Assembly: GCF_024347295.1 (NCBI RefSeq)
Contig: NZ_AP025458.1
Span: 1,178,001-1,242,000 of the forward strand
From: Vibrio artabrorum
GTDB taxonomy: Bacteria > Pseudomonadota > Gammaproteobacteria > Enterobacterales > Vibrionaceae
DNA length: 64,000 nt
Reading direction: 5' to 3'
Shown piece by piece: positions 1-64,000 of this stretch. Every line of letters starts with the position of its first letter. Position 1 is the stretch's first letter. The notes beneath the pieces are model-generated. The model was not told the DNA's origin. It saw only the letters and a list, made by a program, of their open reading frames with translations, and made no database searches. Both the position numbers and the translations under genes were made by a program.

Positions 1-260
1 GTGGTTGTTTCCGCGATGTCTGTGACTTTTACGTGCTTTAAAGTCACGCCATATTCACTTTTTAACTGCTTGCCCGCCCACTGAATGTAACGGTTGATCT
101 CTTGGCTACCGCCCCAGGCATGAAAGTAAACCGTTTGCCCTTTGGCCCGCTGTTCGATTTGGTTCCAGTTGTCGGTTGCTGACATTATTTCATCAGCATA
201 TACCGTCGTGCTGTATGCAACGGTTGCCATGACTCCTAACGTACTTACTATTTTGTTCAT
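1..260 (-). CDS. YnjB-like ABC transporter substrate-binding protein (5' part only)
   Basis: Only the first 86 codons lie in the window; the gene runs off its left edge. The product opens with a Sec signal peptide ([17 protein letters not shown], then TTVYADE), followed by a mature start with [18 protein letters not shown], which resembles the YnjB family of periplasmic binding proteins (the HAWGG/NAWGG plus INRY block is what I recognise). The family is expected to deliver an unidentified small solute to a YnjCD-type importer. The ATG is at 258-260. The partner permease and ATPase genes would lie beyond the window. A spermidine/putrescine-type binding protein is the main alternative. Confidence 0.7.
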
Positions 261-522
261 AAACTTTTCCATTTGGTCGTGAACGGGCAAGGGCATTGTG
301 TTTCTGAATTCCCTAACAGTTATTCTATCTGTTTCTGAAATAATTTCTAATTCAGCAGTAAATTCAATCAATTACTTGAGGAACTTTTGCCATCCTATCA
401 ACAGACCGAGAAACCCGTGAATTTATTGCATCGAAATGAGAGGTTTTTGAGGTTTATTGAAAGTTGGTAAGAAAAGTAGGCGATGCGTGTCAATTTTTGA
501 GGGAGAGTGAAGGCAAGCTGGC
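261..522. other. Intergenic region between two minus-strand genes
   Basis: About 260 bases upstream of the YnjB-like gene and beyond the terminator of the lipoprotein gene. It should hold the promoter of the YnjB-like gene. I looked for a TPP-type riboswitch because related importers have been linked to thiamine, and saw none of its conserved core. No small open frame stands out. Confidence 0.5.
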
Positions 523-550
523 AATAAAAAAGGAGCGATAGGGCTCCTTT
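523..550 (-). terminator. Rho-independent terminator of the META lipoprotein gene
   Basis: Stem AAAGGAGC (529-536) pairs with GCTCCTTT (543-550). Read on the minus strand the hairpin is followed directly by a run of T, 27 bases after the lipoprotein stop codon. Confidence 0.85.
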
Positions 551-576
551 AATCAATATTGGTATTCGATGACGGG

Positions 577-1023
577 TTAGTTTACCCAGTCACGAATGAT
601 GTACGTTAGCGTATGTACATCGTTTTTCAGTACTAGCGTATCGTTTGTTAGTGTTACGTCGCTCCACTTGCTTAGAGTCGCAGAAACCGACTGTTCCATT
701 TCCATCGTAGAGCCATGGCACATTTTCATTGTCATACCCATCTGCTTGATACGGAATTGACCGTCTTTCAGTTCGCCTTGACCGAAGAAGTTGTTACAAC
801 CAGCCATGCCGTTTGCCGTCAGCTTCTCGCCGATCTCTAGACGAGGGGCGGCTTGATCTTTGCTTTTCTCAATGTCCTTGCCATCAATTTGCGCCAATTC
901 CCAATTATGGTGTTGGAGAGCGGTTGGTGTTACTTGAGTCGCGTTGTTACCTGTGGTTGTACATGCTGCTAACATCATAGGTAAAGCGGCTACTGCTAGT
1001 AATTTTTTTGAACTAAACTTCAT
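577..1023 (-). CDS. META domain (HslJ-like) lipoprotein
   Basis: The protein has a lipoprotein signal peptide with lipobox LAAC (MKFSSKKLLAVAALPMMLAA, then CTTTG). A single META/DUF306 domain follows, seen as HHNWELAQIDGK at its start, then LTANGMAGCNNFFGQGEL and the MGMTMKMC segment. This is the HslJ fold found in Gram-negative envelope proteins; no enzymatic activity is established for it. The ATG at 1021-1023 is preferred over an in-frame start 15 bases upstream because a GGAG ribosome site lies 8 bases before it. It is probably monocistronic, with its own terminator. Confidence 0.85.
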   Translation of the reverse strand: MKFSSKKLLAVAALPMMLAACTTTGNNATQVTPTALQHHNWELAQIDGKDIEKSKDQAAPRLEIGEKLTANGMAGCNNFFGQGELKDGQFRIKQMGMTMKMCHGSTMEMEQSVSATLSKWSDVTLTNDTLVLKNDVHTLTYIIRDWVN

Positions 1024-1212
1024 GTGAAAAGGCTCCAAAGGAAAAACGAAGTTACTGGAAAAGGGTAACTTGATAGAGTGAAATTATAGTTAACCACACA
1101 CTGTATGTGTCAGTATAAGGTTATAGTTTAGTATGAATTCTATAAGTTCGATGACTCATTTATTGCTGATTACTGAATGAGTGGGCCTGGTTTCGATTGA
1201 TAAGGAGGCATG

Positions 1213-1473
1213 GTGGAGCAGTTAGAGTTTTTCAAAGTTCCAAACCCTTGTGTTGGGGTGTGTTCAAGTGATGACAAAGGTTATTGCCACGGTTGTATGC
1301 GTAAAAGAAATGAGCGTTTCAATTGGATGTCAATGACGCCATCTGAGCAACTGCATGTCATTAAGCTATGTCGCCAGCGCTACAGAAGAAAAATAATGAA
1401 GCAAAAAAGCGTGGTTGATCATTCGGTTGACGAAGAGGGCAATACCAGTCCCCAAAGCGATCTTTTTGGCTAG
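1213..1473 (+). CDS. DUF1289 family cysteine-rich small protein
   Basis: The N-terminal half carries the DUF1289 pattern: NPCVGVCSSDDKGYCHGCMR, with four cysteines, then NERFNWMSMTPSEQ. The spacing suggests a small metal-binding module; function is unknown. The start is ambiguous. An ATG at 1210 is only one base from a perfect AAGGAGG site (1202-1208), too close for initiation, so the GTG at 1213 is the likelier start. The last 30 residues are polar and not part of the family core. Confidence 0.85.
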   Translation: MEQLEFFKVPNPCVGVCSSDDKGYCHGCMRKRNERFNWMSMTPSEQLHVIKLCRQRYRRKIMKQKSVVDHSVDEEGNTSPQSDLFG

Positions 1474-1582
1474 AGAGGTAGTATTAAGGTTTTATTTAAC
1501 TCCGAAGTAACTATTACTTTACATAATGGTTGGGGTGTAATATTAAGGTAGATACCTTTGTATCTGAGGGAGTGGTGTCGGT

Positions 1583-1750
1583 ATGAATAAAAAGAACGCA
1601 AAACTCAAAAAAGCGCCAGTCAAAGCACTGGACAGAAAACCGATTGGGGCGAAAGATGACCCTGAAGAGGCCCCGCGTGATTGGCATTCGATGTCAGAAG
1701 AAGAACGAATGGAAATCCTTTCTCACCTTTCAGACATGCCTTTCCAATAA
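1583..1750 (+). CDS. Small hypothetical protein (55 aa)
   Basis: A 55-codon frame beginning MNKKNAKLKKAPVKALDRKP and ending SHLSDMPFQ. It has a lysine-rich N-terminus and an acidic middle (DDPEEAPRDW, EEERMEIL). A GAGGGAG ribosome site lies 7-13 bases upstream. A 6-bp inverted repeat, AGATAC CTTT GTATCT, at 1550-1565 sits just before it and may be an operator or leader stem. No family is recognised. It is called real because of the ribosome site, the biased composition and the fit between neighbours. Confidence 0.55.
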   Translation: MNKKNAKLKKAPVKALDRKPIGAKDDPEEAPRDWHSMSEEERMEILSHLSDMPFQ

Positions 1751-1807
1751 TATCACTGGTTCTTCAGAGTCTTTCTTAACGCTCGATTCTCAGAAATAAA
1801 AATGCGA

Positions 1808-2110
1808 CTAAACAAACATGTGATTCGCTTTTGTTACACCACGATGGTATGTACAAAATGTATCATTGGCCTCGGTGGTTTTACTGTGAATTTTAATGTT
1901 GGTTATCACTTCTACAGCCCCAGCATCGTAACAAGCTTGTTCCGCCTTTTTAACGATATCGAGTAGTTGGTTGAGTTCACCTTTCATTGTGGTTTCCATC
2001 GCGCCAATTTGAAAAGGCACATCGGCTGCTTTCACAACTTCAATCGCTTTATCAACCACTTCGAAGTTGTTGCCTTCTTTAACTCGAGGGATCACTTGAA
2101 AGGCAACCAT
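1808..2110 (-). CDS. MTH1187/YkoF-family thiamine-binding protein
   Basis: About 100 residues in the MTH1187 (former DUF77) fold: MVAFQVIPRVKEGNNFEVVD opens the first beta-alpha unit, then VPFQIGAMETTMKGELNQLL and AGAVEVITNIKIHSK. Family members are small cytosolic proteins that bind thiamine or related pyrimidines. The frame stays open upstream to a TTG at 2155, giving 15 more residues, but family members begin at the MV of the first strand and the TTG lacks a ribosome site, so the ATG at 2108-2110 is chosen. Confidence 0.8.
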   Translation of the reverse strand: MVAFQVIPRVKEGNNFEVVDKAIEVVKAADVPFQIGAMETTMKGELNQLLDIVKKAEQACYDAGAVEVITNIKIHSKTTEANDTFCTYHRGVTKANHMFV

Positions 2111-2247
2111 TACTTCTGTTTCTCTTTTTAACTCAGACACTTTCTGCTTACTCAATGATAGGAAATTGTTGCAGATGATAGGTTAATGCGGAGACAAATT
2201 CCACAGCCAACTAAGCAACTTTCATGGCAATGAAGCGCGATGTAGGT

Positions 2248-2469
2248 TTACTTGCTACCCCAGTGGTCGCTCACCCAACCACCAATATGCTCATCAAAAT
2301 GACAGCCACTGAACCGTTGGTTACGTTCCACCGAGTTGTCAGAGTCACCTTTGTTGTCTATTAGGTTTTGTATGTAGTTTGCCATCGGGTCATTGGAACG
2401 TTGACGATCTCGGCGGGTTGCCACTTCCTTGATCAGTTGTAATCGATATGTAGAGCTAGCACGTTTCAT
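2248..2469 (-). CDS. Hypothetical protein (73 aa)
   Basis: A small basic, then polar protein beginning MKRASSTYRLQLIKEVATRR and ending HIGGWVSDHWGSK. A strong AGGAGG site lies 8 bases upstream of the ATG. There is no signal peptide or membrane segment. I do not recognise the family; it looks like a short conserved vibrio protein. Confidence 0.65.
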   Translation of the reverse strand: MKRASSTYRLQLIKEVATRRDRQRSNDPMANYIQNLIDNKGDSDNSVERNQRFSGCHFDEHIGGWVSDHWGSK

Positions 2470-2660
2470 TCCAATGACCTCCTGTTGTAAACACTAATAG
2501 AAAAATTTAGTTGTCGGACATTGAGGCGTCAATGTGAATTTATAGTATTTTTTTTGAGTAACCAAGAATCAATACGTTGGCATCATAATTCACAACAGAG
2601 TCATTTAAGTTGGCATCTTTACGGAAGCTTTTTTTGAGGTTGGAGAGGTTTGTTGCATAT

Positions 2661-2685
2661 AAAAAAGCCCAGTGCACACTGAGCT
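2661..2685 (-). terminator. Terminator of the DEAD-box helicase gene
   Basis: On the minus strand, AGCTCAGTG, a 2-base loop and CACTGGGCT form a 9-bp stem with one G-T pair, followed by TTTTTT. It lies 17 bases after the helicase stop. Confidence 0.85.
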
Positions 2686-2702
2686 GATTGTTCTTTTTCT
2701 GA

Positions 2703-3941
2703 TTATTTTGAGCTATTTGGTTTGCTTTTAAATTGCTTAATGCTCTTCTTTTTAGCTGTTCTTCGGTTCGCCATTTTATCTTTAGGTGGACGCTTGCGAG
2801 TTATCGCATCAGATGCAGGTTGGTCTGTAACAGGAAAACCTTCTAATGGTTGCAGCACTAGCGGCTTATTGGTTAGGGTGCGAATCGCATTCAGGTAATC
2901 AGTTTCGCTGTGGCTAACCAGAGAGATCGCGCAGCCAGTACTTCCTGCTCTTGCTGTGCGACCAACGCGGTGTACGTAAGTTGCTGAGTGAGAGGGCAAT
3001 TCGAAGTTAATCACGACAGGTAACTGATCAATATGGATGCCTCTAGCCATGACGTCGGTCGCGATAAGCACACGAGTCTCGCCATTTTTGAAACTGTCTA
3101 ATGCTTGCTCTCTTTCTTCTTGGCGCTTATTTCCATGTAACGCACTGACACTGATTTTGGCTTTATTTAATCGCTTGGTTAATGTATCGGCATTGTCTTT
3201 TGCGCCAATAAATACCAACACTTGTGGCCATGTGTGTCGGTTGAGTAGGGCAATGAGTGCTTGAGCTTTACTGCCTTTGTTCACTAAGTACAGGGTTTCT
3301 TCGATAGTCGCGACCACGCTGTTTTCTTGATGTGTCGTGACTTTAATTGGATTTGAAAGAAGCGCTTCCGCTTGCCCCACTAATTCGGGAGGAAGTGTTG
3401 CAGAGAACAACAGTGACTGGCGTTTGCTAGGCAGTGCTGCGGTAATCGTTTGAATATCGGGCCAAAAGCCCATGTCGATCAGGCGATCAGCTTCATCAAG
3501 AACCAATGATAGACACTGAGCTACATCCAGTTCACCACTTTTAATTAAAGCAAGTAGGCGGCCTGGTGTCGCGATGGCTAATTGTGGTTTAGGCGTTAAT
3601 TGTTGCTGTTGATCATCCGTATTCACGCCTCCCGTTAGCGTTACCAATTTGATATCGAGTGCTGTTGCGATCGGTTCTAAAGATTCGGTCACTTGAGATG
3701 CAAGCTCACGCGTTGGAACAATGATAAGCGCTTGCAGTTCATGTACATCTTGGTTGATGTTATTCAGTAAAGGTAAGCCGAACGCCAATGTTTTTCCGCT
3801 GCCTGTCTGCGCTAATGCGAGAATGTCTTTTTTCGCAATAATGACAGGAATGGCTGCTTGTTGTATCTCTGTCGGTTTACGGAATTGAGAAGAGATGGTA
3901 GCCACAATTTTTGAGCTAAGAGTGAGTGTATCAAATGACAT
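2703..3941 (-). CDS. DEAD-box ATP-dependent RNA helicase, RhlE type
   Basis: All superfamily II RNA helicase motifs are visible: Q motif (FRKPTEIQQAAIP), motif I AQTGSGKT, Ia PTRELA, TPGR, motif II DEAD, motif III SAT, then the second RecA domain with VLIATDVMARGI and HRVGRTARAG. A lysine/arginine-rich tail (KRPPKDKMANRRTAKKKS) probably binds RNA. At 412 residues it fits the RhlE-like group, which remodels ribosomal RNA or mRNA. The ATG at 3939-3941 (MSFDTLTLS) is preferred over a TTG 18 bases upstream. It stands alone and is divergent from the PilZ gene. Confidence 0.9.
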   Translation of the reverse strand: MSFDTLTLSSKIVATISSQFRKPTEIQQAAIPVIIAKKDILALAQTGSGKTLAFGLPLLNNINQDVHELQALIIVPTRELASQVTESLEPIATALDIKLVTLTGGVNTDDQQQQLTPKPQLAIATPGRLLALIKSGELDVAQCLSLVLDEADRLIDMGFWPDIQTITAALPSKRQSLLFSATLPPELVGQAEALLSNPIKVTTHQENSVVATIEETLYLVNKGSKAQALIALLNRHTWPQVLVFIGAKDNADTLTKRLNKAKISVSALHGNKRQEEREQALDSFKNGETRVLIATDVMARGIHIDQLPVVINFELPSHSATYVHRVGRTARAGSTGCAISLVSHSETDYLNAIRTLTNKPLVLQPLEGFPVTDQPASDAITRKRPPKDKMANRRTAKKKSIKQFKSKPNSSK

Positions 3942-4314
3942 AACTGAACCCAGTATCAAAATAGATGTGGAGTTTAACAGGAGGATAAAAGTTAGAGAAT
4001 GAGTTTTGTTCCCTGACTGAACAAACTTATTAGATTTCTACAAGACGACGTATTGATGAGGCTACATTGGCAAGATTTCAGGGCAACATCTTCAGAATAA
4101 GTCGAAAGTCGTGACTTATATGATTCACCTCTCATTTTTTTTATAATTTGAGGCGATATTGTGTTTTTCTGCTTTATTGCTTAAAACATCCGCTTGTCAA
4201 TTGGATATAATCAATAGCTATTAATGATTAATTTTCTGAATGTGTCCTTTTTTGACCAACGTATTCAACAACCGATATTGATTATGAGTTTTAGAAAGAG
4301 ACGGAGAGTCACTG
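3942..4314. other. Divergent promoter region, helicase / PilZ gene
   Basis: This 373-base AT-rich stretch between divergent genes has no convincing open frame. A 7-bp inverted repeat, ATAAGTC (4097-4103) and GACTTAT (4113-4119), could be an operator. Promoters for both genes are expected here. Confidence 0.4.
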
Positions 4315-4671
4315 ATGTGTGAAGATTCATTCACCCAAAAACGCCAATTTTATCGCTTAAAGTACCCCAAAAGGGCACGTCCGGTGATGCGAATTAAGGA
4401 TGAACTTTTTCATGTCAGTGAAGTTTCTGAAAAAGGTATACGTCTGATTATGAGCAAGCTGAATCCTGTTTATCGTGGCCTCTCTATGGTGGGTTCCTTG
4501 AGGCTGCATAGTAATTATAATATTGATATTTCAGGATCTGTGTTGCGACAAGAAGGTGACGAAGTGATCATTAAACTGTCAAAAGGTCCAAGCTTTAAAG
4601 ATATGGTGTCTGAGCAAAGACGCATCAGGCAACGATACCCTGTGTTTTTTGCAAGCTTAAGAGTGGCTTAA
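4315..4671 (+). CDS. PilZ domain protein, putative c-di-GMP receptor
   Basis: A 118-residue single-domain PilZ protein. The N-terminal KRQFYRLKYPKRARP contains the RxxxR motif (R10 and R14) that contacts c-di-GMP, and VSEVSEKGIRL aligns with the (D/N)xSxxG motif, here ExSxxG. The barrel continues through LHSNYNIDISGSVLRQEGDE. The substitution at the first motif position may weaken binding. A GGAG site lies 8 bases before the ATG. It stands alone, so the process it controls cannot be read from context. Confidence 0.85.
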   Translation: MCEDSFTQKRQFYRLKYPKRARPVMRIKDELFHVSEVSEKGIRLIMSKLNPVYRGLSMVGSLRLHSNYNIDISGSVLRQEGDEVIIKLSKGPSFKDMVSEQRRIRQRYPVFFASLRVA

Positions 4672-4728
4672 AAGCGACTGACGTTAGATTCCTTAAGGCG
4701 CAAATCGCTCATTCTAAGCAGAGATTAA

Positions 4729-4760
4729 AAAGCCCAGCACTTTCACAAGTGCTGGGCTTT
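4729..4760. terminator. Bidirectional terminator between convergent genes
   Basis: A perfect 14-bp stem, AAAGCCCAGCACTT (4729-4742) with AAGTGCTGGGCTTT (4747-4760) around TCAC, lies between the PilZ gene and the convergent carboxypeptidase gene. Flanking A and T tracts let it serve both strands. Confidence 0.9.
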
Positions 4761-4809
4761 GTTCTATCAATCAAACTAGATACAGGGACAAACTTAGAGC
4801 TTAGTGACT

Positions 4810-5934
4810 TTATAGCTCGTCTACTGTTGCCCAAACCGCGGCTAGCATGTCGTGACCAAACGCGACACTGCGCTCTGGAGACCAGCCGTAAAGTTCGTCA
4901 GCATGGCTGATGTGATCTTTGAATGGCATCTCGACAGTATAAGCCAAACACTTAAACTGCTCACCAATCCAGTTTGTGCCAACTGTCATATTCGCTTTAC
5001 CAGGTTCGTCTTTATCGTAACCAAATTCATCTTGGAACTCTGGTGTGATCGTTAGCAGTGCCTGCTTGAAGTGGTTCTCTAGCTTCGCGATGCGCTCGTT
5101 GTAAGAAGGTGTGCCTTCGCTACCCGCGACAAAGTTATATGGAATCGCTTCGTCGCCGTGAATGTCTAAGCACAGGTCAACGCCCGTTTCTAACATGCGT
5201 TCGCGAACAAGGAATACCTCTGGGCTGCGCTCCATCGATGGTGACTGCCATTCACGGTTCAGGTTTACACCAATCGCGTTAGTGCGCAGGTGACCGCGGA
5301 TGCTGCCATCTGGGTTCATGTTTGGTACAACGCGGAACACAACGCTGTCTAGAAGAGAGCGACCGACGGTATCTGTTTCATCAAGCAGGCGTTGTAGCAG
5401 GCCTTCGATTAGCCATTCAGCCATCGTTTCGCCCGGGTGTTGGCGACCAATAACCCAAATGTTTTTCTTCTCTTCACTTGGCTCGCCAATAGTGAGCAAA
5501 GTGATGTCGTTGTTGTCTAGTGTGTGACCCAGAGTTTCGAGCTTACAAGCTGGGTGCGTTTGCGCGCTGTGCAGAAGATCTTGGTGACGATCGTATGAGT
5601 ACGGTGCGAAGTACGCGAAGTACATTGAATCGTGCTCAGGGATGATATCAAAGCTTAAGATATCGCCATCGAACTGAGACGGAATACGGAACCACTCTTC
5701 ACGGTCATACGATGCAACGACATCGTAATCTTTCCAGCCTTCAGGGTAGGCAGATGTTGCTAATTGACCGATTTCAAAATGGTGAGCTTGTTGAGCTTCG
5801 CTTTCTAAACGAAAGTGAAACCATTGAGAGATTTCAGTCTGGTTGTCTGCTGGGATAGTCAGTTGAATGTTTTGTGGTGAATCTGCTGAAACGACGTGAA
5901 TGTTGCCGCTTTCAAAATTGCTGAAAATTTTCAT
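4810..5934 (-). CDS. M14 family zinc carboxypeptidase
   Basis: A cytosolic-type M14 metallocarboxypeptidase of 374 residues without a signal peptide. An N-terminal beta domain typical of the AGBL/CCP-like branch (MKIFSNFESGNIHVV) precedes the catalytic domain. The zinc ligands are in GRQHPGETMAEW (HxxE) and DIHGDE, the substrate-binding segment is NPDGSIRGHLRTN with NLNREW, and the catalytic glutamate is in YTVEMPF. It should remove C-terminal residues from peptides; the physiological substrate is unknown. The ATG at 5932-5934 is chosen over an upstream in-frame start because family members begin MKIFSNFE. Confidence 0.9.
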   Translation of the reverse strand: MKIFSNFESGNIHVVSADSPQNIQLTIPADNQTEISQWFHFRLESEAQQAHHFEIGQLATSAYPEGWKDYDVVASYDREEWFRIPSQFDGDILSFDIIPEHDSMYFAYFAPYSYDRHQDLLHSAQTHPACKLETLGHTLDNNDITLLTIGEPSEEKKNIWVIGRQHPGETMAEWLIEGLLQRLLDETDTVGRSLLDSVVFRVVPNMNPDGSIRGHLRTNAIGVNLNREWQSPSMERSPEVFLVRERMLETGVDLCLDIHGDEAIPYNFVAGSEGTPSYNERIAKLENHFKQALLTITPEFQDEFGYDKDEPGKANMTVGTNWIGEQFKCLAYTVEMPFKDHISHADELYGWSPERSVAFGHDMLAAVWATVDEL

Positions 5935-6097
5935 TGTAGTTCTTATCTCGTAGTTGAGTTGCCGTAAGATTAGCACACTTTTTTTTCGAGAAAACCACTA
6001 ACGAAATCGTCACCAGATGTAATTTGAACTTGAAGTGATCTTTTTAACTCTTTGAGGCTTATAGATAAAACATCAATAAACTGGGCAGGAAAGTACC

Positions 6098-6310
6098 ATG
6101 AATCGAATTAATCCCAAAAAATTACTCCACAGTAAATGGACAGCGGTTAGCCCGGTAAAGAGAGAAAAGCACTTTATGGTCACAGAAGTCGAATTCGAAG
6201 AAGGGGAGGTTATTCGTTGTTTCATCGAGGCGGTGATGACCAAGCGACAAGAAGCCATCAATTGGCGGGATTTGACTGACAATGGTCATTGGCTTCCAGG
6301 TTGGAAGTAA
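6098..6310 (+). CDS. TIGR02450 family Trp-rich small protein
   Basis: A 70-residue protein with the family signature: KKLLHSKWTAVSPVKREKHF, then VTEVEFEEGEVIRCFIEAV, MTKRQEAINWRDL and a terminal HWLPGW. Four tryptophans sit in conserved positions. Function is unknown; it has no signal peptide. An AGGAAAG site lies 5-11 bases before the ATG. Confidence 0.85.
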   Translation: MNRINPKKLLHSKWTAVSPVKREKHFMVTEVEFEEGEVIRCFIEAVMTKRQEAINWRDLTDNGHWLPGWK

Positions 6311-6358
6311 GAGCCTGAAGTAAAGAGGGGTAAAGAGGAGTAAAGCGCCGCTCCACGT

Positions 6359-7096
6359 TTAACGGCTCGCCCCCGTTCGTAATTGCCAGTATTTGAGCCC
6401 TTCTAATACACCTTCAGCGTGTGTGGCTCTGCTGGTGTACACATTGTCTCGATCAGACAAGTGAGCGACCTCAGGGTAATGGTTCGCCACCAATATTGAG
6501 TTTACGCCCTTTATGGTCAGCATAGCGGTATCGTTGGCAGAATCGCCGGCCACGCACACTTCCTCAACGCTCAACTTGTGTTGTTTAAGTAGATGATGAA
6601 TTGCTGTGGCCTTATTAACACCTCTAGGCGTGATATCTAAGTACCAATCGTGAGAGTAGGTGAGGTGTACATCTACCCCGTGCAATTTTAAGCTCGATTC
6701 GATCTGCTCGTACTGAGGGTCTGAAAGTTTCCCTTCAAAGGTTATTTTATAATCACCCTGATGGTTTTCGATACGTTCGCCCATGAAATCGAGTGGGGCA
6801 AGTGCTGACTCAACCTTTGATTTGTTCCAAGAAGATTCTAATTGGTTATGCCAAATATGATCAGGTTTTTGGGAGTGATTGTGATGAATTCTGGTGCCTA
6901 CATCGCTGATAATACTGTGTGGCTTCGGGTAGTTGTTAGAGGCTAAGCCAACTCGGATTGAGGGCAGCGTTCTACCCGTCGCGATGATAAAGCGGATATC
7001 GGGTTGTTTTGTTAAGTAGTCAAATAGCCGATTAACACCATGAGAAGAGCCGCCATCAAGCGTACCGTCAAAGTCACATACCAGCATTTTTATCAT
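6359..7096 (-). CDS. HAD superfamily IIB hydrolase, sucrose-phosphate phosphatase-like
   Basis: All four HAD motifs are visible: DFDGTLDGG (nucleophile and acid aspartates), IIATGRT (motif II Thr), the lysine in GVNKATAIHH, and VAGDSANDTAML (motif IV). The type IIB cap lies between about residues 80 and 170. The S6PP-like pattern (WHNQLESSWNKSKVE, GDYKITF) suggests a sugar-phosphate phosphatase, but no sucrose-phosphate synthase gene is nearby. The ATG at 7094-7096 (MIKMLVCDFDG) has an AAGGA site at good spacing and is preferred over a start 48 bases upstream. Confidence 0.85.
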   Translation of the reverse strand: MIKMLVCDFDGTLDGGSSHGVNRLFDYLTKQPDIRFIIATGRTLPSIRVGLASNNYPKPHSIISDVGTRIHHNHSQKPDHIWHNQLESSWNKSKVESALAPLDFMGERIENHQGDYKITFEGKLSDPQYEQIESSLKLHGVDVHLTYSHDWYLDITPRGVNKATAIHHLLKQHKLSVEEVCVAGDSANDTAMLTIKGVNSILVANHYPEVAHLSDRDNVYTSRATHAEGVLEGLKYWQLRTGASR

Positions 7097-7748
7097 TAGA
7101 ATTCCTTGTCCTTTTCTTTCATTTATTTCAGAAAGAGTGTCCATTTACGCTTTAAAGGATGGCTCAGTAATGAGCACTCTACAAGGTGTGTTTCAGCTCA
7201 GAGAGCCTACATTTGATAGTTTGTAGCAAGTATCACAGTTGGTGCTGTGTTTTGATCTTCTGGATAGTGAAATCAAATGAGCATTCGTTGACTTTAGGCG
7301 ATTCGCCTTTGATTCATAGGCAGAGGAAAGTGCGAACTTTATCTTGTTACAGAGCGTGCTGCCTGATTTTTAATGACCTTCTAATGGCAAAAAATGGTTA
7401 GTATTGAAATTATTTGTGTACAAATGACTTATTCTCATTTTTAACCTGTCTGGCCGATTGTTGGCTAGAATGTAAAATAAATATTTAACAACCCATTTGT
7501 CAGCGGTATGCAATCGCGATTAGAGTTTATTTATTTATTTTTCAGTGTGTTGCTGTGTATTTTGTTGTTGTTAAACCATGTTTCTCTTGGTTTTCTTGAT
7601 GCTGATATCTGTTATTTACGGTACGGCATCTCTTGATTTAGTCTGGCCGATTAATTAGAGTGCTAAGTGTTTTTCGAGTTTAAATGAACTATTTTTAAGT
7701 TTAAGTAACCGTTTTTAAGTTTAAAAAACTAAGAAAGGATTAGATTTT
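7097..7748 (+). promoter_or_regulatory. AT-rich control region of proVWX
   Basis: About 650 bases without a convincing gene. Two copies of GTCTGGCCGATT lie at 7448-7459 and 7641-7652; the first is followed by a TAGAAT -10-like element at 7465-7470. Phased T-tract repeats lie at 7670-7724, just before the ribosome site AAGAAAGGA. The proU operon of other bacteria is osmotically controlled from a long upstream region, so this stretch probably holds the osmoresponsive promoters. A 71-codon frame at 7186-7401 was not accepted. Confidence 0.5.
7670..7724 (+). repeat. Three tandem TTTTT(A/C)(A/G)AGTTTAA-like repeats before proV
   Basis: Units start at 7670 (TTTTTCGAGTTTAA), 7692 (TTTTTAAGTTTAA) and 7712 (TTTTTAAGTTTAA). 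The spacings of 22 and 20 bases are close to two helical turns. Such phasing would bend the DNA or offer repeated binding sites directly upstream of the proV start. Confidence 0.7.
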
Positions 7749-8936
7749 ATGGATCCCATACTGGAAGTTAAGGGACTGTACAAGGTGTTTGGTGAAGACA
7801 CCGACCGTGCTTTTACGATGATTGATAAAGGCGCAAACAAAGACAAAATTTTTGAAGAAACCGGTCTAACGATCGGCGTTAATGATGTTTCTCTTACTAT
7901 TCAAGAAGGTGAGATTTTCGTCATAATGGGCTTGTCAGGATCGGGCAAATCAACCTTAGTTCGCCTTCTGAATCGCCTAATCGAACCTACCAAAGGTCAT
8001 GTGCACCTTCGAGGCAAAGACATTGCCCATATCTCAGAAGATGAACTGCGCGAAGTTCGTCGTAATAACATCTCCATGGTTTTCCAAAATTTTGCACTGA
8101 TGCCTCATATGACAGTGATTGAAAACGCCGCGTTCGGTCTCGAGTTGGCGGGTATCGAAGTCGACAAACGTAAACAGTCTGCATTTGAAGCGCTCGAGCG
8201 AGTCGGTCTCGGACCTTATTCAGAATCGTATCCAGATGAATTATCCGGTGGTATGAAACAGCGTGTTGGTTTGGCACGTGCTCTAGCATGTGACCCCGAT
8301 ATCTTGTTAATGGATGAAGCGTTCTCTGCACTCGACCCTTTGATTCGTACGGAAATGCAAGACGAGTTAATTCGACTTCAAAATGACGATAAAAGAACCA
8401 TTGTTTTTATCTCGCACGATTTGGATGAAGCGATGCGCATTGGTGACCGAATTGCGATTATGCAAAATGGCGAAGTGGTTCAAGTGGGGACGCCTGACGA
8501 GATCTTAACTAGCCCTGCGAATGACTACGTTGAAGCCTTCTTCCGTGGTGTCAATATCGCGAGTACTCTTACGGTGAAAGATATTGCGCGCAAGAAGCCA
8601 GCAGCAGTATTTAAGAAATCTGAGCACGACGGTCCTGCTTCTGCTCTACAAATTTTGATGGATAACGACCGTGAATACGGCATCGTTGTTGAGAAAAACA
8701 GTCTTTACTCAGGCATTGTGTCCATTGACTCCCTTCGAAAAGCCCAAAAAGAGAGAAGCTCTTTAGTTAGCGCGCAGCTTGCTGATGGATTAACGCTCAA
8801 TCCGGATTTACCAATCAATGATGTGCTCGGTCTTGTTGGTGGGGTGCCTTATTCCGTACCTGTTGTGGATGATAACGGCAATTACTTTGGTGTGGTGACT
8901 AAATCACGACTGTTACAAACCTTGGATAAGGGGTAA
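7749..8936 (+). CDS. proV: Glycine betaine/proline ABC transporter, ATP-binding subunit
   Basis: A 395-residue ATPase of the ProU importer for glycine betaine and other compatible solutes. The N-terminal nucleotide-binding domain has Walker [10 protein letters not shown]-loop [10 protein letters not shown], signature LSGGMKQR and Walker [16 protein letters not shown]-terminal pair of CBS domains ([17 protein letters not shown] and [18 protein letters not shown]) is the usual regulatory module of ProV/OpuA ATPases and senses ionic strength in related systems. It is the first gene of proVWX, 3 bases before proW. The AAGAAAGGA site supports the ATG. Confidence 0.95.
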
Positions 8937-8939
8937 ATC

Positions 8940-10034
8940 ATGTCATCGGAACAAACAAATAATGACCCATGGTCTCAGTCTGCTCCCGTCGCTCAAACCG
9001 CGAGTGACCCTTGGGGCCAAGCGGCTGATACTTCACCCTCAGCCGATTGGCTCAGCAGTGAAACGGTAGACGTTACTCCATTTGATCCACTGAACCCTTT
9101 TGCTGACGCTGTACTGCCCGTCGATACCTGGGTTGAGTCTGGGCTGAATTGGCTCGTTGATCACGGACGCCCATTGTTTCAGACAATACGTGTGCCTATC
9201 GATTTTATTTTAAGCTCATTTGAAACGGCCTTGACCTCTACGCCGGCGCCATTCATGCTCATCATTTTGTTTCTAGTCGCATGGCAGTTTTCAAACCTGA
9301 AGTTGGGTGTAGCGACAGCTGTATCTTTGACTTTCATTGGTTTGATTGGCGCTTGGTCCGAAGCGATGACGACCTTGTCATTGGTTATGACGTCGGTCTT
9401 CTTCTGTTTGTTGATTGGCTTACCCATGGGGATATGGCTCGCCCGCAGCAATACCGCGGCCAAATTTGTACGCCCAATTCTGGATGCGATGCAAACGACG
9501 CCTGCCTTCGTTTATCTCGTGCCCATTGTGATGTTGTTTGGTATCGGCAATGTGCCGGGCGTGGTGGTGACCATCATATTCGCACTTCCTCCTGTTGTAC
9601 GTTTGACAATCTTGGGTATTCAGCAAGTACCTGAAGAATTGATCGAAGCGGGTCACTCATTCGGTGCCAGCAAAAAGCAGATGCTTTACCGAATTCAACT
9701 ACCACTTGCACTGCCAACCATCATGGCGGGCGTGAACCAAACACTGATGTTATCGTTATCGATGGTGGTTATAGCCTCAATGATCGCAGTCGGGGGTTTA
9801 GGTCAAATGGTACTGAGAGGTATTGGTCGTTTAGATATGGGATTGGCTGCTGTTGGTGGCTTGGGCATCGTTATTCTTGCCATCTTACTTGACCGCATCA
9901 CCCAAGTATTGGGCGCAAATGCAGGCAATACAAAATTACGCTGGTATCACATGGGGCCAGTCTCCATGGTACTTAAAGCGCTAAATCGCGGAAAACAATC
10001 AGAATTACAATTAAGGAAAAACATCAATGGATAA
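8940..10034 (+). CDS. proW: Glycine betaine/proline ABC transporter permease
   Basis: A 364-residue inner-membrane permease. A long hydrophilic N-terminal segment of about 85 residues, rich in DPW repeats (NNDPWSQ, ASDPWGQ), precedes the membrane helices from about residue 95. The ProW signatures [20 protein letters not shown] and the EAA loop [20 protein letters not shown] are present. The EAA loop contacts the ProV ATPase. Its end overlaps the proX start by 8 bases, consistent with translational coupling. Confidence 0.95.
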
Positions 10035-11034
10035 TTCATGGAAGAGCATACTTACTGCTAGCATCGTTTCTACATTAGCGGTATCAACGAACGTGTGGGC
10101 GGCAAGCTTACCCGGTGAGGGGGTTTCGGTTCAGCCTGTTCAATCTTCTGTCGCTGAAGAAACATTTCAAACGTTGATCGTTAACCGTGCTCTAGAAGAA
10201 TTGGGTTACGATGTAAAAGCAACACAAGAAGTCGACTACAACGTCGCTTACACCTCTATCGCAAAGGGTGATGCAACGTTCCTAGCTGTCGGTTGGTTCC
10301 CGCTTCATGCTGATAAATACAAAATGGCGGGTGGTGATGATAAATTCTACCGTAAAGGTCAGTACGTTAGTGGTGCAGCACAAGGGTACCTAATTGATAA
10401 AAAAACGGCTGAAAAGTACAACATCACTAACATTGGTCAGTTGGCTGATCCTAAAATTGCAAAATTGTTTGATGCAAACGGTGATGGTAAAGCAGACCTT
10501 ACGGGCTGCAACCCAGGTTGGGGTTGTGAAATGGTTATCGAGCATCAACTTTCAGCATTTAAACTGAACGACACCGTCACTCATAATCAAGGTAACTATG
10601 CCGCTATCATTGCTGACACCATTTCACGTTACCAAAAGGGTGAGCCCATCCTTTACTACACTTGGACACCATACTGGGTGAGTGGTGTATTGGTTCCAAA
10701 TAAGGATGTTGTATGGTTAGAAGTTCCATTCTCCTCTCTTCCTGGCGATCGTGCTAATGTCGATACCACTTTACCTAATGGCAAAAACTACGGCTTTGAA
10801 ATGAACTCAATGCGTATTATTGCTAATAAAGAGTTTGCAAAAAACAACCCGGCAGCAGCGAAGCTTTTTGAAATCATGAAGCTGAATATCAACGATGTTA
10901 GTGCTCAGAATATGATGATGAGTAAAGGTAAAAACAGCTCTGCTGATATCGAAGCGCACGTCAATGGTTGGATAAAAGCAAACCAGAAAACGTTTGATGC
11001 TTGGATTGCAGAATCAAAAAAAGCGGCGCTTTAA
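10027..11034 (+). CDS. proX: Glycine betaine-binding periplasmic protein
   Basis: A 335-residue substrate-binding protein of ProU. A Sec signal peptide ([19 protein letters not shown]) is followed by the ProX/OpuAC fold. Tryptophans expected to box the quaternary ammonium group are visible in [19 protein letters not shown] and YTWTPYWV. The segment [10 protein letters not shown] resembles a calcium-binding loop, as in E. coli ProX. It is the last gene of the operon, followed by a strong terminator. Confidence 0.95.
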
Positions 11035-11121
11035 TTCGATAGTCAGATCGTGTTTAGTGTCTGTGTAGAGTCATTGAGCCGCTTTCAAATGAAGTGACAA
11101 GACGAAAAGAATAATGATTTC

Positions 11122-11158
11122 AAAGCCAGTCTTCCTATTTGGAAGACTGGCTTTTTTT
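11122..11158 (+). terminator. Terminator of proVWX
   Basis: A perfect 14-bp stem, AAAGCCAGTCTTCC (11122-11135) with GGAAGACTGGCTTT (11141-11154), extends into seven T residues. Confidence 0.95.
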
Positions 11159-11335
11159 GGGTCTGATGTAGGACTCGCGTGTAAGCATCGCTAAATGTGC
11201 GACCTTGGCTTTCTGTCATTTGCTAAGCTAAGCGTCAAACTTCGTCATCAACACGAAATTGAATTTCAGTGTCCATGAGTAACTCTTAACTTGACGTGTG
11301 TACAAATGTTAGCGCTGGAGTTGAGCGAGGGCAGT

Positions 11336-11371
11336 TAACAAACGACTAAGGCAGATTCACAACGCTTGGCG
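11336..11371 (+). other. attC (VCR)-like half site, possibly degenerate
   Basis: TAACAAACG at 11336-11344 and CAACGCTTGGCG at 11360-11371 reproduce the left arm of Vibrio integron repeats (from memory, TAACAAACG, a variable arm, CAACGCGTGGCG) at nearly the same spacing. I could not find the matching right arm (GCGTTG and a closing GTTA) within the following 250 bases, so at best this is a broken or truncated site. It lies at the left border of the accessory block. Confidence 0.35.
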
Positions 11372-11389
11372 CCATAACTTCAATTTACT

Positions 11390-11499
11390 CTTTACTAAAC
11401 AAGAACGATTATATTGATCAACATTTTCTAATGTGGAAGCTCATGCAAAGCCAGTTTCTCTGGAGTGCCAATATGCAAAATAACAACAAGGTTATCATC
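11390..11499 (+). repeat. Left copy of the flanking direct repeat
   Basis: About 110 bases that recur in the same orientation at 17772-17880 on the other side of the giant helicase-nuclease gene. The first 44 aligned positions match at 39. Similarity continues more weakly through AAGCTCATGCAAAGCCAG against AAGCTAATGCACAGTCAG and into the first codons of a small reading frame in each copy. Confidence 0.8.
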
Positions 11500-11550
11500 G
11501 AAGATAATGAAAATGATAAAACAGAACTTTTGATTAGTCATTACAACTAG
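11473..11550 (+). pseudogene. Remnant of a GIY-YIG-type gene, internally deleted
   Basis: A 25-codon frame, MQNNNKVIIEDNENDKTELL then ISHYN. Its start lies in the left flanking repeat, aligned with the start of the broken GIY-YIG gene at 17854. Its end (KTELLISHYN) resembles the end region of that gene (KETELIRQYN). The simplest reading is the same gene family with the middle deleted. This is inference from short similarity. Confidence 0.4.
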
Positions 11551-11625
11551 TATCATTGTTGTTGCATTAGTGCCTTACTTGATAAATTAACTTTGTCTGT
11601 TAAACAGTTACATTAGCGATGAATC
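11551..11625 (+). promoter_or_regulatory. Upstream region of the helicase-nuclease gene
   Basis: This 75-base AT-rich stretch probably holds the promoter. No good Shine-Dalgarno sequence is seen before the ATG at 11626; ATTAGCGATGAATC is the nearest context. Poor initiation signals may keep expression of the large protein low. Confidence 0.35.
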
Positions 11626-14600
11626 ATGTCCAACGAATATAACAAGTACTTAATAGATCAACTGGAAGAGTTGGTCGAAAAACATAAATACAGTGACGTG
11701 ATACTCAAAAAAATTGATGCCGTTTTAGCTTCTCGTCGAGTTAGAAAACGCAATACAGATCTGCGAGTTCGTATTAAAACCATTCGGACTGTCGCTAAAA
11801 ACAATGTTCATCAAGCGTCTAAGACCCCAGAAAATCAACCTATAAAGAGTGAACTGATGAGAAATAGCGACGCGCCGATTGTCTATCCCGGCAACTTTCT
11901 TGTTTCTGCTTTTGAAGGGATGCGGCAGAGGCTACTAGATACGTCTGGTGGTCGTTCTCGGTTGCTGAATTTGGACCAGAACGGGCGGTCATTTGTTCGT
12001 GTTGTCGATGAACTACCAGACCAGTTGATGAAATTGTTGATGTCTGAAAGGGCTATGAATGTCGCGCCAGTTCCAGAGCCGACATCAACACAACTTGTCG
12101 AACATGGCTTTCTTCGATGGGACGATGAGCTTGAAAAATTCATTGAGCTTAAAAAACAGCCTGATGCTAAGCAGTGGGCGGGTATTATTGGTATTCACAA
12201 TAGCTTTGAATTGCCGCGAGATTCGGAACATGTTGACGATAACAGGCACTCAGATTTGGATCTCCAATCGCTGCTTTTTGAAGCAGAGCTGAACAACTGC
12301 CTGAAAAAGCTGTCGACAGATGCCAGAACTGCTATTGATGAAACCGGAAACAACATTCTTTTCTTGTGTTTGGGCTTTCTCGAGTGGGTTGAGCAAGAAG
12401 AAGGCGGTAGAAAGCGTTTAGCCCCGCTTTACATGGTGCCAGTCAGTATTACAAAGCACTTTCAAAATGGCCTAGCGGTATACCGCCTGCAGTACACCGG
12501 AGAGGATATTATTCCAAATCTGGTGCTTCGTGAAAAACTTCAGCAAGAGTTTGGTCTCACTCTCCCTGAAATTACCGAACCAGATAGCGACGATAAGCTA
12601 CTTACACCTGAAAAGTATTTTCAAGAAGTTAGCGCGCTACTTGCCAGAAAAAGTAACGATAAAACGGTTCGACTTTGGCAGGTACGTCGCTTTGGCACCC
12701 TAGCTACTCTTAGCTTGGGCAAGCTTCTGATGTACAAAGACCTCGACCCAAGAAAATGGCCGGAAGGTGAGGGCAATATTCTTCAGCATGAGGTCTTTCG
12801 TCGGTTCTTCCAAGATGAAGCTAGGCAAGTTGAGTTCCGTGGTGAAGCGAAAAGTTATGTACTCGATGAAATAGATAACGTTCACCAAAGCTTCCCCATG
12901 ATTGAAGATGCGGACAGCTCTCAAATGAGCGCACTTATCGATGTGATGAAAGGTAAGAATCTCGTCATTGAGGGACCGCCCGGCACCGGTAAATCCCAAA
13001 CAATTACTAATATTCTAGCCGCTGCCATGGCCCAGGGGAAAAGTGTCCTTTTCGTGGCGGAGAAACAAGCGGCACTGGAAGTGGTTAAGCGCCGTATGGA
13101 TAAAGCGGGCCTTGGCGATTTTTGTCTTGATCTACACAGCGACGGGGCGAAAAAACGCCTTGTGTTGGATGACTTTAACCAGCGTATTGCGAACTCTCCT
13201 AGCTTCAAATATTCAACAGCTGAATATGAACGCCAAGTTGAGCGTTATGAACGCGCTCGTGAGAAGCTGCAGAGTTATGTCCAAATGATTAATGCGGAGT
13301 GGAAACACACCGGATTGACCATTCACGAGATACTGATGGCGGCGACTCGCTACAGTAGCGAATGTTCCAATCTGAAGTTTCAAGATATTGCCCCTGATGA
13401 CCTCTCTGGCGAAACGTTCAACCGTGTCATCCTAGATGAAAAAATCGATCAGTTAACGCAATTTTATGACTATCTACATCGTGTTAGTCAGCAGCTTGAT
13501 GATAGTGACAATTGGTGCTCTCACCCTTGGTATGGTGCCACGAACAAAGCACTATCTGGAGTAGATCCAGAAGACGTGGTTCGACAGCTCCAGCAATGGG
13601 ATTTCAGCCTCATAAACTGGCTGAATGAGTTCATAGACCAGTGCAATTCATTCGATCTGAACCCTGATTATCACTTGATGAAAGCTGAGGCATTTGTCAG
13701 CTCTTGGGCTGACATTCCAGCTCCTAAAGGAGATGAGCTTTTCACTGCAATAGAGCAAATTACGCCTGAATCGCTTGAAGAGCTCGATGGCTATTTGGCT
13801 CTCTATCAATCTATTGCGGAAGGCTATGGTTACCTAAAAAAACACTTCGTAAAAGATGTCATTGAAAACCTAGACAGCGTTGAAGATATTGAACTCGCAA
13901 TGCGTGGGCTGGCCGAGCTGGGCGTAGATAGAACGCTTGGATTTAGTGAGCTGGCGAGAACCTTAAGCTCCTTACAGGTTGCTATCGACACGTGTGCGAA
14001 AATTGACGTAGTCCGAAGCGAAATGGCTCCTCATTTACCCCAGGCTGCGCAAAAACTATTGGGATGCAGCAGACAAGGTTTGAATGAGTTGGATACGTTT
14101 GTTCGTCTGTCCTGTGAAATGCCACCAGCCAATCTCTCTTTGAGAAACGAACTTTGGGATAGCGAAGAGCTAGCCTGTGAATTGGGAAGCTTGGAGCAAC
14201 GAGTACAATCGCTGAGTGATGAAAAGCGTACACTGAGTGAGAGCTTGGATACAGAAGCTTTACCCTCTGTTGAGTTGTTAAAACGCTATGCAGAAGCCTA
14301 TAGAAACAAGGGCCTGTTTTCGTGGCTTTCGCCTACGTGGCGAGAAGCGAAAAAAGCAGTTTTAGGGTTTAAAAAGTCTGGAAGTCATTCAAACCAAGAT
14401 ATTGCAGTCCTGTTAGAAAGAGTCGCTACTTGGTCTGAGGAAAGTAATACGTTTCTCAACGACACTAAATTCCGCTCGTTGCTTCAGGAGCATTTCCAAG
14501 GCGCAGAAACCGACGTAGCGAAGATTCGCTCCATGGTCGAGTGGTATCAGAAAGTTCGAGCGGAATATGGTATTGGTTTTGGGCGTCGAGTACCGCTTGC

Positions 14601-17364
14601 TCAGGCTTTGTTCTCGCTTCCTTCAGAGCTTATTAGGGGAATAAACACACTAAATAGCGATGGCCTTCGACAGCAAATCGACTCGTTTAACCAAGCTCTG
14701 AGAAGGCTTGCATTGGTTTACCCTAAAATGGCTGTGTTTGCTGCGGAAGACATCGATTTTACGTCTGACAACAAGCCGCTCGAAAATGCAAAAGTTGAAA
14801 TTGAGAAAAAGCTGTTTTCATGCCAGCGATTTCTTGTCGATGCCAATATGTCCCAAGAGTTACTTTGGGAGGGAATCACCTCGGCCAAACAACTCGATTC
14901 TCGAGTTAAGTCATTCCTAAATCAGGGGCTGGATGAAAGGTATTTTGGCAACGATGCACTTCTATCGGTACCAGTCTCTGGTCATGTCTCTCCAGAGCTT
15001 TCTCGTATCACGGCAACGATGGATTTCGTTGAGGAGCTTTATGATCGCTGTTCTTCTCCTGACATTATTTCTCTCGTAAAGCAATGTTCAAACATTGAGT
15101 CCATCGCTGAGTTAAGAAAAGTAGGCTCTGAGCTTGAAGCTCTCATGCGACGTGCTCAATACGATGAGTCAGTGTTTTTTGAACAGGTGGGCGGAAATCG
15201 CGAACAGTGGTTTGAATACTGTGGATTCGAATTAAAGCACGTCATTGATCGCAACGCAAAAGCGATCAAAAGTGGGGAGTGGCTGGATGGCTGGATCAAG
15301 TATCTGTTTGCTAAAGCCCGTATGGAGAAAGGTGGATACTCTCGGCTAAATCAATACTTGAGCCAGAGTAGCTGCTCGCTTAAACAGGCTCAAAATGCTC
15401 TTAAGTTCGCGACTTATCAGATGCTAGCTCGAGCAATATACAAAGAGCGTCCTGAACTGACTCAAATGTCCGGCCATGAGCAGGCCGCAATTCAGCAACA
15501 GTTTGCTAAATATGATGAAGAGCTAAAAATTCTGCAGAGAAAACGTGTCGCTGCTTTAGCTAGTGATAGACACATTCCGAGCGGAACAAGAGGGGCTAAG
15601 GTTGCAAGCTACACGGAAGATGCACTGCTAGACCATGAGATTAAGAAAAAGACGCGTCATATTTCTATACGCAATCTGGTGACTCGTGCAGGCTCAACTC
15701 TTGTGGGATACAAGCCCTGCTTCATGATGAGCCCGATGGCCGTTGCCAAGTATATTCCGCCGGGCAGTATCACTTTCGACATCGTAGTGATGGATGAGGC
15801 TTCGCAGGTGAAGCCTCAGGATGCGCTTAGCTGTTTTGCCCGTGGTAAACAAATTGTAGTGGTGGGTGACTCCAAGCAGCTGCCACCTACGTCATTCTTT
15901 GAAAAAACAGTGTCGAATGATTCGGAAGATGACCAAGAGGACGTTGGCGTAATTGATGATGCAGAGAGCATTCTTGATGCAGTGAGTGATCACTTCAGGA
16001 AGAGACAACTTAAATGGCATTACCGTTCGCGGCATGAAAGCCTGATAGCATTTTCTAACCACCGTTTCTACGACAGCAGCTTGGTTGTATTCCCATCCCC
16101 TTGGGGGCAATCGGATGAATTTGGTATCAAATTCAATCACGTCCCAGAAGGACAGTTTTTGAACAGTGTTAACCACGGCGAATCTCATGCCGTTGTCGCT
16201 GCGATTAGGGAGCACCTGCTTTCAAAATCATCAGAGAGCCTTGGTGTGGTCGCAATGAACTCCAAACAACGCGATTACATTGAAGCGGATTTAGAGCGCC
16301 TGATTGGCAAAGATAAGCTTTTGCGCGAGGCGTATGAATTAAATCAACACAGTGACGACCCTCTATTTATCAAAAACCTGGAAAACGTTCAGGGTGATGA
16401 ACGCGATGTGATTTTTATATCGTTCACATACGGGCCTCAGGAGAAAGGTGCGGCAAATATTCCCCAACGCTTTGGTCCAATAAACAGTGCAAGTGGTTGG
16501 CGACGACTGAACGTTCTGTTTACTCGTGCTAAGAAACGCATCCAAATCTACAGCTCAATGACAGCTGATCAAATTGTTTTGAATGAAAGCAGCAGCTTGG
16601 GCGTTACTTCGCTGAAGGGGTATTTAAAGTATGCTCAGCATGGTCAGCTGATTGGGCATGATGGTGTTCAACAGAAAGAACCTGATAGTGACTTTGAAAT
16701 TTCGGTCATGGACGCCTTGGCCAGAAAGGGCTTTGAATGTGTCCCGCAAGTAGGAGTTTCAGGGTTCTTCATAGATATTTCTGTGCGAGACCCTGGGATG
16801 CCAGGTAGATACCTAATGGGGATTGAATGTGACGGGGCAACTTATCACAGCAGTAAATCCACGCGTGACAGAGACCGAGTAAGACAAGGTGTTCTTGAAG
16901 GATTGGGCTGGAATATTCGCCGGATATGGTCAACGGATTGGTTTAAACATCCTGAGGCTGAGTTGAAACCCATTGTTGAAGAGCTCAAAAGGCTTTCTAC
17001 ACCTATTAAGCAGCAAACCAGCACGGAATCGATGTCTGAAGTTAAAGAGGAGCCAACAGAGGAATTGAGATATAAAGCAGCGAGAACGCTAGAGGAAGCT
17101 CTAACTCGCTACAAATTGGTCATTGAAAAAAAGTATCCATATACTGAGCTTCATGAGAAGTTGCTGCGTCCAGATATGATTGAACACTTGATTATGGACA
17201 GGCCAATGACTCATGAGGAGTTTACGTTGAGAGTGCCTGCTTATCTTAGACAGAATACTTCTGCTAAAGAGGCGGCGGACTATCTCGATGATGTTTTGGA
17301 GATTATCACGGACTACGAAAGCATTGAGTCTTTCTCCTTAACCAGCCAAGAGATGTCCTCGTGA
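11626..17364 (+). CDS. DUF4011-helicase-Vsr-like nuclease fusion (Hhe-like defence protein)
   Basis: A single 1,912-residue protein. Residues 1-60 are charged and helical. RQRLLDTSGGRSRLLN at about 100-115 matches the DUF4011 opening (usually LLDLSxRNRLLNF). A superfamily I helicase follows: Walker A GPPGTGKSQT at about 449, a long helical insertion to about 1380, motif II VVMDEASQVKP at about 1387, VVGDSKQLPP, WHYRSRHESLIAFSN, ENVQGDERDVIFIS at about 1585 and LNVLFTRAKKRI. The C-terminal nuclease, about 1689-1780, has FEISVMDALARKGF, IECDGATYHSSKSTRDRDR and GWNIRRIWSTDWF, the Vsr/MTES_1575 endonuclease pattern. About 110 further residues end the protein. This architecture is that of Hhe, a single-gene antiphage system; DUF4011 has been viewed as HEPN-like. 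The gene is alone and flanked by direct repeats. Antiphage activity of this copy is inferred. Confidence 0.85.
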   Translation: MSNEYNKYLIDQLEELVEKHKYSDVILKKIDAVLASRRVRKRNTDLRVRIKTIRTVAKNNVHQASKTPENQPIKSELMRNSDAPIVYPGNFLVSAFEGMRQRLLDTSGGRSRLLNLDQNGRSFVRVVDELPDQLMKLLMSERAMNVAPVPEPTSTQLVEHGFLRWDDELEKFIELKKQPDAKQWAGIIGIHNSFELPRDSEHVDDNRHSDLDLQSLLFEAELNNCLKKLSTDARTAIDETGNNILFLCLGFLEWVEQEEGGRKRLAPLYMVPVSITKHFQNGLAVYRLQYTGEDIIPNLVLREKLQQEFGLTLPEITEPDSDDKLLTPEKYFQEVSALLARKSNDKTVRLWQVRRFGTLATLSLGKLLMYKDLDPRKWPEGEGNILQHEVFRRFFQDEARQVEFRGEAKSYVLDEIDNVHQSFPMIEDADSSQMSALIDVMKGKNLVIEGPPGTGKSQTITNILAAAMAQGKSVLFVAEKQAALEVVKRRMDKAGLGDFCLDLHSDGAKKRLVLDDFNQRIANSPSFKYSTAEYERQVERYERAREKLQSYVQMINAEWKHTGLTIHEILMAATRYSSECSNLKFQDIAPDDLSGETFNRVILDEKIDQLTQFYDYLHRVSQQLDDSDNWCSHPWYGATNKALSGVDPEDVVRQLQQWDFSLINWLNEFIDQCNSFDLNPDYHLMKAEAFVSSWADIPAPKGDELFTAIEQITPESLEELDGYLALYQSIAEGYGYLKKHFVKDVIENLDSVEDIELAMRGLAELGVDRTLGFSELARTLSSLQVAIDTCAKIDVVRSEMAPHLPQAAQKLLGCSRQGLNELDTFVRLSCEMPPANLSLRNELWDSEELACELGSLEQRVQSLSDEKRTLSESLDTEALPSVELLKRYAEAYRNKGLFSWLSPTWREAKKAVLGFKKSGSHSNQDIAVLLERVATWSEESNTFLNDTKFRSLLQEHFQGAETDVAKIRSMVEWYQKVRAEYGIGFGRRVPLAQALFSLPSELIRGINTLNSDGLRQQIDSFNQALRRLALVYPKMAVFAAEDIDFTSDNKPLENAKVEIEKKLFSCQRFLVDANMSQELLWEGITSAKQLDSRVKSFLNQGLDERYFGNDALLSVPVSGHVSPELSRITATMDFVEELYDRCSSPDIISLVKQCSNIESIAELRKVGSELEALMRRAQYDESVFFEQVGGNREQWFEYCGFELKHVIDRNAKAIKSGEWLDGWIKYLFAKARMEKGGYSRLNQYLSQSSCSLKQAQNALKFATYQMLARAIYKERPELTQMSGHEQAAIQQQFAKYDEELKILQRKRVAALASDRHIPSGTRGAKVASYTEDALLDHEIKKKTRHISIRNLVTRAGSTLVGYKPCFMMSPMAVAKYIPPGSITFDIVVMDEASQVKPQDALSCFARGKQIVVVGDSKQLPPTSFFEKTVSNDSEDDQEDVGVIDDAESILDAVSDHFRKRQLKWHYRSRHESLIAFSNHRFYDSSLVVFPSPWGQSDEFGIKFNHVPEGQFLNSVNHGESHAVVAAIREHLLSKSSESLGVVAMNSKQRDYIEADLERLIGKDKLLREAYELNQHSDDPLFIKNLENVQGDERDVIFISFTYGPQEKGAANIPQRFGPINSASGWRRLNVLFTRAKKRIQIYSSMTADQIVLNESSSLGVTSLKGYLKYAQHGQLIGHDGVQQKEPDSDFEISVMDALARKGFECVPQVGVSGFFIDISVRDPGMPGRYLMGIECDGATYHSSKSTRDRDRVRQGVLEGLGWNIRRIWSTDWFKHPEAELKPIVEELKRLSTPIKQQTSTESMSEVKEEPTEELRYKAARTLEEALTRYKLVIEKKYPYTELHEKLLRPDMIEHLIMDRPMTHEEFTLRVPAYLRQNTSAKEAADYLDDVLEIITDYESIESFSLTSQEMSS

Positions 17365-17771
17365 TTATGCACTTTGTCTATCAAGTTAATTCAAGTAGGA
17401 GCACTAGTAAGCCAAGGTGGATTTATCAAGGTAGAAAAGCCAGACATAGTTTAGATCTACAAATTGGGCTTGGTATATGTTTCGGCTAAAGTTTTATCAC
17501 CTCAACTCAATCATGCTCAATACATGAGCATGGTTAACTATCTTTCAGTTGGGAAGAACTTGGGTAAAGGCCGGAATGATCTGCACCATTAAAAATGAAC
17601 AAAACTAAGCGACGTTCCATACCTGTAGTTATTCATTTCTTACTAATTTAGCAAAGTCGCTAAGAAACTTCTGTCCAGAGTCTTCATAGACCTGACGTTT
17701 TACGCGTGGCACTTATCTCTCAAAGTGCCTGCTAGTTCAGTTCTGCCCCATTCCTACTTAGAGTTATTGCT
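17365..17771. other. Gene-free stretch after the helicase-nuclease gene
   Basis: About 400 bases. An 8-bp inverted repeat, CATGCTCA ATACA TGAGCATG, lies at 17512-17532; it lacks a T tract, so it is not a classical terminator. A 40-codon frame from 17367 (MHFVYQVNSSRSTSKPRW) has no support beyond being open. The sequence looks like decayed former coding DNA. Confidence 0.4.
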
Positions 17772-17880
17772 CTTCACTAAACAAACACGATTATATTGAC
17801 CAACATTGTCTAATGATAGAAGCTAATGCACAGTCAGCTTCCTTGAAGGTAATATGGATAGTAATAGCAAGGATATCTAC
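17772..17880 (+). repeat. Right copy of the flanking direct repeat
   Basis: Partner of 11390-11499, in the same orientation. It includes an ACGATTATATTGA core shared by both copies, continues to the start codon of the broken GIY-YIG gene at 17854 and covers its first nine codons. It probably represents the promoter and start of an ancestral gene that was duplicated or inserted into. Confidence 0.8.
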
Positions 17881-18142
17881 AAAATCATATATCCAAACAG
17901 CAAGATCTACATCGGGAAAATATATTACGATCAGTATCAACTAATGGGGAAGTGCTAAAAGTGGTGTGATTGCTGAGAATTTCAATTTTGAACAAAGGAT
18001 GAATATGACTATTCACCGAGAAATCATATTCTCTTCTGATAGCGTTGATGAGGTCAACAAGAAAGAAACTGAGCTGATTCGCCAGTACAACTCTAACAAC
18101 CCTGATATTAAGTATAATCGATGTCCAAAGTACAAACGATAG
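17854..18142 (+). pseudogene. Frameshifted GIY-YIG nuclease family gene
   Basis: The first frame reads MDSNSKDIYKIIYPNSKIYI then GKIYYDQYQLMGKC and stops at 17956-17958. IYK..YPN.KIYIGK is the GIY-YIG opening of small vibrio proteins. The family similarity resumes in another frame from about 17966: VIAENFNFEQRMNMTIHREI, then KKETELIRQYNSNNPDIKYN, RCPKYKR, ending at 18140-18142. Together they span 289 bases, close to the roughly 95-residue length expected of intact members. At least one frameshift separates the halves, so no intact nuclease is made. Confidence 0.7.
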
Positions 18143-18326
18143 ATGCGCCTATCTCCTTTCTTACCTCCCCGACTAAGACTTGCCAATTACAGTAGGTTGG
18201 GGGTAGGTCAAAGTAGTGACGTTAATAATCAAGATGCTGATAAAAACGCCCGTCAAAAAAGTTAATAATAACAACGACAACGTTGATTAGGATATTACGA
18301 CTAGCTGCCTATGTTGTTCTGATTAG
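18143..18326. other. Intergenic, between the GIY-YIG remnant and the lacI-type gene
   Basis: About 180 AT-rich bases with many AATAATAAC-type runs. No gene and no clear terminator for the LacI-type gene were found. Confidence 0.4.
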
Positions 18327-19322
18327 TTAAGTTGATTGGCGAATCATCAACTTTGTACTGAGCTCAATTTTATGGTTGGTTTCCTGTTCTTCAATCAATT
18401 TAACTAACATAGTCGCTGCTTGCGAACCTAGCTGGAATATTGGGGTGTCAACTGTTGTCAATCCTACCGGTAACATATCACTATTTGGGATGTTATCGAA
18501 ACCAGCAACAGCGATGTCAGTCGGTATCATGAGGCCTTTCTCCAACAAGGCTTTCATCGCACCGATAGCCATCAAATCAGACGCCGCAAATACCGCGTCA
18601 AAATCTATGCTCTCCATCTCAGACACAATACGGTATGCATCTTCCTGATAGTAATCCGCTTTATAAGCCCAACTATCGTCATACTCGATGCCGTTATCCA
18701 ACAGTGCCTGGCGGTATCCTTCGAAACGATCACGCGCGGCCTTGATCACATCCAATTTACCGAGGAACATGATTTTTCGGTAACCGCTCTCTATTAGATA
18801 CTGTGTCATCCGGTAGGCTGATTGGTAGTGTTCCACCAGCACGGCATTAACAGCTATGTCTTGCAGAGCACGGGCAATAGAAACAATCGGTACACGGTGG
18901 TCGAACAGGGACAGGAATTGCTCATCGGGCATACGGGTACCCCAAATCAATATACCGTCATACAGGTTGGAGTTGAGCTCTCCTTGGATGAAAGCTAATT
19001 CGTTATCGGCATTGGCCATTCGCAAGGTCAACTCGTAACCGTGCTCACTCAACGCCGATCCAATACCGTTGACCAATTTGTAGATATACGGATTGGTCAG
19101 GTACTCATAATCAGGGCCAGAAATTACCAGGCAAATATGTTTAGTCGACTTGCTAGCCAGCATTTTTGCTGCACGGTTCGGGACATAATTAAGCGAATTC
19201 GCGGCTTCCATCACCTTGGTTTTGGTCGCTTCGCTCACCCGGTTCTTATTATTCAGTACATACGACACCGTTACTGCCGAAACACCTGCCACTTTGGCAA
19301 TATCTTTTAATGTCGCTGCCAT
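18327..19322 (-). CDS. LacI family transcriptional regulator
   Basis: A 331-residue regulator. The N-terminal helix-turn-helix, TLKDIAKVAGVSAVTVSYVL, and hinge helix region (NYVPNRAAKMLASK) are standard for the LacI/GalR family. The periplasmic-binding-protein-like sugar domain follows from about residue 62 (HICLVISGPDYEYL through PTDIAVAGFDNIPNSDMLP). A GGAG site lies 6 bases before the ATG. It is divergent from the FAD oxidoreductase and symporter genes and is likely to control them in response to their substrate or an intermediate. Confidence 0.92.
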   Translation of the reverse strand: MAATLKDIAKVAGVSAVTVSYVLNNKNRVSEATKTKVMEAANSLNYVPNRAAKMLASKSTKHICLVISGPDYEYLTNPYIYKLVNGIGSALSEHGYELTLRMANADNELAFIQGELNSNLYDGILIWGTRMPDEQFLSLFDHRVPIVSIARALQDIAVNAVLVEHYQSAYRMTQYLIESGYRKIMFLGKLDVIKAARDRFEGYRQALLDNGIEYDDSWAYKADYYQEDAYRIVSEMESIDFDAVFAASDLMAIGAMKALLEKGLMIPTDIAVAGFDNIPNSDMLPVGLTTVDTPIFQLGSQAATMLVKLIEEQETNHKIELSTKLMIRQST

Positions 19323-19562
19323 TTACTACTCCACTGCCTCGGCCTAAATTCCTAATCTTCAATCTAGGCTTCAGCGTTCTACCTCAAAAACTGCCTGCTT
19401 AACGACATCCTGCACACTATTCAGCGAATGAACACCTCAGCTGTTGGCATTATACCGAAACATGAGCCAGCGCACAAAGCAACACTCGGCAACTTTAACA
19501 AGATCACACTTTCATAGGGAAAACGTTTCAACTCTTTTCCGCATTGATTACTTTATTTCAAA
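19323..19562 (+). promoter_or_regulatory. Divergent promoter region, LacI-type gene / FAD oxidoreductase
   Basis: A GAAAACGTTTCA sequence at 19519-19530 has a perfect GTTTCA right half around a central CG, as in LacI-family operators; the left half is imperfect. Together with the palindrome at 19563-19584 this is the likely control region. No gene is seen. Confidence 0.45.
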
Positions 19563-19584
19563 CCTGCTTAAGCGTTTAAGCAGG
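19563..19584. promoter_or_regulatory. Perfect palindrome, candidate LacI-type operator
   Basis: CCTGCTTAA (19563-19571) and TTAAGCAGG (19576-19584) form a perfect 9-bp inverted repeat around GCGT, 34 bases before the FAD oxidoreductase start. The position between promoter and start codon, and the divergent LacI-type gene, suggest a repressor site. Read as RNA it could also fold into a leader stem. Confidence 0.55.
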
Positions 19585-19618
19585 CAAAAGAACGATTCAT
19601 TGAATGAGAGTAACAGGC

Positions 19619-21388
19619 ATGAATGACACCTTTGAAACCCGTCAGTATGAGATTGTTGTTGTCGGCGGTGGGATCTCCGGCGTGTGTGCAGCATTGGCCG
19701 CTGCCCGCCACGGTGCGAAAGTCGCACTGATCCAAAACCGCTCTGTATTGGGCGGCAATGCCAGCTCTGAGGTACGGATGCACATTTGCGGCGCTGACTA
19801 CCATGCCAGTAAGCAAAATGCCCGCGAAACAGGGATCGTCGAAGAGATCTTGCTCGATAACCGCTTGGTCAATCCGCAACACTCTTTTTCAGTGCTCGAT
19901 ACCGTGCTGTGGGAAAAAGTCACCTTCCAAGATAATTTAGACCTGTTCCTCAATACCCATATGACAGATGTGCAGATGGAAGGCGACCGCATCGTTTCGC
20001 TCAAAGCCGAGCAGACAACAACAGAGCGCCGCTATGAGTTCTTCGCCAACAACTTTGTCGATACCTCTGGCGATGCCGTTCTGGCTCATCGTGCCGGTGC
20101 TGATATCCGTACGGGCCGAGAAGCCAGCCACGAATACAATGAAGAGCTCGCCCCAGCGCAGGCTGATGATGTCATGATGGGCAACACCCTGATGTTCGAA
20201 TCCAAGGACATGGGATACCCGGTACCGTTCAAGAAGCCGAGCTGGGCCAACACCTACAGCGAAGAAGATCTTAAAGATCGCAGCCACAGAGATATCACTG
20301 CCGGATACTGGTGGATCGAACTGGGCGGCACCGAGCTCAACACCACCCGTGACGGCGAAGTGATTCGCGACGAACTGCTCAAGGCGGTGTACGGCATTTG
20401 GGATCACATCAAGAACGGCGGTGACCATGGCGCAGACAACTATGTGTTGGACTGGGTCGGCATGCTTCCAGGCAAGCGTGACAGTCGGCGAGTACTGGGT
20501 GACTACGTGCTTAATGCCAATGATCTGTTCGGTGCCCGGGTATTCGAAGATACCGTCGCCTACGGAGGCTGGCCGATGGATATGCACGTTAAGGACGGAC
20601 TGAAAAGCAAAGAGTCGCCAACCAAGTGGATCGAAACCAACGACATGTACTCGATCCCATACCGCAGCCTGTATTCCCGCAATATCAGCAATCTGTTTGT
20701 CGGAGGCCGCAACATCAGCGCCTCACACATGGCTTTCGGCTCGACCCGCGTCATGGCAACCTGCGGCGTGATCGGCCAGGCAATAGGTACGGCTGCTGCT
20801 CTGACGGTCGAGAAATCCCTCAGCCCACGCGACGTCAATGAGCACATCCGAGAGCTGCAATACCGCCTGCTCAAAGATGACTGCTACCTGTTTGGCGTCC
20901 AAGATACGGATCCAAACAACCTAGCCTTGCAAGCCAAGGTTTCTGCCTCTTCAGAGCAAGCAGGCTTTGAAGCAAGCAAGGTGATAAACGGTTACCAGCG
21001 TAATATTGGTGACCAGCAGAATTTGTGGGTTTCCCAGCCACTTACAGCAGACGGCGAAACGCTCACGCTGGAGTTCGGCGATACCATCAATACCTCTAAA
21101 GTGATCATCAACTTCGACTCCAACCTGTCGAACGAAATCATGATCACCATCTCCAAGCCTAACAAAGCAGCCCAACGAGAAGGCTTCCCGCTGGAGATCG
21201 TCAAAGACTACCGCATTGACTACCTACTTGGCGGCCAAGTCGTCCACCAGCACGCGGTAACCGACAATAGCCTACGCCATAACAAAATCGCCCTTGCCGA
21301 GACTGTCGAATGTGACGCTATTCAGATCACAGTAACAGCAACCCATGGCGATCCTTGTGCCCGAATTTTCGAAGTTAAAGTATTCTAA
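19619..21388 (+). CDS. FAD-dependent oxidoreductase with C-terminal jelly-roll domain
   Basis: The FAD_oxidored (PF12831-like) N-terminus has a dinucleotide-binding motif VVVGGGISGVCAALAAARHG and the family block GGNASSEVRMHICGADYH. Other conserved stretches are DTSGDAVLAHRAGAD, KRDSRRVLGDY and LFVGGRNISASHMAFGSTRV. Residues from about 445 (NLALQAKVSASSEQAGFEAS) look like an F5/8-type beta-sandwich that may bind carbohydrate. There is no signal peptide, so it is probably cytosolic. The reaction is unknown; relatives sit in polysaccharide-use loci. The ATG at 19619 has a GAGAG site 8 bases upstream and is preferred over the ATG at 19604. Codons are rich in GCC, ACC and CTG, unlike the neighbours, which suggests transfer. 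Confidence 0.85.
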   Translation: MNDTFETRQYEIVVVGGGISGVCAALAAARHGAKVALIQNRSVLGGNASSEVRMHICGADYHASKQNARETGIVEEILLDNRLVNPQHSFSVLDTVLWEKVTFQDNLDLFLNTHMTDVQMEGDRIVSLKAEQTTTERRYEFFANNFVDTSGDAVLAHRAGADIRTGREASHEYNEELAPAQADDVMMGNTLMFESKDMGYPVPFKKPSWANTYSEEDLKDRSHRDITAGYWWIELGGTELNTTRDGEVIRDELLKAVYGIWDHIKNGGDHGADNYVLDWVGMLPGKRDSRRVLGDYVLNANDLFGARVFEDTVAYGGWPMDMHVKDGLKSKESPTKWIETNDMYSIPYRSLYSRNISNLFVGGRNISASHMAFGSTRVMATCGVIGQAIGTAAALTVEKSLSPRDVNEHIRELQYRLLKDDCYLFGVQDTDPNNLALQAKVSASSEQAGFEASKVINGYQRNIGDQQNLWVSQPLTADGETLTLEFGDTINTSKVIINFDSNLSNEIMITISKPNKAAQREGFPLEIVKDYRIDYLLGGQVVHQHAVTDNSLRHNKIALAETVECDAIQITVTATHGDPCARIFEVKVF

Positions 21389-21409
21389 TAACTAGATAGG
21401 AATGAAACG

Positions 21410-22855
21410 ATGAGCATCTTAGACATAGTAGTCCTCATAGCCTTCCTGGCCGGTATGGTCGGAATTGGCTACTGGTCCTCCAAACGGATGACCAACAGTT
21501 CCGAAATGTTTTCTGCCGGCGGGAAATCGCCGTGGTGGATGTCAGGTATTTCGGCCTACATGACCATGTTCTCAGCCGGTACCTTCGTGGTATGGGGCGG
21601 CGTAGCCTACCGCCTTGGTGTGGTTGCCATTACCGTTTGTATGAGCATGGGTGTAGCCGCCCTTATCGCTGGCTATTTTTTTGCCGGAAAATGGAAAGAG
21701 TCCGGCGCCACTTCTGCTGCAGAATTCGTTGGTGAGAAATACGGCCGTGGCGTACTGCAAATGTACACCTGGCTGGGTATCGTCACCCGTATTATCGGTG
21801 TCTCGGTTGCACTTTACTCGGTAGCCGTGATTGTCAGCCCGCTGCTCCCGGTCTCGCCTGACAATTTCTTTGCCGATGACAATGGCTTCTTCAGTGTCAA
21901 CTGGCTGATAATCATCGTCGGTACGGTGATTATCCTCTATACCTTCCTCGGTGGCCTGTGGGCGGTACTGTTGACTGATTTCACCCAATTTGTGGTGCTG
22001 ATGCTGTCAGTCTGCTTGATCTTACCGATGATTTACAGCTTGGGCGGCGGCAGCGAAAACATTATTGCCAACCTGCCAGAAGGAAACCTGTCGTTCTTCA
22101 ACAGCAGCTATACCCAAATCTTCATCTTCGGCTGGATCTTGGTGCATGTGTTCAAGGTCGGCGGTGAGTGGGCTTTCGTCCAGCGCCACCTGTGTGTCGA
22201 ATCGCCAAAAGATGCCCGCAAAGCCTCTTACTTGTTCGGTGCGCTATACATCATCACCCCGGTACTGTGGATGCTACCGCCGATTATCTACAGCACCATC
22301 AATCCTGATGCCAACCCAGAGCAGGCATATATCCTGTCGGCGCAAGCGGCACTGCCGATCGGTATGCTAGGCCTAGTGGTATCATCAATGCTTGCAGCCA
22401 CGGCAAGTATGGCATCGTCCGAGCTTAACGTGTTCTCCGGCGCCCTAACTACCGAGTTCTACGGCAAGCGCATCAACCCGCAAGCCAACGATGAGCAGAT
22501 GATGAGAGTCGGCCGTCTGGTGACCATCATGCTGGGCTTGCTGGTGATTGGCATCAGTATCTCCATCCCTTACTTGGGCGGTGCAGAGAAACTGATTGTC
22601 AGCATTACCAGCCTGTTCGTCGGTCCGATGGTGATGCCAACCCTGTGGGCACTGTTTGTCGGTAAGGTCACCAAGCTCCACGCCTACCTGACCGTTGTTG
22701 TCACTGCGGGTATTGGCTTCCTGCTCCAGTTTGTCCTATCGAAGATTGACTGGATTGCCGCCAACATGGGCGTCATGAATCAGGCTGTCGGTTTGTTGGT
22801 TCCGCTAGCAATGCTACTAGTAGCAAATAGCATCATGAAGATGAAGAAAAGCTGA
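21410..22855 (+). CDS. Sodium:solute symporter (SSS family)
   Basis: A 481-residue membrane protein with the SSS fold: MSILDIVVLIAFLAGMVGIG opens the first helix, then SGISAYMTMFSAGTFVVWGG and GGLWAVLLTDFTQFVVLM in the sodium-binding core, and SSMLAATASMASSELNVFSG in the helix 8 region. An AGGAATGAAACG ribosome context precedes the ATG, 21 bases after the oxidoreductase stop, so the two are one operon. It should import the substrate of the oxidoreductase, perhaps a sugar, uronate or polyol (inference). It shares the GC-rich codon use of its partner. Confidence 0.9.
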   Translation: MSILDIVVLIAFLAGMVGIGYWSSKRMTNSSEMFSAGGKSPWWMSGISAYMTMFSAGTFVVWGGVAYRLGVVAITVCMSMGVAALIAGYFFAGKWKESGATSAAEFVGEKYGRGVLQMYTWLGIVTRIIGVSVALYSVAVIVSPLLPVSPDNFFADDNGFFSVNWLIIIVGTVIILYTFLGGLWAVLLTDFTQFVVLMLSVCLILPMIYSLGGGSENIIANLPEGNLSFFNSSYTQIFIFGWILVHVFKVGGEWAFVQRHLCVESPKDARKASYLFGALYIITPVLWMLPPIIYSTINPDANPEQAYILSAQAALPIGMLGLVVSSMLAATASMASSELNVFSGALTTEFYGKRINPQANDEQMMRVGRLVTIMLGLLVIGISISIPYLGGAEKLIVSITSLFVGPMVMPTLWALFVGKVTKLHAYLTVVVTAGIGFLLQFVLSKIDWIAANMGVMNQAVGLLVPLAMLLVANSIMKMKKS

Positions 22856-22934
22856 GTTCTATCGTTAACCAATTGAAACTATGACTTTTTTGTGATCGTT
22901 AATGCTTATGTTTAAATAAATAGTTAATTAGTAC

Positions 22935-22975
22935 AAAGAGGGCCGAACGTGGAAACGTTTGATTCCCTCTTTTAC
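22935..22975 (+). terminator. Terminator-like hairpin after the symporter gene
   Basis: AAAGAGGG (22935-22942) pairs with CCCTCTTT (22965-22972). An inner stem, CGAACGT with ACGTTTG around GGAA, extends the hairpin. A short T tract follows. The inner arm contains AAACGTTT, which also resembles a LacI-type operator core. Confidence 0.65.
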
Positions 22976-23317
22976 AGCGCAAACAAGCAATGTTGTTGTG
23001 GTACTGCAGTGGATAAGGGATTTTGGCCTGCTATTGTCGGCTGGTTGTATAGTTGCAGTACGATAAGTAATCAGAAAAAACAGGTAGCTCCATAGATCGT
23101 AACTCGGAATTGTCCAGAAACGCTTTAGACAGTTTTTCCTATAGTTGAATTTGGTTAGAAATACGCCCTAGTACCAATAAAAACTACTGTATAAGTCCAC
23201 TATTCATCTACACTTAATCCACCCAAAAATGATGTGGTTATTGTGGGCTTGGGTAAAGTGGCTAAGTTTCAGTAAGTTGGAGAGAATTGAGAGCGTTTTT
23301 GAGGGCTCAAAAACGGT
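22976..23317. other. Intergenic right border of the accessory block
   Basis: About 340 bases with no gene. GTACTGCA at 23001-23008 returns inverted as TGCAGTAC at 23054-23061, 45 bases apart. No integrase gene, tRNA end or target duplication was recognised. Confidence 0.4.
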
Positions 23318-23348
23318 GAAACCCCGATGTTGGTAGCATCGGGGTTTC
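23318..23348 (-). terminator. Terminator of rplY
   Basis: A perfect 12-bp stem, GAAACCCCGATG (23318-23329) with CATCGGGGTTTC (23337-23348). On the minus strand it is followed within a few bases by a TTTTT run. It lies about 90 bases after the rplY stop. Confidence 0.75.
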
Positions 23349-23436
23349 GAATTTCTAGATTTCTCGACTGGTAAGATCGATTATCTTTTCTATGCAGAAG
23401 GCTTGGATTTATCCAATCTTATTCCTTGGTAGGGAA

Positions 23437-23715
23437 TTAGATACGGATGAAGTCCATGTGCTCAACTTTAGGCTTGAACGCGTGACGTTGAACGTCTTGT
23501 GGCTTAACCTTAACTTCTGCGCCGTCAATCACTAGAGTGATTGCTTCGTAGAATTCAGGCTTATCCATTTGGTTGATCACGTCAGCGTGAACAAGTTCGA
23601 TAGCTACAGCTTCAGCTTCGCCACCGTAGATTACTGCTGGGAATTTACCAGCGTGACGTAGGCGGCGGCTCGCACCTTTACCTAGTTCAGTACGTACTAC
23701 TGCTTCAAATTTCAT
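23437..23715 (-). CDS. rplY: 50S ribosomal protein L25
   Basis: A 92-residue short-form L25, beginning [20 protein letters not shown], with [16 protein letters not shown] and a closing [13 protein letters not shown]25 binds the loop E region of 5S rRNA in the central protuberance of the large subunit. It lacks the C-terminal TL5/CTC extension, as in Enterobacteria. Its leader contains two stem-loops. In E. coli rplY is next to radD, rsuA and bcr; here a two-component operon separates them. Confidence 0.97.
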
Positions 23716-23747
23716 AGTTTTACTCTCAAATTAGTAAAAATTAACTT

Positions 23748-23810
23748 CACACCTCAATGCGACCTTGAGTGTGTGGTAATGCTTAGGCATGAACGAGTTC
23801 GTGCTTAAGC
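23748..23810 (-). promoter_or_regulatory. Structured leader of rplY
   Basis: Two hairpins lie just before the rplY start. CACACCTCAA (23748-23757) pairs with TTGAGTGTGTG (23765-23775) with one bulged base. GCTTAGGCATGAA (23781-23793) pairs imperfectly with TTCGTGCTTAAGC (23798-23810); in the minus-strand RNA this stem carries two A-C mismatches. Such a leader could let L25 control its own translation (inference). Confidence 0.45.
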
Positions 23811-23939
23811 GAGCGCGGATACTAACATTACATTGCAATATGAGCAAGTAAGAAGCTTATTCCCAAGGTAATTTCCTTGTTCAAATGCTTTTTATATCCT
23901 GTTTACGCTCTTAACTCGGGGGATGAATGTTCTGTAAAT

Positions 23940-25289
23940 TTATGAAGCCAGTGAGACTTTGAGTATTAGAGAGGCTTTTAAGCCACCCATTGAGCTTTTG
24001 CTAAGAGTTAAGCTACCCCGATAACTGTGCGCCATCTCATTGACGATATTGAGCCCTAAGCCTGTACCTGGCGTGGTTTCATCAAGGCGTACTCCACGCT
24101 TGGTCACCTGTTCGAGTTTCTCTTTTGGAATGCCTAAGCCATCATCTTCAATGATCAGTTCAACATTACCGTCGGTGAGCACGTTGCTGTGTACGCGAAT
24201 AACTCCGTCGGCCCATTTGTAGCTGTTTTCAAGCAAGTTTCCAATCATTTCATCGAGGTCGGTTTTTTCTACAGCCACCTCAAGCTCGGAATCTAACTCG
24301 TTGATCACTGTGATATCGTTAGCGGCATAAACTTTATCAAATGCCATTGCAATCGCTTCTACACGCTCAGAAGGTGAAGACTTCACTGACAGGATATTCA
24401 TTGCACCTGCCATGCGTGCGCGGCCGAGATGGTAGTCTATTTGGCTTTGAATCTGATGGATTGGTTGTTGTAATAGTGTCTTCTCGTTCTCTGGCAGCAT
24501 TTCGGTTTCATTTTTCAGAACCGACAATGGCGTTTTTAATGCATGAGACAGGTTTCCTGCATGGTTCCGGGCTCGTTCTAACAATTCTTGATAATGGAAG
24601 AGCAGGGCATTAAGGTCAGAAACTAATGGAGAGACCTCTTTTGGGTAGTTACCACTTAAACCTTGCTGTTCGCCTTTTCTTAGCATCACAAGTTCCCGTT
24701 GCATTTTATTGAGCGGCAGTAGCGACCAGCTGACTTGAATACCTATCAACATCAATACGCCAATGAACAATAGCATTAGGATTAACCATACTTGGCCTGT
24801 CAGTTCAGCTAAGGTTGATTCTAATGGGGCTTCATCGATACCAATAGTGATGGTGATGGGGTCGATGAGCTCAGGTAGGTAGATGTCTTGTTCGATATAA
24901 ATGAGCTTCTCTTTTTCAGGTCCTTTGATGGATGTGTGAATAGGCGATCGCTTGATGGTGAGGTCTTTGTCCCATAAAGAGCGAGAACGAATGATTTGAT
25001 CTTGCGTCGCGGCGCGCCAATAAAGACCGCTGTAAGGTTGGTTAAATCTCGGATCAGACAGGCGCTCCGCCATGATTAGGCTACCACTTGAGTTGGTCTC
25101 TATATTAGCGGTCAACTCATCCAGGGTGAGGCTGAGTTGCTGCTTCATATCATCGACGAGATAGTCATGAACTAGCTTTGGTATGCCAATACCTGCCGCT
25201 AATATCATGGCTCCTAACCAAAAAGCCGCAGCGAGGAGCAAGCGGCTTTTGAGGCTGATGTTTTTAAGCGTTCTTTTTTCTAAATTCAT
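23940..25289 (-). CDS. carS: Sensor histidine kinase (CarS/VprB-like, PhoQ group)
   Basis: A 449-residue inner-membrane sensor. The first transmembrane helix is at about 15-37 (LLLAAAFWLGAMILAAGIG). A periplasmic domain of about 125 residues follows, then the second helix (VWLILMLLFIGVLMLIGIQV) and a HAMP-like linker. The H-box is RNHAGNLSHALKTPLSVLKN, the N-box LLENSYKWA and the G-boxes EDDGLGIP and GTGLGLNIV. It follows its response regulator by 79 bases. The gene pair resembles V. cholerae CarSR/VprBA, which controls lipid A modification and biofilm genes; the symbol is by similarity of order and partner. Confidence 0.75.
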   Translation of the reverse strand: MNLEKRTLKNISLKSRLLLAAAFWLGAMILAAGIGIPKLVHDYLVDDMKQQLSLTLDELTANIETNSSGSLIMAERLSDPRFNQPYSGLYWRAATQDQIIRSRSLWDKDLTIKRSPIHTSIKGPEKEKLIYIEQDIYLPELIDPITITIGIDEAPLESTLAELTGQVWLILMLLFIGVLMLIGIQVSWSLLPLNKMQRELVMLRKGEQQGLSGNYPKEVSPLVSDLNALLFHYQELLERARNHAGNLSHALKTPLSVLKNETEMLPENEKTLLQQPIHQIQSQIDYHLGRARMAGAMNILSVKSSPSERVEAIAMAFDKVYAANDITVINELDSELEVAVEKTDLDEMIGNLLENSYKWADGVIRVHSNVLTDGNVELIIEDDGLGIPKEKLEQVTKRGVRLDETTPGTGLGLNIVNEMAHSYRGSLTLSKSSMGGLKASLILKVSLAS

Positions 25290-25368
25290 ACGTTACCCGC
25301 CGGATTTTACTCATTTTGTATCAGAGCTTCGACAATCAGCACAAGCGGTCCATTGACTGGAGAAAATA

Positions 25369-26028
25369 CTACCCAGCATTGAGTTGATAGCCTAGGCCAC
25401 GAACCGTTTTGATGATCTTTGGTGCGATTTTTTTACGAATGCGTCCGATAAACACTTCGACGGTGTTTGAGTCGCGATCGAAGTCTTGCTTGTAGATATG
25501 CTCAACTAACTCAGTGCGCGAGATAACCTTATTTTGGTTGTGCATGAAGTACGCCACCACTTTGTATTCTAGCGCTGTTAGGCTAACCGCTTGACCTTGC
25601 CAAAGTACTTTTGAACTGCGTGTATCTAGGCTTAAATCGCCGATCTGTAGAATAGGCGCTGCACTGCCTGATGCTCGGCGCAACTGTGCACGGATTCGAG
25701 CAATCAGTTCGACCATTTCGAATGGCTTGGTTAGGTAATCATCTGCGCCTGCATTCAGGCCTTCAACACGCTGAGTTAAGGTGTCTCGTGCACTTAAAAT
25801 AACAACGGGTGTGTTGATGTTTTCGTCTCGAATGCCTTTCAATACGGTTAAACCATCTAACTTTGGCAAGCCGAGATCGAGCACGATGGCATCCCACTCT
25901 TCTGATGTTGCGCGATAGAGTGCATCAATACCATCTTGAGAAAGTTCTGGAACCCAATCTGCTCTCTCTAATGTTTCAATGATTTGTTGTCCCAAACGAG
26001 GTTCGTCTTCAACGACTAAAATTTTCAT
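25369..26028 (-). CDS. carR: OmpR-type response regulator (CarR/VprA-like)
   Basis: A 219-residue response regulator. The receiver has the acidic pocket VVEDEPRLG, phosphoacceptor aspartate in IVLDLGLPKLDG, the threonine/serine in VILSARDT and the lysine in YLTKPFE. The C-terminal winged helix ends TVRGLGYQLNAG, with RTELVEHIYKQDFDRDSNTV as recognition region. It belongs to the PmrA/QseB branch. It probably controls envelope modification genes such as almEFG in V. cholerae; no such target lies in this window. It sits between the PepSY gene and the kinase gene in one operon. Confidence 0.8.
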   Translation of the reverse strand: MKILVVEDEPRLGQQIIETLERADWVPELSQDGIDALYRATSEEWDAIVLDLGLPKLDGLTVLKGIRDENINTPVVILSARDTLTQRVEGLNAGADDYLTKPFEMVELIARIRAQLRRASGSAAPILQIGDLSLDTRSSKVLWQGQAVSLTALEYKVVAYFMHNQNKVISRTELVEHIYKQDFDRDSNTVEVFIGRIRKKIAPKIIKTVRGLGYQLNAG

Positions 26029-26055
26029 GATTGTTCTTCTTCATTTTTGTAGTAA

Positions 26056-26454
26056 TTATTTGTCGTGTTTAATGGCATCTTTAAAATTTCGACCTTTAAT
26101 CATGATCATTTCCATCGTTTCGGCGTTGTATTGCACTTTGATGATGTTGTTTTGGTGATTAATCTTAAGCTCATACACCCAAATATCATCGTCTTCTTCT
26201 AGTTCGACTTTGATAATTCGGCCATAAAGATCGTTTTCGACGGCTGCATACATTTCAGAAAAAGGGCGAATATATCCCTTTTTTACGGCTTGATAGACTT
26301 CGTCTTGATCCTCTTCGAATTCGATATGAGTGCCGACCTTATGGACATCTTGTACTAACTCATGGCCATTATGATCGGAGCTGGCCCATACACAGGCAGA
26401 AGAAAAGAAGCCTAAACATATAGAAAACAATGAAATCATAGCTTTACTAAACAT
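26056..26454 (-). CDS. PepSY domain periplasmic protein
   Basis: A 132-residue exported protein. The signal peptide is MFSKAMISLFSICLGFFSSA with CVWASSD, followed by an acidic PepSY-like fold: YQAVKKGYIRPFSEMYAAVE, IIKVELEEDDDIWVYELKI and IIKVQYNAETMEMIMIKG. PepSY proteins are often encoded with two-component systems and may modulate the sensor from the periplasm. First gene of the operon, 27 bases before the response regulator gene. Confidence 0.8.
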   Translation of the reverse strand: MFSKAMISLFSICLGFFSSACVWASSDHNGHELVQDVHKVGTHIEFEEDQDEVYQAVKKGYIRPFSEMYAAVENDLYGRIIKVELEEDDDIWVYELKINHQNNIIKVQYNAETMEMIMIKGRNFKDAIKHDK

Positions 26455-26558
26455 AGCGAATCCTAGAGAAGGTTGACAATGTTCAGTATAAAAAAATGAT
26501 TCTGAACAGAAAGTGAACCTGATTAATTATGAGAATTTGATACACAAAAAATAGATAA

Positions 26559-28301
26559 TCAACGTTGTTGAAGTTCGTCTTCGAATATTTTATCTCTCAT
26601 TTTCCAAAAGCGTCCTACTTTACGCGCAATCACGAATTGAGGTGGGCGAAATCGATGTTGGTGGGCGACCACTTTAGTTGGGGAAGTTTCTTCGAAAGGA
26701 CGGTGTCTGTCAGCAAGGTGAGGGCGAACAAACTGATCCTTGAATGTCTGCTTTTGCTTCTTTGTGGTTAATGACCAGAATTCATGCACTTGCGCTTGGT
26801 TTTCACCACGATAGGTGACTTTAAGTTGTGTCTTACCTTTTTCGTCTTTGAGTACATTAAGGTCCATCTCTAAGCATTCAAATACGAGGGCGTCTTTTAA
26901 ATTTAACGCTTCTTTGAGCTTTTTGTCGGGGTCAACTAAAGTGGCATCGCACTCATGACAAATACGCGCGGCAATGTCGTTATCAGCTCCGCATTCACCA
27001 CAATACTTGGCGCGGAAGCGATACCCACAGTGTTCGCGTTCTCTGGTGTCTTCGTCGGTAAAGTAGCCCTGGCACTTGCGGCCAAAGTGTTCGAGTAGGA
27101 AGCCATTGCTGTCTAGTTTGCCCCAAAAGTTGTTATTGAAGCCACAAGCTGGGCAGGGAATGGTGATGATCTCACTGTCGGAATCCGGCTTAGGATCACC
27201 GACTTCAGGTTGGTAGAGGTCGTAACTGTTGCCCGCGTAGTCGAGTACCAAACACGCCTTTTTACCCGGCGATAAGCGTAATCCACGGCCAACGATTTGT
27301 TGGTATAAACTGATGGATTCAGTTGGCCGTAAAATCGCAATGAGATCCACATGTGGGGCATCGAAGCCTGTGGTTAATACTGACACGTTAACTAAGAACT
27401 TTATTTTACGTTCTTTGAAATCGTTGATGATTTGGTCTCGTTCGAGGGTTGGTGTTTCGCCGATGACGATGGATGATTCACTTTCGGGCAGTAAACCGAG
27501 GATCTCTTGAGCGTGTCTAACGGTCGCAGCAAATACCATGATGCCGACTTTGTCTTTGGCCAGCTCGATGATCTGGTCGACAATCTGTGGCGTCGCGCGT
27601 TTAGATTGTTCGATAACCATGTCGAGTTCGGCTTCTTTGTAGCGACCGGTGCTCGCTGGCTTGAGCTGTGAAAAGTCATAACTTAAAACGGGGGCATCAA
27701 TCATGTGGGCTGGCGTGAGAAAGCCTTCGTCTAATAGGTAGCGAATTGGGAGTTCGAAAATACAGTCTCTGAAAAAACGAGGCTCTTCAGAACGAACTTG
27801 GCCACGTGTGTGATATTGATAAATCCAACCCATCCCAAGACGATACGGGGTCGCAGTCAGGCCGAGCACTTTGATTCCCGGATTGTTTTCACGTAAGTGA
27901 GAGATGACTTTTTGATAGCTACTGGTTTTTTCATCGGGCACACGGTGGCATTCATCGATAACCAACAGTGAAAATTGGTTTGAGAATGAATCGAGATTTC
28001 GCACCACAGATTGTACTGAAGCAAACACCACTTGTTGGTCGGTCTCTTTTCTCCCTAAACCGGCTGAGAAAATTGAGCCTTTTAACCCGTAACCTTCATA
28101 CTTTTCATGATTCTGTTCAACCAACTCTTTTACGTGAGCCAGTACCAACACTCGACCTTTCGCAAGCCTTGCCAATTCAGCAATTACAAGGCTTTTCCCA
28201 GCACCAGTCGGAAGCACGAGAACAGCCGGAGTTTGGTGTTTTCTGAAGTAATGAATCACGGATTTGACGGAGTCTGCTTGGTATGGTCGGAGTGTATACA
28301 T
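26559..28301 (-). CDS. radD: RadD (YejH) DEAD/DEAH-type DNA repair helicase
   Basis: A 580-residue superfamily II protein starting MYTLRPYQADSVKSVIHYF. Walker A is VLPTGAGKSLVIAEL, the DEAH-type box is VIDECHR, motif III GLTATPYRLG, and motif VI IVGRGLRLSPGKKACLVLD. Two C-terminal cysteine clusters (CPACGFNNNFWGK and CGECGADNDIAARICHEC) should bind zinc. The sequence closely tracks E. coli RadD, which supports recombinational repair with SSB and RecA. The ATG at 28299-28301 is chosen by that alignment. It is divergent from rsuA, as in E. coli. Confidence 0.95.
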   Translation of the reverse strand: MYTLRPYQADSVKSVIHYFRKHQTPAVLVLPTGAGKSLVIAELARLAKGRVLVLAHVKELVEQNHEKYEGYGLKGSIFSAGLGRKETDQQVVFASVQSVVRNLDSFSNQFSLLVIDECHRVPDEKTSSYQKVISHLRENNPGIKVLGLTATPYRLGMGWIYQYHTRGQVRSEEPRFFRDCIFELPIRYLLDEGFLTPAHMIDAPVLSYDFSQLKPASTGRYKEAELDMVIEQSKRATPQIVDQIIELAKDKVGIMVFAATVRHAQEILGLLPESESSIVIGETPTLERDQIINDFKERKIKFLVNVSVLTTGFDAPHVDLIAILRPTESISLYQQIVGRGLRLSPGKKACLVLDYAGNSYDLYQPEVGDPKPDSDSEIITIPCPACGFNNNFWGKLDSNGFLLEHFGRKCQGYFTDEDTREREHCGYRFRAKYCGECGADNDIAARICHECDATLVDPDKKLKEALNLKDALVFECLEMDLNVLKDEKGKTQLKVTYRGENQAQVHEFWSLTTKKQKQTFKDQFVRPHLADRHRPFEETSPTKVVAHQHRFRPPQFVIARKVGRFWKMRDKIFEDELQQR

Positions 28302-28398
28302 AAGGTGTCTTGTGTGATGAAAAACAAATAGTGTGAAATAGCTCAACTATTTGAGCAAAGGTGACTATAATACCCGACTTAGATTAGTTGAGGTATTC

Positions 28399-29094
28399 AT
28401 GCGTTTAGATAAATTTCTGTGCGATGCGTTAGGCGTCACTCGAAGAGAAGCAACACACTTATTAAAGTCAAAAGCAGTGACAGTGAATGATGTCATTCAA
28501 AAAAGCGGCTCACTTAAGGTAACACAAGAGTGCGTGGTGGAATGGCAAGGCAATGAACTGAATGTTCACGGCCCACGTTATATCATGCTTTATAAGCCAG
28601 AAGGTTTTGTTTGTTCGCATGAAGATGGTGCAAATCGTATTGCATTTGAATTACTCGATGAAATCAAAATGGATAAGTTGCATTTTGCGGGTCGCTTAGA
28701 TGTCGATACCACTGGCCTAGTGTTGATTACTGACGACGGGAAGTGGTCTCACCGTATTACGTCACCAAAGCATAAATGCGCAAAAACATACCGTGTATGG
28801 CTTGTTGAGCCTGTTGAAGACGATTACGTTGAAAAATTCAAAGAGGGCATCCAGCTTAAGAGCGAAGAAGGCCTGACACTGCCGGCACACCTTGATGTTC
28901 GTGCAGAGCGCGAAGTGCTTCTAACCATTTATGAAGGTAAATATCACCAAGTTAAGCGTATGTTTGCCGCGCTTGGTAACAAGGTTGAAGCTCTACACCG
29001 TGAGCGTATCGGTGAGATCGAGATGGACGAATCTTTGGAGTTGGGTGAATACCGTTACCTAACGCAAGAAGAAGTGGACTCTATCTGGAAGTAA
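28399..29094 (+). CDS. rsuA: 16S rRNA pseudouridine(516) synthase
   Basis: A 231-residue RsuA. An N-terminal S4-type RNA-binding domain (MRLDKFLCDALGVTRREATH) is followed by the catalytic domain with HFAGRLDVDTTGLVLITDDG, holding the catalytic aspartate in GRLDxDT, and VKRMFAALGNKVEALHRERI. It isomerises U516 of 16S rRNA. The ATG at 28399 has a GAGGT site and matches the family N-terminus; the frame is open 48 bases further upstream. It is followed by bcr, as in E. coli. Confidence 0.95.
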   Translation: MRLDKFLCDALGVTRREATHLLKSKAVTVNDVIQKSGSLKVTQECVVEWQGNELNVHGPRYIMLYKPEGFVCSHEDGANRIAFELLDEIKMDKLHFAGRLDVDTTGLVLITDDGKWSHRITSPKHKCAKTYRVWLVEPVEDDYVEKFKEGIQLKSEEGLTLPAHLDVRAEREVLLTIYEGKYHQVKRMFAALGNKVEALHRERIGEIEMDESLELGEYRYLTQEEVDSIWK

Positions 29095-29235
29095 TCCTTT
29101 CTATTTAATGTGGCTGACCAAGGATAGCGTCGGTTGATGATGTTGACTGGTACTAGGAAAGTCTCAGCCAATCTTTTGACTTGCGTACTCACGCCAGTCC
29201 CTAGTTTTTAGTATTCGTTGAACATTCGGAGAACC

Positions 29236-30453
29236 ATGCAAACATCGACCTCTCAAAGCCCTAACTCTCAACCAGAAACGCCTCAATTAGGTTTGGTGCT
29301 GTTTTTGATTTTAGGTGCGATTGGCGCCTTGACGCCGCTCGCGATTGATATGTATTTACCAGCGATGCCGACCATTGCCAAAGATCTTGGTGTCACCGCC
29401 GGTGAGGTGCAAATCACACTCACAGCTTATACCGCAGGCTTCGCATTGGGCCAGTTGCTTCACGGTCCTTTGGCGGACAGTTATGGTCGTAAACCTGTGC
29501 TGTTGATTGGTGTAATTTTGTTTGCAGTGGCTGCGGTGGTCAGTGCGACTACACATGGTATTGAAGCTCTGACGTTAGTTCGCATGGCTCAAGGTTTTGC
29601 CGGTGCTGCGGCAGCCGTCATCATTCAAGCGATTGTGCGTGATATGTTTGACCGTGAAGACTTCGCGAGAACCATGTCTTTCGTTACTTTGGTGATGACG
29701 GTTGCGCCTCTGGTCGCTCCAATGATCGGTGGTTACTTGGCAGTGTGGTTTGGTTGGCGTTCAATTTTTTGGGTGCTGGCTATTTTTGCGGTGATCGTTA
29801 TTTTAGCGGTATTGATGAAAATTCCCGAGACATTGCCGCCAAAGAGTCGTCAACCACTGCGCTTTAAAACGACGCTCCGAAATTATGCCCGCTTGTGTAA
29901 AAACCCGACGGCCATGGGGTTGATTTTATCTGGTGCGTTCTCTTTCTCAGGGATGTTTGCATTCCTCACTGCTGGCTCTTTTGTCTACATTGATATCTAT
30001 GGCGTACGCCCTGACTTGTTTGGTTACCTATTTGGTTTGAACATTGTTGCGATGATACTCATGACGACAATTAATGGACGAATCGTTAAGAAGGTTGGTT
30101 CTCACGCTATGTTGCGAGCCGCGTTAATTATTCAATTACTGGCGGGCTTAGGCTTACTCTTTGGTTGGGTGTTGGATCTCGGACTTTGGGGAATTGTGCC
30201 GTTTGTGATGTTATTTATTGGCACCATTTCGACAATAGGCAGTAATTCTATGGGCCTATTGCTCAGTGGTTATCCAAACATGGCGGGCACGGCTTCATCG
30301 CTTGCGGGGACATTAAGATTTGGTACCGGTTCTGTCGTTGGGGCTATCGTTGCGATACTGCCAAGCGACAGTGCTGGGTCTATGGCTATGGTAATGGCTG
30401 CCTGTGCAGTATTGTCAGCATTACTCTATTGGACATTAGGAAAGAAGGCATAA
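29236..30453 (+). CDS. bcr: Bcr/CflA family multidrug efflux MFS transporter
   Basis: A 405-residue, 12-helix major facilitator. The Bcr hallmarks are LGAIGALTPLAIDMYLPAMP at the first helix, then LHGPLADSYGRKPVLLIGV (motif A) and FAGAAAAVIIQAIVRDMFDR. Members export bicyclomycin, sulfonamides or cysteine by proton antiport; the substrate here is unproven. The ATG at 29236 has a GGAG site 4 bases upstream and replaces an open TTG at 29218. Its stop overlaps the next start by one base (TAATG). Confidence 0.9.
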   Translation: MQTSTSQSPNSQPETPQLGLVLFLILGAIGALTPLAIDMYLPAMPTIAKDLGVTAGEVQITLTAYTAGFALGQLLHGPLADSYGRKPVLLIGVILFAVAAVVSATTHGIEALTLVRMAQGFAGAAAAVIIQAIVRDMFDREDFARTMSFVTLVMTVAPLVAPMIGGYLAVWFGWRSIFWVLAIFAVIVILAVLMKIPETLPPKSRQPLRFKTTLRNYARLCKNPTAMGLILSGAFSFSGMFAFLTAGSFVYIDIYGVRPDLFGYLFGLNIVAMILMTTINGRIVKKVGSHAMLRAALIIQLLAGLGLLFGWVLDLGLWGIVPFVMLFIGTISTIGSNSMGLLLSGYPNMAGTASSLAGTLRFGTGSVVGAIVAILPSDSAGSMAMVMAACAVLSALLYWTLGKKA

Positions 30454-31112
30454 TGTCAAAATACTATATTGAAATTCAAAAGTTAGTGAATGATGCGTTG
30501 GGCGAGCTTTACGCTCTGCATCAAGCTGGCAAAGCGGTTGATGCGCCGATTGCGAATAACCTTTACTTGGTTCGTTGGGTAACGAAGGCGATTAAGGCTC
30601 AATCTTATGATCGTGTGGTTGTGCCTGATTTGGTGCGTTGGCAGAAACAGGGCCGATCACAAGGCAACAATGCTGATTTGACCTTTACCTTCAAACGTAT
30701 TTCTGCATTTTACGGTAAATTCTTCCCGGAAGGCGAACAGCCAAAAGCGTTGAAAGACAGCGATGTTGAAGCCTTTATGGATAAGATGTACGAGATGGGT
30801 TGGAGCGTATCGAGCGAAGATGAGCTAACAACGGGCGGCAAAATTCAGTTTTTCACGGATGGAGAACACTCTTTTGCGCTTTGTGGCAAACAGTGTGACG
30901 ACTCATTTGACGGCGAGTTGATGGTGAAACCAATGAACTGGTTTGTTCGTGGTAATCATGCGGAGTTTATTCAAGCTGCGATGGAAGCCGGTTTCATGCT
31001 TCACAAAGTTACAGACTATAAGTCTGCGGTAAAGTACCACGGTGAGTACATTGTGTATCCTGGCAACCAAGGTAATCAACTGGCTGAGATTCCAATTAGC
31101 GTTATTGGGTAA
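30453..31112 (+). CDS. DUF2913 family protein
   Basis: A 219-residue soluble protein starting MSKYYIEIQKLVNDALGELY. Conserved-looking blocks are NNLYLVRWVTKAIKAQSYDR, LVRWQKQGRSQG and KPMNWFVRGNHAEFIQAAME. I recognise it as the DUF2913 family common in vibrios; no function is known. Its ATG overlaps the bcr stop as TAATG, with AAGAAGG upstream, so it should be translated by coupling to bcr. Confidence 0.7.
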   Translation: MSKYYIEIQKLVNDALGELYALHQAGKAVDAPIANNLYLVRWVTKAIKAQSYDRVVVPDLVRWQKQGRSQGNNADLTFTFKRISAFYGKFFPEGEQPKALKDSDVEAFMDKMYEMGWSVSSEDELTTGGKIQFFTDGEHSFALCGKQCDDSFDGELMVKPMNWFVRGNHAEFIQAAMEAGFMLHKVTDYKSAVKYHGEYIVYPGNQGNQLAEIPISVIG

Positions 31113-31133
31113 TCTCGTAACCATTGAAATGAT

Positions 31134-31160
31134 AAAGACCGCCTAACGGGCGGTCTTTTT
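31134..31160 (+). terminator. Terminator of the rsuA-bcr-DUF2913 unit
   Basis: AAAGACCGCC (31134-31143) and GGCGGTCTTT (31149-31158) form a 10-bp stem followed by T residues. Confidence 0.9.
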
Positions 31161-31242
31161 CTAGCTATGGGGTATGAAGGGGAGTCGTACTTACTTGCTT
31201 TTAATCTCTTTGCTCCTCGACACTCGAATCCCGTATCTGCTT

Positions 31243-32703
31243 TTATTCTTTTCTCATCTTGTCACCCGTATCTCGCATCTGCTCTTGTGCCTGCTTCTCT
31301 ATCGCCTTCACCATGCCTTTAAAAATAAAGAGATGAGCAGGCATCATCACGAACCAATAAAGCAGCCCAGAGAACCCTTTTGGGTGCCACCAAGCTGAGA
31401 TATTGAGAGAGCGAGTGTCACCATGGTCAGATACAGTAATTTCAAGTCGCCCGAGACCAGGGCCTTTCATCCCAAATAGCAGCGATAAAAACTGATTCTT
31501 CTCACAGCGAATGACTTTCCATGAATCGATTTTATCTCCAACCTTTAAGTGAGGTCCTTCAGGCGATTGTCGAATTGGAATACCGCCGCCGAAAAGAACA
31601 TCTAACCATTCTCGCGTACGCCATAAAGCATTGGCAAAAAAATATCCCTGCTTAGGGCTGCCGATTTGTTGAGCGACGTCCCAAAGCGAGGCTAATGAGG
31701 CCGTCGATGTGATGGTTGCGTCGGTTTTCTTAGGGTAGTAACCGTATCCGGCCTGCCAACGTTTGAACGCCGTTTTATCAAACCCCCACACATTACTTTT
31801 GACGAAATTTCCTTCGGCGTGAATCGCTTGCTCAACCATGCTCTCGAATGAGACAAGCTTTTGAGGGTATTTTTCTCTAATAGTGGTCGAACTGGCGATG
31901 AAATCGTGCTTTAAGCCAGCAAGAAGAGCCCGGCCAATGTTAGATGGAACAGAAGTCACCACACCGAGCCAATAGGAAGCAATCTTAGGTGTGAGCAGTG
32001 ATGTCGCCCAAAGCCGAAGTGGACGATCGGCTGTTTTGGCAATATGAGCAAACTGATTCCGATAAGAGATAATATCTGGGCCGCCGACTTCGAAGGTTTG
32101 GTTTTCTGTTGGTGTCTCTTGTGCCAGTTTTAGTAGGTAATAGTTAAGGTTCTGTAAGGCTATTGGGTTGGCTTTGGAGTCGACCCACTTGGGTGCAATC
32201 ATGATGGGTAAGTTGTATACGAAATCTCGCATGATCTCGAACGCTGCAGAGCCTGGGCCAATGATCACGCCAGCTTGAAGTTCGGTCACGGGTACCGGGC
32301 CTTTACGAAGCAGTTCTCCGGTTTTCTTTCTTGCCTGAAGGTGATCAGAATCACCGGTCTGAGGCTGAAGGGAGCTTAGGTAGATGACGTGTTGATTCTT
32401 TGGCCCAAGCGCTGAAACAAAGTTACGTGCCAAGCTCAGTTCATAGTCAATGAAGTCATGACCTTCAGCCATTCCATGCACCAAGAAAAAGATAAGATCG
32501 AAGTCGGGAACGAGTGCCTGTGTCGCGGCTTTATCCACCAGGTCGAGATACTTAAGTGATAAATTGTCGTGAGGTTCGGTTCGAGCGGTTAAATAATCGA
32601 TATGCCTTGCAGCGGCTGTGACGTGATACCCTTGTTCTAATAATAAGGGGAGGAGCTGCGAGCCAACATATCCAGAAGCGCCTAATACTAGTACTTTCTT
32701 CAT
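31243..32703 (-). CDS. NAD(P)-binding SDR protein with DUF2867 domain
   Basis: A 486-residue two-domain protein. The N-terminus is an atypical short-chain dehydrogenase with VLVLGASGYVGSQLLPLLLE (GxxGxxG nucleotide site), a VHGMAEGHDFIDYE segment and IYLSSLQPQTG. From about residue 330 the DUF2867 domain follows (WDVAQQIGSPKQGYFFANAL, RQSPEGPHLKVGD, SAWWHPKGFSGLLYWFVMMP). Related proteins are thought to act on quinone or lipid-like substrates; the reaction is unknown. GGAG lies 6 bases before the ATG. It is divergent from the MATE gene. Confidence 0.85.
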   Translation of the reverse strand: MKKVLVLGASGYVGSQLLPLLLEQGYHVTAAARHIDYLTARTEPHDNLSLKYLDLVDKAATQALVPDFDLIFFLVHGMAEGHDFIDYELSLARNFVSALGPKNQHVIYLSSLQPQTGDSDHLQARKKTGELLRKGPVPVTELQAGVIIGPGSAAFEIMRDFVYNLPIMIAPKWVDSKANPIALQNLNYYLLKLAQETPTENQTFEVGGPDIISYRNQFAHIAKTADRPLRLWATSLLTPKIASYWLGVVTSVPSNIGRALLAGLKHDFIASSTTIREKYPQKLVSFESMVEQAIHAEGNFVKSNVWGFDKTAFKRWQAGYGYYPKKTDATITSTASLASLWDVAQQIGSPKQGYFFANALWRTREWLDVLFGGGIPIRQSPEGPHLKVGDKIDSWKVIRCEKNQFLSLLFGMKGPGLGRLEITVSDHGDTRSLNISAWWHPKGFSGLLYWFVMMPAHLFIFKGMVKAIEKQAQEQMRDTGDKMRKE

Positions 32704-32739
32704 CGTTACTCCATTTATCTTTGTGGTTAAAAACCGAAC

Positions 32740-34173
32740 ATGGATATAATAGCGCGATATATCTCTTTATTCATCAATACGTTCCGTTTGGGTATCTTTA
32801 TGTTGATCTCTTCTATCATTCATCACACTCGTGGCGATTTTATTCGTAAGCTTATTGCGATTGCTGTGCCTATTACTTTGCAGAGTATTATGTTTTCAAG
32901 CCGAGGGTTGGTGGATGTGTTGATGTTAGGTCAACTTGGTGAAGCTGATATTGCAGCCGTGGGGGTTGCTAGCCGGGCGATGTTTGTAACGACCATTATG
33001 CTGGTGGGTGTTACCACGGGTGGTGCTCTGCTAACGGCTCAATATTGGGGGGCGGGTAACCGACAAGGTGTGAGAGAAAGTACTGCGCTGACCTGGCTGG
33101 TTTCGACACTGTTTGCGTTGCTGACAATTGTTTTATTCGTTTCTTTTCCTAAACAAATCATGGGCTTGACGACCCGATCTCAAGAAATCATCAGCCTAGG
33201 CGTTGAATACATCGTTATCACTTCATTTAGCATGTTAACGGTATCTTATGTCAGCAGTATGACTGTGGGCTTAAGGGCGATGCATAGGCCGGGGCTCAGC
33301 ACTTTCTTCAGTGGGATCGGTATTTTATCGAATGTATTCTTAAACTGGGTTTTGATTTTTGGTCATTTTGGCTTTCCGGCTCTTGGGGTCAAAGGGGCGG
33401 CGATTGCAACGCTATTGAGCGGCCTAATTGAAGCGATAACCTTATTTGGCTACCTCTATGGTTCAAAGCACTTACTGGCTTTCAAGTTCTGCGATATTCA
33501 AACTGCCGCGACGATAGAAAAAGTGGTTCGTTTCTTAAAGCTATCACTTCCTACCACCTTTAACTTTTTCGCGTGGGCGGGAGGGCTGTTTGCTTATCAA
33601 GCGATCATGGGGCAATCGGGGGTGCAAGGTTTGACCGCTCTCTCGGTCATGACGCCTGTTGAGTCTATTTCGTTGAGCTTATTGATCGGCATGTCGAATG
33701 CCGCGGCTGTTTTAGTGGGTAACCAACTGGGTGCGAAAAATAATGAAGCGGTTTACTATCAAGCATTAGGTTTAACGATACTGTGTTTCTTTACTAATGT
33801 TGTCGTGGCGATCTTCCTGTATTTTATGCAAACACCAATACTTAATGCTTTCAGTGCGTTGACGGAAGAAACCAGAGCTCTTTCAGAGAAGTTTATGTTC
33901 ATTTTAAGTGTTGGAATCGTCATCCGCTCAATCCCAATGACCGTGATCGTGGGGGTGCTGAGGGCTGGGGGGGATGTGAAGTTCTGCCTTTATCAAGACC
34001 TTATCGCACAATGGGTGATTGGCATTCCTGTGGCAGCCATCGCTGCTATTTATTTTAAACTCGCACCGGAATGGGTATATTTGCTGTTTCTTACTGAAGC
34101 GGTCATGAAGTGGGGGGGCTCGCTTTATCGTATGAAAACAAGGAAATGGATTAATAATTTAATAGGAAGTTGA
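32740..34173 (+). CDS. MATE family efflux transporter
   Basis: A membrane protein of up to 477 residues with 12 predicted helices in two homologous halves. MATE signatures are seen in RKLIAIAVPITLQSIMFSSR, the FSSRGLVDVLMLGQLGEADI region, TTGGALLTAQYWGAGNRQGV and, in the second half, SNAAAVLVGNQLGAKNNEAV. It should export cationic drugs or metabolites using a sodium or proton gradient. The start is uncertain: neither the ATG at 32740 nor that at 32800 has a clear ribosome site, and the shorter form would still be full length for the family. Confidence 0.88.
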   Translation: MDIIARYISLFINTFRLGIFMLISSIIHHTRGDFIRKLIAIAVPITLQSIMFSSRGLVDVLMLGQLGEADIAAVGVASRAMFVTTIMLVGVTTGGALLTAQYWGAGNRQGVRESTALTWLVSTLFALLTIVLFVSFPKQIMGLTTRSQEIISLGVEYIVITSFSMLTVSYVSSMTVGLRAMHRPGLSTFFSGIGILSNVFLNWVLIFGHFGFPALGVKGAAIATLLSGLIEAITLFGYLYGSKHLLAFKFCDIQTAATIEKVVRFLKLSLPTTFNFFAWAGGLFAYQAIMGQSGVQGLTALSVMTPVESISLSLLIGMSNAAAVLVGNQLGAKNNEAVYYQALGLTILCFFTNVVVAIFLYFMQTPILNAFSALTEETRALSEKFMFILSVGIVIRSIPMTVIVGVLRAGGDVKFCLYQDLIAQWVIGIPVAAIAAIYFKLAPEWVYLLFLTEAVMKWGGSLYRMKTRKWINNLIGS

Positions 34174-34293
34174 ACTCGGATCTATCAATTGTATGACTTT
34201 ATCGTTGATGTGATCTATCTTTCAAAATACTTTCTCCTAACAGGGAATTAGTGTAGATTCTCATTCCAAATTCTAACTAATGTGAGCTGTTTA

Positions 34294-34965
34294 ATGTTAA
34301 AACTGTCTGACCTATGTAAAGGCTATGTCGATGGGGGGGAGTTCCACCCTGTTTTACAAGGTGCTGAGTTAACATTAAATCAAGGCGATCAACTCGCATT
34401 AATGGGAGAAAGCGGTTCAGGTAAAAGTACATTGTTGAATCTCATCGCGGGTCTCGATCTTGTCGATTCAGGTGAAATTGTTTTCCCAAACTTCAATATG
34501 CATGATTCTACCGAAAGTTGCCGTACTGCATACCGTCGTAATAATATTGGGCATATCTTCCAACAATTTAACTTACTGCCGACACTTAATATTGCCGATA
34601 ACATCCGTTTCTGTCGTCAACTAAAAGGGTTACCGGAAGATAAAGGGTTATGGAGGCAGATTTTGTCTGCACTCGATTTAATGCCTTTGCTTGGACGTTA
34701 CCCAGAAGAGGCGTCAGGTGGGCAGCAACAACGAGCGGCCATCGCTCGTGCTTTGTATATGGAACCCAAAATCTTGTTGGCTGATGAACCTACGGGAAGC
34801 TTAGATGAGCGTAATGCCGAAGCTGTGATGCGTTTGTTAACCTCTTTGACCCGTCAGTTAGAATGTACTTTGTTGCTTGTTACGCACAGTGAAAAAGTCG
34901 CATTGCATATGGATGGTCGGATCCGGCTACAAGGAGGGCAACTGCATGTTATGGCCCGTAGTTAA
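34294..34965 (+). CDS. ABC transporter ATP-binding protein (LolD/MacB-like, AttE type)
   Basis: A 223-residue ATPase with Walker A GESGSGKST, Q-loop HIFQQFNLLPTL, signature ASGGQQQRAAIARAL and Walker B ILLADEPTGSLDE. The LolD/MacB class works with FtsX-type permeases in mechanotransmission or lipoprotein release rather than solute uptake. The ATG at 34294 is preferred over a GTG at 34282. The end overlaps the permease start by 20 bases. Confidence 0.9.
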   Translation: MLKLSDLCKGYVDGGEFHPVLQGAELTLNQGDQLALMGESGSGKSTLLNLIAGLDLVDSGEIVFPNFNMHDSTESCRTAYRRNNIGHIFQQFNLLPTLNIADNIRFCRQLKGLPEDKGLWRQILSALDLMPLLGRYPEEASGGQQQRAAIARALYMEPKILLADEPTGSLDERNAEAVMRLLTSLTRQLECTLLLVTHSEKVALHMDGRIRLQGGQLHVMARS

Positions 34966-37399
34966 GGCACTACTCGGCCATTATCGGCGTTATCCGCTTC
35001 AGGTTCTTTTGGTATGGCTTGGTTTAACCCTCGGTGTATCGCTTTTGGTTGGCGTTACGGCCATCAATGAGCATGCTAAACAGAGTTATGCGCATGGCGA
35101 AAGGCTTTTTTCGAATCCGCTCCCATATCGGATCCGACCAAAACACAATGCCAATAAAATCCCACAAGGCTTCTATATTCAACTTCGCCGTGAAGGCTTT
35201 CAACAGTGCTCTCCTTTTGATTACCATCGTATCACTGACGAAAATGGCGCGAACTTTATGTTAATAGGCTTAGACCCTGTGTCTATGCTTCAACTTCAAC
35301 CCAGTGTTGCTTTAAAAGATCTCGTCACTCTAAACCTAATGAAGCCACCATACCCTATTCTGGTCAGTGATGATCTCGCTGAGTACATGGAGTGGGCGAA
35401 TGGAGACTATCTCCATCTTATGGATGGCTCGAAATTAGGGCCCATTTTTGTTGATCATCATAACTTTATCAACGGTACTCGGCTGATTGCTGATATTTCA
35501 TTGCTCCGAATGCTTAAACGCAGTGCAGGGCTTTCTGTTATTGCTTGTTCAGATATGCCACCAGAAAAACTGGAACGCCTTAAGAATATGCTGCCAAACG
35601 GATTGACAATTACTCGGACCTCAAAGGCGGAACTTGAGTCGCTAACCAGTGCTTTTCACTTGAATTTAACGGCGATGGGTATGTTGGCGTTTGTCGTGGG
35701 TTTGTTCATTTTTTATCAGGCTATGTCACTGTCATTTATTCAACGTCAGCCATTAGTTGGAATCTTAAGGCAAACCGGTGTATCGGGTTGGCAGCTTGCC
35801 AAAGCACTTTGTTTAGAGTTGTTGCTCTTGGTCGTCATTAGCTGGATCTGCGGTAACATATTTGGCGTGATGTTAGCGAATCAACTATTACCTGCGGTTT
35901 CTTCAAGTTTAGGGGATCTCTACGATGCGGATGTGGGCTTAACACTGAGTTGGGATTGGCGCTGGAGTGGTTATAGTTTACTCATGACCTTGCTTGGCAC
36001 TGCATTAGCGTGCACTTGGCCCTTGGTCCGTTTGTTGAAATCTCAACCTATTCGTTTAACTTCTCGATTGTCCTTAATGCGTTTCGCTGGTACTGAGTTT
36101 ACTTGGCAAGCGTTGCTTGGTTGTGGCTTTTGTGTCGCTGCAGTTGCTGTGTATCAAGCGCCTCAAACTCAAGAAACGGGGTTTGTGATTATCGCGCTGA
36201 TGCTTGTGAGCGTGGCACTGTTTACACCTTTCTTGATGTGGAAATTATTCAACAGTTTGTCTTACTCATTACGTTGGGTGCGCGCTCGCTGGTTTTTTGC
36301 CGATGCAGCCTCAAGCATGAGTTACCGTGGTGTCGCGACGATGGCCTTTATGTTGGCGTTATCGGCTAATATTGGTGTTGAAACCATGGTGGGCAGTTTT
36401 AGAGACACCACCGATAAATGGTTAACACAGCGTTTAGCTGCCGATCTTTATATCTATCCAACCAACAACGCAGCGCCTCGCTTGAGTAACTGGCTATCAG
36501 AGCAACCAGAGGTTGAGTCTGTTTGGTGGCGTTGGGAAAAAGACGTTACGTCCCCTGTAGGGAATATTCAGGTTGTGAGTACAGGGCCATCTGAAGGGGA
36601 ATTAGAAGCACTAACGATTAAGTTAGGTATACCCAATTATTGGTATCATTTACATCACTCTAAAGGTGTGTTGATCAGCGAGTCAATGTCGCTCAAATTG
36701 GGTATTCGCCCCGGTGATTATATCGATCTTTACGATAACCTTGGTTCAGGTTGGCAGGTTGTCGGCGTTTATTATGATTATGGAAATCCATATAATCAGG
36801 TCATGATGTCTCATCGAAACTGGCTGAATGGATTTGCCGGAAAGGGAAATGTGGGGCTTGGCGTTAGATTAAAAGACGATGTGAATGCGCGCGGTTTGCG
36901 TGGTCGTTTAGAGAGTGTGTTCAGGCTTGGTTCAGAACGTATTTTTGATAATAACAACATCCACAGCCAAGCAATGCGTGTGTTTGATCGAACATTTGCC
37001 ATTGCCGACACATTGGGCAATATCACGTTAGTCATTGCAGTCTTCGGTATTTTCTTTGCTACCGTTGCTGGGGAAGTATCACGCCAAAGGCATATTTCAT
37101 TGCAACGTTGTTTAGGGGTTTCCGCGAAAGAGCTTATCTTAACCGGTAGCCTACAATTATTTGTATTTGGACTCATCTCTTCCTTGGTGGCAGTGCCACT
37201 TGGTTTGGCTCTGGCAAATTTAGTGGTTGATATCGTTATTAAGCAGTCTTTTGGCTGGTCACTCGAGTTACAAGTGATTCCATGGAACTATTTGATGACA
37301 TTTGCGTGGGCGATGGCCGCGTTAATGCTTGCCGGTGCTTTACCTGTGATAAGAATCATTCGGAACACGCCGATGAAATCATTGAGGGATGCGCTTTAA
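34946..37399 (+). CDS. FtsX-like ABC transporter permease
   Basis: An 817-residue permease carrying two FtsX-type units: an N-terminal helix (YPLQVLLVWLGLTLGVSLLV), a large extracytoplasmic domain, then helices near 240-370 and 390-450, a second extracytoplasmic domain (TTDKWLTQRLAADLYIYPTN) and three C-terminal helices ending ALPVIRIIRNTPMKSLRDAL. The ATG at 34946 has an AAGGAGGG site and is preferred over an open frame starting 69 bases earlier. It works with the preceding ATPase. The neighbouring lipocalin-like protein makes an AttEFGH-like set. Confidence 0.88.
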   Translation: MLWPVVKALLGHYRRYPLQVLLVWLGLTLGVSLLVGVTAINEHAKQSYAHGERLFSNPLPYRIRPKHNANKIPQGFYIQLRREGFQQCSPFDYHRITDENGANFMLIGLDPVSMLQLQPSVALKDLVTLNLMKPPYPILVSDDLAEYMEWANGDYLHLMDGSKLGPIFVDHHNFINGTRLIADISLLRMLKRSAGLSVIACSDMPPEKLERLKNMLPNGLTITRTSKAELESLTSAFHLNLTAMGMLAFVVGLFIFYQAMSLSFIQRQPLVGILRQTGVSGWQLAKALCLELLLLVVISWICGNIFGVMLANQLLPAVSSSLGDLYDADVGLTLSWDWRWSGYSLLMTLLGTALACTWPLVRLLKSQPIRLTSRLSLMRFAGTEFTWQALLGCGFCVAAVAVYQAPQTQETGFVIIALMLVSVALFTPFLMWKLFNSLSYSLRWVRARWFFADAASSMSYRGVATMAFMLALSANIGVETMVGSFRDTTDKWLTQRLAADLYIYPTNNAAPRLSNWLSEQPEVESVWWRWEKDVTSPVGNIQVVSTGPSEGELEALTIKLGIPNYWYHLHHSKGVLISESMSLKLGIRPGDYIDLYDNLGSGWQVVGVYYDYGNPYNQVMMSHRNWLNGFAGKGNVGLGVRLKDDVNARGLRGRLESVFRLGSERIFDNNNIHSQAMRVFDRTFAIADTLGNITLVIAVFGIFFATVAGEVSRQRHISLQRCLGVSAKELILTGSLQLFVFGLISSLVAVPLGLALANLVVDIVIKQSFGWSLELQVIPWNYLMTFAWAMAALMLAGALPVIRIIRNTPMKSLRDAL

Positions 37400-37400
37400 T

Positions 37401-38537
37401 ATGCTTCAACGAAATAGACCTACCAAGTACAGACGTCGATTTTTCTCCTCTCTATTATTGATGAGTTTCTTCGGTGCTATTTTAGGAATTTGGGCTTATT
37501 CTTCCTATTCTGCCGACGTTGACGAAAAGGCTGGAAACGAAGTTAACTCAATACTGGTTAACGAACACTTCAATGTATTCGAGCCTGTGTTACCCGGCCG
37601 TAGCGTCGCATTACCGCGTGACTTCCAGTTCCACCCCGAGTATCAACATGAGTGGTGGCACTACTTTGCATCTTTAAAAGATGATCGTGGTAAACAGTAC
37701 TCTGTTCAATGGAGTTTTTTTCGTGTGGCAACCGATGAGCGTGAAACGCCGGGGTGGCAAAGTCCGCAAATTTACATTTCAAATATCGTCATTTCCTCTG
37801 AATCCAAAGTTTGGAAAGAGCAGCGTTTAGCGCGTGGTGGTATTGGTCAAGCGGGAATGACGAATGGCCCATTTAGAATTTGGATTGATAATTGGAGTTG
37901 GCGGGGGCTAGGGAACACTCCGTTTCCTGGGCGTCTGCACGTGAAAACGGATAGCTTTGGTCTTGAGCTGAATACTGTGACTAAAGGGCCTTATGTGCTC
38001 AACGGCGATAATGGCTATCAGAAAAAACACGATTTGCTGCCTATCGCCTCTTATAGCTTTAGTGCTCCATTTTTGTCTTTAAGTGGTGTGTTAAATCTAG
38101 ACGGTGTCGCAAAGAAAGTGGCAGGGACTGCGTGGGTAAATAAAGAGTGGGGCAGTGGCTTGCTCGGCATGGGTCAACAGGGTTGGGATTGGTTTGTGTT
38201 TAATTTGGATGATGGAACTGCATTGAGTATCAGTCGCTACCGTCACAATAAGCAGTTACCGTATGTTTTTGGTACCTTAGCGACCCGGTCTGGTCAAGTT
38301 TACCAGTTAACGGAATCTGATATCTCGATGAAGCCATTGAAGAAGACGACGTTGTTTAACGGTAAAAGAATGCCCTTACAATGGGTTATTAGTGTTCCTA
38401 AGTATGAGATAAACCTGACTACGCGTATTAAACGTAAGGATATGTGGTTACCATTTGTCATACCCTATTGGGAAGGGCCAATTACGGCGAATGGAAGCCA
38501 TAATGCGACGGGATTTATGCAGTTAACTGGCTATTAA
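37401..38537 (+). CDS. Lipocalin-like CrtC/AttH family envelope protein
   Basis: A 378-residue protein anchored or exported by an N-terminal hydrophobic segment (FFSSLLLMSFFGAILGIWAY). The CrtC/AttH lipocalin-like fold follows: PRDFQFHPEYQHEWWHYFAS opens the first domain and GTAWVNKEWGSGLLGMGQQG, WDWFVFNLDDG the second. Members bind or hydrate isoprenoid-like lipids (CrtC) or have unknown roles (AttH). The ATG at 37401 directly follows the permease stop; an ATG at 37389 overlaps it. It is the third gene of the ABC operon and its likely substrate-handling partner. Confidence 0.85.
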   Translation: MLQRNRPTKYRRRFFSSLLLMSFFGAILGIWAYSSYSADVDEKAGNEVNSILVNEHFNVFEPVLPGRSVALPRDFQFHPEYQHEWWHYFASLKDDRGKQYSVQWSFFRVATDERETPGWQSPQIYISNIVISSESKVWKEQRLARGGIGQAGMTNGPFRIWIDNWSWRGLGNTPFPGRLHVKTDSFGLELNTVTKGPYVLNGDNGYQKKHDLLPIASYSFSAPFLSLSGVLNLDGVAKKVAGTAWVNKEWGSGLLGMGQQGWDWFVFNLDDGTALSISRYRHNKQLPYVFGTLATRSGQVYQLTESDISMKPLKKTTLFNGKRMPLQWVISVPKYEINLTTRIKRKDMWLPFVIPYWEGPITANGSHNATGFMQLTGY

Positions 38538-38546
38538 AAATCACCT

Positions 38547-38573
38547 AAGGCTATCATTTGATAGCCTTTTTTT
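38547..38573 (+). terminator. Terminator of the ABC-lipocalin operon
   Basis: AAGGCTATCA (38547-38556) pairs with TGATAGCCTT (38559-38568) and runs into T residues. Confidence 0.9.
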
Positions 38574-38812
38574 ATATTTTTGTATCTTCAATTCTCGAAT
38601 TAATTCTGCATACATCATCCATGTTCTCATCTATACTTGGCTCATGTTGTGTAATAATGACTATGGTATATACGACATATTGTTTGTTATTTGTAGGAAA
38701 AACCGAAGTTAAACATCCGAAGAAGTGATTATCTATCGATAACGCTAGGATATAAACTCCTCTCAATACTTTGTAATTCGTTTATTTCAATAATAAATAT
38801 AAGGGCGAAATC

Positions 38813-39976
38813 ATGACAGACGTCATCCGTGACTTCTTTAAAATGGAATCTGCTGGCGGCATCATACTAGTCATCGCTGCGGCGATCGCAATGTTTGTAG
38901 CAAACTCACCACTGAACGAAATGTACCAAGGTGTACTTCACAGTTACGTTCTTGGTATGTCGGTATCTCACTGGATTAACGATGGCTTAATGGCTGTCTT
39001 CTTCCTTCTAATCGGCTTAGAAGTTAAGCGCGAACTTTTAGAAGGCGCATTAAAGTCTAAAGAGACGGCAATCTTCCCCGCTATCGCAGCGGTGGGCGGT
39101 ATGCTAGCTCCTGCACTTATTTACGTGCTATTCAATTCAAGTAACCCTGAAGCGCTTCAAGGTTGGGCTATCCCAGCAGCAACGGATATCGCATTCGCAT
39201 TGGGTATTATGGCGCTTCTTGGTAACCGTGTACCGGTAAGCTTGAAAGTATTCCTACTCGCGCTGGCAATTATCGATGACTTAGGTGTTGTTGTTATCAT
39301 TGCACTGTTCTACTCAGGTGATCTATCGACGCTTGCACTTACCGTTGGCTTTATCGCAACGGGTGTACTGTTCATGCTAAACAACAAGCGTGTGACTAAA
39401 CTGAGTGTTTACCTTATTGTTGGTGCCATTCTGTGGTTCGCAGTATTGAAATCAGGTGTTCATGCAACATTGGCAGGTGTAGTCATTGGTTTTGCTATCC
39501 CACTGAAAGGTAATAAAGGGGAGCGCTCTCCGCTGAAACACCTAGAGCATGCATTACACCCATACGTAGCGTTTGCAATTTTACCAATCTTCGCATTTGC
39601 AAACGCCGGTATCTCACTGGAAGGCATCTCACTTTCAAACCTTACAGGCATGCTACCGCTTGGTATTGCGATGGGTCTGTTGGTCGGTAAGCCTCTGGGT
39701 ATCTTCCTCTTCAGCTGGGGCGCGGTGAAAACGGGTATAGCTAAGCTTCCTGAAGGTGTGAACTTCATGAACATCTTCGCGGTATCGGTGCTGTGTGGTA
39801 TCGGCTTTACGATGTCTATCTTTATTTCATCACTCGCATTTGGACCAACGAACGCCGATTTTGATACGCTCGCTCGATTAGGTATTCTGATGGGGTCAAC
39901 GACTGCGGCTATCTTAGGTTACTTCCTGCTAAGAACTTCACTACCGAAGACTAAGCGACAAGAAGTAAAGCTATAG
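38813..39976 (+). CDS. nhaA: Na+/H+ antiporter NhaA
   Basis: A 387-residue, 12-helix antiporter, the same length as the E. coli protein. [20 protein letters not shown] carries the paired aspartates that bind sodium, and [20 protein letters not shown] the unwound helix region. It exports sodium in exchange for protons and is central to salt and alkaline tolerance in marine vibrios. No NhaR regulator gene adjoins it. The upstream 240 bases are AT-rich and should hold the promoter. Confidence 0.96.
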
Positions 39977-40002
39977 TCGGCAACAGGCTCGACAAATAGT
40001 AA

Positions 40003-40034
40003 AAAGCCGTGATGGGTCACCCTATCGCGGCTTT
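40003..40034. terminator. Bidirectional terminator, nhaA / OmpA-family gene
   Basis: AAAGCCGTGATGGG (40003-40016) pairs with CCTATCGCGGCTTT (40021-40034), two positions being G-T, around TCAC. It lies between convergent genes. Confidence 0.8.
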
Positions 40035-40097
40035 ATTGATCTTGTCGCTCAGTTATCTTTGTAAGATGTCTGGCGACCTTTAAGTGACAATGTCACG

Positions 40098-40709
40098 CTA
40101 TTTTTCTAGCGTGGTAAAAATGGTCCATTCTTCAACGATCTGTTCACTTAACCCAACAACGGTCGCTGTTACCTTACGGTTCAGCGCATGTGAAGTAGGG
40201 TCATCACCATCGTTTTCTAATCGTTCTTCACCATAGCCGACAATTCGCACGCGTTCTGGATCAATACCATTCGCAAGTAACTCGTCTTGAACATTGTTTG
40301 CTCGCTTTTTTGACAACTCTAAGTTGTATTCGTTGGAGCCCACTTTACTCGCGTAACCTTGGATTTCAATTGAAGCGCTTTTATAGGTTTCGAGGAACTC
40401 TGCCATGGTAGTGATTTGATCAGAAAAAATTGGATTCACTTCAAATGAGTCATGAGCAAAAAGTATTTTTAGTTGTCTAACTTCTTCTGCACGAATGGTT
40501 TCGCCACAGCCATCATTGTCGACTTGTGACGCTTCAGGCGTTCCTGGGCAGGTATCACGCGCGTTGACCACGCCATCTTTGTCATCATCTTGCAGATCTG
40601 CAATCTGTTCTGCTTCAGGTGTTTCGATATAAGCCTCTTCCTGCTGGCTTGAACAGGCAAACAAAGTCATTGTTAATACGGGAAGTAATAAGTAGGTTAT
40701 TTTCATCAT
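40098..40709 (-). CDS. OmpA-family lipoprotein
   Basis: About 203 residues. The lipoprotein signal ends LTMTLFACSS. A single calcium-type thrombospondin repeat, DDDKDGVVNARDTCPGTPEA, precedes an OmpA-like peptidoglycan-binding domain (FAHDSFEVNPIFSDQITTMA, IEIQGYASKVGSNEYNLELS, VGYGEERLENDGDD). The ATG at 40707-40709 has GGAG 5 bases upstream and overlaps the TolC-gene stop by one base. Pairing of TolC and OmpA genes beside a type I adhesin is common in vibrios and Shewanella, where they help export or anchor the adhesin. Confidence 0.88.
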   Translation of the reverse strand: MMKITYLLLPVLTMTLFACSSQQEEAYIETPEAEQIADLQDDDKDGVVNARDTCPGTPEASQVDNDGCGETIRAEEVRQLKILFAHDSFEVNPIFSDQITTMAEFLETYKSASIEIQGYASKVGSNEYNLELSKKRANNVQDELLANGIDPERVRIVGYGEERLENDGDDPTSHALNRKVTATVVGLSEQIVEEWTIFTTLEK

Positions 40710-42016
40710 TAATACTCCACGGCCGTGGTCCACTCTTCTGGAATATCGACCAGTAGAGCATTCAATAAAGAACCCGTTGCGTTCATCACACGGTATTTAG
40801 CGTACTGCTCAGAGTAATGAGCATCGAGGTAATCTTTACGGGCTTCAAATAGTTCGTTTTCAGTGTTGAGCAAGTCAAGCAGAGTCCGTTTGCCTATTCG
40901 GTATTGTTTTTCATAAGCGATAACGGTCTCTGACGCTGAATCAACATGATCAGATAAGAAGTTCTTTTGTTGTAACGTTAGATCCAATGCACTCCATGAG
41001 AGACGAAGACCTTCTTCCACTTGGCGATAAGCGCGATCTCTCAAATCTTTTGCCTTATTCAGTTGGTAAGCCGCGGCTTCCGAGTTAGCACTGTCGGTAC
41101 CACCGTTATACAAGTTATATCGCATTCTTAACATTGCGAGCGTTTCTTGACTAGAGCCTTCATCACCGCCCGCGTCGTCACGCCATGATTGAGATGCTTC
41201 AAAGGAGAAAGTAGGGTAATTCACCCCTTTAGATTGCTTGTATTGAAAGTGCGCGGCATCAACATCTGCAGACGCCACTTTTATGACTGGGTGATTGTCC
41301 AGAGCATCAACAATGGCATCTGTTAATGATAAGGGAATCATTGCAATATCGGCTCTCGGGTATATTAGTCCCAGTGGTTCTTGACCAACCACTCGTCTAA
41401 ATTGGGTGTGAGTATCGATCAAATTATTCTGTGCGGCCAATAAGTTACCGTGAGCTTTTGCTATCCTAGCTTCAACCTGTGATACATCGGCGGTTGATCC
41501 GATACCTGAAACAGCGCGCTTTTTGATGTCTTTATAGATTTTTTTATGCACAGCTAGGTTGCTTTCCGAGAGGGCTAAAATCTCCGTTGCTTTTACTGCA
41601 TCTAAATAGATTTGGGTAACTTCTAGCGCTTTGTCTTCGGCATCTGCTATCAATTGCAAACGAACCGATTCGGCTTCTGCTGCTGTACGATCCATATCGT
41701 TTAGAGTCGATGATCCATCCCACAGTAGTTGAGTTAGGGATAGGGTTGCTTCCTTTCTGGTGAGGTCGGTGTCGGGGCCATTGTTGGGGGCGGGATTTAT
41801 CCCTTCATAACCAATCCCAGCATCTAGGTCGATACTGGGTCTGTAAGCTCCGCCAGCGGCATCATTTCGACTTCGTACACTCACATATTCGTTAAAGATA
41901 CTTTTTATCTCAGGGTTTGTTGCTAGCGTGATAGCAACAGCCTGCTCCAAAGTTTGGGCTGAAACGGGTGTGATGGCTATGCAGCAGCTTAAAACTGACA
42001 ACTTAAACAATCTCAA
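40709..42016 (-). CDS. TolC-family outer membrane efflux protein (LapE/AggA-like)
   Basis: A type I secretion outer membrane channel of 435 residues. The signal peptide is LRLFKLSVLSCCIAITPVSA (first codon read as Met) followed by QTLEQAVAITLATNPEIKS. Coiled helical hairpins and the YEKQYRIGKRTLLDLLNTEN block are standard for the AggA/LapE class. The start is a TTG at 42014-42016: it lies 7 bases after AAGGAG and gives a clean signal peptide, whereas the open frame 129 bases further upstream starts with an unconvincing TTG. It is probably the exit channel for the divergent adhesin. Confidence 0.88.
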   Translation of the reverse strand: MRLFKLSVLSCCIAITPVSAQTLEQAVAITLATNPEIKSIFNEYVSVRSRNDAAGGAYRPSIDLDAGIGYEGINPAPNNGPDTDLTRKEATLSLTQLLWDGSSTLNDMDRTAAEAESVRLQLIADAEDKALEVTQIYLDAVKATEILALSESNLAVHKKIYKDIKKRAVSGIGSTADVSQVEARIAKAHGNLLAAQNNLIDTHTQFRRVVGQEPLGLIYPRADIAMIPLSLTDAIVDALDNHPVIKVASADVDAAHFQYKQSKGVNYPTFSFEASQSWRDDAGGDEGSSQETLAMLRMRYNLYNGGTDSANSEAAAYQLNKAKDLRDRAYRQVEEGLRLSWSALDLTLQQKNFLSDHVDSASETVIAYEKQYRIGKRTLLDLLNTENELFEARKDYLDAHYSEQYAKYRVMNATGSLLNALLVDIPEEWTTAVEY

Positions 42017-42307
42017 AGTAGTTCTCCTTCCACTTACTAGTCGCTTTCTCAAGGATAAGAGCAATGAGTGATAAATGATTAACCTTGTTAAACGAAGCTT
42101 AGGACATATGTTAGGGAAATGAGAAATTTGTTGTTTTTTTTTCAACGTAAGTCGCTATTGCGATTGATTAATTTAAACCGCATCAAATTTCCGCACGATT
42201 AGTGAGTTGATTGTCAATAGCGTAGCGACTAGATTTACTGTAGGAAATAGCCACAGCGCAGAGTGGGATTGGTTCGCGTTTGGCATGTTCTGGGCAGAAG
42301 TGGGAAT
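42017..42307. promoter_or_regulatory. Divergent promoter region, TolC-OmpA / adhesin
   Basis: About 290 AT-rich bases between divergent genes, including a long T run near 42133-42141. It should hold promoters for both units, allowing joint control of adhesin and secretion channel. No specific regulator site is identified. Confidence 0.4.
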
Positions 42308-45300
42308 ATGGATATGGGAAATATCAACCTTAATATACTCGGTCTTGCTAGCGGGAGTGTAGTACTCGACGCTCAGGGTCAAGTTAGACGTTTGTCTTTG
42401 GGCGAACAACCAACTGCTAGCGACGTCATTATCAGCGTGGGGACGAGCGAAGAGAGTGTGCCAAGTGTATCTGCACGTTTTGTCGATAACCAGGGACAAC
42501 AAAATGTGCTAGAGACTGATGATGCGATCGCTCAAGTTCAGCGTGCAATTGAAGAAGGGTTTGATCCGACGGAATTAGGAGAAGAATTTGATACTGCAGC
42601 GGGTGAGCAAGGATCAAGCTTGACCAACAGCGGTAGGATTGAACGTACGGGAGCTGAAACTCAAGCTGCCACAAATTTTGAAACTGACGGGTTCGAGTCT
42701 CAAGGATTGTCCGAAACTCAAAGCCTTGCTCTTTTTGATATCATCGCTTTTGCGCTTATTTCTGGTGAAGCGAACGTTATTGAGTTTGAGCTAGATGAAC
42801 CCATTGAAACTGGAGGCGCTTTAACGAGTGATGATCCGGATGTTACTTTCGTCGCCAAGGATGTGGAAGGAGAGAATGGATTGGGAACCTTTGTCGTCAA
42901 CGAGGATGGAACGTGGGCCTTTGTTGCCAACAGTCCGTTTGATGAACTTGCCAGCGGTGAACAAATTCAAGATACGACGACAGTACAAACTTCCGATGGA
43001 GGCGAACAAGTCATCACAGTCACGATAATTGGTACTGATGATGCAGCTGTCGCGACTGATGACTCGGGCAGTGTAACTGAGGACGTTGATGTAGATGAAG
43101 TCACCAATCAATTAGTGACGTCTGGTCAGATCGTGATTACAGATATAGACAATGACACACCTACCTTTTCAGATGACGGCGAGTTTAACCTGATAGGTTC
43201 AACAAACGACTCACAGCTGGGCGTATTGAGCATCGCCCCCGATGGTGCTTGGACTTACGTAGTCAACAACGATGATGTTCAGTACTTAGATGACGATGAA
43301 TTCGTTACTGAGGTTTATACCGTGACGGCCAGTGACGGTACTACGAGCGAAGTGACCATCACTATTAACGGTGCCGACGACCCCTCGGATATAACCGTAG
43401 GTGAAGGTGATTCAGACACTGGTGAAGTGACTGAGGATGTCGACGTTGCTCCTGAGAGTAACGACTTGATGGCGACGGGAACATTGACGATCACCGATGT
43501 TGATGCCAATGATGTCGCGGCTTTTGACCCCAACGGAACATTTAATCCAGAAGGCTCAACCAATGAGACCGCGTTGGGTATGTTGACGATTACCGACGAT
43601 GGCGAATGGACGTATGTCGTAGATAACGATGATGTTCAATATCTTGATGACGATGAGTTTGTCACCGAGGTTTACACGGTTACTGCGATTGACGGAACCA
43701 CAAGTGAAGTGACCATCACCATCAACGGTGCCGATGATCCGTCTGAGATCACCGTTGGTGAAGGGGACTCTGACACGGGAGAGGTGACGGAAGATGTCGA
43801 TGTCGATCCGGAGAGTAATGACTTGATGGCGACGGGAACACTGACGATTACTGATGTCGACACGAGTGACATGCCCGCCTTTAAACCTAATGGTGTGTTT
43901 ACCCCTATTGGGTCTACTTATGCACTTGCTTTGGGTATGTTAACGATTACTCCAGAGGGTGCATGGAGCTATGTCGTTGATAACGATGCGGTTCAATACT
44001 TGAATGATGATGACACGGTTATTGAAAGATATGTGGTAACCGCGATTGATGGTGTAGAGCATGTTATCGAGATAACAATCAATGGTGTCAATGACGCGCC
44101 TCAAGCGACCAGCTTTACGGTCGTCAATGATGAAGACGCGATCATACCAATCCTCTTCGATTCTGAAGATGGCGGTATGCCTGATTACATCTCGGATATA
44201 GAAGATGACCATGACGACATTCCACTTAATATTCGGATAGAAAGCTTGCCAACCAACGGCAGCCTTTTGTATACCGACGAAAATGGCGTCACGAGAGAAA
44301 TTGTACAGTCTGATGTTGATAGCGGTGAGTTGTTTGTTCCGAACAATATCAGTTTTGTCGCTGGGCCTGGAGAGATGTTTGAAATGGGCTTTAGTGGTGA
44401 TCCAGAGGATATGCCAGAGCTTGTTGATGGTTTCTATAATTGGGGGGTAGCAGTTTCACCAACAGAGAGGCTTATTACGCTCAATAACGGCAATACAATT
44501 ACAGTAACGATTGAAGACAACAATAATAAACCGTTGAAACAGTATCAAGGTGAACAATCTCATGTTGGTTTTGGGATAGGGGATACCGATGGTAGAGGTA
44601 TGAACAAGCAGGAGACCTTGATCCTCGACTTTACCAATAATCCATTAGAGATTGTTGATTTTGGTTTAGACGGTTTGGGTGGCTCATTTAACACTGATAG
44701 TAATGTTTATGTTGAAGTGCTCTATACCTTTGCTGATGGCACGACTCAGACGGAGCAATATCAAAAAGATCCAGGGGATACCGGGAATAGCCAAATTCTG
44801 TATGATTTTAGTTATTCTTCACCAGACAATCCGATTGTTGGGATGGCGCTGTCATCGACGGGGGGCAGTTGGGAGTTGCGCTATGTTCAAGGTAACGAGG
44901 CGGTAACTGAAGACCCGCAGTTTGATTATGTCGCGGTCGACTCTAATGGTGCAGAAAGCACGGTAGAGACGGTCACCATCGATATCGAAGATCCGCAGCA
45001 ATACAACGTTATTAGTGCTGCGAGTAATGACCCCTTGTATGCCGAGTCCGGTAACGATCTGTTTATTGGTGACAGCGGAGATAACATTTTCATTTGGCTA
45101 GACTCTGCGCTCGATAATAGCACCGATATTGTTAAAGATTTTGAGCTTTACGTGAATAGTTCTGGGGATCTCATTGATCTCAGTGATTTGCTCGAAGACC
45201 CTCAAGATGAGACTCAAATGGCAGCGTTACTTGATTCGATAGAGGTCACTGTCGATGGAGAAGATATTTCGTTGTCGATTCCAATCAATGGAGGGGATGA

Positions 45301-45409
45301 TGTCCAAACTATCGTTGTTGAGGGGATTGCAACCGAACTGGGTGGTTCGATTGACCTAGGTAATGACCTGGCTGTGCTGGGAGAACTGATCAAAAATGAT
45401 GCTGCTTAA
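42308..45409 (+). CDS. LapA-type type I secreted adhesin, compact, with VCBS repeats
   Basis: About 1,033 residues. The N-terminus fits the LapA retention module: VVLDAQGQVRRLSLGEQ, then AIEEGFDPTELGEEFDTAAG with TAAG at residues 96-99, the LapG protease motif, then IERTGAETQAATNFETDG. Three VCBS repeats of about 120 residues follow (near 240-600; each has WTYVV/WSYVV, VQYL and VTITING-like ends). An unassigned domain is at about 600-880. The C-terminus is a VCA0849-type secretion target (SGNDLFIGDSGDNIF, then DIVKDFELYVNSSGDLIDLS). It should be held in the outer membrane and released when LapG cuts. ATGs at 42308 and 42314 are both possible starts. No ATPase or membrane-fusion gene adjoins it. 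Confidence 0.85.
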   Translation: MDMGNINLNILGLASGSVVLDAQGQVRRLSLGEQPTASDVIISVGTSEESVPSVSARFVDNQGQQNVLETDDAIAQVQRAIEEGFDPTELGEEFDTAAGEQGSSLTNSGRIERTGAETQAATNFETDGFESQGLSETQSLALFDIIAFALISGEANVIEFELDEPIETGGALTSDDPDVTFVAKDVEGENGLGTFVVNEDGTWAFVANSPFDELASGEQIQDTTTVQTSDGGEQVITVTIIGTDDAAVATDDSGSVTEDVDVDEVTNQLVTSGQIVITDIDNDTPTFSDDGEFNLIGSTNDSQLGVLSIAPDGAWTYVVNNDDVQYLDDDEFVTEVYTVTASDGTTSEVTITINGADDPSDITVGEGDSDTGEVTEDVDVAPESNDLMATGTLTITDVDANDVAAFDPNGTFNPEGSTNETALGMLTITDDGEWTYVVDNDDVQYLDDDEFVTEVYTVTAIDGTTSEVTITINGADDPSEITVGEGDSDTGEVTEDVDVDPESNDLMATGTLTITDVDTSDMPAFKPNGVFTPIGSTYALALGMLTITPEGAWSYVVDNDAVQYLNDDDTVIERYVVTAIDGVEHVIEITINGVNDAPQATSFTVVNDEDAIIPILFDSEDGGMPDYISDIEDDHDDIPLNIRIESLPTNGSLLYTDENGVTREIVQSDVDSGELFVPNNISFVAGPGEMFEMGFSGDPEDMPELVDGFYNWGVAVSPTERLITLNNGNTITVTIEDNNNKPLKQYQGEQSHVGFGIGDTDGRGMNKQETLILDFTNNPLEIVDFGLDGLGGSFNTDSNVYVEVLYTFADGTTQTEQYQKDPGDTGNSQILYDFSYSSPDNPIVGMALSSTGGSWELRYVQGNEAVTEDPQFDYVAVDSNGAESTVETVTIDIEDPQQYNVISAASNDPLYAESGNDLFIGDSGDNIFIWLDSALDNSTDIVKDFELYVNSSGDLIDLSDLLEDPQDETQMAALLDSIEVTVDGEDISLSIPINGGDDVQTIVVEGIATELGGSIDLGNDLAVLGELIKNDAA
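43030..44100 (+). repeat. Three tandem VCBS-repeat coding units of about 360 bp
   Basis: Units of about 357-360 bases start near 43030, 43384 and 43744. The second and third share long near-identical stretches, such as GACTTGATGGCGACGGGAAC at the same offset, so they could recombine and change the repeat number. Confidence 0.8.
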
Positions 45410-45444
45410 GTAGATAACGTGAACGGTTCTAATGCCTACGTAAG

Positions 45445-45505
45445 AAAAGCCCACATCTGGACTGGCCCTCAATGGTTGGACAACCAATTCTTGGGGGCTT
45501 TTTTT
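45445..45505 (+). terminator. Terminator of the adhesin gene
   Basis: AAAAGCCC (45445-45452) pairs with GGGCTTTT (45495-45502), followed by T residues. The long loop holds a second small stem, GGTTG with CAACC. Confidence 0.7.
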
Positions 45506-45854
45506 GTGGCGAGATTTATGCAAAGAAAAGGTATCGGAATAACGGATAAAAAAAAGCCCAAACCAATTCGGTTTGGGCGGATACAAGTATAGGAGTTAAC
45601 AAGGAAAATGCAGTGGTGAGAGAGCAGGGAAGAGACAAGTTTGACGGCCTGTTAAACTTCGAAATACTCTGCTTTCTACTTAATTTATGACTCTCCATTT
45701 CTATTTCAGTTCCAATAAAATTCATTAATTTTTCGTTTTTTTGTAAACACTCATTGATTCAATTGGTTAGCACCAAATTCACCTAACTGGTACGACCAAT
45801 CTGCGAAAATGTGATGTTGCCTGCTTGTTGAATAAATGTGTCAATAGTATATTT
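45506..45854. other. Gene-free stretch, possibly encoding a minus-strand small RNA
   Basis: No accepted gene. It contains a strong minus-strand terminator (45548-45578) that has no protein gene upstream of it on that strand, so a short transcript from roughly 45600-45850 is possible. Confidence 0.35.
45548..45578 (-). terminator. Orphan minus-strand terminator
   Basis: GCCCAAACC (45556-45564) pairs with GGTTTGGGC (45570-45578). On the minus strand it is followed by TTTTTTTT. No minus-strand protein gene ends here. Confidence 0.8.
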
Positions 45855-45868
45855 CAAACAGTTGTTTA
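45855..45868. promoter_or_regulatory. Candidate PsrA-type operator
   Basis: CAAACAGTTGTTTA, 16 bases before the regulator start, fits the published PsrA pattern (G/C)AAAC(N2-4)GTTT(G/C) except at the last base. PsrA of Pseudomonas represses its own gene and is released by long-chain fatty acids. Confidence 0.45.
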
Positions 45869-45883
45869 ATACGAGTGATTGAA

Positions 45884-46513
45884 ATGGCACCGAGAAGCAC
45901 CACCAAAGACAAAATCTTAGACGTGGCTGAAAGTTTATTTGCTGAGCACGGTTTTAATGACACCTCATTACGTACTATTACGAGTAAAGCCAATGTCAAC
46001 TTAGCTTCAGTGAACTATCACTTCGGTGATAAGAAGACTCTGGTTCGTGCAGTACTCAATCGATACTTAGAAGCATTCATGCCGGCACTTCAAGATGCCT
46101 TAGTGAACTTAAACTTAAATGAAACGTATTCTATGAGTGACGTGTTTGAGTCTTTAAGGCAACCGCTAAGAGCACTGAATGATGTTAGACCCAATGGTAC
46201 GAGTCGCTTCATGTTGCTTATTGGTCGTGGTTATACCGATGTACAAGGTCACTTGCGTTGGTTCATCACTACTCGTTATAGCGAAGTACTTTCTCTGTTT
46301 ACGACGTCCGTAATCAAAGCGAATCCAAGTCTCACTCAAGAACAGTTATTTTGGCGATTACACTTCACCCTAGGGGCTTGTGTATTCACCATGGCATCCA
46401 GTCAAGCTCTGGTCGAAATTGCAGAGAGTGACTATGACAGAAAGATAGAAGCCAAGGCTGTGGTCGATATTCTTATCCCATATTTAGCCGCTGGCATGTC
46501 AGCTGAAGAATAA
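45884..46513 (+). CDS. TetR family regulator, PsrA-like
   Basis: A 209-residue regulator. The helix-turn-helix is ILDVAESLFAEHGFNDTSLR through NVNLASVNYHFGDKKTLVRA. The C-terminal ligand domain has a PsrA-like look (FMLLIGRGYTDVQGHLRWFI, HFTLGACVFTMASSQALVEI). PsrA-type proteins sense long-chain fatty acids or acyl-CoA and control beta-oxidation. It is followed 55 bases later by fadE, which fits that role. The ATG at 45884 (MAPRSTTKD) is preferred over a GTG 9 bases earlier. Confidence 0.82.
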   Translation: MAPRSTTKDKILDVAESLFAEHGFNDTSLRTITSKANVNLASVNYHFGDKKTLVRAVLNRYLEAFMPALQDALVNLNLNETYSMSDVFESLRQPLRALNDVRPNGTSRFMLLIGRGYTDVQGHLRWFITTRYSEVLSLFTTSVIKANPSLTQEQLFWRLHFTLGACVFTMASSQALVEIAESDYDRKIEAKAVVDILIPYLAAGMSAEE

Positions 46514-46568
46514 AACAATAAAAAGCGAAACATTCACAACCAATATAGTGAACAAAAGGATCTGAACT

Positions 46569-48851
46569 ATGAGCTCTCTACGACAAAAATGGGTAAGTGA
46601 CCCAGCTTTTAAACTCTTTAAAAAAGTACTACCGCCACTATCAAGCACCGAGAAAGAAGCGATGGAAGCGGGTAGCGTGTGGTGGGATGGAGAGCTGTTT
46701 TCTGGTAAACCAGATTTTTCTAAGCTGCATCAATATCCGAAACCTCAGCTGACGACCGAAGAGCAATCGTTCATGGATAATGAACTTGAAACTCTGCTCG
46801 CGATGCTTGATGACCACAAAATTGTCAAAGAAGACCGAGATCTTCCAAAGGAAGTTTGGGATTTTTTACGCAAAGAACGTTTCTTCTCGCTCATTATTGC
46901 GAAAGAGTACGGCGGTCGTGAATTCTCAGCGCATGCAAACTCTACCATCGTAACCAAGATTGCGACGCGTAGTATCAGTACCGCAGTGTCGGTCATGGTT
47001 CCAAACTCTCTTGGCCCGGGTGAGTTACTGTCTCACTATGGTACGCAAGATCAAAAAGACTATTGGCTGCCTCGTTTAGCTGACGGTACTGATATCCCAT
47101 GTTTTGCGCTAACTGGCCCAGAAGCCGGTTCTGATGCGGGTGGTATTCCTGATGTCGGTACGGTGTGTATGGGGATGCATGAAGGCAAAGAGACACTCGG
47201 TATTAAGCTTAACTGGAACAAGCGTTACATCACGTTAGCGCCCGTAGCAACGGTATTGGGGTTGGCCTTCAAACTGCACGATCCAGAACATTTGCTGGGT
47301 GGTAAAGAAGACATTGGTATTACTTGTGCGCTTATCCCAGCAAACCATGAAGGTGTTGTGATTGGTGAGCGTCATGATCCACTTGGCCTTGCATTTATGA
47401 ATGGTCCTACACGTGGTCACGACGTATTTATTCCTATGGAGTGGCTAATCGGTGGCGCAGATTACGCAGGTAAAGGCTGGCGTATGCTGGTGGAATGTCT
47501 GTCTGCAGGCCGTGGTATCTCATTACCAGCACTGGGTACGGCTATGGGCCACCTAACAGCGAAAACAACAGGTGCGTACGCTTACGTTCGTAAGCAATTC
47601 GGCATGTCGATAGGTAAATTTGAAGGTGTTGCTGAGAGCCTAGGCCGTATTGGTGGCTTAACGTATCTACTAGAAGCGACTCGCACATTGACGACGACAT
47701 CGTTAGATATGAAAGAGAAGCCGGGAATCATCACCGCTATCGCTAAATACCACATGACAGAGATGGCGCGTACTATTCTCAATGACTCAATGGATATTCA
47801 TTCAGGTCGTGCAATCCAAGATGGTCCGATGAACTATTTGGCTGCGCCTTACCTCGGTATCCCGGTTGCAATTACAGTCGAAGGTGCGAACATTCTGACC
47901 CGTAACCTGATGATCTTTGGTCAAGGTGCGACACGTTGTCACCCATACGTGTTAAGTGAAATGGAAGCAGCAGCAAACCCAGATGAGAAGCAAGGAGCGA
48001 AAGATTTTGATAACTTGTTATTCAAGCACATTTCTCATGCTACTAAGAACACATTCGGCGCGTTCGGTGCGGCACTAACAGGCTCTAAGTTCATTAAAGC
48101 CGACATGAGTGGCCCGACAAAACCTTACTACCAAGATCTTACTCGTTTGAGTCGTGGTCTTGCAGTAAGTGCGGATTTTGCAATGCTAACGCTAGGCGGT
48201 GAGTTGAAACGGAAAGAGCTTATTTCTGCTCGTTTGGGGGATGGCTTAAGTTACCTGTATATGGCGTCTGCTGCGCTTAAGAAATATGAAGACGAAGGTC
48301 GTCAGCACGCTGACTTAGACTACGTACACTACGCCGTTCAACACTGTTTCTATCACGCGGCCAAATCGCTACAAGAAGCGTACAGAAACTTCCCAAATAA
48401 GATGGTAGGGAAAGTACTGAAAGGGCTAGTCTTCCCTGTTGGTAACCACTTCGAGAAACCAAGTGATAACCTAACGGTACAGTTGGCTGAAAGCTTGATG
48501 ACTCCCGGGGCACACCGTGAGCGTCTGACGCATCTTTGCTATATTGGCAAGGAAGAGGATGATAGTGTTGGCCTGATGGAGAACGCATTCAATGCGATGT
48601 ACAGCATTAAACCGCTAGAGCGTAAGATCTTTAAAGCGGTGAAAGAGGGTAAAGTCGCGCGTAAAGGCTTGTTAGCTGATAAACTGGCTCAAGCGCTTGC
48701 TACTGATGTGCTGACACAAGAAGAAGTCGACCAAATTATGGCTGCTGATAAACTGCGCTACGCAGCGATTCAAGTTGACCACTTCAGTCATGACTATAGT
48801 GAAACTTTGACGCGAAAAGAGTTAAAACCTAAGCTAAATAGCGTTGCTTAG
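46569..48851 (+). CDS. fadE: Acyl-CoA dehydrogenase FadE
   Basis: A 760-residue FadE-type acyl-CoA dehydrogenase that makes trans-2-enoyl-CoA, the first step of beta-oxidation. Recognisable blocks are FALTGPEAGSDAGGIPDVG, LGLAFMNGPTRGHDVFIP, LPALGTAMGHLTAKTTGAYA and ITVEGANILTRNLMIFGQGA. A C-terminal DUF1974-like extension is present. It is shorter than E. coli FadE (814) and lacks its N-terminal membrane segments. An AAAGGATC site precedes the ATG. Probably co-transcribed with, or controlled by, the upstream TetR gene. Confidence 0.95.
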   Translation: MSSLRQKWVSDPAFKLFKKVLPPLSSTEKEAMEAGSVWWDGELFSGKPDFSKLHQYPKPQLTTEEQSFMDNELETLLAMLDDHKIVKEDRDLPKEVWDFLRKERFFSLIIAKEYGGREFSAHANSTIVTKIATRSISTAVSVMVPNSLGPGELLSHYGTQDQKDYWLPRLADGTDIPCFALTGPEAGSDAGGIPDVGTVCMGMHEGKETLGIKLNWNKRYITLAPVATVLGLAFKLHDPEHLLGGKEDIGITCALIPANHEGVVIGERHDPLGLAFMNGPTRGHDVFIPMEWLIGGADYAGKGWRMLVECLSAGRGISLPALGTAMGHLTAKTTGAYAYVRKQFGMSIGKFEGVAESLGRIGGLTYLLEATRTLTTTSLDMKEKPGIITAIAKYHMTEMARTILNDSMDIHSGRAIQDGPMNYLAAPYLGIPVAITVEGANILTRNLMIFGQGATRCHPYVLSEMEAAANPDEKQGAKDFDNLLFKHISHATKNTFGAFGAALTGSKFIKADMSGPTKPYYQDLTRLSRGLAVSADFAMLTLGGELKRKELISARLGDGLSYLYMASAALKKYEDEGRQHADLDYVHYAVQHCFYHAAKSLQEAYRNFPNKMVGKVLKGLVFPVGNHFEKPSDNLTVQLAESLMTPGAHRERLTHLCYIGKEEDDSVGLMENAFNAMYSIKPLERKIFKAVKEGKVARKGLLADKLAQALATDVLTQEEVDQIMAADKLRYAAIQVDHFSHDYSETLTRKELKPKLNSVA

Positions 48852-48864
48852 ATAAATCGTTTAT

Positions 48865-48892
48865 AAAGGGCACCTAATCAGGTGCCTTTTTC
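48865..48892 (+). terminator. Terminator of fadE
   Basis: GGCACCT (48869-48875) and AGGTGCC (48880-48886), extended by A-T pairs, end in a T tract. Confidence 0.9.
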
Positions 48893-49059
48893 GTTTTTGG
48901 CGTTCAGTCACAAAAGATATGTTAATAAATGGTGGCTGAGTCAGCAAATATCAGTTTAGTGCTCCAACCACTTGCGTTTTCACCATATTTTTACAGAAAT
49001 TAGATGCCATTTGCGTACGAAACTTTTATCCTTACCCTGATTTTTTAAGGAAGTTGAAT

Positions 49060-50262
49060 ATGATCATCAAACCTCGAATTCGCGGATTCATCTGTACGAC
49101 AACACATCCAGTCGGTTGTGAAGCTAATGTAAAAGAACAAATTGCTTACACAAAAGCTCAAGGCCCAATCGCAAACGCACCTAAACGTGTCCTCGTTGTT
49201 GGCTCTTCAAGTGGCTACGGCTTGTCTTCACGTATTGCGGCTGCATTTGGTGGCGGCGCTTCAACGATCGGTGTTTTCTTTGAGAAAGCCGGTACTGAGA
49301 AAAAGCCGGGCACAGCTGGCTTTTACAACTCAGCAGCGTTCGACAAGCTAGCAAAAGAAGAAGGCCTGTATTCAAAAAGCCTGAACGGTGATGCTTTCTC
49401 TAACGAAGCAAAACAGAAAACGATTGACTTGATCAAAGAAGATCTAGGTCAAATCGATATGGTTGTGTACTCACTGGCGTCTCCAGTGCGTAAAATGCCA
49501 GAGACTGGCGAAGTGATTCGCTCTGCTCTAAAACCAATCGGTGAAACATACACATCAACCGCTGTTGATACCAACAAAGACTTGATCATTGAAGCCAGTG
49601 TTGAGCCTGCGTCTGAACAAGAGATCAAAGACACTGTGACGGTCATGGGCGGTGAAGATTGGGAACTTTGGATTAACGCTCTATCTGAGGCCGGCGTTTT
49701 AGCTGACGGTTGTAAGACTGTTGCTTACAGCTACATCGGTACGGAACTAACGTGGCCAATCTACTGGGATGGCGCACTAGGAAAAGCGAAGATGGATCTA
49801 GACCGTGCAGCATCAGCGCTTAACGAGAAACTAGGCCAAACGGGCGGTACTGCAAACGTGGCGGTTCTTAAGTCTGTTGTGACTCAAGCAAGCTCTGCAA
49901 TCCCTGTTATGCCTCTTTACATCGCTATGGTGTTCAAGAAGATGCGTGAAGAAGGCATTCACGAAGGTTGTATGGAACAGATCTTCCGCATGTTTAGCCA
50001 ACGTCTATACAAAGAAGATGGCAGCGCAGCAGAGGTTGATGAAGTGAACCGCCTACGTCTAGATGACTTAGAACTTCGCGAAGACATTCAGGATCACTGT
50101 CGTAACCTATGGCCTCAAATCACAACTGAAAACCTAAAAGAACTGACGGACTACGTAGAGTACAAAGAAGAGTTCTTAAAGCTATTCGGTTTCGGTGTTG
50201 AAGGGGTTGATTACGACGCTGAGGTTAACCCTGCCGTTGAATTTGATGTGGTTGATATCTAA
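49060..50262 (+). CDS. fabV: Trans-2-enoyl-ACP reductase FabV
   Basis: A 400-residue NADH-dependent enoyl reductase of fatty-acid synthesis, the triclosan-resistant alternative to FabI. The start [20 protein letters not shown] and the nucleotide site [20 protein letters not shown] are family-typical. The catalytic Y-x8-K is visible as Y235 and K244 in [13 protein letters not shown], the published FabV numbering. The ATG at 49060 has an AAGGA site; a TTG 6 bases upstream is also in frame. It has its own terminator. No fabI gene lies in this window. Confidence 0.96.
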
Positions 50263-50287
50263 TTCGAACGATTGAATAAAAATGAAT

Positions 50288-50315
50288 TAGGCGCTCATTG
50301 AGCGCCTATTTTTTT
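50288..50315 (+). terminator. Terminator of fabV
   Basis: TAGGCGCTC (50288-50296) and GAGCGCCTA (50300-50308) around ATT, followed by a T tract. Confidence 0.92.
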
Positions 50316-50375
50316 GCCTGTCGTTTGAGAAAAGAAGTATAAAGCTACGTGATGAGATAGAAGACTACCGGGTAA

Positions 50376-50411
50376 TAAAAATGCACGAGTCCAAAGGTGG
50401 ACTCGTGCATT
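50376..50411 (-). terminator. Terminator of the YbjL-type gene
   Basis: A perfect 13-bp stem, AATGCACGAGTCC (50380-50392) with GGACTCGTGCATT (50399-50411). On the minus strand it runs into TTTTTATTA. Confidence 0.88.
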
Positions 50412-50450
50412 CGAAATATCAAAGCAAGTTCTGCTTAAGCGTGGTTGAAA

Positions 50451-52133
50451 CTAACCGATAATAATGATGAAGGTTCCGGCTAAGGTCATCAAGATATTGG
50501 CTATCGCATAAGTGCCAGCGTAACCGAGAGCTGGAATCGTTGAGCGAGCGTGGTCATTTACGATGTCCATCGCAGGAGCACAGGTTCGAGCGCCAATGAT
50601 CGCACCAAATAATAGAGCACGGTTCATCTTCAGCACATAAGCGCCCACTAAATAAGCGAAGATAACGGGTAAAACACTTACAACTAGAGCAATACCGATC
50701 ACCTGTGGGCCCACTTGGGTTATGTGTTCAAACATTTTGCCGCCGGCGCTTAAGCCAATGCCGACCATGAAGAACATTAAACCGAGGTCTTTGACCATGT
50801 TCAATGCACCTTGAGGAACGTAACCAAAGGTCGGGTGGTTGGCTCGTAAGAAGCCAAGCATGATCCCCGACAACAGAAGGCCAACAGCATTACCTAAACC
50901 AAATGAAACTTGACCGAATGTCATGGTGATCAAACCGAATAAAATACCCAGAATGAAGAAGCTACAGAACGCCATCAAGTCTGCCATTTGGCTGTGGATC
51001 GAGATGAAACCAATTTTTTCAGCTAAACCATGAACTCGGCTCTTTTCGCCACTGACTTGCAGTACATCTCCTTTAGAAAGCACGATGTTTAAGTCCATCG
51101 GCATCTCTATTTGAGCTCTTACTACACGGTTAAGGAAACAACCATACTCAGAAAGGTTTAAGTCTGAGAGGCGCTTACCTGCGATACTGTCGCTCTTAAC
51201 GACGATCTCTTCTTCCACAATGCGTAGATCGAGAAGGTTGCGGTCAAAAACTTCTTTACCGTTACGGAAACTTGGGTCAAGACGTGCGTGACTGTCTGGA
51301 AAACCGACTAAAGCAATCTCGTCACCTTCTTGCAGAATCGCATCACCATCGGGGTGGGCAAGAATGCCGTTACGACGAATACGTTCAATGTAACAACCAG
51401 TTTGGCGATAGATCCCTAATTCACGCAAGTTCTTACCGTCGGTCCAAGAGATAAGTTCTTGACCTACACGATAAGCTCGGATGATTGGAAGATAGACCTT
51501 ACGTTGCCCTGATGCTCCAAGCCCTCGTTCTTGAGCAATTTGCTCTGCTGAGTCATGCAAGTTGACCTTTTGAAGCTTTGGAATAAGGCGGGCAAACAGA
51601 ATCATACTGATTAAGCCAACTAAGTAAGCCATGGCATAGCCAACAGAGAGGTTTTCGATGATCTGGCCTAAATCCATATTTCTAGGTAATTCAGCAAGCC
51701 CAGAGTTAAGCGCATCTTGAGCGCCAACCAATATTGGTGTTGCCGTTAACGCCCCTGCCATCATGCCTGCGGATAAGCCAAATCCTAACCCAAGATAGTG
51801 ACTACTGAAATAAGTCAAAGCGGTAGCAGTAGAAAGAACCACAAGGCTAAGAATAAGATAGTGCTTGCCGTCTCTGAAGAAAATGCCGAAGAAGTTTGGC
51901 CCAGCTTCAATACCGACACAGTAGATAAACAGCATAAAGCCTATAGTGAGACCATCTGCATTAAAAGAGAAGCCAAGGTGGCCCATTATAAGGGAAGTAA
52001 TCAGAACACCGATTGAGTTACCCAGTTGGAGGCTACCGAAACGAATTTTACCAATGGCTAAACCAATCGATAAAACAACAAAGATAAGAAGGATAGGATT
52101 TTGCTCTAGCAGTAAAACAACGTCGATATTCAC
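50451..52133 (-). CDS. ybjL: YbjL-type putative transporter (AspT/YidE/YbjL family)
   Basis: A 560-residue protein with two five-helix membrane units separated by two TrkA-C/RCK-type cytosolic domains. The first unit begins [20 protein letters not shown]; the RCK-like segments include [15 protein letters not shown] and [18 protein letters not shown]; the second unit contains [20 protein letters not shown] and [20 protein letters not shown]. AspT relatives exchange aspartate for alanine; the YbjL substrate is unknown. The first codon is GTG (52131-52133) without a strong ribosome site. It lies next to grxA, as in E. coli (ybjL-ybjM-grxA). Confidence 0.9.
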
Positions 52134-52273
52134 AGTGGTCGCTCAATAATTGGCGTGAAACACAGGGTAAGTTTGGGAGGTGAATTGTATCTAAATATAA
52201 ATAAATTATAAGCGATATTTTGCTAATTTACTTGATTTTAACCTTATTCTTATTCCACATGAAAATGGGTCAT

Positions 52274-52303
52274 AAAAAAAGCTCGCTATCGTGAGCGAGC
52301 TTT
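52274..52303 (-). terminator. Terminator of grxA
   Basis: AAAGCTCGCT (52278-52287) and AGCGAGCTTT (52294-52303) form a 10-bp stem followed on the minus strand by T residues. Confidence 0.88.
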
Positions 52304-52383
52304 CTATCAATCGTACACTCTAACACCTAAATGGGTTAGCGATTTAAGGCCTAAGCCTCGATTCTAATTTGAGAAATCCTAGT

Positions 52384-52647
52384 TTAGTCGAACAGCCCTA
52401 GGTTCTCTTTTGCGTATGCTTCAAACTCTGTGCAACCACCGATGTGATCTTGATCGATGAAGATTTGTGGTACTGTGTCTACAGGCTTACCTACCGTTTT
52501 CTCTAGGTCAGCTTTGCTGATGCCTTCAGCGTGAATATCAACGTAACGGTAGTTGAAGTCATCGCGTTTCGCTTTAAGAGTTTCAGCATGCTCTTTTGCA
52601 CGAACACAGAATGGGCAACCAGGGCGACCAAAAATAACTACAAACAT
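52384..52647 (-). CDS. grxA: Glutaredoxin 1
   Basis: An 87-residue GrxA with the redox motif CPFC in VVIFGRPGCPFCVRAKEHAE and the conserved VDTVPQIFIDQDHIGGCTEF (cis-proline TVP and the GG turn). It reduces disulfides of ribonucleotide reductase and other proteins using glutathione. AGGAG lies 4 bases before the ATG. It has its own terminator. Confidence 0.96.
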   Translation of the reverse strand: MFVVIFGRPGCPFCVRAKEHAETLKAKRDDFNYRYVDIHAEGISKADLEKTVGKPVDTVPQIFIDQDHIGGCTEFEAYAKENLGLFD

Positions 52648-52999
52648 TTCATTTCTCCTAAATACGGGATGAGGCTCGTTAACTCGATTAGGTTAACTAT
52701 TCTTTAGTGAATGCCACTCAACATTTCTTAAAACCAACTATGCCTCAATGCCATGGGGAAATAAAGATGGAATTGCCTCTTAATACAATAGGTTTGGTCT
52801 ATCAGAGCAAATTATAGTCACACAGAGGTGCCGGTTGTTTTCTCGTGCTTCTTTAATTTGAGACACCATATAGACAATAGTGCTGAAGTGGTGGGATTCA
52901 AGATCCTACTGTAAAATTAAGCTTCCGATTATTCACTCTCTATCGCTGATAATCACGTTCTTGAAAGCGTATTCGTTGACCTCTCATTTTCTAAATACA
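52648..52999. other. Intergenic, upstream of grxA
   Basis: About 350 AT-rich bases holding the grxA promoter. I see no gene, repeat or riboswitch-like fold here. Confidence 0.45.
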
Positions 53000-53025
53000 A
53001 AAAAACGGAGCGTAGGGCTCCGTTT
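53000..53025 (-). terminator. Terminator of hexR
   Basis: AAACGGAGC (53003-53011) and GCTCCGTTT (53017-53025), with a T tract on the minus strand. Confidence 0.88.
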
Positions 53026-53062
53026 GTTATTCAACTCGTGTCTCGTTGACATCTTACCAAGA

Positions 53063-53917
53063 TTAGAACTGAGAATATTTCTCGTAACGTGAATCACGAA
53101 GTGACTCTTTCACACGCTTTAGATTTTCTCTGAAACCAGAACCACGACGCAGAGTAAAGCCAGTCGCTAACACATCAATAACGGTCATTTGAACCACGCG
53201 ACTTGCCATAGGCATATACACGTCAGTGTCTTCTGGTACATCTAGAGATATTGAGAGAGAGCTTGCTTTATCTAGTGGTGAATCCTTTGCGGTGATAGCG
53301 ATAACAGTAGCACCATTTTCACGAGCTAAGTTCGCAATCTCAACTTGGCTTTTGGTTCGGCCAGTATGAGAGATTAGAACGATAACATCGTTGTCACTGC
53401 AGTTAATACAGCTCATTCGTTGCATCACAATATCTTCAAAACACGAGATTGGGATGTTAAAACGAATGAATTTGTTTTGAGCGTCTTTTGCTACTGCAGA
53501 AGATGCGCCTAAACCAAAGAACGAAATGCGTTTAGCTTGAGTCAGTAAATCAACAGCTCGATTTACTTGCATAGCGTCTAGACTGTTTTTCGCAACGTCC
53601 AGACAAGCCATCGTTGATTCGAAAATCTTATGGGTATAAGCATCAGGGCCATCATCTTCTTCAACATTACGGTTAACGTAAGGAGTACCGTTGGCCAAAC
53701 TTTGAGCCAAATGAAGTTTGAAGTCTGGGAAGCCCTTCGTGTCTAAACGACGACAGAAGCGGTTAACGGTAGGTTCACTTACGTCAGCCATTTTGGCTAG
53801 AGTCGCAATACTAGAATGAATGGCAGTTTGAGGCGAAGCCATGATGACTTCGGCTACCTTACGCTCAGACTTGCTGAAATTTTCCAGATTTTTTTGTATT
53901 TTTTCTAATGTATTCAT
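53063..53917 (-). CDS. hexR: HexR transcriptional regulator (RpiR/MurR family)
   Basis: A 284-residue regulator nearly collinear with E. coli HexR. The N-terminal helix-turn-helix domain contains SKSERKVAEVIMASPQTAIH and ADVSEPTVNRFCRRLDTKGF. The C-terminal SIS domain, about 125-250, binds phosphosugars (ISFFGLGASSAVAKDAQNKF, VIVLISHTGRTKSQVEIANL). In gammaproteobacteria HexR responds to keto-deoxy-phosphogluconate and controls central carbon genes. The ATG at 53915-53917 (MNTLEKIQ) is chosen over a GTG 9 bases upstream. Confidence 0.95.
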   Translation of the reverse strand: MNTLEKIQKNLENFSKSERKVAEVIMASPQTAIHSSIATLAKMADVSEPTVNRFCRRLDTKGFPDFKLHLAQSLANGTPYVNRNVEEDDGPDAYTHKIFESTMACLDVAKNSLDAMQVNRAVDLLTQAKRISFFGLGASSAVAKDAQNKFIRFNIPISCFEDIVMQRMSCINCSDNDVIVLISHTGRTKSQVEIANLARENGATVIAITAKDSPLDKASSLSISLDVPEDTDVYMPMASRVVQMTVIDVLATGFTLRRGSGFRENLKRVKESLRDSRYEKYSQF

Positions 53918-54276
53918 AGTGTTCACAAGGGTATAGAGAACAACTTGCTAGTTAATATCTTTTGACCAGGGGGTATGGCTGAAACAAATATCAGTAAAAC
54001 ATGACTCAAGGTATTCTTTGCCATGTAAATACCGTTGCTTCAAATAGATATCAAGCTAACTAGCACCATAGAGTTAGTATAAACCTAACATACTCTTTAC
54101 TAATACAAAAACAGGGCATGAATGCTTAAGAACATGACAAACTTCAACAAAATTTTGGAAAACTACAGAACTGGAAGAGGTTTTGTTCAAAAAGAAGGCA
54201 AATTGAGTGTGAACTGACAGCTTAGTTACATCAAAAAGAAAGAAATTTTCAATTTGATGCAACTAAAGTTGAATGG
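53918..54276. other. Intergenic, hexR upstream region
   Basis: About 360 bases between two minus-strand genes. It should contain the hexR promoter. A 62-codon minus-strand frame (54074-54262) has no ribosome site or recognisable content and was not called. Confidence 0.45.
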
Positions 54277-55920
54277 TTAGGCATTGATTTTCTCGACCAG
54301 TTGCGTGATTTTACTCATCAGATTCGGTGCAAGAGTTGAGATTTCACGCTGCTCTTCAAGTACAGAAGAAAGAATGTCATTGCCCGTTAATGGGTTTGCT
54401 AACACCACACGGAAAACGATGATTGGTTGTTGTGTCCAAACTTCAGGATTCAAACGAGTTCGTGAAACAAAAGAGCGCCCCGTTTCGCGTTGCTTTTTCT
54501 GAATGAATTTGGTGAGCTCGTTCAACAGTTCATTAAGCTCTACACGATCTTTCATGTTGGCTTTCACAAGAGCGGCTTTAACTGGCTCGGGAACGTAGCG
54601 GTAAGTTAACAGACAAAGCTCAGGTTCTGAGACCAGCTCAAAATCACGTTGTCGTTTAATCAGATCAGCAAAATAGCGCGCTTTGTTGATGCTTTGGTCA
54701 ATCAGCAGTTCATAGCCTGGACGGCTGATAATATGCATAGAGGCATAAACAAGCATGGCCATGCCGGAACGAGAGCCTTCTAAAGTGTGACTACCCAAAT
54801 CTTTAGAACCCTTACGCAAAATATATTGAGCGTGATGTTCGATGGCTGTCATCGCATCTGGATTTTTAAACAAAACCATGCCCGCACCCATAGGGATATA
54901 AAGCTGTTTATGCGCATCAATCGTGACAGAGTCGGCGAGCTCAATACCATCGAGTAGGTGACGGTGGTTGTTCGACATCAGCGTTGCGCCGCCCCAAGCG
55001 GCATCCACATGGAAGTGACAATCTGACTCGGCACATATTTTAGCAATATCCTTTAGTGGATCGATATTACCCGTTTCTGTTGTACCAGCCACGCCAATAA
55101 CTGCGAAAGGTTTGATCTTGTTCTGTTTAAGTTGGTCTATCTTAAGTCGCAGATCGTCGGTGCAAATGCGGTTGTTATTATCTGTTTTAACCGATACCAG
55201 GCCGTCTTGACCTATTCCAAGTACATCCGCGGCTTTTTTTAGAGAGTAGTGGCCACGTTCAGAGACTAAGATGGCAAGGCCTTCATAGTCATAGTGCTTC
55301 ATGGCTTTAAATAACCCTTCTTTCTCGACGCCTTTAAACGACCCTTTTGCTTTGAGTGCGTTGTTACGTGCGACCCAAAGTGCGGTGATATTTGCAATGG
55401 TACCGCCAGAACAAAATGCACCTAAAGAGTGATTTGCGCTGTGCATCCAACGCGAATAAAACGCGTCGTTATCTTGATAAATCAAGCGGTGAAGCATACC
55501 TAGGACTTGACGTTCTAGTGGGGTGAAGGCTTTCGATGTCTCGATTTTTACTAGATTTTGATTCAACGCAATCATAATTTTAGAGAGCGGCATCAAGAAA
55601 TATGGAAGGGCAGACGTCATATGACCAATAAAGCTTGGCGATGATGTATGTACCGAATGAGATACGAGAGAATCGAGAAGATGCTCAGTATGTTTAGAAA
55701 CAAACTCAGGCTGCTCGGGGATATGAGCATTTGAAAAATCTTTCTCAATGTCACGAAGCGGCTTTTCTTCAGCCACAATGTGTTCACGTAAGAATTGATT
55801 TAGGTTTCGTGAAAGTTTGTCTTCAATTTGAGTGAGTGTTGAATCTGGGCCTTCAGGTACCGTGAAGATACGTAAAAGACTGTCGAAGCTAACATCTGCT
55901 GTTTTTTGTTCCGTAACCAT
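54277..55920 (-). CDS. panP: PLP-dependent aspartate 1-decarboxylase PanP
   Basis: A 547-residue group II PLP decarboxylase. The PLP lysine is in SVTIDAHKQLYIPMGAG, and the cofactor-contacting histidine/aspartate region is CHFHVDAAWGGATLM. SGGTIANITALWVARNNALK is also typical. Vibrios use PanP in place of PanD to make beta-alanine for pantothenate and coenzyme A. The ATG at 55918-55920 (MVTEQKTADVSFDSLLRIF) is preferred over an open frame extending a further 141 bases that overlaps the next gene. Confidence 0.9.
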   Translation of the reverse strand: MVTEQKTADVSFDSLLRIFTVPEGPDSTLTQIEDKLSRNLNQFLREHIVAEEKPLRDIEKDFSNAHIPEQPEFVSKHTEHLLDSLVSHSVHTSSPSFIGHMTSALPYFLMPLSKIMIALNQNLVKIETSKAFTPLERQVLGMLHRLIYQDNDAFYSRWMHSANHSLGAFCSGGTIANITALWVARNNALKAKGSFKGVEKEGLFKAMKHYDYEGLAILVSERGHYSLKKAADVLGIGQDGLVSVKTDNNNRICTDDLRLKIDQLKQNKIKPFAVIGVAGTTETGNIDPLKDIAKICAESDCHFHVDAAWGGATLMSNNHRHLLDGIELADSVTIDAHKQLYIPMGAGMVLFKNPDAMTAIEHHAQYILRKGSKDLGSHTLEGSRSGMAMLVYASMHIISRPGYELLIDQSINKARYFADLIKRQRDFELVSEPELCLLTYRYVPEPVKAALVKANMKDRVELNELLNELTKFIQKKQRETGRSFVSRTRLNPEVWTQQPIIVFRVVLANPLTGNDILSSVLEEQREISTLAPNLMSKITQLVEKINA

Positions 55921-56038
55921 AGCAAGCGAGTTATTTTTTTTTATATTGACGCGAGCGAGACAATCTAAACGAAAACGGGAACAATGTCCCGTCTTAATTA
56001 CGAAATCCGACGTCTCAAATGACCTAACAAATGAGGGG

Positions 56039-56566
56039 CTATTGGCATTTGATCGCTTCAAGTTTCGTCATCGACTGGTTGTAGCGTTGCAACGCTGTGT
56101 CGATTTGCTTCGGATGACTGAGTAGTTCTGCAAAGGCTGAACGTAGCTCATAGTTTTGTTCATGAGGTGTTGATTGACGGTCGTCAAACGTTGTTTTTGC
56201 TATTTTGCCAAGCTCGTCATCTCGTATTGAGAGCACTTTAATATCGTGTTGTTCTAGTTGTAACCAACCTTCTATCGGCTGCTCAGTGGCCACTTTACTC
56301 GGATCGTTGACGAGGTAGTAATGTACCGCTGCACGGTTGAGTTCAAAGTGATGCTTGCGACCTTCTAGAAACCACTCACTGACCTCTGTTAACTGCGGGT
56401 ATTGCTGAGAGGTTAAAGTTGCAAGATCGGCATACCAATCTAAAGAAGCGTCGATGTATGCATCGTATTTTTTCGCTTGGCATTGATTGATTTCTGACAT
56501 TGAATCTGCAGCAAAAGAGAAAGTAGAGGTTGAAGCTAGCAGCAATGCGACGCAAAGGCGTTTCAT
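56039..56566 (-). CDS. Hypothetical periplasmic protein
   Basis: A 175-residue exported protein. The signal peptide MKRLCVALLLASTSTFSFAA is followed by a mainly helical, tyrosine-rich domain (QCQAKKYDAYIDASLDWYAD, WFLEGRKHHFELNRAAVHYY) ending KLEAIKCQ. Two cysteines, near the start of the mature protein and at the end, could form a disulfide. I do not recognise the family. GGAACC lies 4 bases before the ATG. It precedes panP in the same direction with a gap of about 120 bases. Confidence 0.75.
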   Translation of the reverse strand: MKRLCVALLLASTSTFSFAADSMSEINQCQAKKYDAYIDASLDWYADLATLTSQQYPQLTEVSEWFLEGRKHHFELNRAAVHYYLVNDPSKVATEQPIEGWLQLEQHDIKVLSIRDDELGKIAKTTFDDRQSTPHEQNYELRSAFAELLSHPKQIDTALQRYNQSMTKLEAIKCQ

Positions 56567-56739
56567 AGTGGTTCCTTTTGTAAGTTTATTCTTTTTAGAA
56601 TGTTGTCGTTACAGAGTACCGTGAGCATTATTTGTTGAGCAATGACACTGACTGTTTTTGTGCTTAGGTAACTGTCTTTGTATCGTAGGTGTGGTGTTCG
56701 CGATTCATTCTAATCTAAAACAATCAACATTCCTGCGAT

Positions 56740-57645
56740 CTAGTTAGCAAGAGATATAAAGAACAGCATCAAGATAGGAACCAGCAAACTTAATATAAAG
56801 CCACTGACAATGGCGATAGGGACGCATCGAACGCCGCCCGTAGTTTGGATGACGGGTAAGGTGAAGTCCATGGCTGTCGCGCCAGCATAACCAATCGAGG
56901 TGCATGGGTAGCGACGAATAAGGATTGGAATCAGCACTAAGGCCACCAACTCTCTAAGTAACTCTAGCATGAATGATGCACCGCCATAAACCGGTCCGAA
57001 AGCGTCCCCCATTAAGATTCCAGACAGTGAATACCAGCCAAACCCTGAAGACATCGCCAAGGCTTTGAACATCGAAATATCAAGTATATAAGCGGCGAGC
57101 ACACCACCTAACATAGAAGTGATGATAATGGTGACTGCGATAACCATGCCGTGTTTGTTGAGTAAGATCTGACGAAGTGTCAGGCCGCTATTACGCAGTT
57201 GAATGCCGATAAAGAACAGCAGAATAAACAGAATCCACCCGCTTGCGGTATCAACCCAATCAAGGCTGATAGGCAGTATTAGACCAGCAATAAGACCAGA
57301 CCCCACCACAAAGATCAGTTTGGCTGACTCCATTGCCATCGAAGAGAGTGGCAGCTTCTTTTGGCTACGGTCCGTTTTGAGTGGCAGTAGTTTATCGATC
57401 GTAGGAAGCGCGATTAGGTTACAAGCGCTTAAACAGACAAAGAAGGTGACGGTATAGAAAAGGATTGTCTGCAAATTACTGCTTAGGTTATCCAGTGCTG
57501 CTAAACTTAACCCCATCAGTGATAGAATTACGTAGATCAATCGCGACGTCGAACGGTTAATCAATTCCAGTGTCTGACTGTTTGACACAGAAAAAAGATA
57601 CCCCACGACAAGTGGCGAAAATATAAAGATCATCCCTGTAAACAT
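56740..57645 (-). CDS. lysO: Lysine exporter LysO family protein
   Basis: A 301-residue membrane protein with about eight helices. The LysO (YbjE) blocks are seen: SSMAMESAKLIFVVGSGLIA, LLFFIGIQLRNSGLTLRQIL, MSSGFGWYSLSGILMGDAFG and AGATAMDFTLPVIQTTGGVR. LysO exports lysine or toxic analogues such as thialysine. GGAG lies 5 bases before the first ATG. Confidence 0.9.
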   Translation of the reverse strand: MFTGMIFIFSPLVVGYLFSVSNSQTLELINRSTSRLIYVILSLMGLSLAALDNLSSNLQTILFYTVTFFVCLSACNLIALPTIDKLLPLKTDRSQKKLPLSSMAMESAKLIFVVGSGLIAGLILPISLDWVDTASGWILFILLFFIGIQLRNSGLTLRQILLNKHGMVIAVTIIITSMLGGVLAAYILDISMFKALAMSSGFGWYSLSGILMGDAFGPVYGGASFMLELLRELVALVLIPILIRRYPCTSIGYAGATAMDFTLPVIQTTGGVRCVPIAIVSGFILSLLVPILMLFFISLAN

Positions 57646-57700
57646 GCTTTCTCCATTGCATTTACTTCATGTTTTACTTACTGAGCAATTTAACGGTGAC

Positions 57701-58621
57701 TTAGAAGCCGCTCGCGCTGATCACGTCGTTAAGTTTTGAGTTAAAGTCATGTTCACTCAAGTTACTTAATTGATAAAGGACTTCGGCACCCGTCACATTG
57801 AGTTCAACTTCGTGATCATCGATATTCTCGTCGTTATTTCTAAATAGGAGTAGGTGGTTTGCTATTCGTGCAATGTCTAAATAAGACACTTCGCGTTGCT
57901 CTTTTCTATTGATGGTATTGCTGCACACATCGATGAAGTCGCTATCGAAACCCCAACGATTGAGTACCAATTTACTGGTTGCAGAACATTGGCCCTGGAA
58001 GATTTGTAAGGCGATATCGTGGTCCAAATAATTGCCGTTTTTGGTATAGAGGTGGTATTCATTAACCAAACAGAACAGACCAATGTCAGCCAATAATCCC
58101 ACGAGCAAAGACTTTTCGTGCTCAAGGTAGCGATACTCAATAGGGGAGAGCTCTTTGAAGCTGTTAGTCACCAGCACCATAGTAGCGCCAAGCCTTCTTG
58201 ATACCGATGCACTTTGAGCTAATAACTGATTACACTCTTTGTTAAGGTCGATAGAATACTTGAGTTGCTCAATTGCTTGAGCCGTTACGATGTCGCGCAC
58301 TCTTGATATACCAAGACGTGATACTGCCGTCATAACATCTACACAGGTAATGTTGCATCGATTAAAGACAACAGAGTTCGCAATACGAATCACGATAGCG
58401 GTAAGGCCTGGGTCCTCCAGTAAGCAATCTGCAATTTCGGCAATCCCTGTTGAATCTAAGGGACACAGCTTTTGAATTTTTAGAACAACCTCAGGAATGG
58501 GAGGAAGTGTAATTTTTCCTGCTGAGATAGAATGCCCAACAAGTTGAGCAAACTCTGATTCTAGACCCTTCAGGAGGAGAGCCTTATTTTGTGGTAGCCA
58601 GAAAAACGATAAATGATTCAT
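57701..58621 (-). CDS. HDOD domain signalling protein
   Basis: About 307 residues, almost entirely one HDOD domain: KITLPPIPEVVLKIQKLCPL, LEDPGLTAIVIRIANSVVFN and VMTAVSRLGISRVRDIVTAQ are characteristic. HDOD proteins are catalytically inactive relatives of HD-GYP phosphodiesterases and act in signalling, often with kinases or c-di-GMP proteins. The start is uncertain: the ATG at 58619-58621 lacks a clear ribosome site, and the frame is open 105 bases further upstream. It is divergent from tfoX. Confidence 0.82.
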   Translation of the reverse strand: MNHLSFFWLPQNKALLLKGLESEFAQLVGHSISAGKITLPPIPEVVLKIQKLCPLDSTGIAEIADCLLEDPGLTAIVIRIANSVVFNRCNITCVDVMTAVSRLGISRVRDIVTAQAIEQLKYSIDLNKECNQLLAQSASVSRRLGATMVLVTNSFKELSPIEYRYLEHEKSLLVGLLADIGLFCLVNEYHLYTKNGNYLDHDIALQIFQGQCSATSKLVLNRWGFDSDFIDVCSNTINRKEQREVSYLDIARIANHLLLFRNNDENIDDHEVELNVTGAEVLYQLSNLSEHDFNSKLNDVISASGF

Positions 58622-58932
58622 ATAAAAAGTAAAAACATGTATGTGTAAGCATTTTACAAGTCGTGATGCGACGAGGCAATACTCACAGCATGATATAAAC
58701 GGGAATAATTCAAAGGGACACATCACTCATCCTGAGTGTTTTCGCATTATTTGATAGCTTACTGTGATGTTAATCATGAATTTGTGAGATACACAATTGA
58801 TTGATGTGAACTAAGTCCTGACTTATTTTTCTTTTCAAAGTATCATTTATCAAAAGGTGAAAAACGAAAATATAATATTCACCTAAATAAAAAACAGACT
58901 AAAATTTTTCGCATAAAAAGCTGCTTATCTGG
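58622..58932. promoter_or_regulatory. Divergent promoter region, HDOD gene / tfoX
   Basis: About 310 AT-rich bases. TGTGATGTTAATCATG at 58763-58778 resembles a CRP site: the left half TGTGA is perfect, the right half is partial. A CACAA-containing near-repeat follows at 58792. CRP control of competence regulators is known in related bacteria. Confidence 0.4.
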
Positions 58933-58968
58933 TGATCAACCTTATCGGGGTAATTTGATTAAGGATCA
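58933..58968 (+). promoter_or_regulatory. Leader hairpin that sequesters the tfoX ribosome site
   Basis: TGATC (58933-58937), two bulged A residues and CCTTA (58940-58944) pair with TAAGGATCA (58960-58968). The 3' strand contains the AAGGA Shine-Dalgarno sequence 9 bases before the ATG. In V. cholerae the small RNA TfoR opens such a stem on chitin; the same design is inferred here. Confidence 0.65.
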
Positions 58969-58974
58969 ACGGAT

Positions 58975-59556
58975 ATGACCGAGACAGCATTTATTAATTA
59001 CATAAATCAATTTGGTGAGCATCAAAAACGTTCTATGTTTGGAGGTATTGGCCTCTTTCAAAATGACGCGATGTTCGCTCTGTTGAGTGAAGGTTGTTTA
59101 TTCATTAGAGGTGGCAAGTCATTAGATAAAAAGCTGACAGATTTTGATTGTGAAAAGTATCGCCATGTAAAAAAACAAACAACAGCGACCGTAAACTACT
59201 ACGATATTACAAACCTTTTTACATGCCAACACCCTGAATTGGATAGCATCATTAGAACTTCAATTGATAATTCAATTCAACAGCGTTGCTTCAAAAAGTC
59301 ATCCGCAAGCCGCAGATTAAGAGACCTTCCGAACATGCAACTTACTTTGGAGCGTATGGTTAAAAAGGCGGGTGTAGATGATGTTTCAATGTTCATGCAA
59401 TTAGGTGCTCCAGAGGTGTTTAATAAGGTTCGTGAGGCGTACGGAAACGATGTTGACCTAAAACTGCTTTGGAAATTTGCTGGTGCTATTGATGGTATTC
59501 ACTGGAAATTGTTACAAGAGCCACGTAAGCAACAATTATTAAACAGCTGTCATTAA
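58975..59556 (+). CDS. tfoX: TfoX/Sxy-type competence regulator
   Basis: A 193-residue protein with an N-terminal TfoX domain (FGEHQKRSMFGGIGLFQNDA, LFIRGGKSLDKKL, KKQTTATVNYYDITNLF) and a C-terminal TfoX_C domain (RRLRDLPNMQLTLERMVKKA, LQLGAPEV-like MQLGAPEVFNKVREAYG). It is the master activator of chitin-induced natural transformation in vibrios. It is assigned to TfoX rather than TfoY because of the KRSMFGGIGLF and TTATVNYYDI blocks and because the leader has an SD-masking stem instead of a c-di-GMP riboswitch. Confidence 0.88.
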   Translation: MTETAFINYINQFGEHQKRSMFGGIGLFQNDAMFALLSEGCLFIRGGKSLDKKLTDFDCEKYRHVKKQTTATVNYYDITNLFTCQHPELDSIIRTSIDNSIQQRCFKKSSASRRLRDLPNMQLTLERMVKKAGVDDVSMFMQLGAPEVFNKVREAYGNDVDLKLLWKFAGAIDGIHWKLLQEPRKQQLLNSCH

Positions 59557-59595
59557 AGAAGTTATCCTTATATGTTGAAGATTACTGATAAGAAA

Positions 59596-59621
59596 AAACC
59601 GAGGGCGTGCCTCGGTTTTTT
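59596..59621 (+). terminator. Terminator of tfoX
   Basis: AAACCGAGG (59596-59604) and CCTCGGTTT (59610-59618) with a T tract; flanking A residues may let it also serve the minus-strand gene. Confidence 0.9.
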
Positions 59622-59670
59622 TGTTTCTGTCTTCGTTCTATTTATTTGAAGACTGACTGCTGATTAAGTA

Positions 59671-60213
59671 TCAGTACTTGAAACGAGCAGTAAACATGAG
59701 TTGTTCACCGTAGAAATCATTGATACGAGCTTCAGCACCTAAAGAGAACAACTCGGTAGAGTGGAAACGTGCATAAACAGAGCCTGTCCAATCGTCATTG
59801 TCTTCGATAGAAACGTAACCAGCTTTACCGCCAACTTCGAGTTGCGGACCAAGCCATTGACGAACACCAACGTTGATTTCCATACCGATATCCGTTGAGC
59901 TTGAGTGTTCAGGTCGAACGATACGCGCCAACATTTCACCGGTTAGATCTGCCCAGTTATTAATCGGGGCGTGAAAACCAAGACCTACAGCAGAGTCGTA
60001 ATCGCTTTCAAATTCCGAATCAATGCGCGCTACGGCGTGTGCATTCGGGTGGATTGACTTACTGAACGCACCACCAAATGTGACTGGGCTTGCCCCAATG
60101 CGTGCTTCAAAGTAATCGTAGCTGAAGTTGCTCATCACTTGTGGTTGTTCATCAACTGCTAGCGCTTGACTAGAAGCCAATAACATAGCGGTAGTAAGTA
60201 GTATTTTGCGCAT
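59671..60213 (-). CDS. Small outer membrane beta-barrel protein
   Basis: A 180-residue protein with signal peptide MRKILLTTAMLLASSQALAV. The rest alternates polar and hydrophobic residues in about eight strands (FSYDYFEARIGASPVTFGGA, SAVGLGFHAPI, DIGMEINVGVRQWLG, GSVYARFHSTELFSLGAEAR) and ends LMFTARFKY, an outer-membrane C-terminal signature with a terminal aromatic residue. No specific family is recognised; a small porin-like or OmpW/OmpA-like barrel is the best description. It stands alone. Confidence 0.75.
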   Translation of the reverse strand: MRKILLTTAMLLASSQALAVDEQPQVMSNFSYDYFEARIGASPVTFGGAFSKSIHPNAHAVARIDSEFESDYDSAVGLGFHAPINNWADLTGEMLARIVRPEHSSSTDIGMEINVGVRQWLGPQLEVGGKAGYVSIEDNDDWTGSVYARFHSTELFSLGAEARINDFYGEQLMFTARFKY

Positions 60214-60445
60214 AACGACCGTAAACCTTTATTTAGTGTTAATCCTTTTGGTTTGAGAAAATCAGGCAAACCATAAATGTTGGGACAGTTTAATCTAACT
60301 CTCAGAAAATTAATCTATTAAAATATAAATCACTAGTTGTTTGATTAAAAAAACACCGAATTAAGCGCCAATCTGCTACTGATGTCTCATGTTTAGCGCT
60401 CTTCAACCATGATTAAGCGTAAACCGTCCAAGTTAGAGCCGATGG
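60214..60445. other. Intergenic, AT-rich
   Basis: This stretch of 232 bases holds the promoter of the barrel-protein gene and the 3' region of the response regulator gene. No clear terminator or gene is seen. Confidence 0.4.
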
Positions 60446-60943
60446 TTACTCACCAAAACTTGTTCGCTTTTCTGCCATTGAAGTCAGTATACGCTCGGTA
60501 TCGAGTATTGAAGTCCAATTGAGTAATTTCTTGTCATTGGCGATGACATAGTCAGTCAGTTGTTGAATAAGGGTTTCTCTAAGTTGATCGCCTTGCCAAG
60601 GTTTAGAGATGTAGAAATCCAACGCAGCATTATTAATAGCGGTTACTGTATCTTCTAGCCCTGCCTGTCCTGTAAGCAGCAGCTTGCGTGTTGGCTTGGT
60701 AGAATCGCGCTGGTTGAGTTCGATTAAAAAATCAATGCCCGTTTTTTCTGGCATGATGTGATCACATAAAATTAAAGCGAGCTTAATGCCATTTTGACCC
60801 ATCTCTTTGATTACTTGCTCTGCTTCATCGACCGATTCCGCACCTTCAACAATAAAGTCATCTTCAAATACCGCTAAGTCTTGAAGGACGCTATTGAGAA
60901 CTTCGGGTTCATCATCGACACATAAAATTAGATACTTATTCAT
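60446..60943 (-). CDS. Response regulator with short C-terminal extension
   Basis: A 165-residue single-receiver protein. The pocket is CVDDEPEVL, the phosphoacceptor D61 lies in LILCDHIMPEKTG, the threonine in KLLLTGQAG and the lysine in FYISKPWQGD. The final 50 residues (LTDYVIANDKKLLNWTSILD, TERILTSM) are an extension without a DNA-binding domain. This extension also follows the receiver of the upstream kinase, so the two arose by duplication. AGGAG precedes the ATG; the gene overlaps the kinase gene by 8 bases and is its likely phosphotransfer partner. Confidence 0.9.
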   Translation of the reverse strand: MNKYLILCVDDEPEVLNSVLQDLAVFEDDFIVEGAESVDEAEQVIKEMGQNGIKLALILCDHIMPEKTGIDFLIELNQRDSTKPTRKLLLTGQAGLEDTVTAINNAALDFYISKPWQGDQLRETLIQQLTDYVIANDKKLLNWTSILDTERILTSMAEKRTSFGE

Positions 60944-62879
60944 GAGGTACTCCTTCTTGTTTGAATGGAAGCCACACTTGCATGTGAGTATGGCTGCCTA
61001 CCTCAGACTCCACCAAAATAAATCCTTGATGGGCCGACACGATTTGTTGAGAAATAGATAACCCAATACCTAAGCCAAAGTTGCCTTCTTTCTTTGTTGT
61101 GAAGTTTGGATTGAAAATCGTTTTGATGTCTTTTGGGGCGATACCATGGCCAGTGTCCGATATTTGAACGACGAGAAAATGGCCGTCATCATTGATTTGT
61201 TGAGAGGTGGTGATTGTCACTTTACCTCGTTCCGATAGAGCATCAAGTGCGTTAGAGATAAGGTTCGTCCATACCTGCTGAAGCGCGAGCGACTGGCACA
61301 ATAATGGTGGCAAATTGGTATCGTAGTGTTTTTCAAGTTGGTGGTGCTTAAGTCGATTTTCAAAAATGACTAATGTATCTTCAAGGCCTTCGTGGATGTC
61401 AGCATAGTGGCGCACTTCTTCATCCTCTCGGGCGTAGCTTTTTAAGCTTTTCACCATGTCAGCAATACGTTTGCTGCAAACTTGAATCGAGCGTATCGAG
61501 TTCCCTACGTAGTGGTAATGCTCTAAATCGTTGAGCAGCTCCTTGCCCGCAATCGGTGCATCTTTTAAGGTCGTTAATACTTCAGCGTCTTGGTTCAGAT
61601 TGAGTCGCACGGTTTTTTTTGCTAGCACACGATCATCAATGGTAGATGTAAGCTGTCTAACGAGTTCTCTCTCTTGAGATGTGGATAACGGTTTCGCTAA
61701 TTTAGAATGCGTTAACACGTCTATCCCTTTATTTGATTCTTTGAGAGAGGAGCTATTGAGTATCTGATCAAGATGGGTAGACAAGGTTTCAATACTTCTT
61801 AATATCGCGGCAATGGGATTGTTTAGCTCATGCGCAACTCCTGCCACGAGCTGACCCAGCATCGCCATCTTCTCTTGTTCGATTAATTGTTGGTGAGCGA
61901 ATTCCAATGATTCAAGCGTTTGCTGAAGCTTGATCTTATTCGTGATGCTTCTTTGTAAGCGTCGATTGAAATGACGAAGCAATAGATTGGTAAAGAGCGG
62001 CAACAGGGTGTTGTTTGAATGCATGACCTGAGCGAAGCTATCTTTATCGAGCTTAATGACTTGCGCTTGAGTTAGAGTTATTGCTGTTGAAAAAGAAGGT
62101 TCACCCGTTACGAATGACATCCCCCCGACAATGTTGCCTTTGGAGTGCCGAACGACCTCTCGCTGTTGCCCTAATTCGTCCTTTTTATAGAGTGCGACTT
62201 CACCTTCAATGAGCAACCATAAAAAGCGATTGTCTTCACCTTCAACAGTCAGCAAATGTTCTGGTGAGTAATCTCGAATCGCTTTGGTTTTATCATCTTT
62301 CGAGAAAACGTCTTGTAATGCTCTGACTACACGCTCTGCCAGAGCATGATCTGAAAGTTGATGGTAGTCGTGAATAAAGCCCGATTGGAACGAGTGAATT
62401 TTTTGTTCGATGTGCGCTCTGAGCAGTCGCTGTTGATCCAATGTGTCGCTATAAGCCAACAAATTATCCGAGTCGTATTGGATCACAAAAGAGGTCAGTT
62501 CTTTCTGCGCAGATTTGAACAGTACTTGATCTTGTACTGGCTTGGTAAGGCAATGATTAAGCCGTCCTTCGTTGACCGCAGTTAAAATGGAGTCAATGTC
62601 TGATGAAGCACTGACTAATATCGTTCTTGCGATATTGCTATGGGGGAGCTGTTCAAGTTCAATCAGAAATTGTACACCATTAAATTCAGAATGGTGATGA
62701 GAGATCACAAGAGCAACCGTTTGTTGATCATCGTGGATATCTTTTAATGCGTGATGTGCATCTTCGATGTTTTCGGCAGTATAAATGTCGAACACAGAAG
62801 ACAAGGGAGCCAACTCCGATCGTATTCTTTCAATGCTAACCGGATTATTATCCAAACAAATAACAGCGTATTGATTCAC
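60936..62879 (-). CDS. Histidine kinase with pseudo-receiver and cyclic nucleotide-binding domains
   Basis: A 647-residue soluble kinase. Residues 1-120 are a receiver with D10 kept but N11 and N12 in the acidic pocket (CLDNNP), and H61 where the phosphoacceptor aspartate should be (VISHHHSEFNG). A cNMP-binding fold follows at about 205-300 (LWLLIEGEVALYKKDE, HSKGNIVGGMSFVTG). The kinase core has the H-box VAGVAHELNNPIAAILRSIE (H at about 350), N-box VWTNLISNALDAL and G-boxes SDTGHGI and GLGIGLSISQQIV. About 110 residues separate the phosphorylated histidine helix from the second core helix, longer than usual. No membrane helix. It is translationally coupled to its response regulator. Confidence 0.88.
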   Translation of the reverse strand: MNQYAVICLDNNPVSIERIRSELAPLSSVFDIYTAENIEDAHHALKDIHDDQQTVALVISHHHSEFNGVQFLIELEQLPHSNIARTILVSASSDIDSILTAVNEGRLNHCLTKPVQDQVLFKSAQKELTSFVIQYDSDNLLAYSDTLDQQRLLRAHIEQKIHSFQSGFIHDYHQLSDHALAERVVRALQDVFSKDDKTKAIRDYSPEHLLTVEGEDNRFLWLLIEGEVALYKKDELGQQREVVRHSKGNIVGGMSFVTGEPSFSTAITLTQAQVIKLDKDSFAQVMHSNNTLLPLFTNLLLRHFNRRLQRSITNKIKLQQTLESLEFAHQQLIEQEKMAMLGQLVAGVAHELNNPIAAILRSIETLSTHLDQILNSSSLKESNKGIDVLTHSKLAKPLSTSQERELVRQLTSTIDDRVLAKKTVRLNLNQDAEVLTTLKDAPIAGKELLNDLEHYHYVGNSIRSIQVCSKRIADMVKSLKSYAREDEEVRHYADIHEGLEDTLVIFENRLKHHQLEKHYDTNLPPLLCQSLALQQVWTNLISNALDALSERGKVTITTSQQINDDGHFLVVQISDTGHGIAPKDIKTIFNPNFTTKKEGNFGLGIGLSISQQIVSAHQGFILVESEVGSHTHMQVWLPFKQEGVPHE

Positions 62880-63062
62880 GTCTTAACCTTAGTCGTAGCC
62901 ACCTTTCTAGCTTATCAAGAAGTACCGTACAAGGATGAGAGCCAATCGGTAATTTGCTGAGTAAATTGAAGTATTGAGCAATAGACTGATTTAACTCAAT
63001 GTTCCTTGTTAGCCATTGATGGGTTAGACTAAAAATAACAGACCAGTGTAGAAAGAGAACTC

Positions 63063-64000
63063 ATGGAACAGTTAAGAAAAATTGGTGCAATCGGCGGAGC
63101 AATTTCATTGGTACTTTGTTGGCCGTTAGCGGTAGGGCAAATTGGGGAAAATGCCATTACTGATGGTATTGCCAAGCTCAATAATTCAAGTATCCAAGCT
63201 GAGATCGTGGAATACGATCGCGGTTACTTATCTTCAAATGTCAAAACCCGTCTAACGGTGACAGATGAAAACCTCAAAGAGCAACTTGCGCAGGACGGGA
63301 TGCCGACGGAGTTTGTTATCAACAGCGTGGTGAGTCATGGTTTGGTGAGCCTGAATGCGGTTTCGACACTTGAAAATAAAGACAGTGTTCCTGTGACGCT
63401 GACGACCAGTACTGAGTTAAATGGCAACACCGATTTCAACTTTGAGCTAAGCCAGTTTAATTACCAAGGCTCAGATCATAACAACACTTCGGTCTCTATC
63501 ACTAAGTCTCTGTTATCCGGACATGCCACAGTATTAGGACAGGTTGATTACACACTGTCAGTACCTTCTGTTCAAATTGACTTTGAAAACGGTGAAGAGG
63601 TGACACTGTCTAACCTAAAAGGTGTAGGTTCAGGGCAGCAAGCGAAAGGGTATTGGTTAGGCACACAAAACTTTACCATTGACCGTTTCTTGATATCTGA
63701 TTCAGCAATGCAACCGTTCGTGACCATTGAAAATTCTAAGTACGATTTTGAGTCACACCTTGATGAAACGACCAAGCGTTTGCGCAGTAATCTGAAATTA
63801 GATATCGCCAATATTGAGACCAACGAAGGTCAAGTGAACAACTTAAACGTCGATTTTGAAATATCAAAATTGGATAGCCAATCATTTGAGAAAATCGTTG
63901 AAATTTACCAATCAAATCCGGTTCTGAATCAAGAAGACGTTGCCGAGATGATTCCTTTTATCGATACCTTGTTTGCTAAAGGCTTTGAGCTTTCTATGAA
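63063..64000 (+). CDS. DUF945 (YdgA-like) family protein, 5' part
   Basis: The first 312 codons are in the window; the rest lies beyond the right edge. It begins MEQLRKIGAIGGAISLVLCW with PLAVGQIGENAI, a hydrophobic anchor, then the family pattern NSSIQAEIVEYDRGYLSSNV. The long beta-rich body (LLSGHATVLGQVDYTLSVP, YWLGTQNFTIDRFLI) is typical of DUF945/YdgA inner-membrane-anchored periplasmic proteins of unknown function. The ATG at 63063 has a GAGA-rich ribosome context. Confidence 0.85.
   Translation, partial: MEQLRKIGAIGGAISLVLCWPLAVGQIGENAITDGIAKLNNSSIQAEIVEYDRGYLSSNVKTRLTVTDENLKEQLAQDGMPTEFVINSVVSHGLVSLNAVSTLENKDSVPVTLTTSTELNGNTDFNFELSQFNYQGSDHNNTSVSITKSLLSGHATVLGQVDYTLSVPSVQIDFENGEEVTLSNLKGVGSGQQAKGYWLGTQNFTIDRFLISDSAMQPFVTIENSKYDFESHLDETTKRLRSNLKLDIANIETNEGQVNNLNVDFEISKLDSQSFEKIVEIYQSNPVLNQEDVAEMIPFIDTLFAKGFELSM

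Follow-up and report, generated by a model that had tools for sequence, protein, structure and literature searches.

Nuclease-helicases of the Hhe type

Hhe is a single-gene defence system that was reportedly first described by Gao et al. in 2020. In two papers its name is written Gao Hhe or Gao-Hhe, and no tested mechanism is described in the literature searched, which included parts of PMC12278908, PMC10925250, PMC8565338, PMC11291487, PMC12242098 and PMC12189261. The Hhe protein of Escherichia coli carries, in a single chain, a DUF4011 domain, a split superfamily I (SF1) helicase and an MTES_1575 nuclease. Two other groups of proteins resemble it. ProA (NF058533) and PDC-S37, which may be two names for one system, are represented here by a protein of genome G015 that also combines DUF4011, an SF1 helicase and MTES_1575, but it contains in addition a DUF3320 domain that is absent from E. 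coli Hhe. Three ProA-like proteins, each about 1,570 aa long, were collected from other vibrios (L172, L175 and L176), and the two that were tested score best on the PADLOC model PDC-S37. Dna2 and the Upf1-like SF1B helicases share the motor fold of Hhe, Dna2 being likewise a nuclease-helicase. In contrast to them, Hhe has a C-terminal, Vsr-like nuclease and a first RecA-like domain that is split by about 870 residues.

The hhe gene of Vibrio artabrorum

The stretch of DNA analysed here (the window) comprises 64,000 nucleotides of V. artabrorum (contig NZ_AP025458.1, positions 1,178,001 to 1,242,000), and coordinates without further indication refer to it. An initial reading of the letters alone (the original prediction) had proposed that a single giant gene in this window was a candidate antiphage system of the Hhe type. 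The features of this gene are as follows:

11626..17364, + strand: hhe, intact, ATG start, 1,912 codons encoding 1,912 aa
11626..11907, + strand: N-terminal extension (residues 1-94), predicted helical, net charge +7
11929..12540, + strand: DUF4011 (residues 102-305), Pfam E 1.4e-31, modelled as alpha/beta
12973..12996, + strand: helicase motif I (Walker A), GPPGTGKS (residues 450-457), located by script and alignment
13186..15750, + strand: helical insertion from motif I/Ia to motif II (about residues 521-1375)
15793..15804, + strand: helicase motif II (Walker B), DEAS (residues 1390-1393), located by script and alignment
15997..16551, + strand: AAA_12, second RecA-like domain (residues 1458-1642), Upf1-like SF1B by fold
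16693..16986, + strand: MTES_1575 or Vsr-like nuclease (residues 1690-1787), E 2.7e-35, with invariant ECDG..YH and RDRDR
16987..17361, + strand: C-terminal tail (residues 1788-1912), helical in a model of low confidence

The Pfam domains DUF4011, AAA_11, AAA_12 and MTES_1575 each scored above their own curated cut-off, the best stretch of AAA_11 being at residues 1383-1423. These searches confirmed a DUF4011 opening near residue 100 and a nuclease at about 1689-1780, as predicted. The helicase motifs, which had been described as complete, were all located by script; besides motifs I and II they comprise GD.KQLPPT (1414-1422), RS.HESL (from 1467), VQGDERD (from 1588) and TRAKKR (from 1633). 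Between motif I (450-457) and motif II (1390-1393), about 870 residues interrupt the first RecA-like domain; the predicted length of about 900 was a fair figure. Both the fold and the motifs of the helicase core are those of Upf1-like SF1B helicases. The signature ..DG..H is characteristic of Vsr-like nucleases, and the nuclease of the window protein combines it with a PD-(D/E)XK-type core, its motifs IECDG..YH and RDRDR being found by script at 1733-1741 and from 1747, respectively. The Walker A, Walker B and nuclease residues are invariant across 11 aligned sequences and all of them are present in the window copy.

Assignment to the Hhe family

The window protein scores 2407.1 bits with the NCBIfam Hhe equivalog model NF042953 (cut-off 2000), the whole model being covered. 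Its best PADLOC model is also Hhe (PDLC02194, 1505.7 bits), followed by PDC-S37 (1214.4 bits). The PADLOC Hhe profile fits the E. coli hhe product end to end (residues 1-1911, 4301 bits), and E. coli Hhe shows the same order of Pfam domains as the window protein. The Hhe-type assignment of the original prediction is borne out by the equivalog score and the best PADLOC model. The window protein falls under the NCBIfam cut-off for ProA (1100 vs 1500 bits) and its tail, like E. coli Hhe, is devoid of DUF3320; three ProA-like relatives of other vibrios score 1384-1410 bits, just under the same cut-off.

The copy of V. neptunius is 93% identical to the window protein, that of a V. europaeus plasmid contig 57%, and those of E. 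coli, a Klebsiella plasmid and genome G415 39-41%, all of them being above the Hhe cut-off. These full-length relatives, together with a dN/dS of 0.17 over 1,904 codons against V. neptunius, place the frame far beyond chance, so that the single 1,912-codon frame originally noticed is real. In a maximum-likelihood tree of 21 relatives, for which the tool warned of long branches and uneven composition, the window protein belongs to a fully supported set of nine, composed of itself, seven other Hhe proteins above the cut-off and one sequence from a viral contig. The three ProA-like proteins of other vibrios fall apart from this set. There are also structural differences within the family: the window protein has 94 additional N-terminal residues, seen only in the Vibrio copies compared, whereas the E. 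coli and Klebsiella proteins possess an insert of about 70 residues after about residue 205 that it lacks. Judged by its sequence, the window gene is an intact and sporadic Vibrio member of the already named Hhe family.

Putative role of hhe

The product of hhe is probably a one-protein antiphage system in which a motor moves on phage nucleic acid and a nuclease cuts it. Of the claim that this is a defence gene, family membership stood; the antiphage role of the window copy would follow from that membership. The Upf1-like SF1B motor would load on single-stranded or end-bearing phage nucleic acid, such as replication intermediates, and would travel along it. DUF4011 and the long helical insertion may shape substrate recognition or hold back the nuclease, and would in this way decide when it acts. 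Cleavage of the strand while the motor works would fall to this C-terminal, Vsr-like domain. In PMC9391042, hhe of E. coli ECOR17 was the target of one of six single deletions, and T4 lacking IPIII still failed to infect the mutant. This result, the single test described, is a narrow negative against the defence reading and concerns another copy.

Hhe might instead have plasmids or further invading elements as its chief target, or serve in the competition among mobile elements, phage defence being secondary. We consider this unlikely. Plasmids do often carry relatives (of 72,556 records, 448 have a match at E 1e-5 when paralogues are counted, and 206 of them have at least 80% of the query covered), and ten IMG/VR loci encoding relatives were retrieved with an alignment as query, none being found there with a single-sequence query. 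However, the window copy is chromosomal, there is no transfer gene among the neighbours scanned, and plasmid carriage is also usual for phage defence genes. Three of 50,697 phage records match, none of them with 80% coverage. In E. coli, part of the last 2,065 bases has a DNA-level match in 284 of 5,426 genomes, and the ten matches listed are all annotated as hhe.

No more probable than an action on plasmids is that the nuclease-helicase acts on RNA, degrading transcripts and thereby stopping infection. The best fold matches of the motor include the RNA helicases UPF1, Senataxin, Sen1 and Aquarius, which would agree with such an activity; the cutting of phage nucleic acid by a motor-borne nuclease is the reading that we prefer.

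Distribution and genomic surroundings

In a sample of 196 genomes of the genus (own genome included), 37 contain some match at E 0.001 or better and only four contain full-length relatives: V. artabrorum itself, V. neptunius (G020), V. europaeus (G068) and G157. The V. neptunius and V. europaeus frames encode 1,904 and 1,915 aa and their single stop is the terminal one. The G157 copy (L100 10001-15740) is about 88% identical and is broken up into two frames, of 932 and 1027 codons, that overlap. Nine further genomes of the genus harbour a 42-49% relative of the C-terminal part, in eight cases as a frame of about 1,570 aa and in one as two shorter frames. In the sample of the class, four of 369 genomes, own included, are above the Hhe cut-off. 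With full-length relatives in four of 196 genomes, one of them split, hhe is an accessory gene of the genus.

The window copy is located on the chromosome between proX and rplY, the gene for ribosomal protein L25. The following features surround it:

11122..11158, + strand: terminator-like hairpin after proX, the last DNA common to many relatives and left edge of the variable segment
11183..11372, + strand: integron cassette remnant, at whose end stands the left half of an attC-like site
11385..11496, + strand: imperfect direct repeat (79%) around hhe, left copy
17767..17877, + strand: right copy of this repeat
17854..18142, + strand: small disrupted reading frame following the right repeat, resembling GIY-YIG by eye alone

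The proX-downstream DNA of 19 relatives (14-15 kb each) was compared with the window. Six of these sequences reach rplY and none contains a match to hhe. Several share a gene set after proX that is absent from the window, and in G028 rplY follows proX almost directly. Since the content of this region differs among relatives and is nearly empty in G028, positions 11157 to about 23255 constitute a variable segment, which contains, in this order, the cassette remnant, the repeat, hhe, the repeat, the broken frame and a set coding for a LacI protein, an FAD-oxidoreductase and a sodium symporter. The cassette remnant, which lies on chromosome 1, is 83% identical to positions 1276153-1276343 of chromosome 2, in the cassette array of the same genome. 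The integron integrase of this array lies at 1318145-1319092 of chromosome 2. The attC start motif has 58 matches in chromosome 2 1250000-1309999 (L110-L112) with one mismatch allowed, some of them by chance, and many of these sites are near-identical and spaced by 516-549 bases, as if one cassette type had multiplied.

DNA like the right flank (often about 17741-17816) occurs in 15 of the 196 genomes, own included, and the repeat may belong to a small dispersed element. In V. neptunius and G157, where the other neighbours differ, DNA like the right repeat and the broken frame is present directly before hhe, so that it either travelled with the gene or marks a favoured landing place. After hhe in V. 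neptunius (L064 6844-8578) come a HipA-like gene and a small one that, by eye, looks like its helix-turn-helix partner. The V. tubiashii plasmid p251 (L144 13922-21745) encodes a 56.7% relative near qatC and qatD, the order being hhe, a SLATT gene, a P-loop NTPase, qatC, qatD and a gene with a reverse-transcriptase domain.

Twenty other, larger genes of the window were scanned with PADLOC and no other clear defence gene was found among them. Seventeen had no match at E 0.001, and the partial matches of the other three (an ABC-transporter ATPase, an SF2-type helicase at 26559-28346 and the gene at 54277-56061) look like shared generic domains. As far as these genes show, hhe stands outside a defence island within the window, which counts against the defence reading. 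The window also contains a cytosolic-carboxypeptidase-like M14 peptidase with its N-terminal domain (4810-5976) and the VrrA small RNA gene (45548-45679, - strand), its only Rfam match at gathering thresholds.

Could the protein serve vibrios as a housekeeping helicase, in repair or RNA processing? Many housekeeping proteins have Upf1-like helicase folds and, according to PMC10250203, a DUF4011 gene flanking cDHS1 is present in every Pseudomonas aeruginosa isolate, so that DUF4011 alone is no proof of defence. However, the rarity of full-length relatives in the genus contradicts this reading, which the original prediction had named among its own refutations, as do the equivalog match to Hhe and the different hhe neighbourhoods in the V. 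artabrorum, V. neptunius and G157 genomes, and we regard it as very improbable.

Selection and conservation

The gene is under purifying selection. Along the comparison with V. neptunius, dN/dS is 0.00 at residues 431-520, 0.11 at 1376-1689 and 0.08 in the nuclease, 0.14 at 95-430, 0.24 and 0.21 in the insertion and 0.15 in the tail; residues 1-94 give 0.60, a value based on few changes. When each of the two G157 frames is taken for comparison, dN/dS amounts to 0.09 and 0.12; motor and nuclease then give 0.01-0.04, and residues 1-94 give 0.18. Selection guards the motor and the cutter most. Although the split G157 copy and the broken elements in the flanks could suggest a decaying remnant without function, the single open frame, the integrity of every named motif and the low dN/dS against V. 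neptunius make this hardly credible for the window copy.

As a measure of conservation, the share of the top residue is 0.75-0.78 in the motif I, motif II and nuclease blocks, 0.58 at residues 1261-1375 and 0.34-0.42 at 521-1260. The weak conservation of the insertion fits a role in specificity and also plain tolerance of change.

N-terminal region, DUF4011 and tail

The original prediction left the charged first 100 residues, the insertion and the C-terminal 110 residues outside the named domains and suggested that they may hold the sensing function. No result obtained here supports such a function. The N-terminal part does lie outside the named domains, but it can be narrowed to residues 1-94, an extension predicted to be helical that, of the copies compared, only those of Vibrio possess. 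It is present in three Vibrio sequences of the 11-row alignment, the other eight having shorter or unrelated N-termini. Among 25 plasmid matches listed, the four from Vibrio align from residue 1 and the 21 from Klebsiella only from 90-91. When the first 92 residues served as query in the genus sample, the four Hhe copies were recovered; of the 61 genomes with any match, the remainder were all at E 0.019 or worse. The tail also lies outside the named domains, but it is more than unassigned noise, since the stretch LLRP.MIE.L....P....EF...IP.YLR, read by eye, is common to seven of the 11 aligned proteins. Two more contain a related stretch; it is weak in L069 and missing in the Thiomargarita sequence (L065).

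The HEPN fold is all-helical. The DUF4011 region was modelled with strands at 245-254, 264-280, 283-290 and 352-361 and helices at 219-240 and 299-309, and a script scan of residues 95-305 of the window protein found no RX4-6H motif. The predicted HEPN-like N-terminal fold is thus not supported in the DUF4011 region. The helical insertion might contain such a fold; searches of model 1 against the PDB gave no significant match of any kind. Both models are partial, neither including the whole protein, and of modest confidence (mean pLDDT 64 and 66, pTM 0.39 and 0.37). The modelled order of elements resembles that of a PD-(D/E)XK fold, and DUF4011 could conceivably be a nuclease-like core of its own, which we think quite doubtful. 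If so, Hhe would have a nuclease-type fold on either side of the split helicase, one of the two perhaps inactive and gripping DNA, and the helical piece at the N-terminus of the Vibrio copies would be a clade-specific adaptor.

The comparison of Hhe proteins speaks against reading DUF4011 as HEPN and tells the parts that change little (motor and nuclease) from the variable ones (N-terminal 94 residues, helical insertion and tail). It also adds an intact, well-supported Vibrio clade to the named Hhe defence family.
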